From: Acidobacteriota bacterium
GTDB taxonomy: Bacteria > Acidobacteriota > Polarisedimenticolia > Gp22-AA2
Length of the DNA: 62,525 nt
Reading direction: 5' to 3'
NCBI GenBank assembly: GCA_018606725.1
Contig: JAGYID010000029.1
Coordinates: 1-62,525 of the forward strand
Each line of letters opens with the position of its first letter. The first letter of the stretch is position 1. Shown here in pieces: positions 1-62,525 of the stretch. A model generated the notes under the pieces. It saw only the letters and a list, made by a program, of their open reading frames with translations, made no database searches and had not been told where the DNA came from. The position numbers and the translations under genes were made by a program.

Positions 1-94
1 TATGTCGAATACGTTTCGGGTCCTCGCCGCTGCGGGTGCCCGTCATGACGGCCATCTGCGCGGTCTCGCGACGAACCCCGGTGAGAAATCCGGG

Positions 95-1501
<1,407 letters not shown>

Positions 1502-1514
1502 GGCGCGAAATCCT

Positions 1515-3284
1515 TTATGCCGCGGGCGCCGCTCCGGCGATCGGCATCCTGACGAGAACCCGGGCGCCCCCCTCCGGGTCATTGTCCGCTTCGATGACGC
1601 CGCCGTGATCGAGCACGATGCGTCGGGCGATCGACAGGCCCAGGCCGGTGCCACCGGGTCGGGTGGAAAAGTACGGCTCGAACAGACGCAGGCGCGCTTC
1701 GTCGCTCAACCCCGGTCCGCTGTCGCGCACGGTCAGCGCCGCGACGCCGCCGCCGGCCCGCGTCGTCACCGTGACGACGCCGGCCCGGTCACCGACCGCC
1801 TGCAGGGCGTTGCCGACCAGATTGTTGATCACCTCGCCGAACAAGTCCGGATCGATCGGCAGCAGGGGCAGCGCCGGGTCGAGGTCGGCGACGATGCGCA
1901 CCCCCGAGCGATCGTCCCGATACAGACGCAGCACCGACTCGACGAGCCGGTTCAGGTCGGTCGGGCGCGGCTGCGGCGCCGGCAGGCGGCCGAAGCGGGA
2001 GAAGTCGTCGAGGACGCGGCGCATGCGGCGGATCTCCTCCTGGATGGTCTCGATCGCGAGTTCGAAGGCGGCGTCGAACTCGGCGGGTCGCACCTCCCGG
2101 GTCCGACGCAGTCCCTCCAGGGTCAGGGCGATCGGCGCGAGCGGATTCTTGATCTCGTGTGCCACCCGGCGTGCCACTTCTTCCGCCGCCGCCCGGCGCT
2201 CGGCCCGGCGCAGGCGCTCGCGGCTGTCACGCAGGGCCTCGACCATCCGGTTGAACGCCCGCGCCAGGTCGCCGACCTCGCCCGGTCCGCCGACCTCCGG
2301 CACCGCCTCGTAGCGCCCGCTGGCGATTTGCCCGGTCATGTCCTCCAGTTGTCGCAGCGGCCTGGTCACGCCGCGAGCCAGCGCCAGTGCGACGAGCAGC
2401 GAGACCGCAGCGCCGACCGCCATGACGCCGAGTGCCGCCCGGCCGAGCGAGCCGGACAGACGTTCGAACCGCTCCATCGACACCGCCGCCACCAGCGCCC
2501 CGAGGACCGTCCCGTCGCCGGCGCGCAGCCGGCGGGCGCGATAGCTGAAGGCCACGCCGCGGTCGGCGATGTCCCCGACGCTCTGATCGTCACCGCCCTC
2601 CCCCGCCCGGCGCAGCCGCGCCGCGACCTCCGGAGGCACCGGCAGCGGATCGTCCGGACGGCTGGCGGCGACGATGCCGCCGTCGCGGTCGAGCAGCAAC
2701 GCCTTGACCGCGCCGCCCGGCGACAGCCGGCGGAGGAAACCGGCGTCGAGGAGCCTCCCGCCGACCAGCTGAGTGCCGGGACCGTAGCCGGGCAGGGGTC
2801 GTCGCGCCTGCAGCGTCAGGGCGCGACCGACGCCCGGATCGATCTCATCCTCGACGATCGACGCCGCCGCTCCACCAAGCTGGCGCTTCACCTGGTCGAC
2901 CTGGCCGGCGCGACCGGGGGCCTGCCCGGACGACAGGGTGACCCCCTCCGGATCGAGGATGACGAGACAATCCAGCCCGGACGTCTCCAGCAAGCGGCCG
3001 GCATAGTCGCGCATGGCCGGCTGGCCGGGGGCGGGGCGGGACCGATCGGCGGCGATCGCTTCGGCGAGGATCTCCAACGCGTCGCGGACATCATCGCCTT
3101 CGCGGCGTACAGCGGCGTCGAACTCGGCGAGCGACTCGTCGATCCGCCCCCGGTCCTCGGCGCGCACGAGCGATCGAACCCGCTCGCGGATGAGCCAGAC
3201 GACGGCAGTCGGGGGGCCGACGCTCAGAACGAGCAGCAGAGCGGCGATGCGCGTCCGTAGGGAGGTGTTGGAAGGTCTCTTCAG
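1515..3284 (-). CDS. Membrane sensor histidine kinase, NtrY-like (probable CTG start)
   Basis: Inner-membrane sensor kinase that should phosphorylate the regulator encoded next to it. In order: an N-terminal membrane segment, a sensor region of about 240 residues, a second membrane helix, HAMP, HisKA with the phospho-histidine in VAHEIKNPL, and an ATPase domain with NNLVGNALQAV, DSGPGL and GGTGLGL. The first standard start (GTG at 3167) leaves out the first membrane helix, which is encoded in frame from 3284. I find no ATG, GTG or TTG over that stretch; a CTG at 3284-3282 overlaps the HU stop TGA and would give 589 aa. With GTG 3167 the product is 550 aa. Function is firm; the start is inferred. 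Confidence 0.85.
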   Translation of the reverse strand: MKRPSNTSLRTRIAALLLVLSVGPPTAVVWLIRERVRSLVRAEDRGRIDESLAEFDAAVRREGDDVRDALEILAEAIAADRSRPAPGQPAMRDYAGRLLETSGLDCLVILDPEGVTLSSGQAPGRAGQVDQVKRQLGGAAASIVEDEIDPGVGRALTLQARRPLPGYGPGTQLVGGRLLDAGFLRRLSPGGAVKALLLDRDGGIVAASRPDDPLPVPPEVAARLRRAGEGGDDQSVGDIADRGVAFSYRARRLRAGDGTVLGALVAAVSMERFERLSGSLGRAALGVMAVGAAVSLLVALALARGVTRPLRQLEDMTGQIASGRYEAVPEVGGPGEVGDLARAFNRMVEALRDSRERLRRAERRAAAEEVARRVAHEIKNPLAPIALTLEGLRRTREVRPAEFDAAFELAIETIQEEIRRMRRVLDDFSRFGRLPAPQPRPTDLNRLVESVLRLYRDDRSGVRIVADLDPALPLLPIDPDLFGEVINNLVGNALQAVGDRAGVVTVTTRAGGGVAALTVRDSGPGLSDEARLRLFEPYFSTRPGGTGLGLSIARRIVLDHGGVIEADNDPEGGARVLVRMPIAGAAPAA

Positions 3285-3553
3285 CGGACCTCGGCCTTGA
3301 GGCTCTTGCCCACGGTGAAGCGTACGACGCGGCGGGTCGGGATCTTGATCGGCGCGCCGGTTTGCGGATTGCGCCCGGTGCGCGCCCGTCGTCGCGCGAC
3401 GGTGAAGGTGCCGAAGCCAACCAGGCTCGCCCGGTCCCCCTTCTTCAACGACCGGCTGATGTGCCCCAGCATCGAATCAACGACGCGTCCCGCCTGCACT
3501 TTGGTCATGCGCGTGTCCCGCGCGACTCGGTGGACCAGCTCGGCCTTGTTCAT
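3281..3553 (-). CDS. hup: HU-family DNA-binding protein
   Basis: 90 aa histone-like nucleoid protein that bends and compacts DNA as a dimer. It begins MNKAELVHRVA and carries the HU/IHF core GFGTFTVARRRARTGRNPQT followed by PIKIPTRRVVRF, the DNA-gripping arm and following strand. Length is typical of the family. ATG 3553 is chosen over TTG 3556 because GGAGGT sits six bases upstream of the ATG. It is the first gene of an operon with the kinase and regulator downstream; its TGA overlaps the proposed CTG start of the kinase. HU rather than IHF is a judgement from general similarity. Confidence 0.95.
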   Translation of the reverse strand: MNKAELVHRVARDTRMTKVQAGRVVDSMLGHISRSLKKGDRASLVGFGTFTVARRRARTGRNPQTGAPIKIPTRRVVRFTVGKSLKAEVR

Positions 3554-3619
3554 CAAGGCACCTCCTGGCTCGTGGTTCCTGGATCGGAAAAGTCAGGGCT
3601 CTCGATCAGTGTTGCCGCG

Positions 3620-3649
3620 CTTATAGCAAATGCGCCGAGAATCTGTCAA
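3620..3649 (-). promoter_or_regulatory. Sigma-70-type promoter of the hup-kinase-regulator operon
   Basis: Reading on the minus strand, TTGACA (3649-3644), an 18-base spacer and TATAAG (3625-3620). This would start RNA near 3613 and leave a leader of about 60 bases before the HU ATG. Confidence 0.75.
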
Positions 3650-3702
3650 TGCACCGAGCGTGAGTTGTCGTGAGTGCGGCGGGTGTGAGCCGCCAGGCGG
3701 GC

Positions 3703-3708
3703 TATAAT
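3703..3708 (+). promoter_or_regulatory. Probable -10 box for ttcA
   Basis: A perfect TATAAT lies about 45 bases before the likely ttcA start. No good -35 hexamer is visible at 16-18 bases upstream, so this is a partial promoter call. Confidence 0.45.
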
Positions 3709-3753
3709 GCCGCACCGGCGGGTCTTCCCCCCGCCGTTTCCGAGGGGTGGCGG

Positions 3754-4632
3754 TTGTCGACGCTCATGCAGATCGAGTTGCCACGCCGGCAGCGCGGGCG
3801 GGCCGCCGCGGCGGCCGGCCCCAATTTGATGAAACTGCTGGCACGCCGGGTCGGGCGGGCGATCCAGGACTACGGCCTGATCGCGGACGGCGACCGTATC
3901 CTGTGCGGCATGTCGGGCGGCAAGGATTCCTACGCCATGCTGCACGTGCTCGATCACCTGCGCCGCCGCGCGCCGGTGCGCTTCGAGCTGGTCGCCGTGA
4001 CCGTCGATCAGGGCTATCGGGGCTTCCAGGTCGAGGCGCTGGAAGCGTACTTCAAGGAGAAGGGCTACGAGCACCACATCGAGCGGACCAACATCGCCGA
4101 GGTCATCGACGACACCATGCCGCTCGGCGACACGCATTGCTCGATGTGCGCCCGCCTGCGGCGCGGCGTGTTGTACCGGCTCGCCGGCCAGCTCCGCTGC
4201 AACAAGATCGCCCTCGGCCACCACGCCGACGATTTACTGGAGACGCTGTTGATGAGCCAGTTCTTCAACGGCGAGATCTGCTCCATGCCGCCTGTCCTGA
4301 AGGCGCGCGATGGCCGCAACACCGTCATCCGACCGCTGTGCTACGTCTGGGAGGACGAGATCAGGAAGTTCACGACCCAGGAGGGTTTCCCGGTGATCTG
4401 TTGCGCCTGCCCGGCCTGCGGCGATCACTCGTTGCAGCGGACCCGGATGAAGACGCTCCTCGCCAAGCTGGAGTCCGAGCACCCGGGCATCAAGAATTCC
4501 CTGCTGCGGTCCCTCTCCAACATCCGGCTCAACCACCTGCTCGACCCGCGTTGGCTCGAGGGCGGTGCGCCGGCGCCAGCCGGGGCGCCGATTCGGTCCG
4601 CGGACGAGCGATCGCACACACCGGAAGGATAA
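3754..4632 (+). CDS. ttcA: tRNA 2-thiocytidine(32) synthetase TtcA
   Basis: ATP- and Fe-S-dependent enzyme that thiolates C32 of certain tRNAs. The PP-loop SGGKDS lies at about residues 54-59, the first cysteine pair is in THCSMCARLRRG, and the later cysteines are in CCACPACG; the C-terminal block ending NHLLDPRWL fits TtcA rather than TilS. The TTG at 3754 is preceded by a purine-rich GAGGGG five to ten bases upstream; ATG 3766 in the same frame is an alternative. The product is 292 aa with TTG. It is a single gene between divergent and convergent neighbours, probably constitutive. Confidence 0.93.
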   Translation: MSTLMQIELPRRQRGRAAAAAGPNLMKLLARRVGRAIQDYGLIADGDRILCGMSGGKDSYAMLHVLDHLRRRAPVRFELVAVTVDQGYRGFQVEALEAYFKEKGYEHHIERTNIAEVIDDTMPLGDTHCSMCARLRRGVLYRLAGQLRCNKIALGHHADDLLETLLMSQFFNGEICSMPPVLKARDGRNTVIRPLCYVWEDEIRKFTTQEGFPVICCACPACGDHSLQRTRMKTLLAKLESEHPGIKNSLLRSLSNIRLNHLLDPRWLEGGAPAPAGAPIRSADERSHTPEG

Positions 4633-4668
4633 AAAAAGGGGGCGGCGGAGAACCCGTTCCGCCGCCCC
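4631..4668 (-). terminator. Intrinsic terminator for the minus-strand HEAT-repeat gene
   Basis: A perfect 11-base stem (4639-4649 with 4658-4668) with an 8-base loop is followed on the minus strand by seven Us (4637-4631). It also ends just after ttcA, where the hairpin could act on the plus strand without a U tract. Between it and 4967 lies an A+T-richer stretch of about 300 bases in which I recognise no gene or motif. Confidence 0.8.
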
Positions 4669-4967
4669 GACACGGGCGGGCGAACCCGCTCGTGGGAGGG
4701 AGCTTGAAGCGGCCGCCGTTCCGGGTCACGCCCCGGCTCGCCGCAAACCAGAACGCCACGTCCCGGGACGGCGGCCGATGTCTTGTTGCGTCGGCGCGGT
4801 CTTGCTATTGCGACATGAACCTACCGTCAAATTTGTAATTGTCAACATGAAAAACATTCAGGTCATTTCTTCGACCCGGCCCTTTGATTCCTCCCCAGGC
4901 ATGAGAAGCGTGGATGGTGTGCATTTGCGGCCGGGAGACTTGTTATAAGAGCAATACAGGACGGAAC

Positions 4968-6263
4968 TTACTGCTCGAACCGCAGCGCCGTCGCGGCCGA
5001 GATCTCCGGCAGCGCGACGAGGTCGGACGCCAGGTCCCGCAGCACGGCGTGGACCTCATAGCGCCCGGCGGCGAGCACCGGCCCCGCCACAAATTCGCGC
5101 CGCAGCATCTCCCCCGGCCCGAGATCCACCAGCACCGCCACGATGTCGACCGCCGTCGCGCCCGGGGAATGGGCCTCCGACCTCGCGATCGAGGGGTCAT
5201 CACGCCGGGCCGCCGGTCCGGAGGAGGCGCTCTCCCCGGATGTCGTTCCGGGCCGGGATGATGTCTGTTTCCCGGCCGGCCGGCTGCCCGGGGGCGACGG
5301 GGTCGGTGCCGGGACGATCCGGATCAGTCTGACCCCGGGGCCGCCGGGATCGGGGGCGATCGCCAGCCTGCGGCGCGAGACGTTCTGCACTTCCAGAACG
5401 CAGGAGATCTGGTCGCCCACTCTGGGCGGCTCCTCCGGATTGCAGGAGACCTTCGCCTGCAGATCGGCAGGGCCTCTGTCGAACGCACCACGCAACGTAG
5501 TTGCCGCCAGCGCGCCGCACAGGGCAAGCGTCCTGAACGCTTCAGTCCTCGCCGCGCCGTCGTCGCGCGCCAGCGCGGCGCGAGCCAGGGCGATCCCCGA
5601 TTGCGTCCACTCGTCACCCGGATCGTCGCGATGCAGGTCGTACCAGCCTTTCCAGTCGGCGACCGCCACCGGTCGCGCCGCGGAAGAAGCGAGCGGACCA
5701 TCGTGGAAGGAATGGCAGGTCAGCCCGACCAGCGCGTCGTGGGCGAGCCTGCCGATCGTCGTCGTCCGATCGTCCCGGATGATCCGGCGCCGGTCGCCCA
5801 GGCGCTCGATCAGGTACGGCACCGCCTCACGGAGTCGCTGGCGCCTGGCAGCATGGATCAGCGCCTCGACGACCCAGGGGCTCCGGTCGCCCAGGAACGG
5901 ACGATAGGAGGTGAAATCGGCGCATCCGCCGGCGTCGAGGGCACGGACGGCGTTCTCCCGAACGCGGTCACTGGAATATGTCGCCAGCCGGCCGAGAGTG
6001 CCGCACGGGTCGGAGAGCTTCGCCAGTTCGGTCTCTATGAACGGGCGCTGCGCTTCGAAATCGTCGTCGAGGAGAAGCGTGATGAGGGTCTCGAGCGGCC
6101 CTGCCGCCGCCGGCCCGGACCTCGCGGCGGTCGCCGGGACCGCCGCAGCCGTCACGGTCAACCAGCAGATCCAGCAGATTAGCCCGATCCAATAACCCGT
6201 ACGGCGCTCGGACCGGGAGGCTCTCATCAGCCAGTCCGGTCCGCGCCGGATACCTTTTTGCAT
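4968..6263 (-). CDS. Secreted HEAT-repeat protein of unknown function
   Basis: 431 aa. The N-terminus has a basic stretch and one hydrophobic segment rich in Trp, Ile and Cys (GYWIGLICWICWLTV), a signal peptide or anchor. The first half (about 55-170) reads as HEAT-like helical repeats (DDDFEAQRPFIETELAKL, SDRVRENAVRALDAGG, DRSPWVVEALIHAA). The second half is a beta-rich region with a Pro/Ser-rich linker. ATG 6263 is preceded by AAGGGTGA; ATG 6227 is an in-frame alternative without an obvious ribosome site. I cannot assign a function: HEAT repeats suggest protein binding in the periplasm or at the membrane. Confidence 0.75.
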   Translation of the reverse strand: MQKGIRRGPDWLMRASRSERRTGYWIGLICWICWLTVTAAAVPATAARSGPAAAGPLETLITLLLDDDFEAQRPFIETELAKLSDPCGTLGRLATYSSDRVRENAVRALDAGGCADFTSYRPFLGDRSPWVVEALIHAARRQRLREAVPYLIERLGDRRRIIRDDRTTTIGRLAHDALVGLTCHSFHDGPLASSAARPVAVADWKGWYDLHRDDPGDEWTQSGIALARAALARDDGAARTEAFRTLALCGALAATTLRGAFDRGPADLQAKVSCNPEEPPRVGDQISCVLEVQNVSRRRLAIAPDPGGPGVRLIRIVPAPTPSPPGSRPAGKQTSSRPGTTSGESASSGPAARRDDPSIARSEAHSPGATAVDIVAVLVDLGPGEMLRREFVAGPVLAAGRYEVHAVLRDLASDLVALPEISAATALRFEQ

Positions 6264-6334
6264 TTCACCCTTGCGTCAAGTGATTGGCGGTCACTATATA
6301 TGGCTGCGGAGCGAAGGGACAAGGGCCCGTTTTC

Positions 6335-6363
6335 TTGACGCTCCCGGGACCGTGTGTTAGATT
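6335..6363 (+). promoter_or_regulatory. Sigma-70-type promoter of bactofilin
   Basis: TTGACG (6335-6340), a 17-base spacer and TAGATT (6358-6363). Predicted RNA start near 6370, about 200 bases before the bactofilin ATG. Confidence 0.7.
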
Positions 6364-6369
6364 CCCGCG

Positions 6370-6567
6370 CACCCTGAACGTGCGCATGCGGTTCCGAGTG
6401 ACTCTTTAGGGGAGCATCGGCTCCCGCGTCACCTTCCCGCAGCCGCCCGGTTGCCCCGGTCGGCGGTTTGATGCCTGCCCTCCCTGGATCGTTCAGGGCA
6501 GCAGCCTCATCGCGCGGGAAGACAACGATCCCCCGGAGCAATCCGGGTTTTCCTAAGGAGGTCCTGC
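6370..6567 (+). promoter_or_regulatory. Long structured leader before bactofilin with terminator-like hairpin
   Basis: The leader starts with a 9-base arm (6372-6380) perfectly complementary to 6490-6498, enclosing smaller hairpins such as 6410-6415 with 6420-6425. Just before the ribosome site is CCCGGA (6532-6537) paired with TCCGGG (6542-6547) around a GCAA tetraloop, followed by four Ts. TAAGGAGGT (6554-6562) comes next. This layout resembles a riboswitch or attenuator, but I match no known class. Confidence 0.4.
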
Positions 6568-7083
6568 ATGTGGGATAAGAGAGACAATGCCGGCCAGCCA
6601 GGAGCGACGTCCGTGAGCCCGAGCTACTCGTCCGATCCGGTGAAGTCGTCCGCCCGCCTGACGAACATCAACATCGGTCCCTCGATCCAGATCAAGGGCG
6701 AGCTCCAGGGCGACGAGGATCTGACCATCGATGGCCGCATCGAGGGGAAAATCGATCTGCGGGATCACAACCTGACGATCGGGCCGAACGGCAAGATCAA
6801 GGCGGACCTTTACGCCAACACGATCATCATCGCCGGCGATGTGACCGGCAACGCCTTCGCGGCCGAGCGCGTCGAGATCGCTCCGACCGGCCGCCTGACC
6901 GGCGACATCGCCTCGCCCCGCATCACCATCGCCGATGGCGCCCACTTCAAGGGCAGCGTCGACATGGAGCGGGCCAACGAAGCCGCGCGTCGGACCGCCG
7001 GCGCCGCCAAGACCGAGACAACCGGCCGCCTGCCGGAGGTCAAAGACACGGCATTCAAGACGTCACAGCCGCCGCGGGTCTGA
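6568..7083 (+). CDS. Bactofilin (polymer-forming cytoskeletal protein)
   Basis: 171 aa cytosolic scaffold protein that assembles into filaments. After a Ser/Pro-rich N-terminal tail of about 30 residues, the central domain (about 33-140) has the periodic beta-helix pattern of bactofilins: IQIKGELQGDEDLTIDGRIEG, then LTIGPNGKIKADLYANTI and VEIAPTGRLTGDI. The C-terminal tail is charged and disordered-looking. ATG 6568 follows a near-perfect Shine-Dalgarno, TAAGGAGGT, five bases away. Bactofilins organise cell shape or polar structures; which applies here cannot be read from sequence. The gene may be co-transcribed with the methyltransferase 80 bases downstream. Confidence 0.93.
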   Translation: MWDKRDNAGQPGATSVSPSYSSDPVKSSARLTNINIGPSIQIKGELQGDEDLTIDGRIEGKIDLRDHNLTIGPNGKIKADLYANTIIIAGDVTGNAFAAERVEIAPTGRLTGDIASPRITIADGAHFKGSVDMERANEAARRTAGAAKTETTGRLPEVKDTAFKTSQPPRV

Positions 7084-7163
7084 AGACGCCCGGCGCCGAA
7101 ACCGGTCCCGCCCGGGGTCGCCGACTCCGGGCGGGGCCGAGCCGGCCACCTCCGGGTTCATCG

Positions 7164-8279
7164 ATGCTGCACTTCTTCACCAGAAAAGAGGGCAAGGACA
7201 AGGCCGATACGCAGCGTTCCCCGGCCCTCGCCCTGACCTCGTACATCCTCCCGAAGTTCCTGAAGCGCCTCGCCCCCCGGCAAAAGCCGTACGTCCTCGA
7301 CCTCGGCCCCTTGAGTGGACCCAACATCGAGTTCTTCGCCCATCTTGGTTTCAAGATCCGGGTGGAGGATCTCCTGTCCCCGGTCCCGGACGACCGGGCC
7401 TCCGGAGAGAACTCCGCGCCGGAGTCCGCCGCCGCGATGGAGACGGCCGCCGCGCCTGCCGACATCGCGGCCCCCCTGCCGCTGGAGCAGGAGGCACCCG
7501 CGCCGGCGCGAGCCGCCGCGCCGCCGGCAGCCATGCCTGCCGCCGGACGAGCCGGCGCGGTCGAGGCGGGCGCGTTCCTCGGGGGCGCCGCCGTCCAGGC
7601 GGTCCAGCCGGACGGCGTGCCGCCTGCCGCCAGGACCTCCGGGCCGGCACCCGCCGTCGGCGCCGGCGGCGGGGCGTCGGCGGCGGGCGCGCCGTCGTTG
7701 ACCCGGCCGGGTGCGCGTCCGAGCCGCAGGATCGTTCTGCCGCCGCGTACTTTCCCCCGTCATGACGCAGGGCAGGGGTCGGCGCATCCCGGCCGCGGCG
7801 TCAGCAGGGGTGCGACCGGCGCGGCCGCGGCCGCGCCGGCGGTCCGGCTGCAGACGTCCTTCCCGTATCCCGACGAAACCTTCGACGCGGTGATCGCCTG
7901 GGACCTGTTCAATTTCTACGACCCGGCGTCGGTCCGGCTGATTGCCGCGGAGACGCGCCGCATCCTGAAGCCGGGCGGCTACGTCCTGGCATATTTCCAC
8001 GCCCGGCAGGCGTCCGGGCCGGACACACCGCGGCGCTTCCGGGTCGTCGATGAGCGTCACCTGGTCGCCGAGGCGGGGGCGGCGGCGGCGCAGCCGCGGC
8101 ACGTGTACCAGAATCGCGACATCGAAAAGATGTTCGCCGGGCTGGCCATCGTCGAGCTGTACTTCCTGAAGAACTCGCTGCGCGAGCTCCTCATGGAGAA
8201 GCGGACCGGAGTCCAAACGCGGTCGAAGCCGCTCGTCGGCCCGGCCGCGCCGAAGCCGCCGCGTTTCACCATCGAGTAA
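7164..8279 (+). CDS. SAM-dependent methyltransferase-like protein with large Ala/Pro insertion
   Basis: 371 aa. The N-terminal part holds a methyltransferase motif I-like segment (VLDLGPLSGPN, about residues 45-55). The C-terminal part has the later Rossmann motifs: FPYPDETFDAVIAWDLFNF, then ETRRILKPGGYVLAYF. Between them lies about 140 residues of Ala/Pro/Gly-rich low-complexity sequence (roughly 80-225) that no folded methyltransferase should need. Motif I lacks the usual GxGxG spacing. The substrate is unknown. The frame stays open throughout, so this is an insertion, not a frameshift. It follows bactofilin and may be its operon partner. Confidence 0.75.
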   Translation: MLHFFTRKEGKDKADTQRSPALALTSYILPKFLKRLAPRQKPYVLDLGPLSGPNIEFFAHLGFKIRVEDLLSPVPDDRASGENSAPESAAAMETAAAPADIAAPLPLEQEAPAPARAAAPPAAMPAAGRAGAVEAGAFLGGAAVQAVQPDGVPPAARTSGPAPAVGAGGGASAAGAPSLTRPGARPSRRIVLPPRTFPRHDAGQGSAHPGRGVSRGATGAAAAAPAVRLQTSFPYPDETFDAVIAWDLFNFYDPASVRLIAAETRRILKPGGYVLAYFHARQASGPDTPRRFRVVDERHLVAEAGAAAAQPRHVYQNRDIEKMFAGLAIVELYFLKNSLRELLMEKRTGVQTRSKPLVGPAAPKPPRFTIE

Positions 8280-8321
8280 TTACCCGCGATCGAGTAAAAT
8301 CTGCAGTTTCCGGGGGACATC

Positions 8322-10169
8322 GTGAGCGTCCATCTGCGCCGCGCGGATATCCGCAACATCGCCATCATCGCCCACGTCGATCACGGTAAGACGACGCTGG
8401 TCGACCGCCTGTTGCAGCAGACGGGCACCTTCCGGGCCAACGAGCGGCTGGTCGAGCGGGTCATGGACAGCAACGACCTGGAGCGCGAGCGCGGCATCAC
8501 CATCCTGTCGAAGAACACCTCCATCCACTACAACGGCGTGAAGATCAACATTGTCGACACCCCCGGCCACGCCGACTTCGGCGGCGAGGTGGAGCGCATC
8601 CTCGGCATGGTCGACGGCGTGCTGCTGCTGGTGGACGCCGCCGAGGGGCCCCTGCCGCAGACCCGGTTCGTGTTGAAGAAGTCGCTCGAGCTCGGGCTGA
8701 GGCCGATCGTCGTGATCAACAAGATCGACCGCTCCGACGCCCGGCCGCACCAGGTCCTCGACGAGGTCTTCCAGCTGATGCTCAACCTCGGGGCGGCGGA
8801 CGAGCAGCTCGACTTCCCGCATCTGTACGCCTCGGCCAAGCTGGGCTACGCGCGGCGCGAATTGGAGCACACCGACACCGACGTCCGGCCGCTGCTCGAC
8901 ACCATCCTGAAGGAAGTGCCGCACCCGCCGGGCGACGCCGCCGCCCCGCTGCAGCTCCAGATGACCACGCTCGACTACAACGATTACGTCGGACGCATCG
9001 CCATCGGACGGGTTTTCCGCGGCACCATCCGGCAGAACGCGCCGATCGCACTGTTGAAGCTGGACGGCACGGCGCAGGCCTGGAAGGTGACGCGCCTGGA
9101 GACCTTCGAGGGGCTGAAGCGGGCGCCGGTCGATGAGGCGGCCGCCGGCGAGATCGTCGCCGTCGCCGGCATCCCGGAGATCCAGATCGGCGAAACAATC
9201 ACCGACCCGAACGCCCAGGACGCCCTGCCGCCGATCCGGGTGGACGAGCCGACGATCTCGATGGACTTCGTGGTCAACGACTCGCCGTTCGCCGGTCAGG
9301 TTGGCCGGTTCGTCACCTCCCGCCATCTGCGCGAGCGGCTGCAGAAGGAGGCGCGCGCCAACGTGGCGCTGCGCGTCGAGGAGACCGACAGCCCCGATAC
9401 CTTCAAGGTCTCGGGACGCGGCGAGCTGCACCTGGCGATCCTCGCCGAGACGATGCGCCGCGAGGGGTACGAGTTCCAGCTGGCGCGGCCCCAGGTCATC
9501 TTCCGCAAGGACGCGCAGGGACGGACGCTCGAGCCGATCGAGTACCTGGTGCTGGACCTCGAGGAGGCGTACCGCGGCCGGGTGATGGAGATGCTCGGCT
9601 CCCGGCGGGCCGAAATGGCCGACATGATCGGCGCCGGGACCGGGCGGATCCGGTTGGAATTCACCGTGCCGGCGCGGGGGCTGCTCGGCTTCCGGCGCGA
9701 GTTCCTCACCGAGACCCGCGGCACCGGGATCATGTCGCACGTCTTCCATGAGTACGGGTCGTACCGCGGTGACATCGCGGCCCGCAATCGAGGCGCGCTC
9801 GTCGTCAAGGAGCCGGGCGTCACCGTGACCTTCGCCCTGCACAACCTCGAGGATCGCGGCACGCTGTTCTGCGGTCCGGGGCTGCCGGTGTACGAGGGGA
9901 TGATCGTCGGCGAGCACTCGCGCGATACCGACCTGGTCGTCAACCCCTGCAAGAAGAAGCACCTGACCAACATGCGCGCCTCGACCTCCGACGACACCAT
10001 CCGCCTGACGCCGGCGCGCGTCATGTCGCTCGAGGACTGCATCGAGTTCCTCGCCGACGACGAACTGGTCGAGGTCACTCCCAAGACCACGCGGCTGCGC
10101 AAGCGGCTGTTGTCGGCCCACGGTCGCAAGCGCGATGAGAAGGCGCGCGCCGAGGTGACCGCCCCTTGA
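8322..10169 (+). CDS. typA: Translational GTPase TypA/BipA
   Basis: 615 aa ribosome-associated GTPase of the EF-G superfamily, linked to ribosome assembly and stress adaptation. G1 is [10 protein letters not shown], the switch region includes [12 protein letters not shown]3 is [11 protein letters not shown] and G4 is NKIDR. The C-terminal TypA-specific region includes [19 protein letters not shown]. Length is normal. The start is GTG 8322, giving [28 protein letters not shown] lies upstream. The stop TGA overlaps the TTG start of the next gene by four bases, so the two are translationally coupled. Confidence 0.95.
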
Positions 10170-11071
10170 CCAGGGGCCGCGGGACGAGCGCCGGCCCCGG
10201 ACTCCGCATCGACCTGCGCGCTGCATCGTCCGGCCATGGGGGCGCCGCCGCCGGCCGGCCGGCGTGTTCGGCCCCGCTCCGGTTCGCGCACCGGGGCGCG
10301 CGCACTCTGGCGCCGGAAAACACTCTGGCGGCCTTCGAAGCGGCCCACCGGCTCGGCATCGACGCGATCGAGTTCGACGTGCGGCTGTCGGCCGACGGAG
10401 TGGCGGTGGTGATCCATGACGAGACGGTCGATCGGACGACCGACGGCGATGGTCGGGTCGGGGATCTGGCGCTCGAGCAGTTGAAACGCCTGGATGCCGG
10501 CTGCTGGTTCGCACCGGAGTTCCGCGGCGAGCCGATTCCCACGCTCGAGGAAACGCTCGCCTGGGCGCGCGGGCGCTGCGGCGTCAACATCGAGCTGAAG
10601 GAGGCCCGGGGGCGCGGCGCCGCCACCGGGTCGCCCGCGACCCGGTGCGCCTCCCTGGCGCAGGCAGTGGCGCGCGCCATCCGCCGCACCGCCTTCCGTG
10701 ACTTCCTGGTCGTGTCGTCGTTCGCGACCCCCGCCCTGGCGGCGGCCCGGACCTCCATGCCCGCGGCGCGTCTCGGATGGCTCGCATCGCGGTCGCTGCG
10801 CGGCCTGGCGTCCTTGCACCACCGCCTCCGCCTGTACTCGCTGCACCCGCACGTGCGGCTCGCGTCACCCCGGCGGGTCGTCCTCGGACGGCGACTGGGG
10901 CTGCGGGTGTTTTTCTGGACCGCCAACGATGTCCGGCTGATCCGCCGCCTCGTCGGACTCGGCTGCGACGGCGTGATGACCGACGATCCGGCCCTGTTCC
11001 GGCGTGCCGGGCTGACCGGTCCGACGATGCAACGCGGCTCAGAGGCCGTCCGGACGCGGGTTTCCGATTGA
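10166..11071 (+). CDS. Glycerophosphodiester phosphodiesterase family protein
   Basis: 301 aa hydrolase that releases glycerol 3-phosphate from glycerophosphodiesters. After an Ala/Arg-rich N-terminus the GDPD TIM-barrel begins with FAHRGARTLAPENTLAAF (catalytic HRG...PEN), continues with IEFDVRLSADG and VIHDETVDRTTDG, then INIELKEAR-type metal-site sequence (VNIELKEA), and ends with the FWTANDV and DGVMTDDP motifs. It starts at TTG 10166, overlapping the typA stop; a start a few codons in cannot be excluded. No clear signal peptide is seen, so it is probably cytosolic. Its TGA stop forms part of the next promoter's -35 box. Confidence 0.9.
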   Translation: MTRGRGTSAGPGLRIDLRAASSGHGGAAAGRPACSAPLRFAHRGARTLAPENTLAAFEAAHRLGIDAIEFDVRLSADGVAVVIHDETVDRTTDGDGRVGDLALEQLKRLDAGCWFAPEFRGEPIPTLEETLAWARGRCGVNIELKEARGRGAATGSPATRCASLAQAVARAIRRTAFRDFLVVSSFATPALAAARTSMPAARLGWLASRSLRGLASLHHRLRLYSLHPHVRLASPRRVVLGRRLGLRVFFWTANDVRLIRRLVGLGCDGVMTDDPALFRRAGLTGPTMQRGSEAVRTRVSD

Positions 11072-11096
11072 CAGGGACCGGCCGTCACCGTATAGT
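11068..11096 (+). promoter_or_regulatory. Consensus sigma-70 promoter of the leader peptide-sat unit
   Basis: TTGACA (11068-11073), a 17-base spacer and TATAGT (11091-11096). The TGA inside the -35 box is the stop codon of the preceding gene. RNA should start near 11103, about 30 bases before the leader peptide ATG. Confidence 0.88.
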
Positions 11097-11133
11097 CACG
11101 GGCGCACTCGATACTTGGAGGGCGCGGGGTTTC

Positions 11134-11226
11134 ATGAGCGGCAACGGCGGCACGTCCCATCGCTTCACCGGCAGGCTGGTTCGCTCCCGCGCTCACCTCG
11201 GTTGTTGTTGTCCTATCTGTCCATAG
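11134..11226 (+). CDS. Cysteine-rich leader peptide of the sat attenuator
   Basis: A 30-codon frame beginning MSGNGG and ending RSRAHLGCCCPICP. Three consecutive Cys codons (11203-11211) and a fourth at 11218-11220 sit immediately before the stop. All four are TGT, although this GC-rich genome favours TGC. GGAGG lies at 11117-11121 and a GGGG run nearer the ATG. The peptide sits between a consensus promoter and a terminator in front of a sulfate-activation gene. By analogy with trp-type attenuation and with the polycysteine leader frames of mycobacterial sulfur operons, its translation should report cysteinyl-tRNA supply. The peptide itself probably has no function. Confidence 0.85.
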   Translation: MSGNGGTSHRFTGRLVRSRAHLGCCCPICP

Positions 11227-11316
11227 CATCACGGTCGTCGACCGGGAGATAGGACAAGTCAGGGAACGTCGCTCAATAGCCCGAACCCTTTCCGGTCTCC
11301 CGGAAGGGGTTTTTTG
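11203..11316 (+). promoter_or_regulatory. Cysteine-responsive transcription attenuator
   Basis: Three mutually exclusive pairings are visible. P1: 11208-11218, inside the Cys codons, with 11247-11257 (11 perfect pairs). Antiterminator: 11242-11249 with 11296-11303 (8 perfect pairs). Terminator: 11284-11295 with 11300-11311. The antiterminator shares bases with both others. A ribosome stalled at the Cys codons would cover the 5' arm of P1, free 11242-11257 and prevent the terminator. The pairing is seen in sequence; the mechanism is inferred. Confidence 0.8.
11284..11315 (+). terminator. Intrinsic terminator within the sat leader
   Basis: A 12-pair stem with one G-U pair (11284-11295 with 11300-11311), a four-base loop and six Ts (11310-11315). 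It lies between the leader peptide and sat, not after a gene, which is why I treat it as an attenuator element. Confidence 0.88.
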
Positions 11317-11343
11317 TTTCAGGGCGCGGAGGCGCGAGGAGAG

Positions 11344-13086
11344 ATGATGTCGGAGCAGAAGCAGATCGTGGAGGCAGGTCCCGGGGCGGTCCTGCGCGAC
11401 GGCGTGTCGCGGCAGGCGGCGCGGAGCGGTCCGACGCCCGTCGGCGGCAAACTGGTCGACCGGGTGCTGAACGGCGCGGCGCGCGAGGCGGCGCGGTCGC
11501 TCGCCGGCAAGCTCCCGAAGCTCACCCTGACGCTCGATCAGATCGTCACGCTGGAAATGATCGCGACCGGGGTGCTCAGCCCGCTCGAGGGTTTCCCCGG
11601 GCGCAAGGACTACCAGTCGATCCTCGACCGCGGCCGGCTTGCCGACGGCACGCCGTGGACCCTGCCGCCGACGCTGGCGCCGGCGGACGAGGAGAGCCGC
11701 CGCGTCATCGACCGGGTGCGCGAAGGGGACGCCGTGGCCCTGGCCGACGAGAAGGGCCAAGCGGTGGCGATCCTGCATCTTCAGGAGAAATATTCCTTCG
11801 ACAAGACCGAGCGCGCCCAGAAGCTGTTCGGCACGACCGAGCGGAAACATCCCGGCGTCGACGCCATCCACCGCCGCCTCGGCGACCTCGCCCTGGCCGG
11901 GCCGATCGACCTCATCGAGAAGACCCACTGGGGGCCGTTCGAGAGATACCGTCTCGAGCCGAAGGACGCCTGGCGTCTGTTTCACGAGGAGCGCGGCTGG
12001 AACACGGTGATCGCGTTCCAGACCGCCAACCCGCTGCACCGCGGCCACGAGCATCTGCAGAAGTGCGCCCTGGAGATCTTCGACGGGCTGTTCATCCACC
12101 CGGTCGTCGAGACGACCCGGCGCGCCTATTTCCGCAACGAGTTCCGCATCAAGGCCTACGAAGTCGCGCTGCGCGAGTACTTCCCCGCTGACCGCGTCGC
12201 CATGGCGCCGCTGCGGATCACCATGCAGTACGCCGGGCCGCGCGAGGCGATCCTGCACGCCCTCATTCGCCGCAACTTCGGCTGCACGCACTTCATCGTC
12301 GGCCGCGACCATGCCGGCTTCGGGAGCTACTACGACCCGTACGCCTCGCAGAAGATCTTCTCCGACTACGACCGCACCGAGCTCGGCATCGAGCCGGTCT
12401 TCTTCCGCGAGTCGTATTACTGCACGCGCTGCGGCAGCGTGGCTTCCGAGAAGACCTGCCCGCACGGCCGCGAGTATCACATCACCATGAGCGGCACCGG
12501 CGTGCAGGACATTCTGCGTTACGGCTATCTGCCCCCCAAGGAGGTCCTGCGTCCGGAGGTCGGACAGGTGATCCTGCAGGGGATCCAGCCGAAGGGCGTC
12601 GGGCCGGACGGGAAGGCGATCCGCCCGGTCGGCGACACCATCAAGGGCCTGTTCCCCTTCTACCTGACGCACGCCCGCCTCGGCGGTCCGAAGCGCGAGG
12701 TGCCCCTCGATCCGGCGACGCTGACGAAGCGGGACCTCGAGGCGGCCCTGCATGACGCGCGGGACAACGCATCGCGGGTCTACGACCGCGTCTACGAGAC
12801 TTTCACCTCCCTCTTCGATCTCGATCGGGCCCTCGAGGTGTCTCTCCTTCAGCAGGCGCGTCTGAAAGCGATCGCCATCCAGGAGGAGCTGGTCGAATCC
12901 CTGGAGCAGAAAGTGGCGGTGGCACCCGAGACGGTCGAGGACGCCTACATGTACCAGGATCGGGCGGAGGCGGAGCGCGAGCTCCAGGTCGCGCGCCGGA
13001 TTCTGGAGGAGCTGCGGCGCGGCGAGGGAGCCGATTTCAAGTCGCGCGTCTGGAATCAACGCCCGTACGAAGACTACTCGATCTGA
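11344..13086 (+). CDS. sat: ATP sulfurylase (sulfate adenylyltransferase) with C-terminal extension
   Basis: 580 aa enzyme making adenosine 5'-phosphosulfate from ATP and sulfate, the first step of sulfate assimilation. The PUA-like N-domain carries GVLSPLEGF; the catalytic domain has NPLHRGHE (HxxH) and GRDHAG; the zinc-type motif YYCTRCGS then TCPHG follows. Two usually conserved positions differ: the QTRN motif reads QTAN, and the SGTxxR segment reads SGTGVQ. About 140 extra residues follow the normal end, mostly charged helix, unlike an APS kinase (no P-loop seen). ATG 11344 or 11347 follows GAGGA. Expression should be controlled by the cysteine attenuator upstream. Confidence 0.88.
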   Translation: MMSEQKQIVEAGPGAVLRDGVSRQAARSGPTPVGGKLVDRVLNGAAREAARSLAGKLPKLTLTLDQIVTLEMIATGVLSPLEGFPGRKDYQSILDRGRLADGTPWTLPPTLAPADEESRRVIDRVREGDAVALADEKGQAVAILHLQEKYSFDKTERAQKLFGTTERKHPGVDAIHRRLGDLALAGPIDLIEKTHWGPFERYRLEPKDAWRLFHEERGWNTVIAFQTANPLHRGHEHLQKCALEIFDGLFIHPVVETTRRAYFRNEFRIKAYEVALREYFPADRVAMAPLRITMQYAGPREAILHALIRRNFGCTHFIVGRDHAGFGSYYDPYASQKIFSDYDRTELGIEPVFFRESYYCTRCGSVASEKTCPHGREYHITMSGTGVQDILRYGYLPPKEVLRPEVGQVILQGIQPKGVGPDGKAIRPVGDTIKGLFPFYLTHARLGGPKREVPLDPATLTKRDLEAALHDARDNASRVYDRVYETFTSLFDLDRALEVSLLQQARLKAIAIQEELVESLEQKVAVAPETVEDAYMYQDRAEAERELQVARRILEELRRGEGADFKSRVWNQRPYEDYSI

Positions 13087-13109
13087 TCACCGGGGCCTTT
13101 CCGCTCGTC

Positions 13110-13138
13110 TTGACAAAGGCATATCCTTGTGATGTATT
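13110..13138 (+). promoter_or_regulatory. Putative promoter of the Lys/Arg-rich protein
   Basis: TTGACA (13110-13115), a 17-base spacer and TGTATT (13133-13138). The -35 is perfect; the -10 is weak. Confidence 0.5.
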
Positions 13139-13179
13139 GACCGCGGCTTCCAGACAACGCAACCAAAGGGGGTGAGACC

Positions 13180-13503
13180 GTGGCCAAGAAACGAGCGAAG
13201 CGGAAAGCGTCTCGCCGCAAGGGCGCAAGCCGCAAGGCTTCCGCCCGGAAGGCACCCAGAAAGAAGGCGGCCCGCAAGGGCGCGAAAAGAGCCCGACCGG
13301 CGAAGAAGTCCGCGCGGCGCAAGGGCAGCGCCCGCAAGGCCGCCCCGCGCAAGGCGGCGGCCAGGAAGGCGGCGCCGCGCCCCAGCGCTCCCGCTCCAAC
13401 GCCGGCGGTGACCCCGGTGGTCACTCCGACGACCCCGTCCTCCTACACGCCGACGTACGGCAGCGGTTTCGGGTCCGACATCGGCAAGAACGAAGAGGAA
13501 TAG
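13180..13503 (+). CDS. Histone H1-like Lys/Arg/Ala-rich protein
   Basis: 107 aa, very basic. Residues 1-70 are built almost only of Lys, Arg, Ala, Ser and Gly in repeats such as KGASRKASARKAPRKKAARK, resembling eukaryotic H1 tails and bacterial Hc1/AlgP-type proteins. Residues 70-107 switch to a Pro/Thr/Ser-rich tail ending in the acidic KNEEE. The start is GTG 13180 after AAAGGGGG. Such proteins usually bind DNA or RNA non-specifically. Low complexity makes the family unresolvable, but the gene has its own promoter and a strong terminator. Confidence 0.82.
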   Translation: MAKKRAKRKASRRKGASRKASARKAPRKKAARKGAKRARPAKKSARRKGSARKAAPRKAAARKAAPRPSAPAPTPAVTPVVTPTTPSSYTPTYGSGFGSDIGKNEEE

Positions 13504-13520
13504 ACCCAACCTCGCATCCC

Positions 13521-13558
13521 ACGCCCCGGCACCGATGACGGCGCCGGGGCGTTTTTTT
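13521..13558 (+). terminator. Intrinsic terminator after the histone-like gene
   Basis: Ten perfect pairs (13521-13530 with 13543-13552), a 12-base loop and seven Ts (13552-13558). Confidence 0.92.
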
Positions 13559-13572
13559 GCCCGGGTGGACCG

Positions 13573-13600
13573 TTGACTCCCGCCGGGAGCGGCCTATATT
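13573..13600 (+). promoter_or_regulatory. Sigma-70-type promoter of the TPR gene pair
   Basis: TTGACT (13573-13578), a 16-base spacer and TATATT (13595-13600). Predicted start near 13607, about 35 bases before the ATG. Confidence 0.75.
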
Positions 13601-13642
13601 GGGTTATGGTTTCTGCACGATACGCAACGTGTGCGAGGGACG

Positions 13643-14173
13643 ATGCCCGAAGCAGCGACCGCACCATCCGGCAATCCCACCGGCGCCCCCCAGTCGGATT
13701 CGACTTTCCGTGGCGGCATGTCCGCCCTGGAAAAGCGCTGTTACAAGGAAGCGATCGCCTTGTTCCAGCAGGCGATCGATCTGGAGCGTCAGGAGGGGGC
13801 CAAGAATCCGAAAATGAAATTCGTTTCCTGGCTCGGCCTGGCTCTGACCCTGTCGCAGGGGCGGTCGGAGGAGGGATTGAAGCTGTGCGAGCAGGCGGTC
13901 AAGCGCGAGTTCTTCGACCCGGATCTGTACTGCAACCTCGGAATCGTCTACCTGCGCAGCCGCCAGAAAGCCCGCGCCTTCGAGGCGTTCCAGAAGGGGC
14001 TGAATCTCAAGCCGGGGCACCGCCGGATTCTCGAGGAGCTGGAGAAATACGACCAGCGCAGCTACCCGGTGTTCGCTTTCCTCCCGCGCCAACACCTGAT
14101 CAACCGCCTGGCGGGCCGCCTGCGCCACCGCCTGCGTCACCTGTTCGGGAAAATCTCTCCCAACGAAGCCTGA
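13643..14173 (+). CDS. TPR-repeat protein, cytosolic
   Basis: 176 aa. After a Ser/Pro/Thr-rich tail of about 20 residues come three TPR-like helix pairs: YKEAIALFQQAIDLE, then GRSEEGLKLCEQAVK with YCNLGIVYLRSRQKARAFEAF, and a final GLNLKPGHRRILEEL. The end is rich in Arg and Leu with no membrane segment. ATG 13643 is chosen because GAGGGA lies just upstream; GTG 13631 is in frame but poorer. The function is unknown; TPRs imply protein-protein contact. Its stop overlaps the proposed CTG start of the next gene, so the two form an operon. Confidence 0.82.
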   Translation: MPEAATAPSGNPTGAPQSDSTFRGGMSALEKRCYKEAIALFQQAIDLERQEGAKNPKMKFVSWLGLALTLSQGRSEEGLKLCEQAVKREFFDPDLYCNLGIVYLRSRQKARAFEAFQKGLNLKPGHRRILEELEKYDQRSYPVFAFLPRQHLINRLAGRLRHRLRHLFGKISPNEA

Positions 14174-15789
14174 GCCGTTCGAGGGCCGCCTCCGGCCCCG
14201 GCCGGGCCTACCGCCCGGCGGCCGGAACTTGCGCAGCCCTCGCATTCGTCCTGTCACAGGCGCCCGTCCTCGCCGACCGGGCGGCGGCAGCGGCGCCGGC
14301 CTCCGAGCCGCCCGGGCAGGAGGCGCCGGAGCGCGATGGGCCGCGGCGGGAGGCGCAACGCCTCGACGCCGACGCTTACGTCCGGCGCGGTTTCGAATAC
14401 CTGGCGCGGCCGCGCCCGGAGGACCAGGATGAGGCGGCGCGGCTGTTCCGGAAAGCGATCGATCTCGAGCCGGATCGGAGCGAAGCGCTCCGGGGTCTCG
14501 CCCGGGTCGACACCTACCTGTACACGCTCGGCCTCGATACCAGACGGGAGCGCCTCCAGGACGCCCTCGATGCGGCCGGGCACGCCGTCGAGCGGGCGCC
14601 GCAGGACGCCCCGGCGCGCGCCGCTCTGGCCCTGGCGCTGGCCGCCGCCGACCGGCTGACGCCGGCCCTCGAGGAGGCCAGGCGGGCGACGGCGATCGAG
14701 GCGGGCTCGGCCGAAGCCCAGGCATCCACGTGTGTCGTGCTGCGGCTGCGGGGCGATTTGGATGGAGCCCTGGCGGCCTGCCGGCGGGCCGTGACGGCGG
14801 CTCCCCGCGACCCGCGCCTGTTGACCGCCTTCGGCGACGCGTTGCGTGACAAGGGTCTGTACGAGGACGCCATGGAGATGTACGGGCAGGCGGTCGACCT
14901 GGACCACGAGGCGATCGCGCCGCAGCTCGGGGCGGCGGTGGCGCTGCACAAGGCAGGCCGGTACCAGTCGGCGGGCGGCATGTTCAATCTGCTCCTCGAG
15001 AAATGGGACTACGCCCAGGACCGCGTCCGCCTCGGCGCGGCGGCCCTGTTGCTCAGCATGCAGCGCTTCGACGACGCCCTGGCGATGTACGAGAAGGTGC
15101 CGGTGCCCGAGGGCGGCTCGCTGCCTGTCCTGGTGACGCTGTACGGCAAGGCCTACTGCCTGCAGCGGCTCGGACGCAGCCCCGAGGCGGAGTACTTCCT
15201 CAGCGGTCTCATCGAGCGGGTGCCACGGGCCTATGACGGTCCGGCGCGGGGTCGCGATGTGCTGTTCATGGCCTACGGCGACCTGGTCGGTTATTTCCGG
15301 GAGCGCGACAAGGTGCACAAGGTCGAGACGCTGCTGCGAGAGGCGGCCGCCCGTCCGCTGGCGCCGACCCGCTTCGCCCGCGACCTGGCCGGGCGTCTCG
15401 ACGCCGCGGGGGAAGCCGGCAAGGCCGCGGCGATTCTCGAGACCGCCGTCCTCGGCGCCGACCCGGCGGAGGATCCGATCGAGCTGTCCGAGAGCGCGCT
15501 GGCGATGGTCCGCGTGCGGACCGCCGCCGGCAACCGGCGTCTGCCGGCCGACAGCGCCGCGGCGCGGGCCCTGCAGCAGGCCGTGGACCGCATCGCGCCC
15601 TCCCCGATCGGCATCGCGCAGTACCGCCTGGCCCGGGCTCTTGCGCTCGCCGGCTGGAACGACGAGGCGATCGCCTGCCTGGCACGGGCCCGGCAGGGCG
15701 GCTACCTGCCCGCCGACCAGGTTGCCGACGAGAAGGACTTCGACCGTCTCCGCGACCTGCCCGCCTTCAAGAACCTGCTCGCCGGCTGA
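14170..15789 (+). CDS. Periplasmic TPR-repeat protein (probable CTG start)
   Basis: 539 aa if it starts at CTG 14170, which overlaps the preceding TGA (CTGA). That start yields SRSR followed by a hydrophobic AALAFVLSQAPVLA, a good signal peptide; I find no ATG, GTG or TTG between the previous stop and this segment. The mature protein contains at least six TPR-like units, such as AARLFRKAIDLEPDRSEALR, LDGALAACRRAVTAAPRDPR and YEDAMEMYGQAVDLDHEA. The C-terminal block (YLPADQVADEKDFDRLRDLP) matches the usual end of acidobacterial TPR proteins. The role is unknown; it may be a scaffold in the cell envelope. Confidence 0.82.
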   Translation: MSRSRAASGPGRAYRPAAGTCAALAFVLSQAPVLADRAAAAAPASEPPGQEAPERDGPRREAQRLDADAYVRRGFEYLARPRPEDQDEAARLFRKAIDLEPDRSEALRGLARVDTYLYTLGLDTRRERLQDALDAAGHAVERAPQDAPARAALALALAAADRLTPALEEARRATAIEAGSAEAQASTCVVLRLRGDLDGALAACRRAVTAAPRDPRLLTAFGDALRDKGLYEDAMEMYGQAVDLDHEAIAPQLGAAVALHKAGRYQSAGGMFNLLLEKWDYAQDRVRLGAAALLLSMQRFDDALAMYEKVPVPEGGSLPVLVTLYGKAYCLQRLGRSPEAEYFLSGLIERVPRAYDGPARGRDVLFMAYGDLVGYFRERDKVHKVETLLREAAARPLAPTRFARDLAGRLDAAGEAGKAAAILETAVLGADPAEDPIELSESALAMVRVRTAAGNRRLPADSAAARALQQAVDRIAPSPIGIAQYRLARALALAGWNDEAIACLARARQGGYLPADQVADEKDFDRLRDLPAFKNLLAG

Positions 15790-15868
15790 GCCTGCCCGTC
15801 CGCCGATCCAGGCCGTCCGCTGAACCAGGCCGCCCGCCGGCGCCGGACAGGCGCGTTCCACGGCACAA

Positions 15869-15906
15869 CGGACAAAAGAGTCGCCCGCCTCGTCGGCTTT
15901 TGTCCG
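15869..15906 (+). repeat. Ten-base inverted repeat between the TPR gene and the secreted protein
   Basis: CGGACAAAAG (15869-15878) and CTTTTGTCCG (15897-15906), 18 bases apart. It could be a terminator for the TPR gene (no T tract follows) or an activator site about 165 bases upstream of the predicted sigma-54 start near 16050. Apart from this, the dyad at 15991-16005 and the promoter, the 310-base gap (15790-16099) holds nothing I recognise. Confidence 0.5.
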
Positions 15907-15990
15907 GCGATTTCGTAATTTGTCCAGAACCCGCTCAGGCGTGGGCTTTCAGAGACTGCGGCAATTGCGCCCGGTGACGGGGGTTAAGGG

Positions 15991-16005
15991 CGGGTGCGGC
16001 ACCCG
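15991..16005. promoter_or_regulatory. Dyad upstream of the sigma-54-type promoter
   Basis: CGGGTG, three bases, CACCCG: a perfect 6-6 dyad centred about 52 bases upstream of the predicted RNA start. It is a candidate activator-binding site; no known regulator motif is recognised. Confidence 0.35.
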
Positions 16006-16023
16006 GCGACCAGAATCGCGACA

Positions 16024-16039
16024 TGGTACCGGCCTTGCT
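16024..16039 (+). promoter_or_regulatory. Sigma-54-type promoter of the small secreted protein
   Basis: TGGTAC (16024-16029), five bases, TTGCT (16035-16039). The GG and GC are separated by the required ten bases; only one position departs from TGGCAC-N5-TTGCW. RNA should start near 16050, 50 bases before the ATG. Confidence 0.6.
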
Positions 16040-16099
16040 CTCTCCACCTGCCGACCGCGACCCGTCACCATGAGGCGCGCGTCAGGAGGTGTCGTGCTC

Positions 16100-16558
16100 A
16101 TGAAACGCGCACTTTTTGCTGTGGCAGTAGCCATGGTCGCTTCGGTTCTGGTGGCCACACCAGTCGCGGCCCAGTCGGTGGTCAGAGAAACGAGCTGCAC
16201 CGACACGTACGGCTCCAACACCATGACCTACGACTGCCGTTTCCACGTGAAGGACTACACGGTTGGTGCGCCGGTGACGTTCACCGTCAACTACTCGTGC
16301 ACCGGCGCGTGCGGTCCGGTCCTGTCGTTCGGTCTGCGTGACCGGGGCTTCACCCCGGCGGGCACGAACGGTCACCTGGTGGGCGGACGCCGCATTCCCG
16401 GCGGTCTCGAGCTGACCTTCGCCTTCGACTCGCTGAAGTCGATGGGTAAGGGCGTCACCGGGCAGGGCCACTTCAAGATGAACGTCAACGTCGACGACGG
16501 CTCCGGTTACATGACCGCGGTGCCGTGCAACATCGACGTGCACCTGAACACGGAATAA
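16100..16558 (+). CDS. Small secreted protein of unknown function
   Basis: 152 aa. A clear signal peptide (MKRALFAVAVAMVASVLVA, cleavage after PVAAQ) precedes a beta-rich domain of about 125 residues with five cysteines (ETSCTDTY, YDCRF, YSCTGAC, VPCN). The ATG at 16100 follows AGGAGGT by nine bases; the long in-frame region before it lacks a ribosome site. I do not recognise the family. The putative sigma-54 promoter suggests it is made only under a particular condition sensed by an enhancer-binding protein. Confidence 0.8.
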   Translation: MKRALFAVAVAMVASVLVATPVAAQSVVRETSCTDTYGSNTMTYDCRFHVKDYTVGAPVTFTVNYSCTGACGPVLSFGLRDRGFTPAGTNGHLVGGRRIPGGLELTFAFDSLKSMGKGVTGQGHFKMNVNVDDGSGYMTAVPCNIDVHLNTE

Positions 16559-16614
16559 CGCCGGCTCCGCTGGCGTAAGGGGCGCACGCCCCGCAGCCGC
16601 CTCAGGCGGCAGGA

Positions 16615-16674
16615 GCCCGGCGCACGCAGGCCCGACGGATAATCGGGCTGGTGCGCCGGGCACCTTCTTTTTTT
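16615..16674 (+). terminator. Strong intrinsic terminator after the secreted protein
   Basis: GCCCGGCGCAC (16615-16625) pairs perfectly with 16651-16661, with an inner stem of CCCGA and TCGGG, and is followed by seven Ts at 16668-16674. It lies between convergent genes. Confidence 0.9.
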
Positions 16675-16689
16675 CCGGCGACTGTTTCT

Positions 16690-17469
16690 CTAGCGGGGAA
16701 CCGTGACCTTCGCGGCCTGCTCGAGCGCCACCGACAGCATCTCCTCGGTGCCGATCTTCGCTTCCTTGCCCTTCGTCGATCCGGCCACGGCGGTGCCGAC
16801 CGCCGCGCCGACCGCCGCCGCCCCGGCGGCGTTCTTGTCGAGGAGCTTGCCGAGCAGGGCGCCGCCGGCGGCGCTGCCGCCGATGATGCCGGCCTTCTTG
16901 CCGGCGCTGCCCTCCGCGATCCTGCTGAGACCGGCGGCGATTGTCGCGGCCCGGCCGTTCGGGCTGACGATCCGGTTGAAGTTCAGCGCCAGGGCGCCGC
17001 CGGTGTCCTTGAACCCCTTCTTGGCCGGCTTCACGTCAGTCACCGTCCCTTCGACCGTGCTGCCGGCGGGGAAGACGACACGCTCGCCGACGAGCAGCGG
17101 CTGCTGCAGTGTCGCCGTGACCTTGTCGCCGACCAGCGCCGTTTCGGACGTCAGCGGCGCGGCAAGCTGCAGGCCGAGGGCGGTGCCGGAGGGAATGGTC
17201 AGCGTGACGGTCGTCGGCGCCGGCGGCGTCTTCGGCTCGATCCGGCGCGGCCGCTCCTCGGGAACCGCTTCCGTCCGCGTCGCACTCTGGGGCGGCGGGG
17301 GCGGCGGGGTCACCACGTCGCTGCCGCCCGTGGCCGGGGCCGGCGGCGGAGCCGGCTCGGTCTGCTCCGCCACCTGCGACGTACCGGTCTGCTGGCCGCT
17401 GCACCCGGCGAATCCGAGCGGCAGCAGGGTCACCACGAGAACCAGAGTCAGAAATCGCGACTTCGTCAT
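16690..17469 (-). CDS. Lipoprotein with glycine-zipper domain
   Basis: 259 aa. A lipoprotein signal (MTKSRFLTLVLVVTLLPLGFAGC, lipobox GFAGC) is followed by a Pro-rich linker, then a beta-rich domain beginning IPSGTALGLQL with PLTSETALVGDKV and VFPAGSTVEGTV. Near the end is a glycine-zipper-like stretch (GIIGGSAAGGALLGKLL then GAAVGAAVGTAVAG) that may insert in or line a membrane. ATG 17469 follows GGGAGGGG. It is a paralogue of the gene 28 bases upstream and sits in the same operon. The family is common in acidobacterial genomes as far as I recall; the function is unknown. Confidence 0.82.
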   Translation of the reverse strand: MTKSRFLTLVLVVTLLPLGFAGCSGQQTGTSQVAEQTEPAPPPAPATGGSDVVTPPPPPPQSATRTEAVPEERPRRIEPKTPPAPTTVTLTIPSGTALGLQLAAPLTSETALVGDKVTATLQQPLLVGERVVFPAGSTVEGTVTDVKPAKKGFKDTGGALALNFNRIVSPNGRAATIAAGLSRIAEGSAGKKAGIIGGSAAGGALLGKLLDKNAAGAAAVGAAVGTAVAGSTKGKEAKIGTEEMLSVALEQAAKVTVPR

Positions 17470-17497
17470 GCTTCCCCCTCCCTGAATTAAGGAACCT

Positions 17498-18097
17498 CTA
17501 TTCCCGGACTTTGATTTGCAGCGGTTTCTCCAGAACCACCGTGAGCGACGCCTCCGGCGGCAACAGTACCGACCGGCCCGGTGCGCCACCGCCGATGACG
17601 CCATCGCGCACCACCTGGGTCGCGACACCGGTCTTGACGACGCGGGCGGCGATGTCGGCCGCCGCTCCGAACGGCGTGGTGATCCGCTCGAATTGCACGA
17701 TTAGCGTGCCGCCCTGCCTCCCGGCGCCCTGGCCCGCCGCGATCGCGCCCAGCACTTTCCCTTCGACGATCGAACCGCCCGGCAGAACGACCCGGCTTCC
17801 CTGGACGATCCCGTCGACCATCCTGCCGCGGAAGCGGTCGCCGGTCCGATTGGTCTCGGAGCTGAGCGGCTCGACGAGCGCCAGGTCCAGCGTGGTGCCT
17901 GCCGGGATCGTCGCGTCGCTCCAGCGAACCGGCGGAGCCGGCTTGTTGTCCGGCACGAGTCCACCAGCCTGGGCGGCCGGCGTGCCGCCTTCCGGAGCCT
18001 GCGGACCGCCACCGCAACCGATCGCCAGCGCCGAGACCATCAGTATGGCCGACAGAGGACGCACCTTCGATCTCCGACCGTCCAATCGATCGTTCAC
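17498..18097 (-). CDS. Lipoprotein paralogous to the downstream glycine-zipper lipoprotein
   Basis: 199 aa. After a basic N-terminus, the hydrophobic segment LSAILMVSALAIGC gives a lipobox. The domain starts IPAGTTLDLALVEPLSSETN and continues GDRFRGRMVDGI, VVLPGGSIVEGKV and FERITTPFG, aligning by eye with its neighbour but lacking a long glycine zipper (only VIGGGAPG). The start is GTG 18097, only about four bases from the predicted RNA start, with no ribosome site, so it is probably leaderless. A start at TTG a few codons in is possible. No function is known. Confidence 0.8.
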   Translation of the reverse strand: MNDRLDGRRSKVRPLSAILMVSALAIGCGGGPQAPEGGTPAAQAGGLVPDNKPAPPVRWSDATIPAGTTLDLALVEPLSSETNRTGDRFRGRMVDGIVQGSRVVLPGGSIVEGKVLGAIAAGQGAGRQGGTLIVQFERITTPFGAAADIAARVVKTGVATQVVRDGVIGGGAPGRSVLLPPEASLTVVLEKPLQIKVRE

Positions 18098-18107
18098 TGC
18101 AGTCCCT

Positions 18108-18135
18108 TATATAGACGATTCCGAGCCAGAGTCAA
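18108..18135 (-). promoter_or_regulatory. Promoter of the lipoprotein pair
   Basis: On the minus strand, TTGACT (18135-18130), a 16-base spacer and TATATA (18113-18108). RNA should start near 18101, four bases from the GTG. Confidence 0.72.
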
Positions 18136-18171
18136 ACAGACCAGGCGATCCTGTCATGCGCGTCCATTTCG

Positions 18172-18187
18172 TTGGACTAAGGTCCAA
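18172..18187. promoter_or_regulatory. Palindrome upstream of the porin promoter
   Basis: TTGGAC-TAAG-GTCCAA, perfect 6-base arms, centred about 150 bases upstream of the predicted porin RNA start. The distance suits an enhancer site for a sigma-54 activator. Confidence 0.4.
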
Positions 18188-18266
18188 TTGGTTGGCGATT
18201 TGGATCTCCTCCAGCCTCCATTGATCGCCCGACATGATGTGCTGTCGTGCTCCAAGTAATTGCTTT

Positions 18267-18280
18267 CCATAAGCTTATGG
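18267..18280. promoter_or_regulatory. Fourteen-base perfect palindrome upstream of the porin promoter
   Basis: CCATAAGCTTATGG, centred about 58 bases upstream of the predicted porin RNA start in an A+T-richer stretch. It may be a second activator or repressor site. Confidence 0.4.
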
Positions 18281-18305
18281 TTTTATCCAGAATCGTGCGG
18301 TGAAT

Positions 18306-18321
18306 TGGCAGCGGCCTTGCT
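18306..18321 (+). promoter_or_regulatory. Sigma-54 promoter of the porin gene
   Basis: TTGGCAG followed by five bases and TTGCTTTT: TGGCAG (18306-18311) and TTGCT (18317-18321), with GG and GC ten bases apart. This is close to the full consensus, including the T-rich end. The RNA would start near 18332, leaving a leader of about 220 bases. Confidence 0.72.
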
Positions 18322-18425
18322 TTTAGTGGCTCCGGGACTACTGTGTTCGCATGTCTTCAGATTCGTTTTGATTGAGTTCGACAACCAAAGCATGAGGAGG
18401 TGAGCGGGGGGGAAACACAAGAACA

Positions 18426-18482
18426 GCGGCCCGGCAAGACAGGGGGTACCCGACCCCATGCCGAAGTGAACCGCCGGCGCCG
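18426..18482 (+). other. 5S rRNA-like fragment in the porin leader
   Basis: The segment aligns with the loop B to helix II/III region of bacterial 5S rRNA. GACCCCATGCCGAA is identical to E. coli 5S as I remember it, then seven bases of the 5S hairpin loop are missing, and GTGAA, CGCCG and GCGCCG follow. The 20 bases between GCGGCC and GACCCC have the same length as in 5S. The 3' third of 5S is not recognisable, so it is a remnant or chance similarity, not a working 5S gene. The rest of the 458-base gap (18098-18555) holds the promoters and palindromes listed. Confidence 0.35.
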
Positions 18483-18555
18483 TAATCGGACTTGGACGTT
18501 TCACTCTTTCGCACAGGCGCAGTTGCAGTTCTCAACCCCACAGGGAGGTTCCCGA

Positions 18556-19878
18556 ATGAAGAAGTTCCTGTATCTGGCAGTCCTGGCGCTCGGCGTGGTG
18601 CTGCTGATGGCCCCGCCGGTGATGGCCCAGGAAGAGAAGCCGTTCACCATCCACGGCGAAGTACGGTTCCGGGGCGAGTACCAGAACAACGCCCAGGACC
18701 TGGACGACAACACGGACGACGGCGCGCTGTTCTGGCCGTATCGCGTCCGCATCGCCGCCGAGGGCCGCTTCACGAAGAACGTCACCGGCTGGATCGAGTT
18801 CCAGAACGGCGGCGTGGCCGGCGACACTCTTCCCTACCGAACCGGCGCGGGTGCTGACAGCGTCGAGCTCTACCAGGGGAACATCACGCTCGATCAGTTC
18901 ATCGGCAAGAACTTTAGCCTGAGAATCGGCCGCCAGGAGATCACTGCCGGCACCGAGCTGTTGCTCGGCGATCTCGACTTCTACCAGGGCCTGTCGCACG
19001 ACGGGCTCGTCGGCACCTGGCGCCTTAAGAAGGGCAGCATCACCGGCTGGTACACGAGGCCCTTCGAAAACAGCGTCGCCAGTGGCGGCTTCCTTCCACC
19101 CGACCAGGTCACGATCGGTTCCGCCGATAACACCACCCACTTCATGGGCGCCTATGCGACCTGGACAATTCTCAAGAATCAGTCGATCGACGTCTACCTG
19201 ATGGACACCATCGTGCGCCGCTCCGCCGCCGGGGCCTCGAGCGACGGCATCGACATCTACACGATCGGCGGCCGCTACGCGCGCGACATGTCTGGCAAGA
19301 CCGGCCTGTTCTGGAACGTCGAGTACGCCATCCAGAGCGGCAGCTTCGCGCAGGGTCCCGGCCCGGACGCCGATCTCTCCGGCAACGTCGGCGAGGGCTG
19401 GCTCGGCTGGAACATTCACAACAAGCAGAACAACCACCGCTTCTATGCCAAGCTGGCCATGGCGAGCGGCGATGACTCCACCACCGCAGACAACGAGGGG
19501 TTCCAGCCGTTGTTCGGCGATTTCCACAACCGCCTCGGCCGCGGTGACTGGTTCCAGCTCGCCGACAACACGACCGGCCTGGTGGGCGGCGTGTCGGGCG
19601 GCATCACCGCCCTATCGATCGGCTACACCGGCAACTACGGTGACAAACAGGAGTTCGGCGCGGCGCTCTGGCAGTACTCGCTCGACCAGGTTCCGTCGGG
19701 CGCCGACGACAATCTCGGATCCGCGATCGATGTCTGGTACGGCTACAACTACAGCCGCAATGTGGCCTTCCAGGCGTCTCTGTCGCAGCTGAGCCCGGGG
19801 GATGCCCTGACGGGCGGCGGCGGGGCTCCGGATGACGCCGTGACCCGTCTGTACGGTCAGGCTCGCCTGCGCTTCTAA
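18556..19878 (+). CDS. Outer-membrane porin, alginate-export (AlgE-like) family
   Basis: 440 aa. A signal peptide (MKKFLYLAVLALGVVLLMA, cleavage after VMAQ) precedes a beta-barrel of alternating strands: FTIHGEVRFRGEYQNNAQD, RIAAEGRFTKNVTGWIEF, FSLRIGRQEITAGTELLLGD, and the terminal LYGQARLRF ending in Phe as outer-membrane proteins do. RIGRQE and the FYQGLSHDGL segment fit alginate-export type porins. ATG 18556 follows GGAGG. The transported solute is unknown; the family name does not prove alginate. Expression is probably sigma-54 dependent. Confidence 0.87.
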   Translation: MKKFLYLAVLALGVVLLMAPPVMAQEEKPFTIHGEVRFRGEYQNNAQDLDDNTDDGALFWPYRVRIAAEGRFTKNVTGWIEFQNGGVAGDTLPYRTGAGADSVELYQGNITLDQFIGKNFSLRIGRQEITAGTELLLGDLDFYQGLSHDGLVGTWRLKKGSITGWYTRPFENSVASGGFLPPDQVTIGSADNTTHFMGAYATWTILKNQSIDVYLMDTIVRRSAAGASSDGIDIYTIGGRYARDMSGKTGLFWNVEYAIQSGSFAQGPGPDADLSGNVGEGWLGWNIHNKQNNHRFYAKLAMASGDDSTTADNEGFQPLFGDFHNRLGRGDWFQLADNTTGLVGGVSGGITALSIGYTGNYGDKQEFGAALWQYSLDQVPSGADDNLGSAIDVWYGYNYSRNVAFQASLSQLSPGDALTGGGGAPDDAVTRLYGQARLRF

Positions 19879-19905
19879 CCGAAGTCGAAGACAGCGCAAT
19901 ACCAG

Positions 19906-19937
19906 CCCCCGCGGGGTTCACCCCCGCGGGGGTTTTT
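19906..19937 (+). terminator. Intrinsic terminator after the porin
   Basis: Eleven perfect pairs (19906-19916 with 19922-19932), a five-base loop and five Ts. It lies between convergent porin and aroA. Confidence 0.92.
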
Positions 19938-19968
19938 CTTTGCCCTTCGCGTTTTTCGGAAGAGTCGG

Positions 19969-21309
19969 TCAGGCCGGGCGCGCGACCAGATCGTCGAGCT
20001 GCGTCCAGAATTGCGGGAACGACTTGCTGACGCAGGCGGGGTTGCGGATGACGACCCCGGGGACGCGCAGGCCGGCGACGGCGAGCGCCATCGCCATCCG
20101 GTGATCGTTGTAAGTTTCGATTGAAGCGCCCCGCAGGGGCCGGGGATGGATGCTGAGGCCGTCCGGCTCCGCCGTGGCGTCGCCGCCGAGTCGGTTGATC
20201 TCGGCGACCAGCGCGGCGATCCGGTCGGTCTCCTTGATCCGCAGATGCGGGACGCCGGTGATGCGCGTCGTCCCGGCCGCGAAACAGGCGACGACCGCCA
20301 GCGTCGGGACGATGTCCGGCATGGCCCCGCAGTCGGCCTCCAGCCCGCGCAGGCGGCTGCCCCCCTCCACGGTGACGCTGTCGCTCCCCTTCTCCACCCG
20401 GCAGCCGATCGCCTCGAGCAGCGTGACGAAACGCGCATCCCCCTGGGCCGACTTCGGGTCGAGACCGTCGACCCGCACCCGCCCGCCGGTCACCGCCGCA
20501 GCGGCGAAGAAATACGACGCCGAAGAGTAGTCCCCCTCGATCGCCAGATCCCGGGGTGCATACGCCCGTCCGGGGGTCACCGCGAAGGCGCGCGCCTGCG
20601 GCCCCGGCGGCGACGCCTGGACCTCGGCGCCGAAGCGGCGCATGACGTCGATCGTCAGGTCGACGTACGGCCGCGACACCAGGTCGCCCTCGATCTCGAC
20701 GCGGACGGCGCCGCCGGCCGCCGGGGCGGCGAGCAGGATCGCCGACAGGTACTGGCTGCTCTTGTCGCCGCGCAGACGGGCCGACCCGCCCCGCAATCCA
20801 CCGCCGACGCGGACCGGCGGGCAGCCGTTCCCGTTCACCGCCTCGGCCCGCCCCCCGAGGGCCCGCAATGCCACGAGCAGGTCCTCGATCGGTCGCTGCC
20901 GCATCCGCGCATCGCCATCGAGAATGTAATCGCCACGCCCCAGCGCCAGGAGCGCCGTCAGGAACCGCATCGCCGTGCCGGCGTTGCCCACGGCGATCGC
21001 GCCGCCGGTCGCCGGGATCTCCCCGCCGCGTCCCTCAACGGTCACGACCGGCGCCGCAGCGGACGACCGGGCCGGGTCGGAGGACCTGGCCGCACTCGCC
21101 CCCCCGACCTTGGCGGCGATGCCGACCAGGTTGAGCCCGCCGATCAGGTGCAGCGGATCGTCGGAGAGCAGCGGATTCCTCAGGGTCGAGCGGCCCGGAG
21201 CCAGTGCCGCCGCGATCAGGGCGCGCTGAGTCACACTTTTGGAAGGGGGGGCGGTCACCCGGCCGCGGATCGGGCCGCTCACGGCAATGGGACGGTCGGC
21301 GCTCGTCAC
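19969..21309 (-). CDS. aroA: 3-phosphoshikimate 1-carboxyvinyltransferase (EPSP synthase)
   Basis: 446 aa shikimate-pathway enzyme joining shikimate 3-phosphate and phosphoenolpyruvate. Family motifs in order: PPSKSVTQRALIAAALA, GNAGTAMRFLTALLALG, DGDARMRQRPI, GDKSSQYLSAILLAAP, IEGDYSSASYF, IKETDRIAAL and NDHRMAMALAVAGL. In the PEP-binding loop the residue after MR is Phe where E. coli has Pro101. An Ala/Ser-rich insert lies before the GGAIAVGNAG segment. GTG 21309 is chosen because the conserved core begins nearby and GAGG lies upstream; upstream in-frame sequence shows no homology. Confidence 0.95.
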   Translation of the reverse strand: MTSADRPIAVSGPIRGRVTAPPSKSVTQRALIAAALAPGRSTLRNPLLSDDPLHLIGGLNLVGIAAKVGGASAARSSDPARSSAAAPVVTVEGRGGEIPATGGAIAVGNAGTAMRFLTALLALGRGDYILDGDARMRQRPIEDLLVALRALGGRAEAVNGNGCPPVRVGGGLRGGSARLRGDKSSQYLSAILLAAPAAGGAVRVEIEGDLVSRPYVDLTIDVMRRFGAEVQASPPGPQARAFAVTPGRAYAPRDLAIEGDYSSASYFFAAAAVTGGRVRVDGLDPKSAQGDARFVTLLEAIGCRVEKGSDSVTVEGGSRLRGLEADCGAMPDIVPTLAVVACFAAGTTRITGVPHLRIKETDRIAALVAEINRLGGDATAEPDGLSIHPRPLRGASIETYNDHRMAMALAVAGLRVPGVVIRNPACVSKSFPQFWTQLDDLVARPA

Positions 21310-21366
21310 TCGAACCTCGCACGCCGATCCTATACGAGGTGACGCCGCGGGAAGAACAATCCGATC

Positions 21367-21395
21367 TTGACGGCGCGGGCGGGCGTCTCTATCTT
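21367..21395 (+). promoter_or_regulatory. Sigma-70-type promoter of the VWFA protein gene
   Basis: TTGACG (21367-21372), a 17-base spacer and TATCTT (21390-21395). RNA would start near 21402, 36 bases before the TTG. Confidence 0.65.
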
Positions 21396-21437
21396 CTGCA
21401 CCCCGACGTTTCGGGCCCTTGCGGGAGTCGTCATCTC

Positions 21438-22847
21438 TTGATCCTCCGCCGCACGCGCTTCTTCGGCACGGCAATCGTCGTGTTCCTGGCCGCGTTCGTC
21501 CTCGGCCTCGGCAACTTGCTGACCGAGGGACCGTCGCCGCGCGGGTCCGTCCGCGCGACCCCGGAGATCCCCGCCGAGCCGCAGCGGAGCGGCGACGACG
21601 GCGGCTTCTCGATCCTGCTGGTGCAACCGGGCCAGCCGTACCTCCTCGGCCGGCAGCCGATCCGGATCGAGCCGACGCTGCCGTCGGGCGACCGCATTCA
21701 GCAAGTCGACTTCTTCGTCGACGGCCGATTGCTGCTGACCGACCGCAAGCCGCCCTACGGCACCGAATTCGACTTCGGCGAGGAGCTCAGGCGCCACACC
21801 ATCGTCGTGCGGGCCCTGACCGCGGGGGGCCGGCGCGCCAACGTGTCGTTCCTGTCGCGCTCCGGCGACGTCGCCGACCGCGCCGCCGGACCGATCGTCG
21901 TCGTGCCGGCGGTGGTGCGCGACACCGACGGCCGGCCGGTGAAGGACCTGTCGGTGAGCGACTTCACCCTGCTGGAAGGCGGCGTGCGGCAGCCGATCGT
22001 GCATTTCGAGAGCGCCCCGGCGCCGGTGTCGATCGCCGTGGCGGTGCAGTCGCTATCGCGCGACGCGGCGGCCCGCTCGGCGCTGCTGCGGGGCACGGTG
22101 GCGTTCGTCGAGTCGCTGCCCGCCTACGACTCGCTCGGCCTGTTTGACGCGGTCTCCGATCCTTCCGGCAGGGCGGTGGGGGCGCTCCGCGTCGCGCCGG
22201 CGACCGGCAGGACGACCGGCGCCGCCGCGGCGCCCTCCCCGGGCGACGCCGCGACGCGCGCGGCATCGGCATTCTCGTATGACCACCGACGCTTCCTCGA
22301 GCGCCTCAGCGACGCCGGGTCCGGAGCGCCGCCGCCCCACGCCTCGCTGCCGGAGGCGCTCCTCGCTGCGGGCGCGGCGCTGCGGGCGCGGCCGGTCGGG
22401 CGCGTCGTGCTGGCGGTCGTGGCCATCGATCCGGAGCCGCTCGGACCGCCGGCGCCGCCGGAGCTGTCCGGCGCGTCCGGCTCGGCGTCCACCCAACGCA
22501 GCGGCCCCGATAACGACGCCGCCCGGCCCCTGACCCTGGAAAACGCCCTCGAAGAGATGCGCAAGGCGGGCGCCACGCTCTACGTCATCGTGCTCGGCAA
22601 CCCCGAGGCGGCGCCGGCGCGGGCTCTGAGCCAGGCCGCCGAGGACAGCGGCGGGGAATTCCAGGTCGCCGCGACGGACGGCGACCTTGCCGATGCCTGC
22701 CAGCGGACCGCCGACCTGCTGCTGCACCGCTACCTGCTTTCCTACGCCCCGGCGAACACCGACCGCAAGGGGTGGCGCGGGCTGGAAGTGCGCGTCAGTC
22801 GCGCCGACCTCGAGGTGCGGGCGCGCAGGGACACCTACGCTGAGTAA
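21438..22847 (+). CDS. VWFA-related acidobacterial domain protein
   Basis: 469 aa, probably anchored by one N-terminal helix (FFGTAIVVFLAAFVLGLG) with the rest in the periplasm. A short beta domain (about 70-130) precedes the typical block VVVPAVVRDTDGRPVKDL, SVSDFTLLEGGVRQPI and FESAPAPVSIAVAV, the start of the VWFA-related fold, ending with LLHRYLLSYAPANTDRKGW. The canonical metal-site DxSxS is not seen (AVQSLS here). The start is TTG 21438, the last start before the hydrophobic segment. This domain type is concentrated in Acidobacteriota. The function is unknown. Confidence 0.85.
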   Translation: MILRRTRFFGTAIVVFLAAFVLGLGNLLTEGPSPRGSVRATPEIPAEPQRSGDDGGFSILLVQPGQPYLLGRQPIRIEPTLPSGDRIQQVDFFVDGRLLLTDRKPPYGTEFDFGEELRRHTIVVRALTAGGRRANVSFLSRSGDVADRAAGPIVVVPAVVRDTDGRPVKDLSVSDFTLLEGGVRQPIVHFESAPAPVSIAVAVQSLSRDAAARSALLRGTVAFVESLPAYDSLGLFDAVSDPSGRAVGALRVAPATGRTTGAAAAPSPGDAATRAASAFSYDHRRFLERLSDAGSGAPPPHASLPEALLAAGAALRARPVGRVVLAVVAIDPEPLGPPAPPELSGASGSASTQRSGPDNDAARPLTLENALEEMRKAGATLYVIVLGNPEAAPARALSQAAEDSGGEFQVAATDGDLADACQRTADLLLHRYLLSYAPANTDRKGWRGLEVRVSRADLEVRARRDTYAE

Positions 22848-23397
22848 CTGGTGGCGGGCGCCGCTGGTGGCCCTGTGCGCCTTCTGGACGGCGCGCCTCG
22901 TGTTCGACGGGGCCGGGTGGTGTTTCCTCGACAACGTCAATGTCGTCTTCCACGAGGCGGGTCACCCGATATTCTCGATTCTCGGCGAGACGATGATGGT
23001 GCTGGGCGGCACTCTGGGGCAGTTGCTGGTGCCGTCCCTGCTGTGCGGATATTTTCTGGGCAGAGGCGGCAACCGTGGCGACAATCGCTTCGCGGCGGCG
23101 CTGTGCGCCTTCTGGTTTGGCGAGAACTTCCTGAACGTCGCCCGCTACATGGCGGACGCGCGCGATCTCGCCCTGCCGCTCATCGGCGGCGGTGACGAGC
23201 ACGACTGGAACCGCCTGTTCTACCAGTTCGGTCTGCTGGGCGAGTCGAGCGTCCGGGCGGTGTCCGGGGCGACGCGCGCTTTCGGAGCGGCGGTGATGCT
23301 CGCGGCGCTCGCCTGGTCGGTCGCCTTCCTGCTGCCGGAGAACCGCCGCGGTCGTCTGGCGGCCCGGATGCCGGCGCTCAGGTTCCTGCTGGGGTAG
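22840..23397 (+). CDS. Membrane protein with HExxH motif, M50-like putative metalloprotease
   Basis: 185 aa if it starts at CTG 22840, giving SNWWRAPLVALCAFWTARLVF; GTG 22867 is the first standard start and would remove ten residues. FHEAGHP is an HExxH zinc-binding motif at the edge of a hydrophobic segment, as in site-2-type proteases, and GGDEHDWNRLF might supply another ligand. Four or five membrane segments are visible (LLVPSLLCGYFLG, AVMLAALAWSVAFLL). It overlaps the end of the VWFA gene, so they are coupled. Protease activity is inferred from the motif only; no PDZ domain is present. Confidence 0.75.
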   Translation: MSNWWRAPLVALCAFWTARLVFDGAGWCFLDNVNVVFHEAGHPIFSILGETMMVLGGTLGQLLVPSLLCGYFLGRGGNRGDNRFAAALCAFWFGENFLNVARYMADARDLALPLIGGGDEHDWNRLFYQFGLLGESSVRAVSGATRAFGAAVMLAALAWSVAFLLPENRRGRLAARMPALRFLLG

Positions 23398-23430
23398 CCG
23401 CTCGGCTGGCCGGCTGCGCGACGGGAGGAG

Positions 23431-23664
23431 CTATTTGGTGCCGCCCGCGGCTCCTTCGCCGGTCGCGTCCTGGCCCTCCCGGCGGCGTGCGACGACCGTG
23501 CCGGCCGGCTGCTCCCCGCCGGTCCAGTTGATGGCGCGGCACTCGGCCAGGAGCTCACAGCGCACGCACTCCTTCATCTTCCGGAGGCTGGCGATGACGG
23601 TCCCGAAGCAGTCTTTGGTGATCCGCGGCAAGGAACTCTCCGACGGGCGTTGCGGCAGCGGCAT
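23431..23664 (-). CDS. Small cysteine-containing protein, probably leaderless
   Basis: 77 aa with the motif CVRCELLAEC, a possible metal site, plus one more Cys upstream (KDCFGT), then a polar, Gly/Ala-rich tail. G/C-rich third codon positions support real coding. A near-consensus promoter sits directly before the ATG, so the RNA would start at or within a base or two of it. I do not recognise the family. The opposite-strand frame over the same bases has no comparable promoter or motif. Confidence 0.6.
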   Translation of the reverse strand: MPLPQRPSESSLPRITKDCFGTVIASLRKMKECVRCELLAECRAINWTGGEQPAGTVVARRREGQDATGEGAAGGTK

Positions 23665-23670
23665 GCGGAT

Positions 23671-23698
23671 AATCTATTGACTGCGCAGCGCTTGTCAA
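23671..23698 (-). promoter_or_regulatory. Promoter of the small cysteine protein
   Basis: TTGACA (23698-23693), a 16-base spacer, TAGATT (23676-23671) on the minus strand. Only six bases separate the -10 box from the ATG at 23664. Confidence 0.72.
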
Positions 23699-23710
23699 CC
23701 TGATGCAGAA

Positions 23711-23739
23711 TTGAAAACCCCTCTCCCCTGCTCTATACT
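23711..23739 (+). promoter_or_regulatory. Promoter of the small TPR protein operon
   Basis: TTGAAA (23711-23716), a 17-base spacer and TATACT (23734-23739). The ATG at 23749 is nine bases after the -10 box, so the mRNA should be nearly leaderless. Confidence 0.75.
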
Positions 23740-23748
23740 CGCGCCGCG

Positions 23749-24198
23749 ATGACCTTCCCGTACCGGATCTCCTGCATCGCCCTGGCGTGCGTCCTCCTGG
23801 CGGCGGCGCGTCCGCCGACCCCGAAAGAGCAGATGCGCTTCGGCGTGGAAGCGGCTCAACAGGGGCTGTGGCGCGAGGCGATCTTCCGCTGGGAGAGGCT
23901 GGTCAAGACCCAGCCCGACAACCCCCGGCTGCGCAACAACCTGGCGGTGGCCTACGAGAGCATCGGCGACGTCGACAGCGCGCGCCGGTCGTATCGCGAG
24001 GCCCTGCGGCTCAATCCGGCCAGCAAGGAGATCCGCGACAATTACAATTCCTTCCTGGATCTCTGCAAGTCGTTCCGGCAGTGTGGCGACGGCGACGCGG
24101 CCCCCAGCGCCGGAGGCGCCGGCGCGGCGGCCACGCCGGACGCGCCACCCGCCGGCGCGCCCACCCCGGAGGCGACGCCGACCGATGCCGCGCCCTGA
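23749..24198 (+). CDS. Small secreted or membrane-attached TPR protein
   Basis: 149 aa. A short hydrophobic N-terminus (ISCIALACVLLAAA) suggests export. Two TPR units follow: QGLWREAIFRWERLVKTQPDNPRLRNN and AVAYESIGDVDSARRSYREALRLNPAS. The tail is an Ala/Pro/Gly linker. The ATG at 23749 overlaps the expected RNA start region. It precedes and overlaps the next gene by 14 bases, so the two are probably co-translated. The function is unknown. Confidence 0.8.
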   Translation: MTFPYRISCIALACVLLAAARPPTPKEQMRFGVEAAQQGLWREAIFRWERLVKTQPDNPRLRNNLAVAYESIGDVDSARRSYREALRLNPASKEIRDNYNSFLDLCKSFRQCGDGDAAPSAGGAGAAATPDAPPAGAPTPEATPTDAAP

Positions 24199-24886
24199 CG
24201 TCCGTTCCCGACGCTGCGCCGCGCTGGCGGCGCTGGCGCTGGCGGTGTTCCCGCTGACCACGCCGGCGCGCGCCGCCGATGTCACCCGGGTCACGGTCGC
24301 GGCCCCGCTCCCCGCCCGCCTCGACATGTCGGGCATGCGCCGCGTCCTGGTCACCCGCTTCCTCGTCGACCACGACGTTCCCGAGTTCGATCTCAACAAG
24401 GACTTGATCGCTCTGCTGCGCCGCGAGCTGCGCAAGCGGACCGACCTCGAAATCCTCGAAATCGACCCGCCGCCGCTGCCGGAGCAGCCGTTCGCCGATC
24501 TGCTGACGAACACCGGCTTCTGGCGCCGGATGGCGGAGACCACCGGCGCCGATCTCATCATCTCGGGGCGGACGTCGTTCGTCGTAAGCGACCGCTCCGG
24601 CTTCGTACAGGTGGACGAGATCTCCCCCCTCACCGGGCAGCGCATCCGGCGCACCAGGTTCGTGGATCGGGAGGGATTCGACCTCGATCTCAACCTGTTC
24701 TTCATCCGGGGCAGCACCGGCCTGATCCTGTACGAGGACCATTTCACCGCCGCCAAGACCGAGGTCGGGCGCGGCAGCGATCGACTGACCGTCATGTACA
24801 GCCTGTTCGAGCAGTTCGAGGACGAAGTCGTCGGCATCCTGGCACCGCGCGTCAAGACCGTGCAGCGACTGCTGTTCACCGAGTAA
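24185..24886 (+). CDS. Secreted protein of unknown function
   Basis: 233 aa. A signal peptide (RRCAALAALALAVFPL, cleavage near ARAAD) precedes a single alpha/beta domain: VLVTRFLVDHDV, ELRKRTDLEILEIDPPPLPE, TGADLIISGRTSFVVSD and TGLILYEDHFTAAK. The pattern of a modified nucleotide-binding-like fold with ADLIISG recalls TolB N-terminal or CsgG/LpoB-type envelope domains; this is a weak resemblance. ATG 24185 lies inside the end of the TPR gene. It is followed by the large protease/barrel protein and may act with it in the envelope. Confidence 0.75.
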   Translation: MPRPDVRSRRCAALAALALAVFPLTTPARAADVTRVTVAAPLPARLDMSGMRRVLVTRFLVDHDVPEFDLNKDLIALLRRELRKRTDLEILEIDPPPLPEQPFADLLTNTGFWRRMAETTGADLIISGRTSFVVSDRSGFVQVDEISPLTGQRIRRTRFVDREGFDLDLNLFFIRGSTGLILYEDHFTAAKTEVGRGSDRLTVMYSLFEQFEDEVVGILAPRVKTVQRLLFTE

Positions 24887-24924
24887 GATCCCGGAGCCGC
24901 GTCACCCCGGGGAGCGACCCGACC

Positions 24925-27900
24925 GTGAGGAGCCGCCCGATCCGCCATCGATCCCGCCGCATCGCCCCCGCCGCCGTCCTCCTGGCGGCGCTCGCGGCGC
25001 TGTGCGCGCCCGCGCCGGCCTTCGCCTTCGGCAAGAACAAGATCGTCTACGAGAAATTCGACTGGAAGTATTACAAGGCGCCGCACTTCGACGTCTATTA
25101 CTACCCGGAGGAGGCGGCGCTCCTGCAGCAGATGGTGTCCAACGCCGAGAGCCAGTACGCGCGCCTGTCGCAGATCCTCGACCACGAGATCAAGTTCCGC
25201 ATCCCGCTCATCTACTACAAGACGCACGTCGAGTTCGAGCAGACCAACATCCTCCTGGAGTTCATCCCGGAGTTCGTCGGCGCCTTCGCCGACCCGATCG
25301 AGCACCGCATGGTCATCCCGGCGGACCAACCGCCCGACAAGCTTTACACCCTCATCGGCCACGAGCTGACGCACGTCTTCGAGTTCAGCATCCTGTTCCA
25401 GGAATCGCTGTCGCGCGCCTTCCGCTCCACGGTGCCGCAGTGGGTGATGGAAGGGCTGGCGAGCCACCTCGGCAAGGACGAGGACTCGCTCGACCGGATG
25501 ATCATCCGCGACGCCGTCGTCAACGGCCTGATCCCGCCGATGCACCGCGTGCAGAACATCAATTTCCTGATCTACCGCTTCGGCCAGGCGGCTTTCGACT
25601 TCATCGAGCAATCGTACGGCGTCGAGGGGGTGCGGAACTTCCTGTGGGAGTTCCGCAAGAGCCTGCTGGCCAACAACATCTCCAAGCCGATCCGCGACGC
25701 CTTCGGCATCGAGCCCGACGAGTTCGACCGGCAATTCAAGAAATACCTGCAGCGCCGCTACCTGCCGGCCCTGCTCGACAAGAAGGAGGCCGAGGACTAC
25801 GGCAAGGAGATCACCGCGCGCGACAAGCGCGACGTCGACCTGGACCGCGAGTGGGTGACCTTTTCGCCGGCGCTGTCGCCGTCCGGCGAGCTGATCGCGG
25901 CGATGACCAGCCGCTACCAGGATCTCGACGTCGTCCTGATCTCGGCCAAGGACGGCAAGATCTTCCGCAATCTCACGAAGGGGTTCACCAACAAGTACGA
26001 GTACCCGGTGTACGGCGCCTTCTCGGGCAAGAAAGACCTGACCTGGTCCCCGGAAGGCGACCGGGTGGCGTTCTTCGGCCGCCGCGAGAACGAGCGCGCG
26101 CTGCTGATCTACGACGCCCTGCACGGCGACCTCGACAAGATGATCAGCATCCCCGAGGTCGACGACGAGCTGTCGCCGGCCTGGAGCCCCGACGGCAGCA
26201 AGATCGCCTTCGAGGGGAACAGCGCCGGCCAGGTCGACATCTTCACCATCGATCTCGAGACCCGCAAGGTCGCCAACCTGACGCAGGACGAGTTCTACGA
26301 CGCCAACCCGGCCTGGTCGGCGGACGGCGCCCAGATCCTCTACAACCGTCGCATCAACTCCTCCGCCAAGGTGTTCCTGCTCGACGTCGACGACCCGTCG
26401 CGCAAGGTGCAGCTGACCTTCGGCGACAGCCTGGACCTGCAGCCGGCGTTCGCTCGCGACGGCAAGACGGTCTACTACGCCTCGGACGCCGACGGAGGCA
26501 TCTTCAACCTGTATGACCTCAGCCTGGAGAACGGCGAGATCCGGCGCTTCACCGACGTCGTCGGCGGCGTGTTCACGCCTTTCGAGCTGCCGGGCGAGGG
26601 GGGCAAGCCGTCCATCGCCTTCACCTATTACGGCCGCGGCCTGTTCCGGCTGTTCCGCATGACGCCGGGCCAGCCGGAGAGCATCGTCCGGCCGGAGGAC
26701 CAGGCGAAAGAGCCGGCGGAGCTGGTGCCGTTCCAGGCGCCCCTGCAGCTGACGCTGGACGACAAGAACCACAAGAACTACGACAAGCTGACGTTCCACA
26801 TCGAGAGCAGCCCGTCGGTCCTGGTCGGCGTCGCCGACGACGGCACCATCCTGAGCAACGCCAGCATCGCCCTCTCGGACCTGCTCGGCGATCACCGGAT
26901 GTTCTTCAACTTCCAGTCGGTGTCGACCTACTCCAACTTCAGCTTCGATTACCTGAACCTGAAGCGCCGCTGGCAGTGGAACACCTACGCCCTCGACTTC
27001 CGCGACTACTACGTGACGCTCTCCGGGAACAGCCTGCAGACGCGCCAGGCGAACCGCTACACCAGCGCCGGCGTCGGCATCGCCTACCCGATCAACCGCT
27101 ATTACCGGATCGGCACCGGGATCGGATACCTCAACCAGACCACCGATCGACCGGTGGATGCGTTTACCTTCGAGAACTTTTCCACGTCGGGCGCCGTGTT
27201 GAACTGGAGCTTGAGCGGCGATACGACCCGCTACAAGGAATTCGGTCCGTACCACGGCCAGCGCTACGAGCTCCGGCAGATCTGGGTCCCGATGGTCCGC
27301 TCCTCCGGCTTCGCGAGCGATTATTCGGGGACCCATTTCGACACCCTGCTCGATTACCGGATGTACCGGCGCACCACTTCGCGGTCCCTGTTCGCGCTCC
27401 GCGCCGTGGCGCGCACCAGCACCGGCGATGGCTACAGCATCTACTCGTTCGGGGGACTGAACACCCTGCGCGGGTACGACTACCGGGAGTTCTTCGGCAG
27501 CAGCGTCTCGTTCGTGAACCTGGAATTCCGCTTTCCGCTGGTGGACGCCCTCGCCTTCCCGATCGGCATCATCCGCGACATCCGCGGCTTTCTCTTCTTC
27601 GATGTCGGCGCCGCATGGTTCGGCGGCGACAACTTCTATCATCCGCGGCTCGGCTTCGCCATCGCCCCGGTCAGCAACGGGCAGGTCCTGCCGGGGTTCT
27701 GCTTCAACTGCGGCCCGGGCGAGCAGGCGATCACCCGGACCTTCGATTTCTGGGATTCCAAGAACAACAAGCTCGGTGACGGACGGGCGGCCTACGGCTT
27801 CGGCTTCAACTTCTACTTCGGGCCGTTCATGCTCACCTGGTCCTACGCCCACCAGTTCGAAAACACACTCGAGGTGTGCGACATCTCGACACCCGACTGC

Positions 27901-27984
27901 ACGCCGCAGGACCGCTTCCGGATCGACGACCCGTACCACAAGAAGGGCATGATCAGCACCTTCTACATCGCCACCGATTTCTGA
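24925..27984 (+). CDS. Peptidase-MA-like / PD40 propeller / outer-membrane barrel fusion protein
   Basis: 1019 aa, three parts. After a signal peptide (to about residue 35), a zinc-peptidase-like domain (40-280) has GHELTHVFEF (HExxH at about 145-149). Next, PD40/TolB-type propeller repeats (about 310-620) include LTWSPEGDRVAFFG, SPAWSPDGSKIAFEG and NPAWSADGAQILYN. The C-terminal 370 residues look like an Omp85-type surface-antigen barrel: IYSFGGLNTLRGYDYREFFG, NLEFRFPLVDALAFPI, DGRAAYGFGFNFYFGPF. The start is GTG 24925 after GGGGAG. It probably sits in the outer membrane with the protease and propeller in the periplasm. The role may be envelope biogenesis or protein processing; substrates are unknown. 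Confidence 0.87.
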   Translation: MRSRPIRHRSRRIAPAAVLLAALAALCAPAPAFAFGKNKIVYEKFDWKYYKAPHFDVYYYPEEAALLQQMVSNAESQYARLSQILDHEIKFRIPLIYYKTHVEFEQTNILLEFIPEFVGAFADPIEHRMVIPADQPPDKLYTLIGHELTHVFEFSILFQESLSRAFRSTVPQWVMEGLASHLGKDEDSLDRMIIRDAVVNGLIPPMHRVQNINFLIYRFGQAAFDFIEQSYGVEGVRNFLWEFRKSLLANNISKPIRDAFGIEPDEFDRQFKKYLQRRYLPALLDKKEAEDYGKEITARDKRDVDLDREWVTFSPALSPSGELIAAMTSRYQDLDVVLISAKDGKIFRNLTKGFTNKYEYPVYGAFSGKKDLTWSPEGDRVAFFGRRENERALLIYDALHGDLDKMISIPEVDDELSPAWSPDGSKIAFEGNSAGQVDIFTIDLETRKVANLTQDEFYDANPAWSADGAQILYNRRINSSAKVFLLDVDDPSRKVQLTFGDSLDLQPAFARDGKTVYYASDADGGIFNLYDLSLENGEIRRFTDVVGGVFTPFELPGEGGKPSIAFTYYGRGLFRLFRMTPGQPESIVRPEDQAKEPAELVPFQAPLQLTLDDKNHKNYDKLTFHIESSPSVLVGVADDGTILSNASIALSDLLGDHRMFFNFQSVSTYSNFSFDYLNLKRRWQWNTYALDFRDYYVTLSGNSLQTRQANRYTSAGVGIAYPINRYYRIGTGIGYLNQTTDRPVDAFTFENFSTSGAVLNWSLSGDTTRYKEFGPYHGQRYELRQIWVPMVRSSGFASDYSGTHFDTLLDYRMYRRTTSRSLFALRAVARTSTGDGYSIYSFGGLNTLRGYDYREFFGSSVSFVNLEFRFPLVDALAFPIGIIRDIRGFLFFDVGAAWFGGDNFYHPRLGFAIAPVSNGQVLPGFCFNCGPGEQAITRTFDFWDSKNNKLGDGRAAYGFGFNFYFGPFMLTWSYAHQFENTLEVCDISTPDCTPQDRFRIDDPYHKKGMISTFYIATDF

Positions 27985-28028
27985 GGGCGGGGCGCTGCGG
28001 GTGCCCCGTCCTGCTCCCGGACGGGTTC

Positions 28029-28937
28029 CTAGAACGTCCCGGCCCGGCGCAGCGACAGGGCGGCGGCGACCAGGCCGAGCAAAGCACCAGCCGCGGCCAG
28101 GGCGGCGAGGTGCGGCGCCGGCGGCAGCCGGCCGACGACGATCGACAGGAACGGGTTGGCACGGTAGAACTCGGAGCGCACCACCAGCCGGAAGGTCAGC
28201 AGCAGAGCCCCGGCCGCCAGCGCCCCGCCGAGGAGCCCCTGCACCGCGGCGGCGAGCAGGAACGGCGCCCGGATGAAGGCGGCGGTGGCGCCGACCAGCT
28301 TCATGATCTCGATCTCCTCGCGCCGCGCCAGGACGGTCAACCGGACGGTCGCGCCGACGCTCACCAGCGCCGCCAGCGCCAGGAGCGCTCCGACCGCGAA
28401 GCCGCCCCGCTCGACCAGCGCCACGATGCCGCTCAGCCGCTGCAGCCAGCCGAGATCGAAGCGGATGTCGGCGACGCCGGGCGCCTTGCGGTACGACTTG
28501 ACCAGCAGGTCGATCGCCTCGACGGTGCGGTAGGCCGGGCGCAGGGTGACGTCGATCGACGCCGGGAACGGCGCGCCGCCGATCTGGCGCGCCAGGTCGC
28601 GCAGCGCCGGAAAGGTGGCCTCGAACCGCTGGCGCGCCTGATCGCGGGACACGGTGGCCACCCCCTCGACGGCCGGGTCGCTGAGGACCTCGTTCTTCAG
28701 ACGCTCGACCGTCTCCGCGGTGGCGTCATCCGCCAGGTAGATCTGCACCTGAAGATCGCTGCCGAGGGCCCGGACGAAGCGCTCCAGATTGAAGCGCACC
28801 AGCAGGAACAACCCGCCGATGTACAGCGCGATGCCGATCGCCACCGCCGCCAAGAGACTGAGCGAAGCGTTGCGATGCAGCCCTTCCCAGGCCTCCCGCG
28901 CGCACTGCCGCAGGGCGCGCAGGGGGGTGCGCATCAT
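28029..28937 (-). CDS. ftsX: Cell-division ABC transporter permease FtsX
   Basis: 302 aa inner-membrane partner of FtsE; the pair activates peptidoglycan hydrolases at the septum. The first helix (LLAAVAIGIALYIGGLFLL) is followed by an extracytoplasmic domain of about 130 residues with LQVQIYLADDATAETVERL and FPASIDVTLRP, then three more helices; the coupling region RREEIEIMKLVGATAAFIRAP is diagnostic. ATG 28937 overlaps the ftsE stop (ATGA). It is the last gene of gatB-ftsE-ftsX. Confidence 0.95.
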   Translation of the reverse strand: MMRTPLRALRQCAREAWEGLHRNASLSLLAAVAIGIALYIGGLFLLVRFNLERFVRALGSDLQVQIYLADDATAETVERLKNEVLSDPAVEGVATVSRDQARQRFEATFPALRDLARQIGGAPFPASIDVTLRPAYRTVEAIDLLVKSYRKAPGVADIRFDLGWLQRLSGIVALVERGGFAVGALLALAALVSVGATVRLTVLARREEIEIMKLVGATAAFIRAPFLLAAAVQGLLGGALAAGALLLTFRLVVRSEFYRANPFLSIVVGRLPPAPHLAALAAAGALLGLVAAALSLRRAGTF

Positions 28938-29629
28938 GCGCGGCCGCCGGCGGGCAGCTCCGCCATGGTGTCGCCGCCGGCGACCAGCATGCCGTTCTCG
29001 AGCGCGATGACGCGCCGCTGCATGCGGCGGATCATCTCGCGGTCGTGCGTGGCGATGAGGACGGTCGTGCCGTGCGAGTTGATCTGCTTGAACAGCGTCA
29101 TGATCTCGAGCGCCAGGTCGGGGTCGAGATTGCCGGTCGGCTCGTCGGCCAGCAGGATCAGCGGCCGGTTGACCAGCGCCCTGGCGATCGCCACCCGCTG
29201 CTGTTCGCCACCGGAGAGCTGCTCGGGGTAGTTGTGCAGGCGGTGGTTCAACCCCAGCATCTCGATCACCTGGTAGGTCCGCGCCCGCTGCTCGCGGGGC
29301 GGCATGCCGATCACCTGGGTGGCGTAGGCGACGTTCTCGAACACCGTCTTGCGCGGCAGCAGCTTGAAGTCCTGGAACACCACGCCGATCTGGCGGCGCA
29401 GGCCCGGGACCCGGCGGCGCGGCATGGTGGCGATGTTCTCGTTGCGCACCAGCACCTGCCCGGCGCTCGGGATCTCGTCGCGGAACAGCAGGCGCAAGAG
29501 CGTCGTCTTGCCGGCGCCGCTCGGCCCGGTGAGGAAGACGAACTCCCCCTTCTCGATGTGCAGGCTGACGTCCGACAGCGCCGGCGTCGCGGCGGCGTAT
29601 TTCTTGGTGACGTGGAAGAGCTGGATCAA
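28934..29629 (-). CDS. ftsE: Cell-division ATP-binding protein FtsE
   Basis: 231 aa cytoplasmic ATPase of the FtsEX complex. Walker A GPSGAGKTTLLRL, signature LSGGEQQRVAIARAL, Walker B LLADEPTGNLDPDL and the H-loop ATHDREM are all present. The first residues MIQLFHVTKKY are typical. It overlaps gatB upstream by four bases and ftsX downstream by four bases, so the three genes are translationally coupled. Confidence 0.96.
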   Translation of the reverse strand: MIQLFHVTKKYAAATPALSDVSLHIEKGEFVFLTGPSGAGKTTLLRLLFRDEIPSAGQVLVRNENIATMPRRRVPGLRRQIGVVFQDFKLLPRKTVFENVAYATQVIGMPPREQRARTYQVIEMLGLNHRLHNYPEQLSGGEQQRVAIARALVNRPLILLADEPTGNLDPDLALEIMTLFKQINSHGTTVLIATHDREMIRRMQRRVIALENGMLVAGGDTMAELPAGGRA

Positions 29630-30978
29630 CGGTCGAGCCGCTCTTTGAGGAGCCGGTTGACCAGCGCCGGGTTGGCCTTGCCGCCGGTCGCCTTCAGGAC
29701 CTGGCCGACGAAGTAACCGAGCAGCGTCGTCTTGCCGGCCTTGTACTGGGCGAGCTGCCCCGGGCTGGCGGCGACGACCTTCTCGATCGCCTCCTCGAGC
29801 GCCCCCTCGTCGCTGACCTGCGCCAGCCCGCTGGAGCGGATGACCTCGTCGGGGTCCTGGCCGGTGCGCAGGATGGTCTCGAGCACCTCCTTGCCGGTGC
29901 TGCCGGAGACGGTGCCGTCCTTGACGCGCGCGATCAACCCGCCAAGGCGCTCTGGCGGCAGCTTGCTCTTCAGGACCACGATGTCGAAGCCCCCCTCCTT
30001 CATGCGGGCGAGGACTTCGCCGCTGATCCAGTTGGCGGCGGCCTTGTGATCACCGGCCGCTGTCGCAGTCGCCTCGAAATAATCCGCCATAGGCTGACTC
30101 GAGGTCAGGGTGGTCGCGACCTGCGCGAGCAGCCCGTATGCCGTGATGTATTCCTCGCGCCGCTGCGACAAGAGCTTGGCCGGCAGGCTCTTCCGGACCT
30201 CCTCGATCCACTCCTTTTCGACCAACAACGGCAGCAGATCCGGCTCGGGGAAATAGCGGTAGTCGTGCGCTTCCTCCTTCGAGCGCATCGTATACGTCTT
30301 GTCCTCCTCGGAGTCGTACAGGCGGGTCTCCTGCGCGACCCTTTGTCCGGCGTCGAGCAGTTGAGTCTGCCGGCGGATCTCGTACTCCAGCGCCTTCTGC
30401 ACGAACCGGAACGAGTTGAGGTTCTTCAGCTCGGCCTTGGTCCCGAAGGCCGCCTGCCCCTTCGGGCGCAGCGACACGTTGGCATCGCAGCGCAGCGAGC
30501 CCTCCTCCATGTTGCCGTCCGTGACGCCGATGTCCACCAGGAGATTGCGCAGCGCGGAGTAATAGGCGTGCGCCTCCTCCGGCGAGCGCAGGTCGCCGGC
30601 GTCCTCCTCCATGTGGATGCGGGTGATGCCGATGCGCCGCCTGGCGCCGCCGGCCTCGATGTCGAGGTGCCCGCCGACCGCCAGCGGCTGGTCGTACATG
30701 GAGATCTGGTACCCCTTCGGCAGGTCGGGGTAGAAGTAGTTCTTGCGCGCGAAGATCGAGCGCGGCCGGATGTCGCAGTCGAGCGTCAGCGCGGCACGGA
30801 TGGCGTAGTCGACCGCCGTCCGGTTGAGCACCGGCAGCGAGCCCGGCATGCCGAGGCAGATCGGGCAGACGTTGGTATTGGGCGGATCGCCGAAGCGGGT
30901 CCGGCAGCCGCAGAAGATCTTCGATGCGGTCAGGAGCTGACAGTGGACTTCCAGGCCGATGATCGTTTCGTAGGTCAT
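29626..30978 (-). CDS. gatB: Asp-tRNA(Asn)/Glu-tRNA(Gln) amidotransferase subunit B
   Basis: 450 aa. GatB binds mischarged tRNA and performs the ATP-dependent transamidation with GatA. Motifs: IGLEVHCQLLTASKIFCGC, NVCPICLGMPGSLPVLN, DLPKGYQISMYDQPLA, MEEDAGDL, GSLRCDANVSLRP and DYRYFPEPDLLPL. The Yqey domain follows (about 300-450), ending with GYFVGQVLKATGGKANP. The family is usually about 475 aa, so it is slightly short. GatA and GatC are not in this window. On the minus strand, TATAAT (31001-30996) 17 bases before the ATG is a probable -10 box. Confidence 0.95.
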   Translation of the reverse strand: MTYETIIGLEVHCQLLTASKIFCGCRTRFGDPPNTNVCPICLGMPGSLPVLNRTAVDYAIRAALTLDCDIRPRSIFARKNYFYPDLPKGYQISMYDQPLAVGGHLDIEAGGARRRIGITRIHMEEDAGDLRSPEEAHAYYSALRNLLVDIGVTDGNMEEGSLRCDANVSLRPKGQAAFGTKAELKNLNSFRFVQKALEYEIRRQTQLLDAGQRVAQETRLYDSEEDKTYTMRSKEEAHDYRYFPEPDLLPLLVEKEWIEEVRKSLPAKLLSQRREEYITAYGLLAQVATTLTSSQPMADYFEATATAAGDHKAAANWISGEVLARMKEGGFDIVVLKSKLPPERLGGLIARVKDGTVSGSTGKEVLETILRTGQDPDEVIRSSGLAQVSDEGALEEAIEKVVAASPGQLAQYKAGKTTLLGYFVGQVLKATGGKANPALVNRLLKERLDR

Positions 30979-30995
30979 GGGGTGCGCCGGCGGGG

Positions 30996-31003
30996 ATTAT
31001 ACT
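30996..31003. promoter_or_regulatory. Overlapping divergent -10 boxes between gatB and the M1 peptidase
   Basis: ATTATACT holds TATAAT on the minus strand (31001-30996) and TATACT on the plus strand (30998-31003). Good -35 hexamers at standard spacing are not seen on either side, so at most one may be active. Confidence 0.4.
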
Positions 31004-31031
31004 GCGTGGCCTCGTGGCAAGGAGATCATCC

Positions 31032-33419
31032 ATGTCGCCTGCGTCGGTCCGGAGACTGGGGATTGTCATGCTCGCCATCGCGCTGGCGCCGGCTGTGGCC
31101 GTCCGCTCCCCGGCGCAATCGCCGACGGCGCCCGCCCCCGCTGCCGCCGGCGGTATCGACTTCGGCGCCCAGCGCGAGGCGATCTTCGACGCCTTCTACA
31201 AGACCGGCCTCGATACCTCCAAGGCGTATACGGTCAAGGACCTGGCGATCAAGAAGGACAACGTGACCCTGCTGCTGAAGCAGGGGACGGTGTTCCTGCT
31301 ACGGCCGATCGCCGGCGAGGTCACCGGCGCCGTCTTCCTCGGCGACGGCGAGGCGCAGATGATCCCCCCGAACCGCACCCAGCGCTACATGCTGAAGAAG
31401 GCGTCGGGCGCGGAGATCCTTCAAGAGCAGTTTACCGAGGCGGCTTTGCGGTTCTGCGACGGCACGCACCGCGTGATCATCGGCGCCGGGTCGCCTGATC
31501 CGGGCGGCGTCGACAAGGCGGAACGGGCTTCGAAGGTCCTCGAGGAGCGCAACGCCTGGCTGAACGGCGATCGCGACCTGCAGCTCGAGATGCAGCTGCT
31601 GGAGGCCAGGATTTCGGGTCTCAAGGGTCAGGACTTCTTCGTCGCCGACCTGCACACGCTCCGGCACGACTGGCTGCTCTATCTCTACAATCCGCAGACC
31701 ATCCACGAGAACACCCTGATGACGAGCGAGACCGTCGGTGCCAAGGGTCGCCGTTACTTCATCGACTGGGCCCGCTGGCACAAGAGCGGCGACTACGACC
31801 AGGCCGGTCACTACGTCATGCTGCCCGGCCGCGACGGGCCGCGGGTCATGCGGATCGCCAACAACGACATGACGCTGACCCTGGAGAACACCAAGACGCT
31901 GCAGTGGACCTCGACCACCACGACCAATCCGCTCATCGACAATCTCCGGGCCCTGCGCTTCGACCTGGTGAACAACGCCAGCGTCGAGAGCCACTGGTAC
32001 GACGATTCCTTCTACCCGGTGCGCGTGACCTCGGTGGTCTCCGCCGACGGCCAGCCGCTGCCGTTCATGCACAGGAGGGATCAGCTCCTGGTGCTCCTGC
32101 CGCAGCCGGCGAGGCTGGGGGCCCCGGTGAGCATCACCGCGGTCGGGACCGCCGAGGTCATCTACCAGGTCACCCCGGAGTCGTTCGGTCTGCTCGAGGC
32201 CCCGTTCTATCCCCAGTACGGCGAGCGGGGCGGTCGGGCGACCTTCCACTGGACCATCAGGGCGCCGAAGCAGTTCACCATGGCCGGGTCCGGCCGGGTG
32301 GTCAGGGAATTTCTCGACAAGGACAGGGGACAGAACGTCATCGAGCTGCAGAGCGACATCCCGGTCAACTTCCCATGGGCGCTGTTCGGACAGCTGTACA
32401 AGTCGGACGGCTCCTACACGAGCGAGAGCACCGGCAAGACGGTCCATCTCACCATTCACACGACGACGATCGGCGGCTCCGGGACGCCCATGAAGAAGGT
32501 GCAGGGCTTCTTCGAGCAGACGCAGCAGATCCTCAAGACCTTCGAGACCGTGTACGGCCCCTACCCCTACGACGAGCTGCACATCGCCCAGATGGGTCCG
32601 GGGCTCGGTTTCGGCCAGGGACCGCCCTATTTCGTGCAACTGACCGGCGAGGCCTTCAGCGACGTGTCGAGTCTCGGCAGCGGCTCGGTCCACGGCTTCC
32701 TGTCGCACGAGATCGCCCACCAGTGGTGGGGCAACCAGGTCGGCTGGGCGTCCGAAGACGACGACTGGCTGAGCGAGGGATTCGCCGAGTACGCCGCGGG
32801 AACCTACATCCAGGGACTCCAGAAGCAGGCCGGTCTGCAGCGCACGCTCGACGACTGGCGCCTGGAGGCCAAGAACGCCGACAAGGAGGCGCCGATCGCC
32901 GCGGCCAGCATGCTCAACGGCCCGAATGCCGCGATGTACCGCACCGGTCTGCTGTACAACAAGGCGCCGTATGTCCTGCACATGCTGCGCGTGCAGCTCG
33001 GTGACGAGACGTATCTCAAGGCCATGCGCGCCATCCAGGAGACCTGCAGGAACCAGGACGTATCGACGGAGATGATCCTGCGCGAGATCAATCGCGCCGC
33101 CGGCGCGGATTACAGCTCGTTCTTCGACCAGTGGATCTGGGGCGTCGGCATCCCGACCTTCCGCTATTCGTGGCGCTCCGAGAAGCAGCCCGACGGCAAG
33201 TTCCTGATCACCGTGCACATCGGCCAGGACGACAAGGTCAACTTCAAGAAGGTGCTGATGCCGATCCACCTGCACTCCAAGGACAAGACCATCCCGACGC
33301 AGTTCAGGCCGGTCGTTCAGCCCGAGCAGGACATCAAGCTGCTCTCTCCGATCGACCCCAAGGACGTCACCCTGGACGACGATCGCACCCTGCTGGCTGA
33401 CTTCTTCAAGGCCGGGTGA
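31032..33419 (+). CDS. M1-family metallopeptidase-like protein, exported
   Basis: 795 aa. A signal peptide (LGIVMLAIALAPAVAV) is followed by a long N-terminal region typical of acidobacterial M1 peptidases, then the zinc site HEIAHQWWG (about residue 559) with the downstream ligand Glu in WLSEGFAEYAAG about 18 residues on. The GAMEN exopeptidase motif expected before the zinc site is not recognisable (MGPGLGFGQG occupies that place), so substrate binding may differ from aminopeptidase N. ATG 31032 follows AAGGAG at seven bases. It is probably periplasmic. The hydrolase gene nine bases downstream is in the same operon. Confidence 0.88.
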   Translation: MSPASVRRLGIVMLAIALAPAVAVRSPAQSPTAPAPAAAGGIDFGAQREAIFDAFYKTGLDTSKAYTVKDLAIKKDNVTLLLKQGTVFLLRPIAGEVTGAVFLGDGEAQMIPPNRTQRYMLKKASGAEILQEQFTEAALRFCDGTHRVIIGAGSPDPGGVDKAERASKVLEERNAWLNGDRDLQLEMQLLEARISGLKGQDFFVADLHTLRHDWLLYLYNPQTIHENTLMTSETVGAKGRRYFIDWARWHKSGDYDQAGHYVMLPGRDGPRVMRIANNDMTLTLENTKTLQWTSTTTTNPLIDNLRALRFDLVNNASVESHWYDDSFYPVRVTSVVSADGQPLPFMHRRDQLLVLLPQPARLGAPVSITAVGTAEVIYQVTPESFGLLEAPFYPQYGERGGRATFHWTIRAPKQFTMAGSGRVVREFLDKDRGQNVIELQSDIPVNFPWALFGQLYKSDGSYTSESTGKTVHLTIHTTTIGGSGTPMKKVQGFFEQTQQILKTFETVYGPYPYDELHIAQMGPGLGFGQGPPYFVQLTGEAFSDVSSLGSGSVHGFLSHEIAHQWWGNQVGWASEDDDWLSEGFAEYAAGTYIQGLQKQAGLQRTLDDWRLEAKNADKEAPIAAASMLNGPNAAMYRTGLLYNKAPYVLHMLRVQLGDETYLKAMRAIQETCRNQDVSTEMILREINRAAGADYSSFFDQWIWGVGIPTFRYSWRSEKQPDGKFLITVHIGQDDKVNFKKVLMPIHLHSKDKTIPTQFRPVVQPEQDIKLLSPIDPKDVTLDDDRTLLADFFKAG

Positions 33420-33428
33420 CGCGGCGCC

Positions 33429-34367
33429 GTGGGCTGGGAGTCGACGTCGTTCCAGGTCATCCGCACCCTTCTCGTCGCCGGCGGCCTGTGCGTGGCCGCG
33501 GTGCTGGGGTTGAAGGTGCTCGTCCTGGTCGCCGAGCCGCACATGGCGTTCATGCCGCCTTCGGGCGACGCGGCGGCGCCATCGGACTTCGCCCTGCCGG
33601 CGGAGCCGTTCGAGACCGTCACCGTCGACGGGATGCGGCTGCGCGGCTGGTTGATCCCGGCCAGGGCGCCCGGCGGAGCCGGCGCGCCGCGGATGGGCGC
33701 CGTCGCCTCCAGAGCGCCGCTCACCATCCTGTTCTTCCACGGCAACGCCGAGAACATCAGCCACTGCCTCGAGCTGGGGATGTTGACCCGGTCGGCGGGG
33801 TACAACCTGGCGCTGGTCGACTATCGCGGCTACGGCGGGAACCGGGGGCAGCCGTCCGAGACCGGACTGTATCGCGACGGCGAGGCGGCGCTGCGCGCCG
33901 TGCGCGGCCTGCGCGGCGTCGACCCGGCGCGCGTCGTCGTCTGGGGCCGTTCGATCGGCGCGGCCGTGGCGGTGCACCTGGCCGCCGCGACGCCGGCCGG
34001 CGCCGCGCCCACGGCGACCGGCGATCAGGCGGGCCCCCCGGCCGGGGTCATCCTGGAGTCGCCGTTCACCTCGGTGCAGGATCTGCTGCGGGAAGGCGGT
34101 CACCCGCTGCTGCTGGCGTTGTCGCGGCTCGGCACGTTCCGGTTCGATTCGGCGGCGGCGATCCGACGGGTTCGGTCGCCGCTCCTGATCATCCACGGCA
34201 CCGCGGACGAGATCGCGCCGTTCGCGCTGGGGCAGCGGCTCTACGGCCTGGCGCCGGGACGGAGGGAGCTGGCGGCGATCGCTGGCGGCGGCCACAACGA
34301 TCTGATGGCGCTGCACGCCGCCGAGTTGTGGGCCGCCGCCGACCGCTTCCTGAAATCGCTCGACTGA
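33429..34367 (+). CDS. Membrane-anchored alpha/beta hydrolase
   Basis: 312 aa. One N-terminal helix (VIRTLLVAGGLCVAAVLGLKVLV) anchors a serine-hydrolase domain of the BEM46/ABHD13 type. The oxyanion-region FFHGNAENIS, nucleophile elbow GRSIGAA (Ser at about residue 176), acid in GTADEIAP and His in GGGHNDL complete the triad. An Ala/Gly-rich insert lies near residues 80-95. The start is GTG 33429, nine bases after the upstream stop. It may be an esterase or thioesterase; the substrate is unknown. Confidence 0.88.
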   Translation: MGWESTSFQVIRTLLVAGGLCVAAVLGLKVLVLVAEPHMAFMPPSGDAAAPSDFALPAEPFETVTVDGMRLRGWLIPARAPGGAGAPRMGAVASRAPLTILFFHGNAENISHCLELGMLTRSAGYNLALVDYRGYGGNRGQPSETGLYRDGEAALRAVRGLRGVDPARVVVWGRSIGAAVAVHLAAATPAGAAPTATGDQAGPPAGVILESPFTSVQDLLREGGHPLLLALSRLGTFRFDSAAAIRRVRSPLLIIHGTADEIAPFALGQRLYGLAPGRRELAAIAGGGHNDLMALHAAELWAAADRFLKSLD

Positions 34368-34403
34368 GCGAGGCCGGCCGCGCGTGTCTCGCGGAACGGG
34401 ATC

Positions 34404-35582
34404 CTAATCCGGGAACGGCTCGGCGAGGCTGATGGTCGTCTGCGCCCCGCGCGCCTCGAGCTCCTTGAAGAACGCCGCCGCGTCGACCGCCTGTTCCGGC
34501 GCCAGCACGCCGGTCTGCTTGATCTTTCCCTGCGCCAGCCAGCGGGCGACGATTGCCGGCGGCGAGGCGACGAGCACCGTCCCGCCGGAGATGCCCCACG
34601 TCTTGTGGGGCCAGCAGGTGGTCTCGGCCTTCCCGGCCACCGGCTTGCCGTTCTTCGTGCCGCGCACCTCGGTGACGATGTCCTTGAAGCCGAGGCTCTT
34701 CGTGCGCTCGCTCTGCGGCGCCCGCTTCAGGACCTCCAGCAGCACGTCGCGCGGTTTCACCTTGACGCCGCGCACCTCGACCGGGTCGGCGCTGGCGAGC
34801 CCGAGCTCGGCCAGGAACTGCAGCTGCCGCAGCGCCTTCTCGGTGTAGCCGAAGAACGAGATCTTGAAGAAACAGTCCTTGATCCCCTTGGCGGCGTAGG
34901 TCAGCGGCAGGGTGGCGACCTCGGAGTGCAGCGACAGGTGCACCTTGGAGACCCCGATCGGCTGCTGGAAGCGGTACAGCTCCTCCTCGCCGAGCGGGGC
35001 GGTCTCCTGGAACCGCCCCTCGCGGAACACCATCGGCGGCTGGGTGATCTCGTCGAAGATCGTCTGGATCGAGTAGGCCCAGGCGAGCGAGTCCCCCTGA
35101 TCCGGCGTGGCGCCGTTGAAAATGTGAACCGACTCGACCGTGTCGAGGCGGTCGGCGATGGCGCGCGCCTGGACGTTGGCGATCCCCGGACACGAGCCGA
35201 GACCGAGCACCGCCACCAGGCCGGCGCGCTTGTAGTCATCGTGCAGCTCGAGCTGCTTGCGGGTCGTGTGGAACAGGCCGCCGAGGTCGATGTACGGCAC
35301 CTTGGCATCGAGGCAGGCCTTCATGACCGGCAGGTTGAAGTAGTACTGCACCGAGTTGATGACCGACCCGGCGCCGCGCAGCAGCCCGGCCAGCGCCGCG
35401 CCATCGGTCACGTCCGCCTTGACCGCCGTCACGCCGGAGCGGTTCAGCGAGGCGGCGACCTTCTTCGCCCCCTCCAGATCCAGGTCGGCGATGACCAGCT
35501 CCTTGACCTCGCGGTCGTCCGCCAGATCCCGGGCGATCGCCTTGCCGATGATCCCCGCCCCTCCCAGAACAACAATGCGCAC
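34404..35582 (-). CDS. Saccharopine dehydrogenase-family oxidoreductase
   Basis: 392 aa. The Rossmann fold starts MRIVVLGGAGIIGKAIARDL, with the acidic end of strand two in IADLDLEGAKK, and DVTDGAALAGLLRGAGSVINS, as in the saccharopine dehydrogenase NADP-binding family. VLGLGSCPGIANVQARAIAD is the next conserved block. The family includes saccharopine and lysine dehydrogenases and carboxynorspermidine synthases; I cannot tell which. GTG 35582 follows GGGGG. Convergent with the hydrolase and divergent from the kinase gene. Confidence 0.82.
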   Translation of the reverse strand: MRIVVLGGAGIIGKAIARDLADDREVKELVIADLDLEGAKKVAASLNRSGVTAVKADVTDGAALAGLLRGAGSVINSVQYYFNLPVMKACLDAKVPYIDLGGLFHTTRKQLELHDDYKRAGLVAVLGLGSCPGIANVQARAIADRLDTVESVHIFNGATPDQGDSLAWAYSIQTIFDEITQPPMVFREGRFQETAPLGEEELYRFQQPIGVSKVHLSLHSEVATLPLTYAAKGIKDCFFKISFFGYTEKALRQLQFLAELGLASADPVEVRGVKVKPRDVLLEVLKRAPQSERTKSLGFKDIVTEVRGTKNGKPVAGKAETTCWPHKTWGISGGTVLVASPPAIVARWLAQGKIKQTGVLAPEQAVDAAAFFKELEARGAQTTISLAEPFPD

Positions 35583-35640
35583 GGAGAACCCCCTTCCTTC
35601 AGACCTGCGACATGAGAATGATGTCGAGGAGACGGCCGGA

Positions 35641-35670
35641 ATGCTAGCGCGGCGGCGCGTTCCCAGTCAA
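35641..35670 (-). promoter_or_regulatory. Promoter of the saccharopine-dehydrogenase-like gene
   Basis: On the minus strand, TTGACT (35670-35665), an 18-base spacer and TAGCAT (35646-35641). A leader of about 50 bases results. Confidence 0.5.
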
Positions 35671-35681
35671 TAATACCGGCC

Positions 35682-38600
35682 ATGCAGTGCCCCTCCTGCG
35701 GCCACTCCAACGCCGACGACCTCCGCGCTTGCCTGCGCTGTGGCTCGGACCTCGGACTGCGTCCGGCCCGGCCGGCCGCAACCGCCGTACAGACGCCGGT
35801 CCCCGAAACGCCGACGCTCGCGCTTGGCGCGGACGGCGCGGCACCGGACGCGACGCGCACCGCGTCCGGCTCCCGCGCAACCCCGACCTCCGGAACGGCG
35901 GGCGGCGGCTCCCCCGCCGGCCGGCTGGCACCCGGCCACCGGCTGGGGCCGCGTTACGAAATCGCCGGCGTCCTCGGCGAGGGCGGCATGGGGACGGTCT
36001 ACAAGGCGGTCGACCACGAGCTCGGCCGCACCGTGGCGCTGAAGGTCATCCGGCCCGACATGGCGGCGCGCCCGGAGGTCCTGGAGCGCTTCCGCCGCGA
36101 GATCCTGCTGGCCAGCAAGGTGACGCACCGCCACGTGCTGCGCATCCACGACCTGGGCGAGGCCGGCGGCATCCGCTTCATCTCGATGGCCTATGTCGAG
36201 GGGAGCGATCTCAAGTCGATCCTGCGGCGCGACGGAGCCCTGCCGGCGGAGCGGGCGCTGCCCCTGTTCAACCAGATCGCCGAGGCGCTGCAGGCGGCGC
36301 ACGATGCCGGCATCGCGCACCGCGACCTGAAGCCGCAGAACATCCTGGTCGACGGCGACGGCCAGGCGTTCATCGCCGACTTCGGCATCTCGCGCTCGCT
36401 CGACGCCGGCTCGACGATGACCGAGACCGGCGCCGTCCTCGGCACGGTCGACTACATGTCGCCCGAGCAGGCGCGCGGCGAGACGCCGGACCACCGCGGC
36501 GACATCTACGCCCTCGGGATCATCATGTACGAGGTCCTCACCGGGACGCTGCCGTTCCGGTCGGACAATCCCCTCTCCGTCATGGTGAAGCGGACCCACG
36601 AGGACGCGCCGGCGGTGCGCCGCGTTCGCCCCGACATCCCCGCCTGGCTGGAGGCGATCGTGGCGCGCGCCATGGAGCGCGACCCCGCCGCCCGGTATCA
36701 GAGCGCCGCCGCGCTGCGGCGCGATCTGGAGCGGCGCCGCGCCGCGGTCGGCTGGCGCCGGTTGGCGAAGACGAAAATCGTCGCGCCAGCGGCCGCCCTG
36801 ATCGCCGCCGCCGCGATCATCCTGCTGATCACGACCTTCAGGCGGGGCGGCGCCGGCGGGACAGTGCCCCCACCGACGCCCACCCTGCCGAAGACGGCCC
36901 TGGCAGTGCTGCCTTTCCGCAACGCCACCGGCGATGCGCGGTTCGACTGGGCCAGGAACGGGCTTCCAGAGCTGCTGCGCGGCGAGCTCGGGCGGACGGC
37001 GGCGCTGCGGGTGGCGGGCGACGACCGGGTGCGCGGCACCCTCGGCGCCCTGCAGGCCGCCGGCGACGATCTCGAGCGGCCCGCCACCATCCAGCGGGTC
37101 GCCTCGCTGGCCGGGGTCGACACGGTCCTGACCGGCAGCCTGATGAAGGTCGGCGGTCAGTTCCGCATGAGCGCCACGCTGTGGCGCGCCGGCGCTTCGA
37201 CCGCGACCTCCGATCCGCCGCTCGACGTCAGCGGCAGCGGCGAGGAGGCGATCTTCACGATGGCGCGCGAGCTCGCCGGCAAGGTCCGCGGCGACCTCGG
37301 GATCTCCGCCTCGGCGGGGCTCCCCGGCGGCGCCGCAGCGGCGGAACCGGCCCTGTCGACCCGCTCGGTCGAGAGCCTGCGCCTGTTCGAGGAGGGGCTC
37401 GAGCTGCGGCGCGCCGGCAACGATCTCGAGGCCGCCAGGAGGTTCGAGGGGGCGGCCGGCGCCGACTCCGGCTTCGCCCTCGCCCGGGCGGAGCTCGCCG
37501 CGACCTACCAGAGCCTTGGCGAGGCCGACAAGGCGGTCCGCGAGGCCGACGCGGCGGCCGGCGCGCTGCGGGGCGCGGGGCCGCTCGAGGCGGCACGAGT
37601 GCGCGCCATCCGTGCGGAGGTGACCAATGATCTGCCGGCGGCGGAGAAGGCGCGGGCCGAGATCGCGGCGCTCCTGCCCGGCAGCGCCGACGCGCTCTAC
37701 GACCTCGCCGCGGTCCAGGAGGACAAGGGCGACCTCGCGGCGGCGCGCGCCTCCCTCGAACGCGTCGTGGCCCTCGATCCCAAACATGCGAGCGCCCGCT
37801 TCATGCTCGGCCGGGTGCGTTTCAAGACGGGCGACCCGCAGGGGGCGCTCACCGATTTCAACGGCGCGCTGGGGCTGCACCTCGAGTCCGGCAACGAAGA
37901 GGGGCGGGCGACCGCCCTCAACGGCCTGGGCGGCGCCTACCGGACGCTCGGCAAGAACGACGAGGCCCTCAAACACCTGCACGAGGCCCTGGAGATCCGC
38001 CGGCGGATCGGCGACCGGCGCGGCACGGCCGCGACGCTCACCAACATCGGCCTGATCCTGGCCTACCAGGGGAAGACGGCGGAGGCGATCACCGCGCTCC
38101 AGGAAGTGATGTCGATCGATCGCGACATCGGCAACCACAAGGGGCTCGCCGAGGCCCACACCTATCTCGGGGACATCTATCAGGGGGTCGGGCGCAACGA
38201 GGAAGCGCTGGCCGCTTACCAGGAGAGTCTCAAAGTGGTGAAGGAGATCGGCGACGACAGCCTTCTGGCCGGCAGCCTGAGCAGCGTCGGTTACGTCAAC
38301 ATGCTCCTCGGGCGGTACCTCGATGCGTTCTTCTTCATGAAGGACGCGCTCGACAAGCGGCGCGCCCTCGGGGACAAGCTCGAAATCCTCCGGTCGCTCA
38401 TCGATATCGGCGTGATCGAGCAGGTGCAGGGGCGCTATGACGAAGCGCTGAAGTACGACGACGAGGGGCTGGCCCTGGCGCGCGACACGTCCAACCAGGC
38501 GGGGATCGCCACGCTCGACATCAACCTGGCGAACATCCATGAGGACCGGGGGGATTTCGGCGGAGCGCTGGCCCTGCTCGACGACGCGGTGGCGCTCTGC

Positions 38601-39332
38601 CGTCAGGGCGAGGACCCCTCGACCCTGGCGGTGGCTCTCTCCTACACCGGCAGCGTCCGTTTGCGGATCGGAGACTTCGCCGCCGCCGCGGCGGCACTCG
38701 ATGAGTCGGACAAGGTGGCCGCCGAGATGGGGAGCCGCGCCACCGCCGCCGAGACCGGCATCTACCGCGGCGAGCTCCTGGCGGCGCGCGGCCGGTCGGC
38801 CGAGGCGGCGGCCGCCTTCCGGAAGGCGGTCGCGGAGGCCCGGCAGGTGGGCGACCGTCGCCTGTTTCTCCTCGCCCGACTGCGCGCCGCCGAGGCCGGC
38901 CGATCGGCGGGCGGGCTCGAAGCGGTGCGCCGCGAGGCGGAATCCGCCGGCCTGCGGCCGCTCCTCGCCCCCGCCAGTCTGGCCGCCGCGCGGCTGAACT
39001 CCGCCGCCGGGCGCTTCGAGACCGCCGCACGCCATGCCGCGCTGGCGGAAACCGCCGCATCCTCGCTGGGACAGCGCGACCTGCTCTTCCAGTCCCGGCA
39101 CCTGGCGGGTTCGCTCCTGGCGCGCCAGGGGAAGACGTCCGAGGCCGCCGCCCGCTACCGTGCCGCCCTCGACCCGCTCACCGACATCCTCGCCGGCCTG
39201 AAGGGAGACCCGCGCACCAGGTTTCTCGCCCGCCCCGCCACCGCCTCATTCCGCGCCGAGGCGTCCCTGTTGTTCCAAAATGCGAACCTCGGCGACGACG
39301 CCCGCCGCCTCGAGAGCGCCACTGCCCCCTGA
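35682..39332 (+). CDS. Serine/threonine protein kinase with zinc ribbon, TolB-like domain and TPRs
   Basis: 1216 aa. Residues 3-21 form a zinc ribbon (CPSCGHSN...CLRCG). A Pro/Ala linker leads to a Hanks-type kinase (about 92-350): GEGGMGTVYKA, VALKVI, HRDLKPQNILVDG, DFGISRS and GTVDYMSPEQARG. One membrane helix (VAPAAALIAAAAIILLI) follows. Outside the membrane are a TolB-N-like domain (LAVLPFRNATGD) and about ten TPRs (such as NEEALAAYQESLKVVKEIGDD). It therefore links an envelope-exposed repeat sensor to a cytosolic kinase. A hairpin without T tract follows the stop (39333-39351). No partner phosphatase is adjacent, but a PP2C lies 2 kb downstream. Confidence 0.93.
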   Translation: MQCPSCGHSNADDLRACLRCGSDLGLRPARPAATAVQTPVPETPTLALGADGAAPDATRTASGSRATPTSGTAGGGSPAGRLAPGHRLGPRYEIAGVLGEGGMGTVYKAVDHELGRTVALKVIRPDMAARPEVLERFRREILLASKVTHRHVLRIHDLGEAGGIRFISMAYVEGSDLKSILRRDGALPAERALPLFNQIAEALQAAHDAGIAHRDLKPQNILVDGDGQAFIADFGISRSLDAGSTMTETGAVLGTVDYMSPEQARGETPDHRGDIYALGIIMYEVLTGTLPFRSDNPLSVMVKRTHEDAPAVRRVRPDIPAWLEAIVARAMERDPAARYQSAAALRRDLERRRAAVGWRRLAKTKIVAPAAALIAAAAIILLITTFRRGGAGGTVPPPTPTLPKTALAVLPFRNATGDARFDWARNGLPELLRGELGRTAALRVAGDDRVRGTLGALQAAGDDLERPATIQRVASLAGVDTVLTGSLMKVGGQFRMSATLWRAGASTATSDPPLDVSGSGEEAIFTMARELAGKVRGDLGISASAGLPGGAAAAEPALSTRSVESLRLFEEGLELRRAGNDLEAARRFEGAAGADSGFALARAELAATYQSLGEADKAVREADAAAGALRGAGPLEAARVRAIRAEVTNDLPAAEKARAEIAALLPGSADALYDLAAVQEDKGDLAAARASLERVVALDPKHASARFMLGRVRFKTGDPQGALTDFNGALGLHLESGNEEGRATALNGLGGAYRTLGKNDEALKHLHEALEIRRRIGDRRGTAATLTNIGLILAYQGKTAEAITALQEVMSIDRDIGNHKGLAEAHTYLGDIYQGVGRNEEALAAYQESLKVVKEIGDDSLLAGSLSSVGYVNMLLGRYLDAFFFMKDALDKRRALGDKLEILRSLIDIGVIEQVQGRYDEALKYDDEGLALARDTSNQAGIATLDINLANIHEDRGDFGGALALLDDAVALCRQGEDPSTLAVALSYTGSVRLRIGDFAAAAAALDESDKVAAEMGSRATAAETGIYRGELLAARGRSAEAAAAFRKAVAEARQVGDRRLFLLARLRAAEAGRSAGGLEAVRREAESAGLRPLLAPASLAAARLNSAAGRFETAARHAALAETAASSLGQRDLLFQSRHLAGSLLARQGKTSEAAARYRAALDPLTDILAGLKGDPRTRFLARPATASFRAEASLLFQNANLGDDARRLESATAP

Positions 39333-39392
39333 GCGGGGGCGGCGCCCCCGCCGCCGGGGGGCTCCCATCGGCGGTCACCGATCGATAGGACC

Positions 39393-39422
39393 TTGACAGC
39401 GGCCTCCGTTCGGGCATATTTT
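39393..39422 (+). promoter_or_regulatory. Promoter of the MopE-repeat secreted protein
   Basis: TTGACA (39393-39398), an 18-base spacer and TATTTT (39417-39422). Confidence 0.6.
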
Positions 39423-39495
39423 CGCGCCAGTGCTTTCGGAAACTTCCCGTCCACTTTGAACAATTCGCCGGCCCCACCGGTGGAGAGACAAGCCC

Positions 39496-41511
<2,016 letters not shown>

Positions 41512-41517
41512 GTCGCC

Positions 41518-43227
41518 ATGGACTTTCTGACCATCATTGCGGCGGACGGCCGGACCATCCGGCAGGACATCACCGCGTCGTCGCTGCGCATCGGCCGGGG
41601 CTCCGGCAACGATCTCGTCCTCCAGGACTTGAACGTGTCACGGGTGCACGCCGAGATCCTCCGGCGCGAGGACGGTTATTACGTCCTCGACGCCGGCGGC
41701 AAGAACGGCACCTTCCTGAACGGCCGGCGGATCACCGAGCCGGGGCTGCTCGCCCCCGGCGATCGGGTGCGGCTCGGGACGACCACGCTGGTGTTCAACG
41801 GCCTGCCGGCCAGCCCGGTCGAGTTCGACGACCGGCCGCTGGCCGGCCAGGGGACGGCGATCCTGCCGGCCGGGTCGGCGGTGCTGCGCGCCGGCGCCGC
41901 GGCGATGCCGACGCCGGCCGGGCGCGGCGAGGTGCCGACTCCGGCGCCATTCAGCGGCGGGTTCGGCGGCCTGCCGACCCCGCCGGCGGTCTCCGGCGCC
42001 GCCTTCCAGGAGATCTACGAAGAGGCCGACCGCGAGCTGGTGTTCCATCGCCCGCTCGACGAGATCCTCGACACCATCATGGACCTCGCGTCGAGGGCGG
42101 CCCGCTTCGAGCGCGGCGTGCTGATGCTCCTCGAGAACGACCGGCTGGTACCGCGCGTCGTCCGCGTGCCGGCATCGGAGGCCGGCCGCACCGTTTCGAT
42201 GAGCCGCACCATCACCGACCGCGTGATGCGCCAGAAGGAGTCGGTGCTGACGGCCGACGCGTTGTTCGACGATCGGTTCAAGGCCGGGCAGAGCGTCGAG
42301 GCGCAGCAGATCCGCTCGGTGATCTGCGTGCCGTTGTGGAACAACCGTGACGTGATCGGGTTGATCTACGTCGACAGCCGCCGCCTCAGCGGACTGTTCA
42401 CCGAGCGCGACCTGCGCCTGTTGACCCACCTCGCCAACGTCGCGGCGGTCAAGATCGAGAACGCCCGCCTGTTCGAGCAGGTGGTGGCGGCCGAGCGCAT
42501 GGCGCAGGAGCTGGAGCGCGCCGCCGAGATCCAGAATCATCTGTTGCCCGCCGAGGGGCCGCCGATCCCCGGCTATCAGGTGTGCGGCAGCAGCGTCCCC
42601 TGCCGCGCCGTGGGGGGCGACTATTACGATTACATCCCCCTGCCGGGCGGGCGCTGCGCCATCGCCCTGGGGGACGTCGCCGGCAAGGGACTGCCGGCGG
42701 CCCTGCTGATGTGCTCGCTGCACGCCACCCTGCGGGCCCTCATGGAGCTGGACCTGCCGCCGGCGGAGACCATGAGCCGCATGAACCGGCTGCTGGCCCG
42801 CTCGATCCCGGCCAACCGTTTCGTGACCTTCTTTCTCGGAATCCTCGACCCGGCGCGGCACGCGCTGCTGTACGTCAATGCCGGGCACAACGCGCCGTTT
42901 CTGGTGCGCGCCATCGGCGGCGACCCCGAGCGCCTGGAGCGGACCGGGCGGCCGCTGGGGCTGTTCGAGACCTCGCCTTACGAGGCGCGCGAGACGGCAC
43001 TGCGGCCGGGGGACCTGCTGGTGTGCTACAGCGACGGCGTGACCGAGGAACGCAACGCCGGCGGCGAGGAGTTCGGCGAGGAGCGTCTGCTCGAGCTGGC
43101 GCGCCGGCCGGCAGACGACCTGCCCACCGCCATCGTCGAGCGGGTCACCGCCGCCGTCGGCGAGCACCACACCGGCAGCCCGCCGCAGGACGACATCACC
43201 CTGGTCGTCCTGAAGCGCACCGGCTGA
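41518..43227 (+). CDS. FHA-GAF-PP2C (SpoIIE-type) phosphatase
   Basis: 569 aa cytosolic signalling protein. The N-terminal FHA domain (1-95) carries RIGRGSGNDLVLQD, SRVHAEI and KNGTFLNG, so it should bind phosphothreonine. A Pro/Ala linker leads to a GAF domain (about 165-325: RAARFERGVLMLL, RSVICVPLWN, GLIYVDSR). The C-terminal PP2C/SpoIIE domain has RAVGGDYYD, ALGDVAGKGLPAALLM, NAGHNAPFLV and YSDGVTE. ATG 41518 is six bases after the preceding stop. It may counteract the Hanks-type kinase encoded upstream; that partnership is a guess from proximity. Confidence 0.93.
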   Translation: MDFLTIIAADGRTIRQDITASSLRIGRGSGNDLVLQDLNVSRVHAEILRREDGYYVLDAGGKNGTFLNGRRITEPGLLAPGDRVRLGTTTLVFNGLPASPVEFDDRPLAGQGTAILPAGSAVLRAGAAAMPTPAGRGEVPTPAPFSGGFGGLPTPPAVSGAAFQEIYEEADRELVFHRPLDEILDTIMDLASRAARFERGVLMLLENDRLVPRVVRVPASEAGRTVSMSRTITDRVMRQKESVLTADALFDDRFKAGQSVEAQQIRSVICVPLWNNRDVIGLIYVDSRRLSGLFTERDLRLLTHLANVAAVKIENARLFEQVVAAERMAQELERAAEIQNHLLPAEGPPIPGYQVCGSSVPCRAVGGDYYDYIPLPGGRCAIALGDVAGKGLPAALLMCSLHATLRALMELDLPPAETMSRMNRLLARSIPANRFVTFFLGILDPARHALLYVNAGHNAPFLVRAIGGDPERLERTGRPLGLFETSPYEARETALRPGDLLVCYSDGVTEERNAGGEEFGEERLLELARRPADDLPTAIVERVTAAVGEHHTGSPPQDDITLVVLKRTG

Positions 43228-43261
43228 CGCGCCCGACGCATCCGCTGCGGGGCCGGCGGGC

Positions 43262-45007
43262 TCAGCCGATCAGATCCTCGCCGTAGCCGCCCATCTCGCA
43301 GGTGAGATCGCTGACGCGGGTGACGTTGGCGTCCTGGTTGTTCTCGACCTGGTACAGCAGGCGCCGGATCCGCCGCCAGGCGGCGTTGCCGAAGGTGCGG
43401 GTCATCAAGATGTCGCGCCGCGCCGACGCTTCCCCCGCCTGGGCGATGCGGGTGTTGGCGCGCGACAGGCAGGCGATCAGGGCGTACAGGTCGCCGGCCG
43501 CCTCCGACAGGCGTTCCTGCACGTACTCGCGCTCGATGATCCCCTTGCCGTGCTGCCGCAGCGCCTTCTCCGCCGTCACCGACAGCGCCTCGGCGTAGTG
43601 CGCGGCGCGCGCCGCGGTCTTCTGCAGCGGCGGGCGGATGTCCGGGAACTGTTCGTCGGTGATCGCCTGCCGGATCTTCTTCACCGCGAACTCCGACAGC
43701 ACGCCGATCTGGGAGATCGGGTCCTTCAGCGCCTGCCCCACCTTCTTCAGCTCCTCGCCGAGGTTCTGCACCCCGGCGAGCGCCACGAACACGCGCAGGA
43801 TCTCGTTGGTGCCCTCGAAGATCATGTTGATCCGGCAGTCGCGCAGGTAGCGCTCGTACGGGTACTCGCGGATGAAGCCGTTGCCGCCGGCGATCTGCAC
43901 GGCGTGGTTGACCACCCGCCAGGCGTTCTCGGAGGAGAAGATCTTCGACAGGGCGGACTCGATCGAGTAATCGATGCCGCCGCGCTCCGCCAGGCCGGTC
44001 GTCAAATAAACCATGCTCTCGGCGGCGTAGGTGCCGGTCACCATCTCGGCGATCTTGGCGCGGATCATCTCGAACTCGGCGATCGGCCGGTCGAACTGGC
44101 GGCGCTGGCGGGCGAACTCGACCGCCCGGTCGATCATCTCCTTGGCGCCGCCGACGGCGCCGGCCGCCAGCGACACGCGGCCGTCGTTGAGGATCTCCAT
44201 GGCGTACTTGAAGCCGCGCCCCGGCTCGCCGAGCAGGTTCCCCTTCGGCACCGGTACGTTCGCCAGATACAGATCGGTGGTCGACGAGCCCTTCAGGCCG
44301 AGCTTCTCCTCCTCCTTGCCGGTCGACACGCCGGGCAGGTCACGCGTGACGATGAAGGCGCTGATCGTGTCCTTGCCGCCGATCTCCGTGCGGGCGAAGA
44401 CGGTGTACAGCCCGGCGTGGCCGCCGTTGGTGATGTAGCGCTTGGTGCCGTTCAACACCCAGACATCCTTTGCGGGGTCCCAGACGGCGCGGGTTTTCAG
44501 CGACGCGGCGTCCGAGCCGGAGGTCGGCTCGGTCAGGGCGTAGGCGGCGAGCAGCTCCCCCTTCGCCACCAGCGGCAGGAAGCGTTTCTTCTGATCGTCG
44601 CTGCCGTACAGGAGGATCCCCTTGCTGCCGATGCCGAGGTGGGCCCCGACGATGGTGCAGGTGCTGGCGCAGTAGCGGCAGACCTCCTCCATGACCCGGC
44701 AGTAGGAGGTCAACGGCAGCCCGGCGCCGCCGTACTCCTCCGGCACGGTCAGGCCGAGCATGCCAAGATCCTTGAGGTCCTTGACGACCTGCACCGGGAA
44801 CGTGGCGGCGTGGTCGATGGCCGCCCCGTCGAGGTGTTCCTTCGCCCAGTCGCGGAACGACTCGAGGACCAGCCGCAGCGTGTCGCGCGCCTCGTCGCTC
44901 TGCCGCGGGTACGGGAAGACCATCGAGCTTTCGAGGTGGCCCGCGAACAGCGCCTTCATGAAGCTCTTCGCCGGCACCCTGTCGCCGTCCTTGCCTCCCT
45001 TGCCCAT
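43262..45007 (-). CDS. Acyl-CoA dehydrogenase, very-long-chain type
   Basis: 581 aa FAD enzyme of fatty-acid beta-oxidation, longer than the usual 380-400 aa and with the extra C-terminal helical domain of VLCAD/ACAD9. Motifs: YALTEPTSGSDAASLKT, KRYITNGGHAG, FARQRRQFDRPIAEF, IAGGNGFIREYPYERYLRD, INMIFEGTNEILR (catalytic Glu). ATG 45007 follows AGAGGG; an earlier start at 45052 would run into fadJ. It is the last gene of the operon activator-thiolase-fadJ-dehydrogenase, one base from the fadJ stop. Confidence 0.94.
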   Translation of the reverse strand: MGKGGKDGDRVPAKSFMKALFAGHLESSMVFPYPRQSDEARDTLRLVLESFRDWAKEHLDGAAIDHAATFPVQVVKDLKDLGMLGLTVPEEYGGAGLPLTSYCRVMEEVCRYCASTCTIVGAHLGIGSKGILLYGSDDQKKRFLPLVAKGELLAAYALTEPTSGSDAASLKTRAVWDPAKDVWVLNGTKRYITNGGHAGLYTVFARTEIGGKDTISAFIVTRDLPGVSTGKEEEKLGLKGSSTTDLYLANVPVPKGNLLGEPGRGFKYAMEILNDGRVSLAAGAVGGAKEMIDRAVEFARQRRQFDRPIAEFEMIRAKIAEMVTGTYAAESMVYLTTGLAERGGIDYSIESALSKIFSSENAWRVVNHAVQIAGGNGFIREYPYERYLRDCRINMIFEGTNEILRVFVALAGVQNLGEELKKVGQALKDPISQIGVLSEFAVKKIRQAITDEQFPDIRPPLQKTAARAAHYAEALSVTAEKALRQHGKGIIEREYVQERLSEAAGDLYALIACLSRANTRIAQAGEASARRDILMTRTFGNAAWRRIRRLLYQVENNQDANVTRVSDLTCEMGGYGEDLIG

Positions 45008-45008
45008 A

Positions 45009-47225
45009 TCACCCTCTCTCGTAGAAGCCGCGCCCGTCGCGGGCCAGCTCAAGAAGATAGCGCGCCGCGAGGAAGCGCGGGCCGTAGCGGCCCGCCATCG
45101 CCTCGAGCCCCTGGACGATGGTCGCCGTCCCCAGGCTGTCGGCGTGCCGCAGCAGCCCGCCGCGGAATGCCGGGAAGCCGGTGCCGAACACCATCGCCAG
45201 GTCGACCTGTCCCGGGGCGCGCACGATGCCCGACTCCAGGCAGCGGGCGGCCTCGTTGATCATCGGGAACACCAGTCGGTTCTCGGCGGCCGCCGGATCG
45301 ATCGGCTGCCGCGCCGCCGACGCCAGGAGACCGTAGACCCCCGTGTTCGCCTCGCGCGGCGCGCCCGGGCGCCGCCCGCCGTCGTCGTCACCGCCGCCGT
45401 CGCCGGGCGGACCGGCGTAGACGTAGAAGCCGCGGCCCGACTTGCGGCCCAGCCAGCCCTTCTCCTTCATCGAGGCCAAGAGCCCCGAGCGGGGCGCGCG
45501 GTCGCGGAACGCCTCGGTCAGGACGCCGGCCACGTGCAGGGCGACGTCGAGACCGATCTGATCCAGCAGCGCGCACGGCCCCATCGGCATGCCGAACGCC
45601 AGCATGGTCCTGTCGATGTCGTCGATGCGCGCCCCCTCCTCGACCAGCAGCAGCGCTTCGCCGAGGTAGGCCATCAGGATCCTGTTGACCAGGAAGCCGG
45701 GCGCATCGCCGACCACGACCGGCGTCTTGCCGATCCGCTTCGCCAGGGCGACCGCGGTGGCCACCGTCTGGTCCGAAGTCTGCGGCCCCCGCACCACTTC
45801 GACCAGCGGCATCTTGTGGACCGGGTTGAAGAAATGCAGCCCGACGACGTTCTCGGGGTGGCGCGCCCGGGAGGCGATCGAATCGATCGGCAGCGACGAG
45901 GTGTTGGTCGCGAAGATGCAGGCCTCGCCGATGACCTCCTCGATGTCCCGCAGGACGCGGCGCTTGACCTCGAGCGATTCGACGACCGCCTCGATGACGA
46001 TGTCGGCGCGGCGGAAGCCGGTCGGGTCGAGGGTCGGGCGCAGCAGCGCCATGCGCCGGTCGAACTCGCGCCGGTCGATCCGTTTCTTCTTCAACTCGGC
46101 GCGATTCAGGTCCCAAGCGGCGCGCATGCCGCGCGCCAGCGGCGCGAGATCGATGTCCTTCAGACGGACCGGCAGGCCGGCGCGCGTCAGGGACTGGGCG
46201 ATGCCGCCCCCCATGACGCCTGCTCCGAGGACCGCCGCGGCGCGCAGATCGCGCGGCCGCACCGACGGGTCCTGGACGCCCGGGTCGCGGCGCGCTTCCT
46301 GGCGCAGGAAGAACAGCGACACGAGGCTCTTGCATGTGCGGCTGGCGGCGAGCTGGCCCAGCAGGTGGGCCTCGCGACGCAGGCCGGCCTCCATGCCGTA
46401 ACGCAGCCCGTGCACCACCGCCTCGATCGCCCGGTACGGCGCCGGGTACTCGGCTTCGTGGACTCGTGCGCGCAGCGTCCGCCGCGCCATCCGCCCCGCG
46501 GCCGCGGTCACCATCCAGCGAACCGGGTTGTAGCGCGCCGCCGGCGAGTCGCTCAGGGCGCGGCGCGGCCGGCGGTGCCCCGCGGCGGCGGCCAGGGCCA
46601 GCCGCTCCGCCGCCTCCAGCAGCGTCTCCGGCGGGGCGACGGCATCGACCAGGCCGAGCTTGAGCGCTTTGCGCGCATTCACCGAGCGCGCCCCGAGGAT
46701 CAGGTCGAGGGCGGGGCCGATCCCCAGCAGCCGCGGCAGGCGCTGCGTCCCGCCCCACCCCGGGATGATCCCCAGGCTCACTTCCGGCAATCCGATCTCG
46801 ACCCGCGCGTCGTCGGCGGCGACGCGGAAATGGCAGGCGAGGGCCAGCTCGGTGCCGCCACCGAGACAGGTGCCGTTGATCGCCGCGACCACCGGGAACG
46901 GCAGCCGGTCCATGGTGTCGAACAGCCGCTGTCCGCGGCGCGAGGCGCTCTCGGCGTCCTGGATGGTCCGCAGCGCCGCGATCTCCGAGACGTCGGCGCC
47001 GGCGATGAACGAACCGGGCTTGGCGCTGGTGACGATCATGGCGCGCACGTCCTTGTCGCGCGCCGCCTGGTCGAGCAGGATCTCGAGCACCGCGACCACC
47101 GGCCCGCCGAGGACGTTCACCTTCTCCTGCGGCCGGTCGAAGATCAGGAACGCCAGGCCGTCGCGCCGGGTCTCGAGGGTGACCCCCGGGCCATCGAGGC
47201 GCAGGGTGCGGTCGCCTTCGTCCAT
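45009..47225 (-). CDS. fadJ: Bifunctional enoyl-CoA hydratase / 3-hydroxyacyl-CoA dehydrogenase (FadJ/FadB-type)
   Basis: 738 aa. The N-terminal crotonase half has IAGADVSEIAAL, NGTCLGGGTELALACHFR and LPEVSLGIIPGWGGTQRLPRLL (both catalytic Glu). The dehydrogenase half begins VLGAGVMGGGIAQSLTRAG and includes TNTSSLPIDSIASR, GLHFFNPVHKMPLVEVV and GDAPGFLVNRIL. A polar Asp/Gly insert interrupts the C-terminal domain near YVYAGPPGDGGGDDDGG. Its ATG overlaps the thiolase TGA (ATGA). FadJ versus FadB cannot be decided by eye. Confidence 0.94.
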   Translation of the reverse strand: MDEGDRTLRLDGPGVTLETRRDGLAFLIFDRPQEKVNVLGGPVVAVLEILLDQAARDKDVRAMIVTSAKPGSFIAGADVSEIAALRTIQDAESASRRGQRLFDTMDRLPFPVVAAINGTCLGGGTELALACHFRVAADDARVEIGLPEVSLGIIPGWGGTQRLPRLLGIGPALDLILGARSVNARKALKLGLVDAVAPPETLLEAAERLALAAAAGHRRPRRALSDSPAARYNPVRWMVTAAAGRMARRTLRARVHEAEYPAPYRAIEAVVHGLRYGMEAGLRREAHLLGQLAASRTCKSLVSLFFLRQEARRDPGVQDPSVRPRDLRAAAVLGAGVMGGGIAQSLTRAGLPVRLKDIDLAPLARGMRAAWDLNRAELKKKRIDRREFDRRMALLRPTLDPTGFRRADIVIEAVVESLEVKRRVLRDIEEVIGEACIFATNTSSLPIDSIASRARHPENVVGLHFFNPVHKMPLVEVVRGPQTSDQTVATAVALAKRIGKTPVVVGDAPGFLVNRILMAYLGEALLLVEEGARIDDIDRTMLAFGMPMGPCALLDQIGLDVALHVAGVLTEAFRDRAPRSGLLASMKEKGWLGRKSGRGFYVYAGPPGDGGGDDDGGRRPGAPREANTGVYGLLASAARQPIDPAAAENRLVFPMINEAARCLESGIVRAPGQVDLAMVFGTGFPAFRGGLLRHADSLGTATIVQGLEAMAGRYGPRFLAARYLLELARDGRGFYERG

Positions 47226-48514
47226 CACGATCGCTCCACGATGATCGCCGCGCCCTGCCCGCCGCCGATGCACAGCGCCGCCAGCCCGAGGGCCCGGTCG
47301 CGCCGGGCCATTTCCTTCAGGAGCGTCAGCACCAGCCGGACGCCGGAGCAGCCGACCGGGTGGCCGAGGGCGATGGCGCCGCCGTTGACGTTGGTGCGCG
47401 ACGGGTCCGGCTCGCCGAGCGCCGCGGCCAGCCCCAGCTCGTCGCGCGCGAAGGCCTCCGAGCCGAACGCCTGCCGCACCGCCAGCACCTGCACGGCGAA
47501 CGCTTCGTTGATCTCGAACAGGTCGAGGTCTCGCATCCCGACTCCGGCGCGCTCCAGCGCCACCGCCGCGGCGTACACCGGCCCCAGGCCCATCACCGCC
47601 GGGTCGAGCCCGGCGAAGCCGAACGAGCGGATCCTCCCGAGGTACGGGATGCCGAGGGCCCGCGCCTTCTCCTCCGAAGCGATCACCAGCGACGCGGCGC
47701 CGTCGGTGATCATGCAGGAGTTGCCGGCGGTCACCGTGCCATAGTCGCGGTCGAAGACCGGGCGCAGCCCGGCCAGCTGCTCGAGGCTCTGGTCGTCGCG
47801 CGGCCCGACGTCGTCGCGCACCGGATCCAGCCGGGGCGGCGGGAAGATCGGGACGATCTCCTGACGCAGCCGCTCGCGCGCCGCCACCGCCCGCCGGTGG
47901 CTCTCGAGCGCGAAGGCGTCCTGATCCTCCCGCGAAATGTGGAAGCGGCGCGCCAGCAGCTCGGCGGTCTCCCCCATGTTGAGCCCGCTGACGGCGTCAC
48001 GCAACCCGACCTCGAGCGCCGCGATCGGCTTCAGGTGCCGCAGCGGCACGCGCCACAGGGCGGCCAGCCGCCCCAGCGGCGTGCGCGCCTTGCGCAGGCG
48101 CATCAGGTCCTCGGTGAACGCCAGATCGAACTGCAGCGGGATGCGTGACATCGATTCGACGCCCCCGGCGACGACCACGTCGGCCAGCCCCGACTCGATG
48201 CGGTGCCAGGCCGAGACGATCGCCTGCATGCCGGAGCCGCAGTTCTGGTTGACGGTGAAGGCCGGCACCCGGCGCGGGATGCCGGCCTTGAGCGCCGCGA
48301 CCCGCGCCAGGGTGGTCGATTCGGCCGGCTGGGCGATGTTGCCGACGATGACCTCGTCGACCTCCGCCGGGTCGAGATCGATGCGGGCCATCGCCTCGGC
48401 GATGGTGAGGCGGGACAGCTCGTCGGCCGGGACGTCCTTGAGGATGCCCCACGACTTGCAGAACGGCGTGCGCACGCCGTCGAGCACGACGACGCTGCGC
48501 CGGGCCGGATTCAT
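47225..48514 (-). CDS. fadI: Acetyl-CoA acyltransferase (3-ketoacyl-CoA thiolase)
   Basis: 429 aa thiolase cleaving 3-ketoacyl-CoA in the last step of beta-oxidation. The nucleophile is Cys in VNQNCGSGMQAI; then GGVESMSRIPL, ITDGAASLVIASEE, NEAFAVQVLAV, GGAIALGHPVGCSG (catalytic His) and CIGGGQGAA (second Cys). It is longer than degradative thiolases of about 390 aa and fits the FadI type. ATG 48514 follows GGGGAGG. It lies 22 bases after the activator gene and overlaps fadJ. Confidence 0.94.
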   Translation of the reverse strand: MNPARRSVVVLDGVRTPFCKSWGILKDVPADELSRLTIAEAMARIDLDPAEVDEVIVGNIAQPAESTTLARVAALKAGIPRRVPAFTVNQNCGSGMQAIVSAWHRIESGLADVVVAGGVESMSRIPLQFDLAFTEDLMRLRKARTPLGRLAALWRVPLRHLKPIAALEVGLRDAVSGLNMGETAELLARRFHISREDQDAFALESHRRAVAARERLRQEIVPIFPPPRLDPVRDDVGPRDDQSLEQLAGLRPVFDRDYGTVTAGNSCMITDGAASLVIASEEKARALGIPYLGRIRSFGFAGLDPAVMGLGPVYAAAVALERAGVGMRDLDLFEINEAFAVQVLAVRQAFGSEAFARDELGLAAALGEPDPSRTNVNGGAIALGHPVGCSGVRLVLTLLKEMARRDRALGLAALCIGGGQGAAIIVERS

Positions 48515-48536
48515 GCCGCCTCCCCGAAGCAACCGC

Positions 48537-49988
<1,452 letters not shown>

Positions 49989-50172
49989 GTCCTCGGACCC
50001 GCTCCCCGGCGGGATGATAGCGCAGAGCGCCCCCGGTGGCCCCTCCGACATCCTCCAAACCCTCCTCTCCACCTTCACGAGACGACCCGTGCGGCGGCCC
50101 GCGGGCACGACCATCCACTGCGACGGGTGAAATTGCCCCGGTCGTTGACTCCCCTCCGGGGACTGCCGCAGA

Positions 50173-51729
50173 ATGCCACGCATGCCCGGGACCGAGACCC
50201 GCCTTCCGGAAGGGCAGCGGGGCGGCGGCGCGATCCTTCCGGCGCTCTGCCTGCTGGCCGCCCTGCGCGTCGCCTTCATGAGCGCCGCCTTCCCGTTCTT
50301 CAACAACGTGGACGAGGAGGCGCATTTCGACCTGGTCTGCAAGTACTCCCATGGTCACGTCCCGCGCGGGCTCGAGCCGTACGGCGAGGAGGCGGCGCGG
50401 CTCATCGTCCGTTTCGCGACCCTCGAATACGGGCGCAGCCCGGAGGAGTTCCCGGGGGGGAGCGTGCCGCCGCCCCCCTGGCTCGGGTTCGAGCGTCCCA
50501 CCGCCGAGGTGGAGGCGGCGCGCGCCTCCTGGCAGAGCCAGGGGAACCACGAGGCGACCCAGCCACCCGCCTACTACGCCGTCGCCGGGCTCTGGTACCG
50601 CCTTGGGAAGGGGATCGGACTCCAGGGTGGGCGGCTCCTGTACTGGATCCGCATCCTGAACGTGCCGATCTACGCCGCGGTCGTCTGGATCGCGGGGAGG
50701 ATCGCGGCGCGCGCCTGGCCCAGGTCGCCGACCGTGAAGTATGGAGCGCCGTTCCTGCTCGCGTTCCTGCCCCAGGACGTCTTCTACACCATCAACAGCG
50801 ACGTCCTGTCCCCCCTCATGACGGGGCTGGCGCTCCTGGGGCTCCTGGCGATCCGCCGGGACGGTGGGCGCTCGCTCCCGCTCTGCGGCGTGACCGGTCT
50901 CGCCGCCGCAGCCGCATGCCTGACCAAGGTCACGAACGCCGCCGTGCTGCCGCTCGTGGCGTACGTCGGCATGACGGGGCTGCTGCGGGCCGGGTCGCCG
51001 GAGGAGCGCCGGCGTCGCCTCCCCGGGGCTGCCCTCCTGGCGGGGGCCGCCGCCGGCCCGGTGCTGGCCTGGGTGGTGCGCAACGCCGTGGCGATCGGAG
51101 ATCCGACCGGATCGGCCGCCAAGATCGCGTCGCTCGGCTGGGCGACCAAGCCGCTCGGGGCGATCCTCGACCATCCGTTGCTCACGCCGGCCGGGCTGTG
51201 GCTCTTCTGGCGGGAGCTCATGGCCTTGTTCTGGCGCGGGGAGCTCGTCTGGCACATGCAACCCCTCGGAATCGGGTGGGTCGACCTCGTGTACGCCGTC
51301 ACGTCGCTCGTCCTGCTCGCCGCGGCCATCGCCGGTCTGATGTGGGATCGGAGGCGGCGTGCCGAGCCGCCCGACCCCGGCCGGCCCGCCGAGGCGACCG
51401 GCCTGCCCGGTGCGACCGAGCCGTTCTGCCTCGCGCTCGTCGCCGGCGCGATCGCCTCGTTGATGGTCCTGTCGCTCCTGTTCGATTTCGGGGATTCCTG
51501 GTATCCGTCGCGCGATCACCCCTACTTCGTGTCGGGGCGATTGATCGCCGGGGCGCTCATCCCGTTTGCCATCCTGTACGCGCGCGGCCTGGAGCGGATC
51601 CTGCCGCCGGGCGCGCGCCGCCGCGGGGGGCTGGCGGTTCTCGTGGCGCTCGGGATGGTGTCCGTCGCGTCGGAGGCGTGGCTGGCGCGCGGTCCGGTGG
51701 CCAGCCTGTACAACTGGTTTCACATGTGA
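50173..51729 (+). CDS. Polytopic membrane protein, DUF2142/GT-C-like glycosyltransferase
   Basis: 518 aa with about ten membrane helices. The first loop holds NNVDEEAHFD, the acidic D-E-x-x-H pattern of GT-C enzymes and DUF2142 proteins. A large extracytoplasmic segment with NHEATQPPAYYA, and the last helices with YFVSGRLIAGALIPFAI, are also typical. It probably moves a sugar from a lipid carrier onto a periplasmic acceptor; donor and acceptor are unknown. Two ATGs (50173 and 50182) are in frame; TTGACT at 50145 with CAGAAT 18 bases on hints at a leaderless start at the second. Confidence 0.82.
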   Translation: MPRMPGTETRLPEGQRGGGAILPALCLLAALRVAFMSAAFPFFNNVDEEAHFDLVCKYSHGHVPRGLEPYGEEAARLIVRFATLEYGRSPEEFPGGSVPPPPWLGFERPTAEVEAARASWQSQGNHEATQPPAYYAVAGLWYRLGKGIGLQGGRLLYWIRILNVPIYAAVVWIAGRIAARAWPRSPTVKYGAPFLLAFLPQDVFYTINSDVLSPLMTGLALLGLLAIRRDGGRSLPLCGVTGLAAAAACLTKVTNAAVLPLVAYVGMTGLLRAGSPEERRRRLPGAALLAGAAAGPVLAWVVRNAVAIGDPTGSAAKIASLGWATKPLGAILDHPLLTPAGLWLFWRELMALFWRGELVWHMQPLGIGWVDLVYAVTSLVLLAAAIAGLMWDRRRRAEPPDPGRPAEATGLPGATEPFCLALVAGAIASLMVLSLLFDFGDSWYPSRDHPYFVSGRLIAGALIPFAILYARGLERILPPGARRRGGLAVLVALGMVSVASEAWLARGPVASLYNWFHM

Positions 51730-51764
51730 CCATGCCCGGCGGAGGCGCGGTCGTTTCCCGCGCT

Positions 51765-51772
51765 GCTATACT
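51765..51772 (+). promoter_or_regulatory. Extended -10 promoter of the aminotransferase gene
   Basis: TGCTATACT, an extended -10 without a good -35, ends nine bases before the ATG at 51782. The mRNA should be nearly leaderless. Confidence 0.5.
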
Positions 51773-51781
51773 GCCGGCCGC

Positions 51782-53089
51782 ATGCGAAGCAGTTCCCGCC
51801 GCCCCTTCTATCTCAACCTCTGGTACACGGGGGAGGCTGCGGCGCGCCGGGCCACCGCCGCCAACACCGTCGTCGGCAGCCACGGGATGAGCCTCACCTT
51901 CGGGAACGGGGCCACCGTCGAGGACTGGTTCGGGCAGTACTTCGTGAACAACATCGGCGCCGGGCGCGTCGATGTCGCGCGGGCCCTGGCGGACCAGGCG
52001 CGGCGGCTGTCGTGGGTCTCCCCTTCCAGCTTCGCCGAGGTGCGCCTGGAGCTCACGCGCGATCTCCTGAGCGTGTTGCCGCGACGTCTCACGACGCCGC
52101 AGTTCGGCGTCGGGGGGTCGGACGCCATCGAGAACGCCATGCGGGCCGCGCGGCGGGTGACCGGTCGGACCCGCGTCCTGACATTCTCGCCGTGCTACCA
52201 CGGCGACACGATCACCATCGAGAACCTCTGCGGGTTGCCGCTGACGCCCTACGGCGACCGGCGGCCATGGGCCGTCAAGACCTCCTCGCCCTACGAGCTG
52301 TGGGAGGCTGCCGGGAGGGACTGGGCGCGTGCCAACGACCTGGCGCTCGAGCGGGCGGAGCGGACGATGGCGCGTCATGGGGCGAAGACGTTCGCCGCCG
52401 TGGTCGTCGAGCCGGTCATGTGGATGTCGGGGGCGGTGCCCCTGTCGCCCGCGCTGTCGCGCGGGCTGCGCGCGCTCTGCGATCGTCACGGCATCAAGCT
52501 GATCGCCGACGAGGTGGTCACCGGCTTCGGGAGGACGGGCCGCTGGTTCGGCTCACAGACAGTCGGGCTCGTTCCCGACGCCATCGTCTGCGCCAAGGGG
52601 ATGACCGGCGGGTATGCGCCGCTCGGAGCGGTGGTGTTCGAGCGTTCGTGGGGAGAGTGGCTGCGGCGCAAGGGGTTCAACCACGGCCTGACCTTCGGCG
52701 GCCACCCTCTCGGCTGCGCGGCGGCGCGCGCCACGATCCGCATCCTGAAGGCGGAGCGCCTGGTGGAGCGCGCCGCGGCGATGGGCCGGCGGCTGCGTGA
52801 CGGCCTGGAGGCGCTGCGCGCTGCGCACCCCGACCGGGTCGCGGACGTGCGCGGCAGCGGTCTTCTCCTCGCCCTGCAGATCGAGCCGGGCCGCGCCCGC
52901 CGTTCGCGCCCCCACGTGACCGCCGCGGAGCGCGTCACGGCGCTCTCCGCCGCCGCGCGCCAGGCGGGCCTCCTGCTCACGACCACCGGCGACGGCTCGG
53001 GGCTCCTGTTCGCCCCGGCGTTCATCGTCACGCCGCGTCAGATCGACAGGCTCTTCGGGGTGCTCGACCGCGGGCTCGCCGCGATCTGA
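51782..53089 (+). CDS. Class III PLP-dependent aminotransferase
   Basis: 435 aa. Family motifs in order: GVGGSDAIENAMRAARRVTG, FSPCYHGDTI, AVVVEPVMW, LIADEVVTGFGRTG with the cofactor Asp, CAKGMTGGYAPLGAVV with the Schiff-base Lys at about 272, and HGLTFGGHPLGCAAA. It belongs to the omega-aminotransferase/acetylornithine group; the amine substrate cannot be set by eye. There is no ribosome site before ATG 51782, in keeping with the extended -10 box just upstream. It follows the membrane protein by about 50 bases. Confidence 0.92.
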   Translation: MRSSSRRPFYLNLWYTGEAAARRATAANTVVGSHGMSLTFGNGATVEDWFGQYFVNNIGAGRVDVARALADQARRLSWVSPSSFAEVRLELTRDLLSVLPRRLTTPQFGVGGSDAIENAMRAARRVTGRTRVLTFSPCYHGDTITIENLCGLPLTPYGDRRPWAVKTSSPYELWEAAGRDWARANDLALERAERTMARHGAKTFAAVVVEPVMWMSGAVPLSPALSRGLRALCDRHGIKLIADEVVTGFGRTGRWFGSQTVGLVPDAIVCAKGMTGGYAPLGAVVFERSWGEWLRRKGFNHGLTFGGHPLGCAAARATIRILKAERLVERAAAMGRRLRDGLEALRAAHPDRVADVRGSGLLLALQIEPGRARRSRPHVTAAERVTALSAAARQAGLLLTTTGDGSGLLFAPAFIVTPRQIDRLFGVLDRGLAAI

Positions 53090-53125
53090 CATGCGCTGCC
53101 GGGGACGGTTCTCGATCGAGGGGCG

Positions 53126-54709
53126 TTACTTCTCCTCGTCCCCCTGCACGCGCAGAGTCACGTAGCGCGAGATTGGGTCGGCTCCGGTGCGGGTCGAGGG
53201 ACTGAGGATGTAGAACACCACCAGGCCGCCGGTCTTGACCTTGCGGATCTCGCGGCGGTAATCGGCGACGTTGCCGATCGGGGTGCGGTTCACCTCCAGG
53301 ATGATGTCGCCCTCGCTGATCTGCTTCTCGTAGGCCTCGGAGACCTTCGAAACTTCGGTGACGACCACGCCTTTGGTGTCGTTGGGCAGATCCAGCTGGC
53401 GCATCACCTGGGGGCTGAGGTCCTGGACGGTGAGGCCGAGGCGCCTCTCATTCGGCTCCTCCTGCTCCTCGCCGCCCTCCTCCCCGCCTTTGCCGGCACC
53501 GGCCTGACCGATGAAGTCGGCCCGATCGGCCAGCTTGGCGTTCAGCGTCGTCTCCTTGCCGCCCCGCAGAACGGTGAGCTTGACGGTCGCGCCCGGCGCC
53601 TTGGCGGAGATGATCCTCACCACTTCGCTGGTGCTGCCCACCGGCTTGCCGTCGACACCGACGATGACGTCGCCGCGCTTGATGCCGGCCTGTTCGGCCG
53701 GCAGCCCGGGCTTGACCGCCTGCACCAGCGCCCCCTTGTCGTTCGGCAGGTTCCAGGCCTCGACGACGTCCGGGGTGACCTCGCCCAGCTCGATGCCCAG
53801 GTAACCGCGCGCCACGCGGCCCTTCGACTTGAGCTGGTCCATGATCTCCTTGGCGACGTTGACCGGCACGGCGAAGCCGATCCCCTGCCCGACGCTGCTG
53901 ATGGCGGTGTTGACCCCGACGACCTCGCCGGCGAGATTGACCAGCGGCCCGCCGGAATTCCCGAAGTTGATGGCGGCGTCGGTCTGGATGAAGTTGTCCA
54001 GGGAGAAATCGCGCGACAGGTCGCGCAGCACGCGCCCCTTGGCGCTGACCACTCCCACCGTCACGGTGTGGTCGTAGTTGAGCGGGTTGCCGACCGCCAG
54101 CACCCAGTCGCCGACCCGCATGGCGTCCGAGTCGCCGAGCGCCAGCACCGGCAGACGGTTGTCCGCCTTGATCTTGATCAGCGCCAGGTCGGTGCCGGGG
54201 TCGGAGCCGATGATGTCCGCCTGGTAGTCGCGCCGGTCACCGGTCAGGCGGACGCGGATCTTGGTGGCGTCCTCGACGACGTGATAGTTGGTGAGGATGT
54301 AGCCGTCGTCGCTGATCAGGAAGCCGGAGCCGCCGCTCTGCTCGAAGCGCGGCTCTTCGGGCTGTTGCTGGGGCGAGCGGCGATCGGGGCCGAAGAAGAA
54401 CTCGAAGGGGTCGCCGTGATACGGGCGGCCGCCGCGTCCGGATTTCGGCTTGACGGTCTCGGTCGAGGTGATGCTGACGACCGCCGGATTGACCCGCTCG
54501 GCGATGTCGGCAAAGGTCGCCGGCACGGTCGCGACCGGGCCGGACGCCGCCGCCATCTGCGCCTTGGCCGCCGCGTGCAGCGGCCGGTCATCGAGGTTGT
54601 CGGCCCGTCCGGGAACGGTGAAATTCAAGCCGCCGGCGAGCACCAGTCCGAAGATGACGGACGCCGCGGCGATCAGCGCCACCGTCACCGGTTTCGTGGT
54701 CTTCTGCAT
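53126..54709 (-). CDS. degP: Periplasmic serine protease DegP/HtrA (Do family)
   Basis: 527 aa protease and chaperone of the envelope. One N-terminal helix (VTVALIAAASVIFGLVLAGG) is a signal peptide or anchor. The trypsin-like domain has the triad H143 (TNYHVVEDA), D174 (DPGTDLALIK) and S252 (NFGNSGGPL). Two PDZ domains follow (ARGYLGIELGEV and RRLGLTVQDLS), separated by an acidic Gly/Glu linker. ATG 54709 is the clear start of homology; TTG 54715, six bases after AAGGAG, may be the true initiation codon. It has its own sigma-70 promoter. Confidence 0.94.
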   Translation of the reverse strand: MQKTTKPVTVALIAAASVIFGLVLAGGLNFTVPGRADNLDDRPLHAAAKAQMAAASGPVATVPATFADIAERVNPAVVSITSTETVKPKSGRGGRPYHGDPFEFFFGPDRRSPQQQPEEPRFEQSGGSGFLISDDGYILTNYHVVEDATKIRVRLTGDRRDYQADIIGSDPGTDLALIKIKADNRLPVLALGDSDAMRVGDWVLAVGNPLNYDHTVTVGVVSAKGRVLRDLSRDFSLDNFIQTDAAINFGNSGGPLVNLAGEVVGVNTAISSVGQGIGFAVPVNVAKEIMDQLKSKGRVARGYLGIELGEVTPDVVEAWNLPNDKGALVQAVKPGLPAEQAGIKRGDVIVGVDGKPVGSTSEVVRIISAKAPGATVKLTVLRGGKETTLNAKLADRADFIGQAGAGKGGEEGGEEQEEPNERRLGLTVQDLSPQVMRQLDLPNDTKGVVVTEVSKVSEAYEKQISEGDIILEVNRTPIGNVADYRREIRKVKTGGLVVFYILSPSTRTGADPISRYVTLRVQGDEEK

Positions 54710-54776
54710 GGTCAATCCCGACTCCTTGAGGTCCAGCGTGGACTCTCGTTCGTGGGCCACCTGTACGAAGAACGGC

Positions 54777-54805
54777 AGTATAGGACCGCCCTCCCCGGCC
54801 GTCAA
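54777..54805 (-). promoter_or_regulatory. Sigma-70-type promoter of degP
   Basis: On the minus strand, TTGACG (54805-54800), a 17-base spacer and TATACT (54782-54777). The TGA within the -35 hexamer is the stop codon of the receiver gene upstream. Confidence 0.82.
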
Positions 54806-55239
54806 GAAACGCCCCGGTCGCGCAGCTCATCGCGCGCCGGGTTCGCCGCCGCCGGTTCATCCTGCAGCGCCGCCCGGATGCTGGAGAGCAGGCGGGCCGC
54901 GTCGACCGGTTTCTCGATGACCTCGGTCACGCCCAGGCGGCCGGCCCGGCGTCGCAGCTCGTCGCTGATCAGGGCGCTGATCAGCAGCACCGCCGGACCG
55001 GAAGCGCGAGGGACCGCCGTCTCCGCACGGCGCACGCATGCCAGCAGGTCGAGCCCGGCCATGCGGGGCATCATCTGATCGAGGATGAGGAGGTCGATTC
55101 CCGCGAGGGGGGCCGGATCGCTGAGCAGGCGCTCCGGCTCGTCGGAAAGCACCACCCGGTGTCCGAGCCGCTTCAGGAGGCGTCCGTAGGCCTCGAGGGA
55201 AGCGCGGTCGTCGTCGACGACGAGGATGGTTCGCACCAT
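54802..55239 (-). CDS. Stand-alone receiver (CheY/Spo0F-like) response regulator
   Basis: 145 aa, a single receiver domain. The acidic pocket DDD is at residues 9-11, the acceptor is D54 in LLILDQMMPRM, a conserved Ser sits in LLISALIS, and the Lys is in VIEKPVD. There is no output domain, only a short Pro/Asp-rich tail. No ribosome site precedes the ATG, which lies about six bases from the expected sigma-54 RNA start. It follows the kinase-ligA-NtrC operon and precedes degP. It may be a phosphate relay or sink, or bind a protein target; the target is unknown. Confidence 0.9.
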   Translation of the reverse strand: MVRTILVVDDDRASLEAYGRLLKRLGHRVVLSDEPERLLSDPAPLAGIDLLILDQMMPRMAGLDLLACVRRAETAVPRASGPAVLLISALISDELRRRAGRLGVTEVIEKPVDAARLLSSIRAALQDEPAAANPARDELRDRGVS

Positions 55240-55254
55240 GACCCGGAGTGAGAC

Positions 55255-55270
55255 AGCAAGCGGTGTGCCA
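55255..55270 (-). promoter_or_regulatory. Sigma-54 promoter of the stand-alone receiver gene
   Basis: On the minus strand, TGGCAC (55270-55265), five bases and TTGCT (55259-55255), a match to every invariant position of the -24/-12 consensus. RNA should begin near 55245, a few bases before the ATG. Confidence 0.82.
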
Positions 55271-55384
55271 CGGTCGGGAGCGGCGCGGGGCCTGCCCGTC
55301 GACCGGCTGCAAACCGCTCGTCCCTTGCGGCTTGCGGGACACGCCGGCTTTCCTCGTCGAAGTTTGACGGGCGTCGCGACGGGG

Positions 55385-55428
55385 ATGGCGTGCTCCGTCG
55401 CGGACCGTCTGGCACGCCATTTTGGCGT
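55385..55428. promoter_or_regulatory. Cluster of inverted repeats, probable upstream activator sites
   Basis: ATGGCGTGC (55385-55393) is a perfect inverted copy of GCACGCCAT (55412-55420). ACGCCA (55414-55419), three bases and TGGCGT (55423-55428) make a second dyad. Three TGGCGT half-sites therefore lie 140-180 bases upstream of the sigma-54 start, a normal enhancer distance. Confidence 0.6.
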
Positions 55429-55431
55429 CGA

Positions 55432-60478
<5,047 letters not shown>

Positions 60479-60533
60479 TCACCGGGTTCGCGCAGATGGG
60501 ACGCGGTGTGCTCGTGCCGACCGCAGAGGATCC

Positions 60534-62324
60534 GTGACGCAGCGCCGCAACTTCGCCGCAGCCCTTCCGGCAGCGATAAGTCTCGCCGCAACCCTCATGT
60601 TCTCCTCCCCCGTCGCGGCGGAGGAGCGCAAGGGCTCGTGGGAGCTCGGCCTGTTCACCGGCGTCACGGCCTACGCCGACGAGTTTCAGCTCACCAACGA
60701 ACTGGACTACGGAGTCCGGTTCGGCTACAACTTCCAGCCGTCCTTCGAAATCGAGTTCCAGGCGGTCGGGACCGGGTGGGCTTCGATGCGCGAGCCCGAC
60801 TCCACCCTGCTGACGGGGCTGGTCCCGTACCTCGCCGATACGGATCGCCAGTTCCGGTCCCTGGCCTACACCGGCCGTTTCCTGATCAACCCGCGCAACG
60901 AGCGGCGGCGCCTCAAACCGTACGTCGCCTTCGGCGCCGGGGTGATCGATTTCACCCCCAGCCCGGAGCTCGACGAGGCCGACGAGGGGGGCGGGATCCA
61001 CGCCAAGCTCGTCACCGTGGGCGGGGGCCTGCGGATGCGATTCACGCCCCACATGTCGGGCCGGGCCGAGCTGGAAGTGCAGTACGCGCCGACCGACATC
61101 TACAGCAACACGCTCATCAACGTCGGGCTCACCTGGGTCCTGGGCGGCGGCAGCCCGAAGGATACCGATGGCGACGGCGTCCTCGACCTGCACGACCAGT
61201 GTCCGGACACGCCGGCGGGCGCGCTGGTCGACCGCCACAACGGCTGTCCGTGGGACACCGACCTCGACGGCATCATGGAAGGGATCGACAAGTGCGGCGA
61301 TACGCCGAAAGGCTGGCCGGTGGACGCGGCCGGCTGCCCGCTCGACACCGACGTGGACGGCGTCCCGGACGGCGCCGACAAGTGCGCCGACACCCCGAAG
61401 GGCGCGATTGTCGATGAGGCCGGCTGCCCGCTCGACGCGGACGGCGACAGCGTCCCGGACGGCATCGATAGGTGCCCGGACACGCCCAAGGATCTGAAGA
61501 CCGGAAAGAGCGCCGTCGTCGACGGTCTGGACGGCGCCAATCCCGGTTGCCCGCACGACAACGACAAGGACGGCATCCCGGACGGCATCGACGAGTGCCC
61601 CCTGACGGCCCCGGGCGCCACCGTCGACCCGCTCGAAGGGGAGCACCCGGGCTGCCCGCGCGACAGCGATGGCGACAAAGTGTGGGATGGTCTCGACCAG
61701 TGCCCGGACACCCCGAAGGGCCAGAAGCTCGACAAGGAAGGCTGCCCGCGCGTCCGCCTCGACAAGGCCGAGCCGCAGGTGTTGCAGAACGTGAAGTTCC
61801 TGCAGGGGACCGAGCTGTACCCGGGGACCGACGCCTGGCTCGAGCTGGCCGTCGATGCGTTGAACTACTGGTCCGATCTGAGCATCGAGATCGGCGTCTA
61901 CACCGACAAGAGCGGCTCGCCGTCGTCCAATAAGCTGGTTGCTCAGCGTCGCGCCGAGGCGATCAAGGCGTGGCTGGTGAATCACGGCATCGACGCGAAG
62001 CGCCTGACGGCCAAGGGCTACGGGGCCGTCAACTTCATCGCCGATAACGACACCGAGGAGGGGAAGGACAAGAACCGCCGCGTCGAGCTCAGGCGGCTGT
62101 CCGGCGATCCGCGCCGGCATCCAAGGCCGATCCCCGAGGCGCCCGTCCCCGCGGAGCCGGAGCACGAGGCCACCCCGGCCGCTCCCGCTCCCGCGGCGCC
62201 GGCAGCGGCCCCGACCGCACCCACCACGCCGCCGGCCGCCGAGCCTGGAGCGGCTCCCACCGCGCCCGCCCCGGCCGCAACCCCCGAACCGTCCCCAACC
62301 CCCACCGCCCCCGCTGGAAACTAG
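60534..62324 (+). CDS. OmpA-family outer-membrane protein with thrombospondin type 3 repeats
   Basis: 596 aa. A signal peptide (FAAALPAAISLAATLMFSS) is followed by an eight-stranded-barrel-like domain (about 35-205; YDGV-type strands such as GSWELGLFTGVTAYADEF). About seven calcium-binding TSP3 repeats follow (DTDGDGVLDLHDQCPDTPAGA and variants, 208-405). The OmpA-like peptidoglycan-binding domain (about 415-525) contains IEIGVYTDKSGSPSSNKLVAQRRAEA and KGYGAVNFIADNDTEEGKDKNRRVEL. A Pro/Ala tail of about 65 residues ends the protein. The start is GTG 60534 after AGAGGA. It tethers outer membrane to cell wall. The 200 bases after it hold nothing I recognise. Confidence 0.92.
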   Translation: MTQRRNFAAALPAAISLAATLMFSSPVAAEERKGSWELGLFTGVTAYADEFQLTNELDYGVRFGYNFQPSFEIEFQAVGTGWASMREPDSTLLTGLVPYLADTDRQFRSLAYTGRFLINPRNERRRLKPYVAFGAGVIDFTPSPELDEADEGGGIHAKLVTVGGGLRMRFTPHMSGRAELEVQYAPTDIYSNTLINVGLTWVLGGGSPKDTDGDGVLDLHDQCPDTPAGALVDRHNGCPWDTDLDGIMEGIDKCGDTPKGWPVDAAGCPLDTDVDGVPDGADKCADTPKGAIVDEAGCPLDADGDSVPDGIDRCPDTPKDLKTGKSAVVDGLDGANPGCPHDNDKDGIPDGIDECPLTAPGATVDPLEGEHPGCPRDSDGDKVWDGLDQCPDTPKGQKLDKEGCPRVRLDKAEPQVLQNVKFLQGTELYPGTDAWLELAVDALNYWSDLSIEIGVYTDKSGSPSSNKLVAQRRAEAIKAWLVNHGIDAKRLTAKGYGAVNFIADNDTEEGKDKNRRVELRRLSGDPRRHPRPIPEAPVPAEPEHEATPAAPAPAAPAAAPTAPTTPPAAEPGAAPTAPAPAATPEPSPTPTAPAGN

Positions 62325-62525
62325 CCACCCCTCCTGACGCCCGACTGCTCAAGCGCGACCTCCGCGCCTTCGCCCATCGACTCGCGGGGATCACGTCCCC
62401 ATAGATCCGCGAAGCCGGTGGGCGGCCCGGAGTGGGATTGGCGGGGACGCGGTCGCCGCGCCCGGATCGGCTGGAGAACGCCGACAGGCGCGGCGCCGCT
62501 CGTCGCTCCCGCGCCCGGCCGCCGA

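Follow-up and report, generated by a model that had tools for sequence, protein, structure and literature searches.

The window analysed here is the whole 62,525-nucleotide stretch of contig JAGYID010000029.1 from an Acidobacteriota bacterium (GCA_018606725.1; Polarisedimenticolia, Gp22-AA2). On its forward strand, at 18556-19878, lies a gene for a 440-residue protein that the first-pass annotation had called an outer membrane (OM) porin, and PF13372 (9.7e-15) agrees with this, identifying it as an OM protein of the alginate-export family. The protein has a signal-peptide-like start and a C-terminus ending in Phe (...QARLRF). Of 60 related genomes, 20 contained relatives of it, those near and named being Acidobacteria group 22 MAGs, and comparison with solved structures gave spurious matches only. 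Between the porin and a divergent gene (17498-18097) lie a tandem pair of dyads, an A+T-richer spacer, a -24/-12 promoter and a 5' leader with conserved blocks. In one relative (G011), the locus that carries the porin also has, close to its end, a group II intron match above the gathering score (RF02001; L024:47-257, minus strand).

The sigma-54 promoter that had been proposed for the porin, TGGCAG-N5-TTGCTTTT, is present on the forward strand at 18306-18321 (TGGCAG-CGGCC-TTGCT), with a start expected near 18332. It has the GG/GC core, the -24/-12 spacing, a near-consensus word and enhancer sites upstream, and the genome encodes rpoN (PF04552, 1.2e-64). Across the window, TGGCAC-N5-TTGCW with up to two mismatches was matched 14 times against 17.3 expected; six-base arms with a 4-base gap occur 57 times, and perfect 14-bp palindromes 25 times. 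Because the promoter and palindrome words are each at chance frequency in the window, we used conservation as the deciding test. Six same-family and four same-order genomes have TGGCA[GA]-N5-TTGC[AT] at the equivalent position, 232-413 bp before the matched porin start, and a -24/-12 site is also visible in a seventh same-family genome (G007), on a cut contig or contig end. Among the more distant porins of the class, the -24/-12 versions are weaker or absent. Since all readable same-family and same-order orthologs keep the site, it is, on this comparative evidence, a genuine sigma-54 promoter.

Two other sigma-54-like words were seen in the window. One mismatch from the consensus, TGGTACCGGCCTTGCT (16024-16039) stands some 40 bases ahead of 16079, the likely start of a secreted-protein gene that relatives retain, and a perfect consensus, TGGCACACCGCTTGCT, stands on the minus strand (55255-55270) before a receiver-domain gene (54802-55239). 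In three same-order relatives (L024, L025, L027), a strong sigma-70-like TTGACA...TATATA lies upstream of the porin enhancer, and may represent a second, distal promoter there.

Upstream of the porin promoter are two forward-strand dyads of the form RTCCAW-N4-TTGRAY, both imperfect in this genome (one and two mismatches): dyad A, GTCCATTTCGTTGGAC (18162-18177), 144 bp upstream of the -24 element, and dyad B, GTCCAATTGGTTGGCG (18182-18197), 124 bp upstream. Eight relatives have a counterpart of dyad A, 146-148 bp upstream of the -24 element; dyad B is matched 125-127 bp upstream in the five other same-family genomes (four of the five perfect), and three same-order genomes have half-site matches to it at 126-127 bp. 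Overall, the first dyad is 144-148 bp from the -24 element and the second, where recognisable, 123-127 bp (144-148 and 124-127 bp in most relatives), a near constant spacing although leader length differs widely among relatives. Shuffling the upstream regions 300 times per genome produced such a dyad-promoter pair once at most. One genome (G003) has two perfect RTCCAA-N4-TTGGAY sites with no -24/-12 site in range. Across 32 dyads compiled from this family and others, TCCA and TTGG hardly vary, yet these sites were picked by a pattern requiring most of those bases, and the flanking R, A and Y are more telling.

The first of two palindromes put forward earlier as enhancers, TTGGAC-TAAG-GTCCAA (18172-18187), does exist and lies inside this conserved operator, but it is out of register, being made of the right half of dyad A and the left half of dyad B. 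The 4-base gap within each dyad is fixed, but the gap between dyads varies from 4 to 6 bases in relatives; thus TTGGAC-N4-GTCCAA is the junction of two operators, is not itself conserved, and the unit is RTCCAW-N4-TTGRAY. Its suggested use as a genome-wide marker fell away, as the genome holds one copy only. The second palindrome, CCATAAGCTTATGG (18267-18280), is likewise present, but it is one of the 25 in the window, has a unique copy in the genome and a counterpart in no relative; we rejected it as an enhancer, and it is probably not functional. The A+T-richer stretch around it is real and kept within the family: in six same-family genomes the spacer from enhancer to promoter (18198-18305 here) has a GC content of 0.43-0.50 against 0.62-0.71 upstream, and it is a candidate for looping or bending. 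Comparison across genomes indicates that the operator is the tandem pair of RTCCAW-N4-TTGRAY dyads at 18162-18197 and that the enhancer is real. Together with the conserved promoter and rpoN, the conserved dyads support the original proposal that the porin is served by a sigma-54 promoter with an upstream enhancer.

The 5' leader of the porin transcript contains further conserved blocks. GGAGGTGA (18396-18403, forward strand), which reads AAGGAGGTGA in relatives, is complementary to the 16S rRNA 3' end and has a version in all 10 leaders read; in eight it lies 78-90 bases past the -24 element. Between promoter and porin, AAGGAGGTGA and CAGGGGGNACCCGNCCCC are common to the same-family genomes, and the core CAGGGGGNACCCGNCCCC precedes the porin in six of these genomes and was found ahead of no other gene of the class. 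The conserved part (18396-18482) thus comprises a AAGGAGGTGA-like motif, a G-run and a stem around CAGGGGGNACCCGNCCCC; in this genome the stem, 18427-18435 with 18473-18482 on the forward strand, encloses CAGGGGGTACCCGACCCC (18440-18457) and delimits a candidate structured RNA at 18427-18482. Its energy compared with shuffled sequences gave p values of 0.003-0.07, below 0.05 in five of six leaders, and in a hand-made alignment outer stem pairs change on both sides. No Rfam family matched the leader regions at its gathering score. A leader peptide was rejected, as by our reading the conserved block lies in different frames across relatives and no start codon stands at the usual distance after GGAGGTGA. 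A leader resembling 5S rRNA was rejected too, since the genome's single 5S match lies elsewhere and the leader matches no Rfam family. In G005 the leader motif occurs a second time in the genome, inside a coding sequence, and that copy was set aside. The porin leader at 18396-18482 is a candidate for a new cis-acting RNA, as judged from six related sequences, which are few.

We searched for the dyad-promoter arrangement in 41 genomes of the class as TCCA-N5-TTG, 104-134 bases, then TGGCA-N6-TTGC, with a reversed control. The matches were the porin promoter and one family f3 gene only, which reads like a small OM barrel without a Pfam match; no place matched in the reversed control. A stricter form of the pattern, applied to 396 Acidobacteriota genomes, matched 33 places in 30 of them, the promoter of this porin included, against one genome in the reversed control. 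Outside the order there are 24 such places: eight stand before Oar-like proteins, with CarboxypepD_reg and an OMP barrel (the one in L124 was assigned by eye), three precede other OM barrels or barrel-like proteins, seven precede operons encoding a PDZ-domain kinase and a sigma-54 activator, and six fit no theme, several of these lying inside coding sequence. At the PDZ-kinase loci read further (L115-L120), a sigma-54 response regulator comes next in at least five of six, that of L117 having been seen in the tree. In three families the dyads precede the kinase/activator operon itself. The first-pass annotation had taken the porin promoter to suggest nutrient-conditional uptake; these targets suggest control of OM proteins more broadly.

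The counterpart of this operon in our genome, its one ortholog of the pair, lies on contig 179. It encodes a PDZ-domain sensor kinase (29299-32112; PDZ/PAS/HisKA/HATPase, with PF00512, PF02518 and PF13180) and, directly after it, a sigma-54 activator (32109-33557; PF00072, PF00158, PF02954) with receiver, AAA+ activation and Fis-type DNA-binding domains. The two genes (L121:3300-7558) overlap by 4 bases and are followed by an Oar-like TonB-type gene. In most genomes read, ours included, the pair adjoins CarboxypepD_reg or TonB-type OM genes, and in seven of eight further loci the gene upstream has one of these domains, some below the curated cut-off. The activator is 51-56% identical to the activators under dyads, against 42-50% for the next paralogs of this genome, and in each of the seven genomes with dyads before the operon the best match of its DNA-binding end is that operon's activator. 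A tree groups this activator (L059) with 14 such activators, from its own and eight further families, in a single clade (98/95). In this genome the kinase gene is preceded by no clean dyads or -24/-12 site. Whether activator and pattern occur together was uninformative, as the activator's DNA-binding end finds a match in 67 of 71 genomes searched and most sampled genomes have the family whether or not the pattern matches.

The reading that we favour, at a probability of roughly 0.8, is that the contig-179 pair drives the porin through sigma-54 via the tandem dyads. The first-pass annotation had expected an activator other than that of the window's receiver gene, and this seems right: the window's own three activators (569, 49071 and 55888) are probably not involved, and the best candidate is on contig 179. 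The main competitor accepts promoter and dyads as real and has one of the genome's 19 other activators bind them, for example that at 49071 or 55888. There are twenty strong activator domains in the genome, and no activator gene stands beside the porin in any relative read; against this, the dyads precede the PDZ-kinase/activator operon in three families, and the 98/95 clade contains a single activator of this genome and none of the 19 others, which makes such a binder improbable.

A repressor operator at the dyads, acting on the divergent gene or the porin independently of sigma-54, is very unlikely. They are indeed intergenic, dyad-symmetric and 65-100 bp from the divergent start, but their distance to the -24 element shifts by no more than a few bases, against a range of 232 to 413 from promoter to porin start, and dyads and promoter recur jointly before unrelated OM genes. 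Least credible of all is a chance sigma-54-like word with ordinary palindromes before a constitutively expressed porin, since, common as each word alone is in the window, the arrangement is conserved and recurs across the phylum against a nearly empty reversed control, and no sigma-70-like site was found at 18050-18560.

If the contig-179 pair does act here, porin transcription would start near 18332 from the sigma-54 promoter; the activator, a two-component enhancer-binding protein, would bind the two dyads (18162-18197), the A+T-rich spacer would loop, and the activated protein would remodel RNA polymerase-sigma-54. The porin would then belong to a conserved acidobacterial regulon in which the kinase/activator pair controls OM barrels and, in several families, itself. 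The signal is perhaps the assembly state of the OM. Hydropathy predicts a membrane span on each side of the kinase PDZ domain (residues 30-107), which may therefore face the periplasm. DegS uses a periplasmic PDZ domain, and by analogy the kinase could hypothetically be a sensor of unassembled OM proteins. A bolder version, in which the PDZ kinase reads OM-protein assembly and resets OM barrels and TonB-type transporters phylum-wide, with the new structured leader of the porin adding a second layer of control, is speculative and rather unlikely to hold in full.

The arrangement shares with NtrC/AtoC/ZraR-type systems a -24/-12 promoter, paired dyads about 125-147 bp upstream, and a response regulator with AAA+ and Fis-type domains partnered by a histidine kinase. 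It differs in its enhancer word (RTCCAA-N4-TTGGAY), in a PDZ sensor with many predicted membrane spans and in its OM targets. The contig-179 pair falls below all the NCBIfam equivalog cut-offs considered (PrsK/PrsR, AtoS/AtoC, NtrC, ZraR, GlrR). PrsK/PrsR, regulators of PEP-CTERM/exosortase systems, likewise couple a histidine kinase with a sigma-54 response regulator, but the scores are 137.8 bits against a cut-off of 300 (PrsK) and 363.3 against 502.6 (PrsR), and the targets here are OM barrels. Envelope-related control is shared with QseE/QseF (GlrK/GlrR) and DegS/sigma-E; compared with these, the PDZ domain here is part of the kinase, and the activator scores 343.6 bits against the GlrR cut-off of 763. 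At sigma-54 promoters, QseF works by way of upstream activating sequences (PMC6075780). The idea that sigma-54 controls the exterior, proposed by Francke et al. (2011; PMC3162934), fits in its general theme; their text mentions neither Acidobacteria nor porins nor PDZ domains.

Acidobacteriota are widespread in soils and other habitats. In a partial coverage of the literature we found no description of a dyad/sigma-54 OM regulon and no account of how these bacteria choose their OM transporters, and a phylum-wide sigma-54 regulon of OM genes is apparently undescribed so far. The sequence evidence points to a circuit that controls the outer membrane across the phylum Acidobacteriota. With its enhancer word, promoter, likely activator and targets now named together, the whole circuit can be tested as one.
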